This document shows positions 1-14,229 of a stretch of 14,229 nt of DNA, piece after piece. Both the position numbers and the translations under genes were made by a program. The stretch is taken from the NCBI GenBank assembly GCA_009920225.1, contig RGAJ01000014.1, positions 1-14,229 of the forward strand, given 5' to 3'. The DNA comes from Paracoccaceae bacterium. Lineage in GTDB: Bacteria; Pseudomonadota; Alphaproteobacteria; Rhodobacterales; Rhodobacteraceae. Each line of letters begins with the position of its first letter. The first letter of the stretch is position 1. The notes under the pieces were generated by a model. The model made no database searches and was not told where the DNA came from. It saw only the letters and a program-made list of their open reading frames with translations.

Positions 1-999
1 TCTGTTGACAGCGCGGAAAAATTCATCTTCGCTGTGAACCCCGATGTCCCCAAACGCATCGCGCATCCGACCATAGAGCCATCCTGTGAATTCACGGGAC
101 CGACCAATTTGGTTTTCGCAAATGCGGCTTTGGCTTTCGTGTACCCCCATCGAACACCCATGCCCAAAAATCGTCAGATCATAGTCGGGCGATACATTTT
201 GTTCATAAGCCGCATGACCAACCTCATGGATGATGGAATAGATCGCATTGAGCGGATCCGCTTCGTCATAGCGTGTCGTGACACGCACGTCGCTGCCCGA
301 CCCTTCGCAGAACGGATGCACCGCCTCATCAATGCGGCCACGTGCCATGTCATACCCAAAGCGTGTGGCAAGATCATTCACCAAATCGACCTGCGCCGCC
401 TTGTCAAAATGCCCCGACAGTTTTGGCGCGGCAGGTGCCGCCATGACCGCAGCACGCAAATCGACCAGACGGGGGCGCAGTTGCGCAAACATCTGATCAA
501 TCATTGCGCTTTTCGCATCAGGTTCATAATCGCGCAGCAGCGCATCATATAGCACCGGATCATCGTCACGACGCAACGCTTCGGCGCGAAGACGCAGCAA
601 ACGTACAACGGTGTTCAGATGTGGCAAAAACACCGATGGCGTATCGGTCTTGCGTGCCTCAGCCCAGGCTTGGTTCGCTTTGACAGTCGCCCGCGACAGC
701 TCCATCGCAAGATCTTTGGGGATGCGCGTCGCGGCATCCGCTTCGATCTGGATCAGATCCAAATGACGCAGATCCCCTGCCTGCACGACCTCGGCGCGTG
801 CCGCATCCAGCAGATCGCGCAGTTGCGGCGCGGCGTTACGATCATGCACCAGACCCGACACAACCGCCAACTGTTCGCCGCGCTTGTCCGACGATCCCGT
901 CGCCATCTGCGTTTCCATATCCCATGACAAAAGCCCGGAAATGGATTTTAGCGTTTCAGTTTGCCGTTGATAGGCGCGAAGATCATCAAAAGCGGTCAT
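1..999 (-). CDS. M32 family metallocarboxypeptidase (carboxypeptidase Taq type), 3' end beyond window
   Basis: This is a zinc carboxypeptidase that removes C-terminal residues from peptides, probably in the cytoplasm because no signal peptide is seen. The first 333 residues are present; the family is usually about 490-510 residues, so the C-terminal third lies beyond the left edge. All the visible family signatures are intact: LLSWDMETQM near the N-terminus, HPF at 228-230, DVRVT at 237-241, the zinc motif HEVGH at 258-262, and HESQSR from 287. Glu288 is the expected third zinc ligand, 30 residues after His258. NQIGRSREF and an FFRAVNR segment follow, both typical of the family. The ATG at 999 is preceded by GAGGGTAAAG and lies only 4 nt after the ctaA stop, so translation is probably coupled to ctaA. 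The family assignment is firm; the physiological substrate is not known from sequence. Confidence 0.95.
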   Translation of the reverse strand, partial: MTAFDDLRAYQRQTETLKSISGLLSWDMETQMATGSSDKRGEQLAVVSGLVHDRNAAPQLRDLLDAARAEVVQAGDLRHLDLIQIEADAATRIPKDLAMELSRATVKANQAWAEARKTDTPSVFLPHLNTVVRLLRLRAEALRRDDDPVLYDALLRDYEPDAKSAMIDQMFAQLRPRLVDLRAAVMAAPAAPKLSGHFDKAAQVDLVNDLATRFGYDMARGRIDEAVHPFCEGSGSDVRVTTRYDEADPLNAIYSIIHEVGHAAYEQNVSPDYDLTIFGHGCSMGVHESQSRICENQIGRSREFTGWLYGRMRDAFGDIGVHSEDEFFRAVNR

Positions 1000-1003
1000 A
1001 TCT

Positions 1004-2149
1004 TTACCCTCGAACCGATTGCACTGCTGGATAGCCCGCGGTAAAGCGCGCGCGCAGGATCAAGACCCATAAAATCACAGCCCCGACTTGGTGCACAATC
1101 GCGATTTGCCAAGGGGCCGAATACATGACTGTCACAATACCCAGAAGCATTTGAATAAACATCATCGCCATCACCGCGTTGAACCCAAAGCGCACCTGAG
1201 TGTTGCCTGATCGCCGCGAAATGCGCCACACCACAATCCCAAAGATAAACAATGCATACCCTGCCATGCGGTGGGTAAATTGCACCAATCCATCATCTTC
1301 GAAAAAGTTACGCCACCACGGGGTCAATGAAAACATATCGGGCGGGAAAAATCCACCTGCCATCAACGGCCAATCAATATAATTGCGCCCTGCATCGATA
1401 CCCGCCACCAAAGCACCAAGAATGATCTGCAAAAACGCAAAATGCATCAAACCCTTTGAAATGCGGAACAATCCCGCCTCGCGGCTGCGACGACGCTGGA
1501 TCAGATCCTTTTCACTTTGGCCCAATTGGAACACAAACCAAGAGATGAACCCAAGGATGATAAAGGCCAATCCCAAATGCGTCGCCAAGCGATAGCTGGC
1601 CACATCCAACATTGTCCCTTTCAATCCAGAGGACACCATCCACCAACCGACCATGCCCTGCAATCCGCCAAGCGCGCCAAGCAACAGCAATTTTGCCGTC
1701 CATCCGGTCGGAATTTGCCGAGTGGCCAAAAATCCAAAGAACCCAACAGCCCAAACAAGGCCAATAAAACGGCCCAATTGACGATGTCCCCATTCCCACC
1801 AAAAGATGGTTTTGAATTCGTCAAGTGACATCCCTTTGTTTTGCAATTGGTATTCTGGAATTTGCTTGTACTTTTCAAACTCTTGTTCCCAGACCTCGGC
1901 GGACATGGGCGGCAAGGCGCCCGTGACAGGCTTCCATTCTGTGATTGACAGGCCACTGTCGGTGAGTCGCGTCAATCCCCCCACCGCAATCATCAGCGCG
2001 ACCAAGGCAAATAGAATGATCAACCACGCCCGAATGCCACGCCGCGCCCCAAGGTTGCGACCGCGATCAATCACACCCACGGTGGATTGCGGATCTGTCT
2101 TGGGCTGCTCTGTTCCGACCTCTTCAAAGATTGCTCGCTTTTTCGTCAT
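1004..2149 (-). CDS. ctaA: Haem A synthase (COX15/CtaA family)
   Basis: This inner-membrane enzyme oxidises the C8 methyl group of haem O to a formyl group, giving haem A for aa3-type cytochrome c oxidase. The protein is 381 residues with about eight hydrophobic helices. The first helix (about 41-58) runs into the family signature GLTRLTDSGLSITEWKPV. Four conserved histidines that would bind haem are visible: His122 (WGHRQLGR), His191 (ATHLGLA), His293 (FTHRMAGY) and His353 (VHQVGAV). This two-fold pattern and the length fit the proteobacterial/mitochondrial type. A GTG at 2176 would add nine residues, but the ATG at 2149 has GGATAAGG just upstream and is preferred. It starts 36 nt after trmJ and ends 4 nt before the M32 peptidase gene, so it is probably the middle gene of one operon. 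Its neighbours do not explain its role; they look like co-transcribed housekeeping genes. Confidence 0.96.
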   Translation of the reverse strand: MTKKRAIFEEVGTEQPKTDPQSTVGVIDRGRNLGARRGIRAWLIILFALVALMIAVGGLTRLTDSGLSITEWKPVTGALPPMSAEVWEQEFEKYKQIPEYQLQNKGMSLDEFKTIFWWEWGHRQLGRFIGLVWAVGFFGFLATRQIPTGWTAKLLLLGALGGLQGMVGWWMVSSGLKGTMLDVASYRLATHLGLAFIILGFISWFVFQLGQSEKDLIQRRRSREAGLFRISKGLMHFAFLQIILGALVAGIDAGRNYIDWPLMAGGFFPPDMFSLTPWWRNFFEDDGLVQFTHRMAGYALFIFGIVVWRISRRSGNTQVRFGFNAVMAMMFIQMLLGIVTVMYSAPWQIAIVHQVGAVILWVLILRARFTAGYPAVQSVRG

Positions 2150-2185
2150 AGCCTTATCCGTTGTTAAAAGGTTCACTTGGTTCGT

Positions 2186-2923
2186 TTAGGTGAGACGCCG
2201 CAACAATTGTCGCAACATCCCGTGAAAGGTTTGTACATCGGAACGCGTCAACGGCATACGCGACCAAAGGTTGCGCAGGTTGGTTTTCATGCCTGCGGCC
2301 TTGGCCTCGGGAAAGAAAAACCCAGCCTCATCCAAACGCTGTTCATAATGATCGGCAAGCTTTTCAATTTCAACCGCTTGCGCCCAGTCCGTTTTGGCCA
2401 TTTCCATCACCATATCCTCAACGCTTTCGCGGGCGCGGCGCCATTCGTAGGACACAAGCAACACACATTGCGCAAGGTTTAGCGATGGAAAGTCGGGATT
2501 TACGGGAACAGAAATAATCGCATTCGCTTGGGCAATGTCATCGTTTTCCAAACCCGAACGTTCGGGTCCAAACATGACCGAAACCGATTGACCATCCCGT
2601 ATTTTTTCGGCCGCCAAACGCATGGCCGCCTCGGGTGAATATACCGGCTTTGTCAAACCCCGTCCCCGCGCTGTGGTGGCAAATGTGAAATGCGCATCCC
2701 CAATCGCCTCGGATACGGTGTTGTAATGCCCCGCCTCATCCAAAAGCCTGCCTGCACCGCTTGCCATTGCGACCGCCTTCTGGCTTGGCCAACCATCGCG
2801 CGGTGCGACAACACGCATCCGATCAAGCCCGAAATTCCACATGCCTCGCGCCGCGGCACCAATGTTTTCGCCCATTTGCGGGCGCACCAAAACAATAGAT
2901 GGTTGCGGTGTCAGTGACGGCAT
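2186..2923 (-). CDS. trmJ: tRNA (cytidine/uridine-2'-O-)-methyltransferase TrmJ, SpoU/SPOUT family
   Basis: This enzyme is predicted to transfer a methyl group from S-adenosylmethionine to the 2'-O of nucleotide 32 in tRNA anticodon loops. The 245-residue protein carries the three SpoU motifs of the knotted SPOUT fold: motif 1, NIGAAARGMWNFG, at 20-32 with the catalytic Arg; motif 2, MFGPERSGLEN, at 117-127; and motif 3, VPVNPDFPSLNLAQCV, at 139-154. A C-terminal extension of about 90 residues with a basic helical stretch is normal for TrmJ and separates it from the short TrmL type. The ATG at 2923 is chosen because AAGGGGAAAGCC precedes it and homology starts there; an open frame continues upstream to 3007 without family similarity. 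It is the first gene of the trmJ-ctaA-carboxypeptidase unit and diverges from the ThiE-like gene across about 130 bp. The exact target nucleotide is inferred from the family. Confidence 0.9.
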   Translation of the reverse strand: MPSLTPQPSIVLVRPQMGENIGAAARGMWNFGLDRMRVVAPRDGWPSQKAVAMASGAGRLLDEAGHYNTVSEAIGDAHFTFATTARGRGLTKPVYSPEAAMRLAAEKIRDGQSVSVMFGPERSGLENDDIAQANAIISVPVNPDFPSLNLAQCVLLVSYEWRRARESVEDMVMEMAKTDWAQAVEIEKLADHYEQRLDEAGFFFPEAKAAGMKTNLRNLWSRMPLTRSDVQTFHGMLRQLLRRLT

Positions 2924-3053
2924 GGCTTTCCCCTTTTGGTTTCCATGCTGATCTAAGATACCCAAGGCCGTATGAAAACCCCATTTCCACCTAATCCCCA
3001 TAGCCAAACGTTTTTTTCCACGTTAATAAGACAAAAAACTGACAGGAGTCCCC

Positions 3054-3674
3054 ATGTCCGACCAAACGCAGCCCCAGATCTATCTCATTACGCCACATGA
3101 TTTCGACATTGAAACATTTCCGGCACAGCTAAATTCCGTTCTGGCTGCGCATGATGTGGCCTGTGTGCGCGTGGCCCTGTCAACCCGTGATGAGGCACGC
3201 ATTATCAAATGTGCCGACGCGGTGCGCGAAATCTGTCACCAACACGACGTCGCTGTCGTAATCGAATCCCACGTCCTGATGGTTGAACGGTTGGGACTTG
3301 ACGGCGTGCACTTCAAAGACGGCGGCCGCTTGGTGCGAAAAATCCGCAAGGAATTGGGCGATGATGCGATCATCGGCGCCTTTTGTGGCCCCTCGCGTCA
3401 CGATGGCATGAATGCTTGCGAAGGTGGCGCAGATTATGTCAGCTTCGGACCCCTCAGCGGATCCTCATTGGGCGATGGCACTTTGGCAGAACGCGATGTA
3501 TTCGAATGGTGGTCAGAAATGATCGAAGTCCCCGTCGTCGCCGAAGGTGGATTAACCCTCGACATCGTGCGTGACTTGGCACCCATCACCGATTTCTTCG
3601 CCTTCGGGGATGAAATTTGGGAAACCCCTGATCCTGCACACACCTTGGCAGAATTTATTGCCGCTATGTCCTAG
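3054..3674 (+). CDS. Thiamine phosphate synthase-like TIM-barrel protein (ThiE/TenI family), divergent
   Basis: The 206-residue protein has the ThiE/TenI TIM-barrel pattern: beta strands at IYLITP (9-14), VACVRVAL (35-42) and VAVVIES (66-72), then LGLDGVHF (80-87), GADYVSFGPL (125-134) and PVVAEGGL (160-167). True thiamine phosphate synthases join HMP pyrophosphate and thiazole phosphate. Here several of their usual residues are not seen: the REK-type strand is CVRVAL, the N-D segment is VVIESHVLMVERLG, the VHLGQ signature is VHFKDG, and the GxSxH segment reads CGPSRHDG. It may therefore be a paralogue with another activity, and automatic annotation as ThiE should be treated with care. The ATG has a good ribosome site, ACAGGAG. 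It is a single-gene unit, divergent from trmJ and convergent with olsA, and is not in a thi operon here. Confidence 0.8.
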   Translation: MSDQTQPQIYLITPHDFDIETFPAQLNSVLAAHDVACVRVALSTRDEARIIKCADAVREICHQHDVAVVIESHVLMVERLGLDGVHFKDGGRLVRKIRKELGDDAIIGAFCGPSRHDGMNACEGGADYVSFGPLSGSSLGDGTLAERDVFEWWSEMIEVPVVAEGGLTLDIVRDLAPITDFFAFGDEIWETPDPAHTLAEFIAAMS

Positions 3675-3678
3675 CCGG

Positions 3679-3727
3679 CTTTCATCTTTGTAAAAATACT
3701 CGCAGGGGTGTGGGGACGGCAGTCCCC
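3679..3727 (+). repeat. 3'-end repeat element, copy 1 (A/T-rich block plus GC hairpin)
   Basis: A 23-base block (3679-3701, beginning CTTTCATCTTTG) lies five bases after the stop codon of the ThiE-like gene. It is identical to the block at 10275-10297 on the other strand. A G-rich link (GGGGTGTG) follows, then a perfect 6-bp hairpin, GGGGAC-GGCA-GTCCCC (3712-3727). The copy is in the sense orientation of the gene it follows. It probably serves as a transcript 3' end or a stability element, but there is no U-run right after the hairpin on the plus strand. Confidence 0.8.
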
Positions 3728-3734
3728 GCATCTG

Positions 3735-3756
3735 TCGGATCGCGCAAGCGATCCGA
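3735..3756. terminator. Perfect 9-bp hairpin with GCAA tetraloop between convergent genes
   Basis: TCGGATCGC, loop GCAA, GCGATCCGA. The stem is perfect and the loop belongs to the stable GNRA class when read on the plus strand. It sits between the ThiE-like gene (plus) and olsA (minus), whose stop is 12 bases to the right. No U-run follows directly on either strand, so it may be a transcript-end or processing structure rather than a classical intrinsic terminator. Confidence 0.5.
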
Positions 3757-3767
3757 AAACCTTACCG

Positions 3768-4613
3768 CTAAAACCGCCCGTCAAATGCGTGGCCAGATCG
3801 CACATCCTTTTCCAAGGCAGCCGCCATTGCCTTGCGCGATGGATAGGCATCCACTTTGTGTGGGTCGTGATACACCACCTCGACACGTCCCTGCCGCAGA
3901 CGCGCCAGCGTGTAAATCAAATGGGTGCCAAAATCCATGTCCCCCCACCATCCATAGAATCTTGGATCGGCGCCCTTCGGCGCGAAATAGTTTACCGAGA
4001 CAGGTTGTATATACATATCGTGGCGAATTTTTTGATCAAAGAACGCCGCAAAAAGCGTTGTTTTAAATGGTAAAACACGTAAACTGTCGGTTGATGTCCC
4101 TTCTGGGAAAAACAACAAACGATGATTGTCCATCAAACGCTGCTCAAACAGCTCTTTTTGCACTTTGGCCTCTTTCGGATCGCGCTTGATAAAAACGGTT
4201 CCAGTCGCACGCGCCAGCCACCCGATACCAGGCCACTGTGCAACCTCAGCCTTCGATACAAAATAAACGCGTTGGCTGGCGTTTAACACAAATATATCCA
4301 ACCACGCACCATGATTGGCGACAATCGCCCCTTTATGCGTCATCGGTGCCCCGCGTACCGAAAATCCTATTCCCATGATGATCAGCGAAATACGGCACAC
4401 AATCTGGGTCAAATACGGCGTGATGGGGCGGGCAACGCCGAAGATGGGCCGTTCGATCATGCGCACCATCAACAACAGGGCTAATCCCCCGAACACCACC
4501 GTTCCCATCGGAATTCCACGCAGCAGAACCAAAATCCAACCAAAGATGGTGATATCCCCCATTTCGGGTTCAGGTGTGCTAAGCCAGTCAGGGTCGTGTT
4601 TAAGCTCGGTCAT
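3768..4613 (-). CDS. olsA: Lyso-ornithine lipid O-acyltransferase / 1-acylglycerol-3-phosphate acyltransferase (PlsC family)
   Basis: This membrane-bound acyltransferase probably adds the second, ester-linked fatty acid to lyso-ornithine lipid to complete ornithine lipid; PlsC relatives do the same step on lysophosphatidic acid. The 281-residue protein has hydrophobic segments at about 22-55 and 68-88. The catalytic HX4D motif follows, with His101 and Asp106 in NHGAWLDIF, then VSKAE, GTVFIKRD, and the substrate-binding FPEGTSTD at 169-176. The role as OlsA is inferred from position: it directly follows and overlaps olsB. The start is uncertain. The ATG at 4613 gives a 14-base overlap with olsB, and an ATG at 4634 would add seven residues; neither has a strong ribosome site, as expected for a translationally coupled gene. 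The stop is TAG at 3768-3770. If it is not OlsA, it is a second PlsC. Confidence 0.87.
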   Translation of the reverse strand: MTELKHDPDWLSTPEPEMGDITIFGWILVLLRGIPMGTVVFGGLALLLMVRMIERPIFGVARPITPYLTQIVCRISLIIMGIGFSVRGAPMTHKGAIVANHGAWLDIFVLNASQRVYFVSKAEVAQWPGIGWLARATGTVFIKRDPKEAKVQKELFEQRLMDNHRLLFFPEGTSTDSLRVLPFKTTLFAAFFDQKIRHDMYIQPVSVNYFAPKGADPRFYGWWGDMDFGTHLIYTLARLRQGRVEVVYHDPHKVDAYPSRKAMAAALEKDVRSGHAFDGRF

Positions 4614-5364
4614 AAATCTGTCTTTGTTTTTCATTCATCTGGGCCATATCCAAAACCAGACACACATCCGTCGTGTTAAACGCATGATCGACAAAAGCAC
4701 CCTGCCCAACCATGCCACCCAGACGCAAATAGGCTTTGATCAGCGCTGGCACCTTAAGCATTGCGGATTTTCGGTCAATGCTCTCGTAAGGTAAGATATT
4801 CATGTCAATCGCATCTGCCCCAATCGCATGCGGTCGAAGCGACTGTGTCGCGCGATGTTTGTGGTGCAACAATGACAAAGCCGGCGCGATATCGGCAATA
4901 TCCGTCCCATGAAAGCTTGCCACCCCGAACAGGATCTCAATCTCATGACGCGCGACATAGTCTGCAAGACCTTGCCAAAGATGCATCATCGCGCTCCCAC
5001 CGCGATAGTCGGCATGCACACAAGATCGGCCCAATTCCAACAACTTTCGCCCTGACCTCCGCAAGGGCGTGAGGTCAAACTCATCTTCAGAATAAAATCG
5101 GCCAAGGTCGCGTTCTTTGTGATCTGCAAGCAAACGATAGACCCCCACCACAGGGTTACCCGATGTACGCGCGTCGTCAAACAAAAGCAGATGATCGAAA
5201 TAGGGATCGAATTCGTCGCGTTCCAATCGGGCCTCGTGATCCACCATTGGCCCGGCGCCGCCCAATTCATCCACAAAAACGTCATATCGCAACTGCTGGG
5301 CTGCGATAAAGTCATCTTGTGTGGTTGCCAATGCAACGCGAAAGCGCGGCTTTGAGTGTGTCAT
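4600..5364 (-). CDS. olsB: L-ornithine N(alpha)-acyltransferase (OlsB; GNAT-like fold)
   Basis: OlsB transfers a 3-hydroxyacyl chain from acyl carrier protein to the alpha-amino group of ornithine, the first step to ornithine lipid, a phosphorus-free membrane lipid. The protein is 254 residues, the normal family length. Recognisable family blocks are LRYDVFVDELG near residue 25, DEFDPYFDHLLLFD, VVGVYRLL, the acyl-donor region LLELGRSCVHADYRGG, and ILFGVASFHGTD. It was long annotated as hemolysin-like in the databases. The start at 5364 is clear, with GGAGGAACG in front. The stop TAA at 4600-4602 lies inside the olsA reading frame, so the pair is a coupled operon. A sigma70-like promoter is predicted about 70 bases upstream. 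I looked for a Pho box, since the pathway responds to phosphate in some rhizobia, and found none that is convincing. Confidence 0.93.
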   Translation of the reverse strand: MTHSKPRFRVALATTQDDFIAAQQLRYDVFVDELGGAGPMVDHEARLERDEFDPYFDHLLLFDDARTSGNPVVGVYRLLADHKERDLGRFYSEDEFDLTPLRRSGRKLLELGRSCVHADYRGGSAMMHLWQGLADYVARHEIEILFGVASFHGTDIADIAPALSLLHHKHRATQSLRPHAIGADAIDMNILPYESIDRKSAMLKVPALIKAYLRLGGMVGQGAFVDHAFNTTDVCLVLDMAQMNEKQRQIYDRA

Positions 5365-5433
5365 CGTTCCTCCGTCTTGGTCGTTGTTTTAGCCTTCGTA
5401 TCAACCACTGGCAAGAATGACACAAATGTATCT

Positions 5434-5461
5434 AATTTAACACAACTTAAACATGTATCAA
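5434..5461 (-). promoter_or_regulatory. Predicted sigma70-like promoter of olsB-olsA
   Basis: On the minus strand, TTGATA (5456-5461) is followed after 16 bases by TAAATT (5434-5439). It lies in the AT-rich 107-bp gap between the DUF3553 gene and olsB and would give a leader of about 60 nt. It is a pattern match only. Confidence 0.4.
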
Positions 5462-5471
5462 CAAAGCTGGA

Positions 5472-5660
5472 TCAGGATATATCGCGATAGACAACTTCTA
5501 ACGCGATTAAGGTTCCATCAATGACGACTTTGCCTTGTTCTGTGAAATTCACAGTGACTTTTCCATTCACCCGCGATTGGACTTGGCCCAAGCCCCAATC
5601 GGGTTGTGCGGGATGTCGCACGAACATGCCCGGTTCCAAAAATGTGTTTAAATCTTCCAT
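5472..5660 (-). CDS. DUF3553 domain small protein
   Basis: This is a 62-residue protein made up almost entirely of one DUF3553 domain. The core reads PGMFVRHPAQPDWGLGQVQS followed by VTVNFTEQGKVV, a small beta-barrel pattern like the one found at the C-terminus of UvrD/PcrA-type helicases (VRHPxxGxGxV...VxFxxxGxK). That resemblance suggests a nucleic-acid or protein-docking module, but no function is established. The ATG at 5660 is preceded by GGACAAGAG. In-frame ATGs at 5672 and 5690 have poorer ribosome sites and would add only short unconserved tails. The gene diverges from the chpT-like gene with 44 bp between the start codons, so the two probably share a regulatory region. Its stop is 107 bases before olsB. 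Confidence 0.82.
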   Translation of the reverse strand: MEDLNTFLEPGMFVRHPAQPDWGLGQVQSRVNGKVTVNFTEQGKVVIDGTLIALEVVYRDIS

Positions 5661-5704
5661 ACTCTTGTCCATCGCGGGCGGTGCCGCCATGTTTGGGGGA
5701 CACA

Positions 5705-6298
5705 ATGACCAAGGCTGATCTATCCCATTTGATTGCATCGCGTATCTGTCATGATTTGATAAACCCGATTGGGGCAATTCACAATGGGCTTGAACTGATG
5801 ACCTTGGCGCAATCAACCTCAACAGGGCTTGAATTCGGCTTGGTTCAAGCCTCGGCCACGGATGCGCGGGCGCGGGTCGAATTTTTCCGATTGGCTTTTG
5901 GTGGTCAAAAACGTGGGGTGCAGATGGACGGGAACGCGTTGTGCACGATCTGCGCCCCGCTTTTTTCGGCGCCACGCTATCGGATCACATGGTCGATCCC
6001 GACATCTATTGATCGCACGGACGCGCAGATCATTGTTTTGGCGCTGTTGTGTTTTGAAAAACAAATGCCCCACGGCGGCGATATTTGGGTGAGCCTCTCG
6101 GAAATACGCGCTCAGCCAAAATCACCACGGGACGTGATTGCGCAATGGGCGCACTTGAACGCCCCTGAACCACTCGATCCACCCGCCGCGTCAGATATTC
6201 AATTCGCAGTGCTGCCGCGACTGGCCGCAGAGATGGGGATCACAGCCGCGCTTGAACAAAAGGATGATGTATTTACCCTGACCCTTAGGCTCGAATAG
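5705..6298 (+). CDS. chpT: Histidine phosphotransferase ChpT-like protein
   Basis: In alphaproteobacteria ChpT passes phosphate from the CckA hybrid kinase to the response regulators CtrA and CpdR, which control the cell cycle in Caulobacter and motility and gene-transfer-agent production in Rhodobacterales. The 197-residue protein begins with a dimerisation/phosphotransfer helix bearing [18 protein letters not shown]; His16 is the predicted phosphate acceptor. The rest resembles a degenerate histidine-kinase ATPase domain without N, G1 and G2 boxes, as expected for ChpT, which does not bind ATP. Caulobacter ChpT is somewhat longer. The ATG at 5705 has TTGGGGGAC in front, and homology starts there. 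The gene diverges from the DUF3553 gene and overlaps the 3' end of proA by 14 bp on the opposite strand. No clear CtrA box lies in the short upstream gap. Confidence 0.9.
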
Positions 6299-7541
6299 TC
6301 CCGTCGCCGGATACAAGATATTTGAAACTGGTCAACTGGGTCGCCCCAACGGGGCCACGGGCGTGCATTTTGCCTGTCGCGATTCCGATTTCCGCACCCA
6401 TGCCAAATTCTGCTCCATCGGCAAATTGTGTCGAGGCATTGTGCATCAAAATAGCGCTGTCCAAGCGTTCAAAGAACCGATCGCGTGCGGCAAGGTCTTC
6501 GGTAATGATACAATCGGTGTGGGATGAGCTGTAGTTCCGAATATGGGCAATCGCCCCGTCGACATCGTCAACCACCTTTGCCGCGATGATACTATCAAGA
6601 TATTCACAGCCCCAATCGCTATCCTGTGCAGGAACGGTTCCTGCAATATTCTGCAATGTTGGATCGGCGCGCACTTCGATGCCTTTGTCCATCAACGCGG
6701 CGATCACATCACGTCCCAACCCATCGGCAATATCACGATGAATCAACAAACATTCCGCCGCACCGCAAATCCCCGTGCGCCGTGTTTTGGCGTTGATCAC
6801 GACGCGCATGGCTTTGTCGACATCGGCAGCTGTGTCGACATAGATATGAACGATGCCCTCTAAATGGGCAAAGACAGGGACGCGCGCTTCGCGTTGGACA
6901 AGCCCAACCAACCCTTTGCCGCCCCGTGGCACGATCACATCAATATAATCCGTCATTGTGAGCATCTCTTGAACGGCGGCGCGGTCTCGGGTCGGGACCA
7001 GTTGTATGGCATCCTCGGGCAGTTTCGCATCATGCAGACCTTTTAACAGACACGCGTGCAGCGCGGTCGCACTGTGCAGACTTTCGGAACCGCCACGCAA
7101 AATGACGGCATTGCCAGCCTTGAGGCACAATGCGCCTGCGTCGGCGGTCACATTCGGGCGGCTTTCATAAATCACACCAATCACACCCAATGGGGTGCGC
7201 ACCCGTTTGATCTGCAACCCTGTGGGGCGATCCCATTCTTCGATCACCTCGCCAACAGGGTCTTTTTGTTCGGCAATCGCGCGCAAACCATCCACAACAT
7301 TACGCAGGCGATTTTCATCCAACATCAACCGATCCATCATGGCATCTGACAGACCTTTTTCCCGACCAAAGGCCAGATCTTTTTGGTTTTCGGCGATGAT
7401 ATGCGGGATCGATTGGCGCACCGCATCTGCAGCCGAAATCAGGGCGGCGTGTTTGCGTTCTGCACTGGCAAAGGCCAACTCTGCCGCCGCCGCTTTGGCG
7501 CGTTTGCCCATTGAAATCATGTCTGCGTGAATATCGCTCAT
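6285..7541 (-). CDS. proA: Gamma-glutamyl phosphate reductase (glutamate-5-semialdehyde dehydrogenase)
   Basis: ProA reduces gamma-glutamyl phosphate with NADPH to glutamate 5-semialdehyde, the second step of proline synthesis from glutamate, in the cytoplasm. At 418 residues it is full length. An aldehyde-dehydrogenase-like NADP-binding domain includes [20 protein letters not shown] (116-135) and [15 protein letters not shown] (140-154). The catalytic Cys259 lies in [15 protein letters not shown]. The ATG at 7541 has TTTAGGAGAGAGCG in front. It begins 9 nt after the proB stop, so the two proline genes are co-transcribed and the unstable phosphate intermediate can be passed on promptly. The stop at 6285-6287 falls within the last codons of the convergent chpT-like gene, leaving no room for a terminator between them. 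Confidence 0.98.
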
Positions 7542-7550
7542 CGCTCTCTC

Positions 7551-8657
7551 CTAAATTGCCATATCGTCGCGATGCACCAAGGCCGCGCGCCCTGGATAGC
7601 CCAAGATCTCTTCAATCTCGGATGATTTGCGTCCAATCAACGCCAAGGCTTCGTCGCTGGGATATGATATAATACCTTGGCCCAATTCATGACCCTCTGC
7701 GGTGCAAATGGTCACGGCGTCGCCCCGTCTAAACCGACCTGTCACAGCGATCACGCCAGCGGGCAAAAGGCTTTTGCCATGTTCAAGTGCGGTGACCGCA
7801 CCCGCATCAATTTGGATTTGACCCATCGGTTTCATGGCCGATATCCACCGCTTGCGCGCGGCATGCGGATCAAGAGTGGGCATAAACCAAGTGGAATTTG
7901 CCCCCTGTTCCAAGGCCAGCAATGGGGACATAACAGACCCTTCGGTTATGGCCATGGCACAGCCCGACGCAACCGCGGTTTTTGCTGCCATCAGCTTGGT
8001 TTTCATGCCGCCTTTGGATACGCCTGAAATACCGTCGCCTGCCATTGCCTCGATCTCGGGGGTGATGTCATCGATAATGTCGAAACGCTTTGCGGTTGGG
8101 TCAACTTGGGGATTCGCAGAATAAAACCCATCGACGTCCGATAACAGAACCAATTGATCCGCGCCCACCGTCACAGCCACCTGCGCCGCCAAGCGGTCGT
8201 TGTCACCATAACGGATTTCATCGGTCGCCACGGTGTCGTTTTCATTCACAATCGGCACCGCACCCAAGGATAACAACATTTCCAAGGTCGCCCGTGAATT
8301 CAAATACCGCCGCCGATCCGCACTATCCTCAAGCGTGACCAAAACTTGCGCCGTTGTGATCCCAAAAGGTTCCAAAACCTCTTCGTAAGCACGCGCCAAA
8401 CGTATTTGACCAACGGCCGCTGCCGCTTGGCTTTGTTCCAAGGCCAAGCTGCCCTTGGGCAGGTGGAGCGCACCGCGCCCCAACGCGATCGACCCAGACG
8501 ACACCAAAACCACATCCGTGCCGCGTGCCTTGATCCGCGCCACGTCGGCAGCCAAGGATTTCACCCAATCAAGACGCAACGCACCCGTCGCACGATCAAC
8601 CAAAAGGGCTGATCCGATTTTAACAACAAGACGCTTCGCCTCGCTTAGGGTTGCCAT
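7551..8657 (-). CDS. proB: Glutamate 5-kinase with PUA domain
   Basis: ProB phosphorylates glutamate with ATP to gamma-glutamyl phosphate, the committed and usually proline-inhibited step of proline synthesis. The 368-residue protein has an amino-acid-kinase domain (about 1-260) and a C-terminal PUA domain (about 275-355), the usual long form. Visible motifs are [11 protein letters not shown] at the N-terminus, [15 protein letters not shown], the glutamate-binding [29 protein letters not shown], and the ATP-site segment GGMKTKL. The ATG at 8657 overlaps the 3' end of the truncated obg by 13 bp and has GAGGACGACGC in front, which suggests translational coupling to obg. Any change in expression of obg would therefore also affect proline synthesis. 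Confidence 0.98.
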
Positions 8658-9199
8658 TCTGCGTCGTCCTCATCTTGGATCAATCCGCGCAGACGGCTTT
8701 GGTCAATATTGGCCCGCAGCGTGCGCAATACGTCATCCACGCCTTCGCCGCTGACGCCGGACATCAAAATGACAGGGCCGCCTGACAGGCGCTCAAGCTC
8801 TTCTTTAAAGAACGCCCGTTCTTCGTCATCCATCGCGTCAACTTTGTTCAATACGGTAATGCGCGGCTTGTCTGCCAAGCCCGCGCCATATTCATCAAGT
8901 TCGTTTAGGATCACGTTGTATTCATTTAGAAAATCACCAGACGTGCCATCCACCAAATGCAACAAGACCGCGCAGCGTTCAATGTGGCCCAAGAACAAAT
9001 CACCCAAACCACGCCCCTCTGACGCGCCCTCGATCAGACCGGGAATATCGGCGACAACGAATTCTACGCCGTCAATTCCAACCACGCCCAAATTCGGATG
9101 GAGCGTCGTAAAGGGGTAATCCGCAATCTTTGGTCGTGCATTCGATGTTGCCGCCAAAAATGTGGATTTGCCCGCGTTCGGCATGCCCAGCAAGCCCAC
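8645..9199 (-). CDS. obgE: N-terminally truncated Obg GTPase (G domain only); possibly a broken gene
   Basis: Obg/CgtA is a GTPase of ribosome assembly and stress control. The GTPase domain here is complete and undecayed: G1 [10 protein letters not shown]2 [11 protein letters not shown]3 [17 protein letters not shown]4 NKVD, and a G5-like SGVSGEG. Normal Obg is about 340 residues, with a glycine-rich N-terminal Obg domain of about 150-160 residues. That domain is missing. Obg homology can be followed only to 9229 ([15 protein letters not shown]), where the sequence turns into the 3' end of the GNAT gene, and the Obg frame reaches a stop a short way upstream. The first start available in frame is GTG at 9199, 14 nt after the GNAT stop, with no ribosome site; an ATG follows at 9184. 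It may be made by re-initiation, be a remnant of a recent deletion, or reflect a misassembly. The C-terminus overlaps proB. Confidence 0.85.
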
Positions 9200-9213
9200 A
9201 TCTGCAATCAGTT

Positions 9214-10227
9214 TCAGACGCAGCCAAATCGACGCAGGGCATATTCCAAAACGGGCGCAGGCTCAAGCCTTGCTGCAGAGGTGCCCGTGCCGAAACCTGT
9301 CTGATGAAATCCCAACTTTTGCAAAACCGCGCCCGAAGCTGGATTGTCAGTGAAATGATCTGCTGTGATTTGATCAACAGTATATCGCGCGAAAATATGG
9401 GAAATGAACGATTGCATTGCCTCGGTCGCAAACCCCTGTCCCCAAGCATCAGGATGAATGGCAAACATTACCGAGCCGCTTGGCCCGATACCACAGGTTC
9501 CCACCATGCGTTCCCCCGCAAGGATCGCCATGCGAAACCCCAAGCGGCCAAGATAGATTGAGCGCGACAGAATGTCGGCGGCATCATCAATGGGCCATGG
9601 AACCGTTGCAGGCATCATCATGGGGGCAACATCGGGATGCCCTAAAATCTCGGCGAATTGGGTGAGATGATCAAAGGTAAGCGGGGTGAGGACAAGGCGG
9701 TCCGTATGCAAGATCGGTGGGTTTTGTAACGCCCAATCCATGCGGGTCAGTGCGAAATTGCGGCACTGCACCGTTCCCTGTCGCGCCCGCGAATACCACG
9801 TGTTTGGATCTATTTCGCGAAATCCCAGTTTTTCCATCACCCGCAGCGACGCGGGATTGTCCGAATAGACACCGGATGTGATGACATCAAGAGAGGTATT
9901 GCAAAATGCATATTCGACCAACGCGCGGGCCACACGCGTGATGATACCCTGCCCCCAAAATTCGGGATGAAGCGCATAATAGATCATATCGCCCGCCAAT
10001 CCCGCCTGACCGATTACACGGCCCTGATGCGTGATCACGCCACGAATGCCGTCGGTTGCGTCAATCGGCGTGCATCGGTTGCGTACCTGATCTGGATCGG
10101 GCGGATAGGACCAAGAGCCGGTGTTTTTCACGATGTCCCAAATCGCATTCAACGCGAAAAGCGCGTTGTAATCATCGGGATGCACATGGCGCAGGGCAAT
10201 GTCGTCAATTTTGAAAATGTTGGTCAT
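9214..10227 (-). CDS. Two-domain GNAT family N-acetyltransferase (RimJ/RimL type)
   Basis: The 337-residue protein has two GNAT domains in tandem. The N-terminal half has the acetyl-CoA-binding segment [20 protein letters not shown] and the family ending [17 protein letters not shown]. The C-terminal half begins [13 protein letters not shown] and has [17 protein letters not shown] with [14 protein letters not shown]. Both are RimJ/RimL-like, a group that acetylates alpha-amino groups of proteins or small amines; the substrate cannot be told from sequence. The ATG at 10227 is preferred over an upstream start at 10323 because the extra stretch would read through the repeat and hairpin. Its ribosome site is weak. 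The protein ends [11 protein letters not shown], and the last few residues come from DNA that belongs to the obg reading frame, so its original C-terminus and stop have probably been replaced at the same junction that truncated obg. Confidence 0.87.
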
Positions 10228-10244
10228 GGGTTTGCTTTCGTTTT

Positions 10245-10297
10245 GTGGGGGCTTTGCGCCCCCACACCCCCGCAGAGTATTTTTACAAAGATGAAAG
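10245..10297 (-). repeat. 3'-end repeat element, copy 2 (A/T-rich block plus GC hairpin)
   Basis: This is the same 23-base block as at 3679-3701, here on the minus strand (10275-10297). A GC-rich link containing GGGGTGTG follows, then a perfect 8-bp hairpin, GTGGGGGC-loop-GCCCCCAC (10245-10265). It is sense to the preceding GNAT gene, whose last codons (Leu-Ser-Ser-Leu) and TAA stop are read from the block. It fills the 55-bp gap between two GNAT genes. No U-run follows the stem, so read-through into the next gene is plausible. Confidence 0.8.
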
Positions 10298-11320
10298 ATG
10301 ATCGCGTTTGAGGCGATATTCAAGGCTGATCACTTCGTACCTGCGAGACCTCTGGATGAAAGGGACGCGGTCATATTCAGTAAATCCATTTTTGATCAGC
10401 ACCTTTTGCGATGCGGGGTTATCAATCACAGCGCTAGCCAGAATTTGTGAAATGGGGAAGCGGTCAAAGAGAAATGTGATCATGGCTTTGACCGCCTCTG
10501 ACATGTATCCGCGCCCCCAGTGATCGGGATGTAAAGCATAGCCAAGCGACATATCATCCGCCTCGCCGTTGGTGGGGGAGTGAAATCCAACCATACCAAT
10601 GAAGTCGCGCGATTTTGTTTGCAGCGCAAAGGTCGCCGTCCAGCCACCGCTCCAGCGCATCGCATTCATGCGTTTGCGCAAGAGATCGGGATCAAGCGGA
10701 TGTGGCCAGCGGCCCAATTGCCAAGCGACGTCCTTGCGAGACAGCATGTCAAACAGCGGATCAAAATCGTCGGAAACCACCGGATCGATCAACAAACGTT
10801 CGGTTTCTACATGGACAGGATTGAGGGCGTGCCAGTGTTCGGGTGTCAATAGCATGGTCTGCAGATTGACATCTGCCTCATGCGCGCATGAGAAGCGCAT
10901 GGTCACACCGTTTGGCGCAAACCCCAGCTTCCGCAGAACATTTGCAGAGCGATCATTGCCAAGGTGATAGCCTGATTTCAAAGGTGCGGCATAGGGATTG
11001 GCAAAGTAATTTTGCAAGACGGCACGGGCGGCTTCTGTTGCGTAGCCTTTGCCGTGATATTCGGGGGCAAGCCAATAGCCCAATTCACCATCAAGCCCAA
11101 TCATGCCAATAATTTGGCCATGCCGCGTGATCGCCCAAATGGGATCTGATGGGGCGGATTGCACATGTGTCAACCACTCTGCATCAGACAGGTGATAGGG
11201 CCATGGCATCCGCGTGAGCCATTGTGCAACATCGTAAGAGATGAGTGATTTGATCGCATGCGCGTCCTCGATCACGGGGGGACGCAAATATAATCGGTCC
11301 GTTATTATTTGTTTTCTCAT
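10283..11320 (-). CDS. Two-domain GNAT family N-acetyltransferase (RimJ/RimL type)
   Basis: The 345-residue protein again carries two GNAT domains. The first (about 1-165) starts IITDRLYLRPP and has APEYHGKGYATEAARAVLQ and RSANVLRKLGF. The second (about 170-340) starts VETERLLIDPV and has LHPDHWGRGYMSEAVKAM and DNPASQKVLIKNGF. The layout matches the next gene downstream, so the two are probably paralogues from an old duplication that have since diverged. The substrate is unknown. The ATG at 11320 has TTAGGATGCC in front and lies just after the intrinsic terminator at 11338-11362, so this gene may depend on read-through or on a promoter I could not identify. The last four residues and the stop codon come from the 3' repeat element, which may have altered the original end of the protein. 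Confidence 0.88.
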   Translation of the reverse strand: MRKQIITDRLYLRPPVIEDAHAIKSLISYDVAQWLTRMPWPYHLSDAEWLTHVQSAPSDPIWAITRHGQIIGMIGLDGELGYWLAPEYHGKGYATEAARAVLQNYFANPYAAPLKSGYHLGNDRSANVLRKLGFAPNGVTMRFSCAHEADVNLQTMLLTPEHWHALNPVHVETERLLIDPVVSDDFDPLFDMLSRKDVAWQLGRWPHPLDPDLLRKRMNAMRWSGGWTATFALQTKSRDFIGMVGFHSPTNGEADDMSLGYALHPDHWGRGYMSEAVKAMITFLFDRFPISQILASAVIDNPASQKVLIKNGFTEYDRVPFIQRSRRYEVISLEYRLKRDHLSSL

Positions 11321-11329
11321 GGCATCCTA

Positions 11330-11362
11330 ATAAAGAAAAAGGGGGGCTTTTGGCCCCCCTTT
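11330..11362 (-). terminator. Intrinsic terminator after the single-domain GNAT gene
   Basis: Read on the minus strand, AAAGGGGGGC, a five-base loop and GCCCCCCTTT form a perfect 10-bp stem (11338-11362), followed by a T-rich run, TTCTTTA. It lies about 120 bases after the stop of the gene ending at 11483 and ends just before the ribosome site of the next GNAT gene. Confidence 0.8.
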
Positions 11363-11482
11363 GTCGAAATTCCCACCCGACTGGGCAGCGTCACAAAGGG
11401 GGTATCAGGGCACGCATTGCAATCACCACACGACAAAACGCCGGTGTTGCGGATGTACGTTTTGTTTTGCCTGACATGCGGA

Positions 11483-12037
11483 TCATTTAGAGCGGCCTTT
11501 TGCGAATTTACGCAGGTAAGTCCAAGTCGGAACCTTGGCATTGCGCGCCACGCTAAAGGCTTCGGCGTCGCCAATATATTCGAAACCACAATTGGTAAGC
11601 ACCCGCGCCGAGGCCGGGTTATCCTGAAACACGGCGGCAAAGATCGTATCATGCCCCATCGGATTTGCGTCAATCACGGCTGTTGCGACTTCGGAGGCCA
11701 CGCCTTGGTTCCAAAAGGCGGGTGCCACCCAATACCCCAATTCGGATTGATTGCGGCTAAGCCGTTCCAATGACACCAAACCAATGACTTCTGACCCGCC
11801 ATCGCGAGTGGCATCAATCGCCCAAACATCTGCATCGCGATCCGATGACATCGCACGTTTCACATAGGCCTCGGTCGCGCCTGGCGGCAACGGATGCGGG
11901 ATAGATGTGGTTTGTCGTGCAACGCGTTCCTCACGCGTATAAAATTCGATAAGCCCAACATCTGACGCGCGTAATGGCCGCAGTTCGAACCGCGCGGTGA
12001 TGACCGTCGGTTGCGGGGGGATTGTTTCAATTTTCAT
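11483..12037 (-). CDS. Single-domain GNAT family N-acetyltransferase (RimJ/RimL type)
   Basis: The 184-residue protein is one GNAT domain. It begins with TARFELRPLRASDVGLIEF, has the acetyl-CoA-binding stretch ELGYWVAPAFWNQGVASEVA in its middle, and ends with DNPASARVLTNCGFEYIG and a short basic tail. Conserved patterns place it with the RimJ/RimL-like acetyltransferases that often sit between rpmA and obg in Rhodobacterales; a role in acetylating a ribosomal protein is tempting from that position but is only a guess. The ATG at 12037 has a very strong ribosome site, AAAAGGAGGCA. It is separated from rpmA by a terminator and a 148-bp AT-rich gap with direct repeats, so it probably has its own promoter. 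A 162-bp non-coding stretch follows its stop and ends in an intrinsic terminator. Confidence 0.9.
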   Translation of the reverse strand: MKIETIPPQPTVITARFELRPLRASDVGLIEFYTREERVARQTTSIPHPLPPGATEAYVKRAMSSDRDADVWAIDATRDGGSEVIGLVSLERLSRNQSELGYWVAPAFWNQGVASEVATAVIDANPMGHDTIFAAVFQDNPASARVLTNCGFEYIGDAEAFSVARNAKVPTWTYLRKFAKGRSK

Positions 12038-12086
12038 CTATGCCTCCTTTTCTTTGGCATATCGATTTTTGGTGCCTGTGATCCTT

Positions 12087-12122
12087 AACGACATATGCTG
12101 CGCTCACTTAAACGACATATGC
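12087..12122. promoter_or_regulatory. Pair of direct repeats AACGACATATGC upstream of the GNAT gene
   Basis: Twelve identical bases occur at 12087-12098 and 12111-12122, spaced 24 bp start to start (a little over two helical turns). Each has the palindromic core CATATG. The pair lies 50-85 bp upstream of the GNAT start at 12037 and downstream of the rpmA terminator, where a regulator could bind. No consensus known to me matches. Confidence 0.35.
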
Positions 12123-12185
12123 ATTTTCCGGCGGGATAACAGAGTTTTGTAACACCCAATTTTTAATCAAAAGTTTATTTAAATT

Positions 12186-12214
12186 AAAAAAGGGACCGGC
12201 TGTGTGCCGATCCC
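12186..12214 (-). terminator. Intrinsic terminator of the rplU-rpmA operon
   Basis: On the minus strand, GGGATCGGC, loop ACACA and GCCGGTCCC form a 9-bp stem (one G-U pair), followed by six T residues (12186-12191). It begins 30 bases after the rpmA stop codon, in the position expected for the operon end. Confidence 0.88.
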
Positions 12215-12244
12215 CTTATGAAAAACGAATTTTCGGTTTTCGGC

Positions 12245-12514
12245 TTATTCCGCGGCCTCCGCGACAGGAAGAACGGAAATGAATGTGCGACCTTTAAGTC
12301 CCTTGTGGAACTTGACGGCGCCTTCGGTCGTTGCAAAGATTGTGTGATCTTTACCTTGGCCGACGCCTTCACCTGGCCACCATTTGTTACCGCGCTGACG
12401 CACGATGATGTTGCCTGGGTTGACAGCTTGACCGCCAAAGATTTTTACGCCTAGACGACGACCTGCTGAGTCGCGACCGTTACGGGATGAACCGCCAGCT
12501 TTTTTGTGTGCCAT
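12245..12514 (-). CDS. rpmA: 50S ribosomal protein L27
   Basis: L27 is a small basic protein of the large ribosomal subunit; its N-terminus reaches toward the peptidyl-transferase centre. The 89-residue protein is the normal length. It begins [20 protein letters not shown], the expected N-terminus with no cleaved leader of the Firmicutes kind, and continues with [17 protein letters not shown] and FHKG. The ATG at 12514 has GAAGGAGTAA in front and is 16 nt after the rplU stop. The gene is co-transcribed with rplU and ends at a clear intrinsic terminator. Confidence 0.98.
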
Positions 12515-12530
12515 GGGGGGTTACTCCTTC

Positions 12531-12908
12531 TTATTCGGCCGCTGTGGCGACAGAGCCTGCGCCTACGGCTGCTTTAACACCACTTTTGTCCGCGCCTTTG
12601 GCAAGAACTTCGGTGATGCGGACCAATGTCAATTGTTGACGGTGGCCTTTTGTCCGTTGTGAGCTGTGTTTACGACGGCGTTTGACAAAGTTAATTGTCT
12701 TATCGCCTTTGATTTGGTCAATGACTTCTGCTTGAACAGCCGCACCCGCAACGCGAGGCGCACCAACGACAGGAGCGTCGCCGCCGATCATCAGAATTTC
12801 ATTAAATTGTACAGTTTCACCTGCGTCTGCAGCCAATTTCTCAACGCGCAAAATATCGCCCGCTTTGACTTTGTACTGCTTACCGCCAGTCTTGAGGACA
12901 GCAAACAT
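12531..12908 (-). CDS. rplU: 50S ribosomal protein L21
   Basis: L21 binds 23S rRNA in the large subunit. The core, about 1-103, is standard: MFAVLKTGGKQYKVKAGD at the start, NEILMIGG, and the conserved basic stretch NFVKRRRKHSSQRTKGHRQ. A tail of about 20 residues rich in Ala, Val, Gly and Lys makes the protein 125 residues, longer than the 103 of E. coli; such tails are common in alphaproteobacterial L21. The ATG at 12908 has AAAAGGAAAC in front; an open frame to 12947 upstream lacks homology. It is first in the rplU-rpmA operon, with a predicted promoter at 13039-13067 and a hairpin in its leader. Confidence 0.97.
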   Translation of the reverse strand: MFAVLKTGGKQYKVKAGDILRVEKLAADAGETVQFNEILMIGGDAPVVGAPRVAGAAVQAEVIDQIKGDKTINFVKRRRKHSSQRTKGHRQQLTLVRITEVLAKGADKSGVKAAVGAGSVATAAE

Positions 12909-13006
12909 GCTAGTTTCCTTTTCAGTTCCGCGTTTTTCGGCCCCCAATCGGGTGTTTTGGTGGAAGCCACCGCCTGAAACAGCGCGTCTTACGACGTAAT
13001 TACAGC

Positions 13007-13028
13007 AAAAGGCGGGAATCCTCCCGCC
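13007..13028 (-). terminator. Hairpin with short U-run: end of the DUF2059 gene transcript or rplU leader structure
   Basis: On the minus strand, GGCGGGA, loop GGAT and TCCCGCC are followed by TTTT. It lies 61 bases after the DUF2059 gene stop, so it could end that transcript. However, it also lies just downstream of the predicted rplU promoter and would be at the very start of the rplU leader. Confidence 0.6.
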
Positions 13029-13038
13029 ATGAAACCCG

Positions 13039-13067
13039 TCTATGTCGTGCTATGGGGCAAAAGTCAA
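13039..13067 (-). promoter_or_regulatory. Predicted promoter of rplU-rpmA
   Basis: On the minus strand, TTGACT (13062-13067) is followed after exactly 17 bases by CATAGA (13039-13044). The TTGAC -35 box is the strong form seen in alphaproteobacteria. The predicted start is near 13032, giving a leader of about 125 nt with the hairpin at 13011-13028 at its 5' end. Confidence 0.55.
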
Positions 13068-13088
13068 CCCTTTGCCGGTCCGCTTGCC

Positions 13089-13913
13089 TTATAACTCTTG
13101 GGATTGTAGCGCCTCGGCCAGTTCTTTGCCCAATGCGGCAGAGCTGTCGCGCTCAATCTCATTAAATAGCTTGAAAAGCGCCTTGTTCACTGCATCGCCA
13201 TTTTCAGAAAGCTGATAAGACACGTATTGATCCAGTTGTTCATCATCCAAGGGCGCGTATGCCATATACATGAACGCAACAAGCCACTCTGCAATCGATC
13301 CCATGGTATCTTCGGCCGCTTCGTCCAACATCGACAGGATTTCACCTTGGGACAGCCCCAAGCGATCCACTTTGGTCAGCGGCATCAGGAAACTATACTG
13401 GGCGTTCATAGCGCCCGACATATTCATTTCGACCAATTCCAGATCCTCGATCGCGCGTTCGATTGTGGCGATGCGCGGATCATCCTGTTCTGAGGCAGAT
13501 TGCGCAATGGAATATGCGGCCTCTTCCACCTCGTCCGCAGAAATCGCTTGACGTGCGGTCGCTTCTAATTCCGCAACCAAGGTGCCGAGATCAGATTGAT
13601 AAAACGCCAAGGCAACAGCGCGCTGATCTTCGGTCAATCCATCGCGCATTCCGGCATAGATCCGATCGCGGATGGATTGTGGATCATAGATATACTGTGT
13701 TTGCTGGACAAATCCATCAACACGACGCTGATCCAAATAGGTTTCCGCGGTTTCGCGAATGTGACCCTGGCCCTCGGTAATGATCACCTCTTCCAAGATA
13801 TCCATGCGCAACGCATCAAACAACATGGCGGTCGTATCGTCTTGGGCCCGCAACTGATGCGAGACACCCACCAACAAAATCACACTGACCGCGTGAACCA
13901 ACGACCGTAACAT
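13089..13913 (-). CDS. Secreted DUF2059 domain protein
   Basis: The 274-residue protein has a signal peptide: MLRSL, a hydrophobic core (about 7-17), and a likely cleavage after LRA at residue 23, so it is probably periplasmic. The mature part is acidic and almost all helical. A stretch resembling DUF2059 lies around residues 100-120 (LAFYQSDLGTLVAELEATAR), the usual FYxSxxG pattern; the N-terminal half repeats similar helices. No catalytic residues can be named and its function is not known. The ATG at 13913 is chosen because GGGGAAGGATCC precedes it and the signal peptide starts there; a TTG at 13931 is less likely. It diverges from tRNA-Ser and has its own predicted promoter. It ends 61 bases before a hairpin. 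Confidence 0.75.
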   Translation of the reverse strand: MLRSLVHAVSVILLVGVSHQLRAQDDTTAMLFDALRMDILEEVIITEGQGHIRETAETYLDQRRVDGFVQQTQYIYDPQSIRDRIYAGMRDGLTEDQRAVALAFYQSDLGTLVAELEATARQAISADEVEEAAYSIAQSASEQDDPRIATIERAIEDLELVEMNMSGAMNAQYSFLMPLTKVDRLGLSQGEILSMLDEAAEDTMGSIAEWLVAFMYMAYAPLDDEQLDQYVSYQLSENGDAVNKALFKLFNEIERDSSAALGKELAEALQSQEL

Positions 13914-13943
13914 ATCCGGATCCTTCCCCAACTGACTTGTCCT

Positions 13944-13972
13944 AATATGGGGAACGGAGCATTCATTGCCAA
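13944..13972 (-). promoter_or_regulatory. Predicted promoter of the DUF2059 gene
   Basis: On the minus strand, TTGGCA (13967-13972) is followed after 17 bases by CATATT (13944-13949). It lies about 30 bases upstream of the start codon at 13913. It is a pattern match only. Confidence 0.4.
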
Positions 13973-14011
13973 GCCCATATCACGCGCAGGTGATAAAACA
14001 CGAAAAACCAC

Positions 14012-14040
14012 TTGCACGCCCCATCAGTTAAATCTAATGA
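14012..14040 (+). promoter_or_regulatory. Predicted promoter of tRNA-Ser
   Basis: TTGCAC (14012-14017), a 17-base spacer and TAATGA (14035-14040). This places the start of transcription near 14047, a few bases before the mature tRNA. Confidence 0.5.
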
Positions 14041-14049
14041 GCCCACATC

Positions 14050-14139
14050 GGAGAGGTGCCGGAGTGGTCGAACGGGGCGGTCTCGAAAACCGTTGTGCCT
14101 TAACGGGTACCCAGGGTTCGAATCCCTGTCTCTCCGCCA
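14050..14139 (+). tRNA. tRNA-Ser (anticodon CGA)
   Basis: This class II tRNA is 90 nt including an encoded CCA end. The acceptor stem GGAGAGG pairs with TCTCTCC (last pair G-U), with discriminator G. The anticodon loop is CTCGAAA with anticodon CGA, which reads UCG serine codons. The variable arm is long, as expected for serine, and the T arm is CAGGG-TTCGAAT-CCCTG. It is probably a single-gene transcript with the promoter at 14012-14040. The remaining 90 bases to the window end show no gene or clear terminator. Confidence 0.97.
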
Positions 14140-14229
14140 GCCATCCCTTTATTCAGATTGTTTGTGGTTCTTTAATTGTCGCAAAATGACCTATATTCAA
14201 TGACTTAATACCAGTTTTTCTTTACGCTG

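Follow-up and report, generated by a model that had tools for sequence, protein, structure and literature searches.

The GTPases of the Obg/CgtA/ObgE type (TIGR02729, NF008956), for which structures have been solved (4csu, 5m04, 1lnz, 1udx), are the closest described relatives of the gene considered here, the ribosome-assembly gene obg. Obg homologues are reported to be essential in Caulobacter crescentus and in other bacteria in the passages of PMC4487204 that concern them, and for E. coli ObgE, sections of PMC4028186 describe impaired 50S binding when conserved basic residues of the N-terminal domain are mutated. Local assembly errors in metagenome assemblies are in turn said, in part of PMC7111523, to yield incorrect protein-coding genes. 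The window, that is the whole stretch of DNA that was analysed, is an entire contig of 14229 b with 0 Ns (C36) from the draft genome G000 (586 contigs totalling 2.43 Mb, with completeness rated at 92.31% and contamination at 2.66%), which appears from its fragmentation and quality figures to be a metagenome assembly.

The obg remnant and its junction with GNAT2

On the minus strand the window carries, in order, rplU, rpmA, a GNAT gene, GNAT1, GNAT2, a remnant of obg, proB and proA, where the names of rplU, rpmA, proB and proA are putative ones given from their sequences, and the family scans of the locus covered the GNATs and obg only. By these scans GNAT1 (10283..11320, minus strand) and GNAT2 (9214..10227, minus strand; 337 aa as read) are both double-GNAT genes, GNAT2 being an acetyltransferase gene whose relatives among the named genomes are six distant GNATs only. 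Downstream of the remnant lies a full-length proB (7551..8657, minus strand). A 41-bp intergenic repeat of G/C runs occurs at 10259..10299 (minus strand) and again at 3679-3718, with about 93% identity between both copies and about 90% to that of the sister genome G002, and a tRNA-Ser (CGA) lies at the contig end (14050-14139). A promoter and terminator scan of 8600-10400 gave 0 promoter-like sites and 1 terminator-like site, neither number exceeding chance.

The Obg frame is open on the minus strand from 9262 to a stop at 8647-8645 (205 codons) and is closed upstream by an in-frame TGA at 9265-9263. Homology to Obg begins within it at 9229, which corresponds to residue 150 or so in a normal Obg, and the remnant (8645..9229, minus strand) aligns with residues 150-346 of the Obg of G002 at 77% identity. 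GNAT2 ends with a TGA at 9216-9214 in a different frame, and the two frames overlap by a few codons. The first-pass annotation had described an abrupt onset of Obg similarity at 9229, a GNAT C-terminus directly upstream in another frame and an Obg frame closed by a stop near 9267; all of this was borne out, with coordinates right to within a few bases, and the break in the letters at the junction is confirmed. The junction itself occupies 9229..9236 on the minus strand, with the GNAT2 tail resembling that of G002 as far as 9236 and the Obg homology starting at 9229. Since G002 matches the GNAT2 tail only to 9236, the last few GNAT2 codons, from about 9235 down, are probably obg DNA. A GNAT2-Obg fusion protein was ruled out, as the frames differ and no obvious shift site was visible by eye.

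What the remnant retains is an Obg-type GTP-binding G domain (MMR_HSR1, 90.2 bits), intact by its sequence from the P-loop onward. It matches positions 149-325 of TIGR02729 at 219.3 bits, below the whole-protein equivalog cut-off of 280.25 bits, whereas the sister Obg scores 439, and it has proB and proA as neighbours, as in the sister. The glycine-rich N-terminal domain of Obg (PF01018) gave no match in the remnant, in the window or in the entire draft, where all 3 first-look candidates were scored, and the absence of this domain from the window had been correctly recognised before. When the sister's 157-aa N-terminal domain was compared with the draft at E <= 10, a single match (E 0.15) was obtained, covering 39 residues inside an unrelated 1151-aa frame of another contig, while a full Obg query returned this locus and one other GTPase only. 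The search that had been proposed for another obg or a free Obg domain thus found neither in the draft by any of the three routes; this is not proof of absence, as the draft is rated 92.31% complete.

The G domain had been judged free of decay, and the comparison with G002 agrees, giving a dN/dS of 0.086 for the obg G domain against 0.101 for proB and 0.090 for proA, all read with the caveat that dS, at 1.7-2.3, is near saturation. The G domain therefore appears as constrained as its neighbours, which suggests that the loss of the N-terminal domain is either recent or not real; on sequence comparison the constraint would suit an artefact and a recent event equally.

The intact G domain leads to one reading in which a short, G-domain-only Obg is made and works, its translation coupled to the stop of GNAT2. 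Coupling is conceivable, with a GTG (9197..9199, minus strand) whose first base, 9199, lies 14 bases past the final base of the stop of GNAT2. This GTG is, however, the earliest usual start codon of the obg frame, there being no ATG, GTG or TTG before it, it has no Shine-Dalgarno-like stretch upstream, and a protein begun there would lose 10 residues, forming a strand, ahead of the P-loop. Passages of PMC4028186 moreover place the likely main centre of ObgE activity in the N-terminal domain, which enters the peptidyl-transferase centre, and no other internal Obg devoid of this domain was met among the genomes examined. We regard a working short Obg as highly improbable.

Layout of the locus in the sister genome

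Among the three genomes of the genus, PF01018 was found in G002 only. The rpmA-proB interval, whose comparison in close relatives had been advised, there holds a full obg of 346 aa between GNAT1 and proB, scoring 199 bits for PF01018 and 90 bits for MMR_HSR1. Both sides of the window's junction match this one locus in the expected order, and a chimera of two organisms is not favoured for that reason. Upstream of its obg, G002 has a copy of the 41-bp repeat, followed by a 32-bp stretch which resembles the tail of GNAT2 and lies 28 bp before the obg start. In this stretch 27/32 bases agree with the GNAT2 tail of the window (9267-9236), a score reached by 0/500 dinucleotide shuffles. That G002 keeps just these 32 bp between the repeat and obg (L032, 3937-4081) represents a natural loss of GNAT2 in the sister. 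Because such a relic, of a gene lost but for its end, stands 28 bp before a complete obg, the ancestral order was probably GNAT2-obg.

Between the anchors on either side, the window has a net 475 bp fewer than G002, which is not a multiple of 3. Given a sister layout of GNAT2 relic plus full obg, the window joins two true neighbours across about 475 missing bases, and does so out of frame. At the G002 equivalents of the breakpoints, where G002 stands in for the organism's own missing DNA, there is no common word of >= 6 bp, and a repeat-driven collapse is on this ground less likely.

The best explanation for the junction, and in our view very probably the right one, is an error of local assembly. 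The order on the real chromosome would then most likely be rplU-rpmA-GNAT-GNAT1-GNAT2-obg-proB-proA with obg at full length. The draft would have lost ~475 bp, made up of the stop of GNAT2, a short spacer and the N-terminal domain of Obg, so that the tail of GNAT2 runs directly into obg at about its codon 150 and no Ns mark the join. Such a join presumably lacks support in the reads. Two features speak against an assembly error, namely that the join is made without Ns and that the G002 equivalents of its two sides show no long repeat to explain it.

The same missing bases could instead reflect a real and recent deletion in the population sequenced, one that reaches from the tail of GNAT2 to within obg and whose carriers would be dying, would be a minority strain chosen by the assembler, or would live on a second obg missed by the draft. 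GNAT genes at this locus do come and go (GNAT2 was lost from G002, where the breakpoint also falls in this tail), the draft reaches a completeness of only 92.31%, and the constraint on the G domain (dN/dS 0.086) fits such an event equally well. Against this stand the reported essentiality of Obg, in C. crescentus among others (PMC4487204, in the passages cited above), the second obg that was not found in the draft, and the out-of-frame deletion, unrelated to this one, that nuoH carries in the draft and that is described below. A true deletion is thus an unlikely explanation, though one that deserves more weight than a working short Obg.

A second out-of-frame collapse in nuoH

The single copy of nuoH in the draft encodes residues 1-295 and then, in another frame, residues 317-345; it is 83 bp shorter than its G002 counterpart, and the frame is lost at about 2658-2698 of L118 (G000:C15). 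Residues 1-345 run without a stop in both relatives of the same genus (G001 and G002). A nuoH match was present in 40 of the 41 genomes searched, with none in G035, and the draft is the sole listed genome with nuoH in two pieces; the distant genomes G027 and G028 have nuoH matches listed with one internal stop. Since a second gene is broken out of frame in the same draft, the break in obg is most likely an assembly error. The likeness to the errors treated in the consulted parts of PMC7111523 lies in a faulty protein-coding gene that is internal to a contig in a fragmented draft, with nuoH as a second case.

The draft was checked more widely by comparing ORFs from 61 stretches of G002 (1.21 Mb) with a sample of 60 draft contigs (459 kb, window included). 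This gave 104 matched genes, 78 of them full, 19 cut by an end and 7 flagged; the flagged set held the clear internal losses of obg and nuoH, one frameshift (G000:C13), one family match of 50% identity, and three N-terminal differences of 27-36 aa that may be start choices. The frameshifted gene is a conserved one (L116, 3559-4418), apparently altered relative to G002 by one base near a T run. In an earlier version with 40 contigs (339 kb), 104 ORFs were matched (85 full, 12 cut, 7 flagged), and the flags other than those of obg and nuoH seem to come from shadow frames or from an overlong start. In the reverse direction, 93 ORFs of the draft were matched in G002 (80 full, 4 cut), and the nine flags comprised eight N-terminal differences and one tandem family match. 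N-terminal flags alone mean little; obg is a different case, having lost 150 residues of a conserved domain. Clear internal losses being so few (obg and nuoH among the 104 matched genes), the draft is not generally broken, a point that counts against an assembly error. The idea that Ns in the sampled contigs mark scaffold gaps proved wrong, as they fill three whole contigs and occur nowhere else. The window's contig exceeds most of the sampled ones in length, a fact that in itself bears neither way on errors.

Obg in the family and the meaning of the truncated gene

PF01018 was present in 381 of 394 family genomes, at most 9 candidates being scored per genome. A full Obg query was then put to 19 genomes, with all candidates scored: the 13 in which PF01018 was missed, five whose PF01018 hits were weak or double, and G001. 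N-truncated Obg G-domain pieces were found in seven of them (G346, G323, G229, G156, G000, G176 and G048), and six of these pieces end no more than 3 bases from the end of a contig, that of G000 alone being internal, which speaks for an assembly error here. The other 12 genomes gave matches to other GTPases only, and no obg. In five of these (G351, G116, G175, G410, G097) the N-terminal part of proB is lost at a contig end, and no convincing proB was found in the remaining seven; among the genomes examined, an absent obg thus goes with absent surrounding sequence. Two obg-less genomes without a proB found, G095 (rated 100%, ~20 contigs) and G329 (98%, ~60 contigs), may owe this to an unbinned piece or to real loss. 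In G330 two long contigs (C75 and C112; L085 and L086) carry strong PF01018 matches, the frames measuring 361 aa and 347 aa, which suggests either a mixed bin or a genome with two copies of obg.

Of the four explanations originally left open for the truncated gene, namely a recent event, a second obg, a working short protein and a wrong join, the last has the strongest support; the draft yielded no second obg, and the start codon and the lost strand before the P-loop make a working short protein unlikely. The case serves as a caution, in that a draft rated 92% complete carries core genes with silent internal deletions that no Ns betray and that comparative studies may mistake for truncated or fused genes. 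That a bacterium of this alphaproteobacterial family should lack the ribosome-binding half of Obg and live on a G-domain-only protein is a notion to which we give scant credence; if true, some lineage could dispense with the domain to which the main activity of Obg is attributed, and the role of that domain at the peptidyl-transferase centre would be challenged. The beheaded obg is most likely not a real feature of the bacterium.
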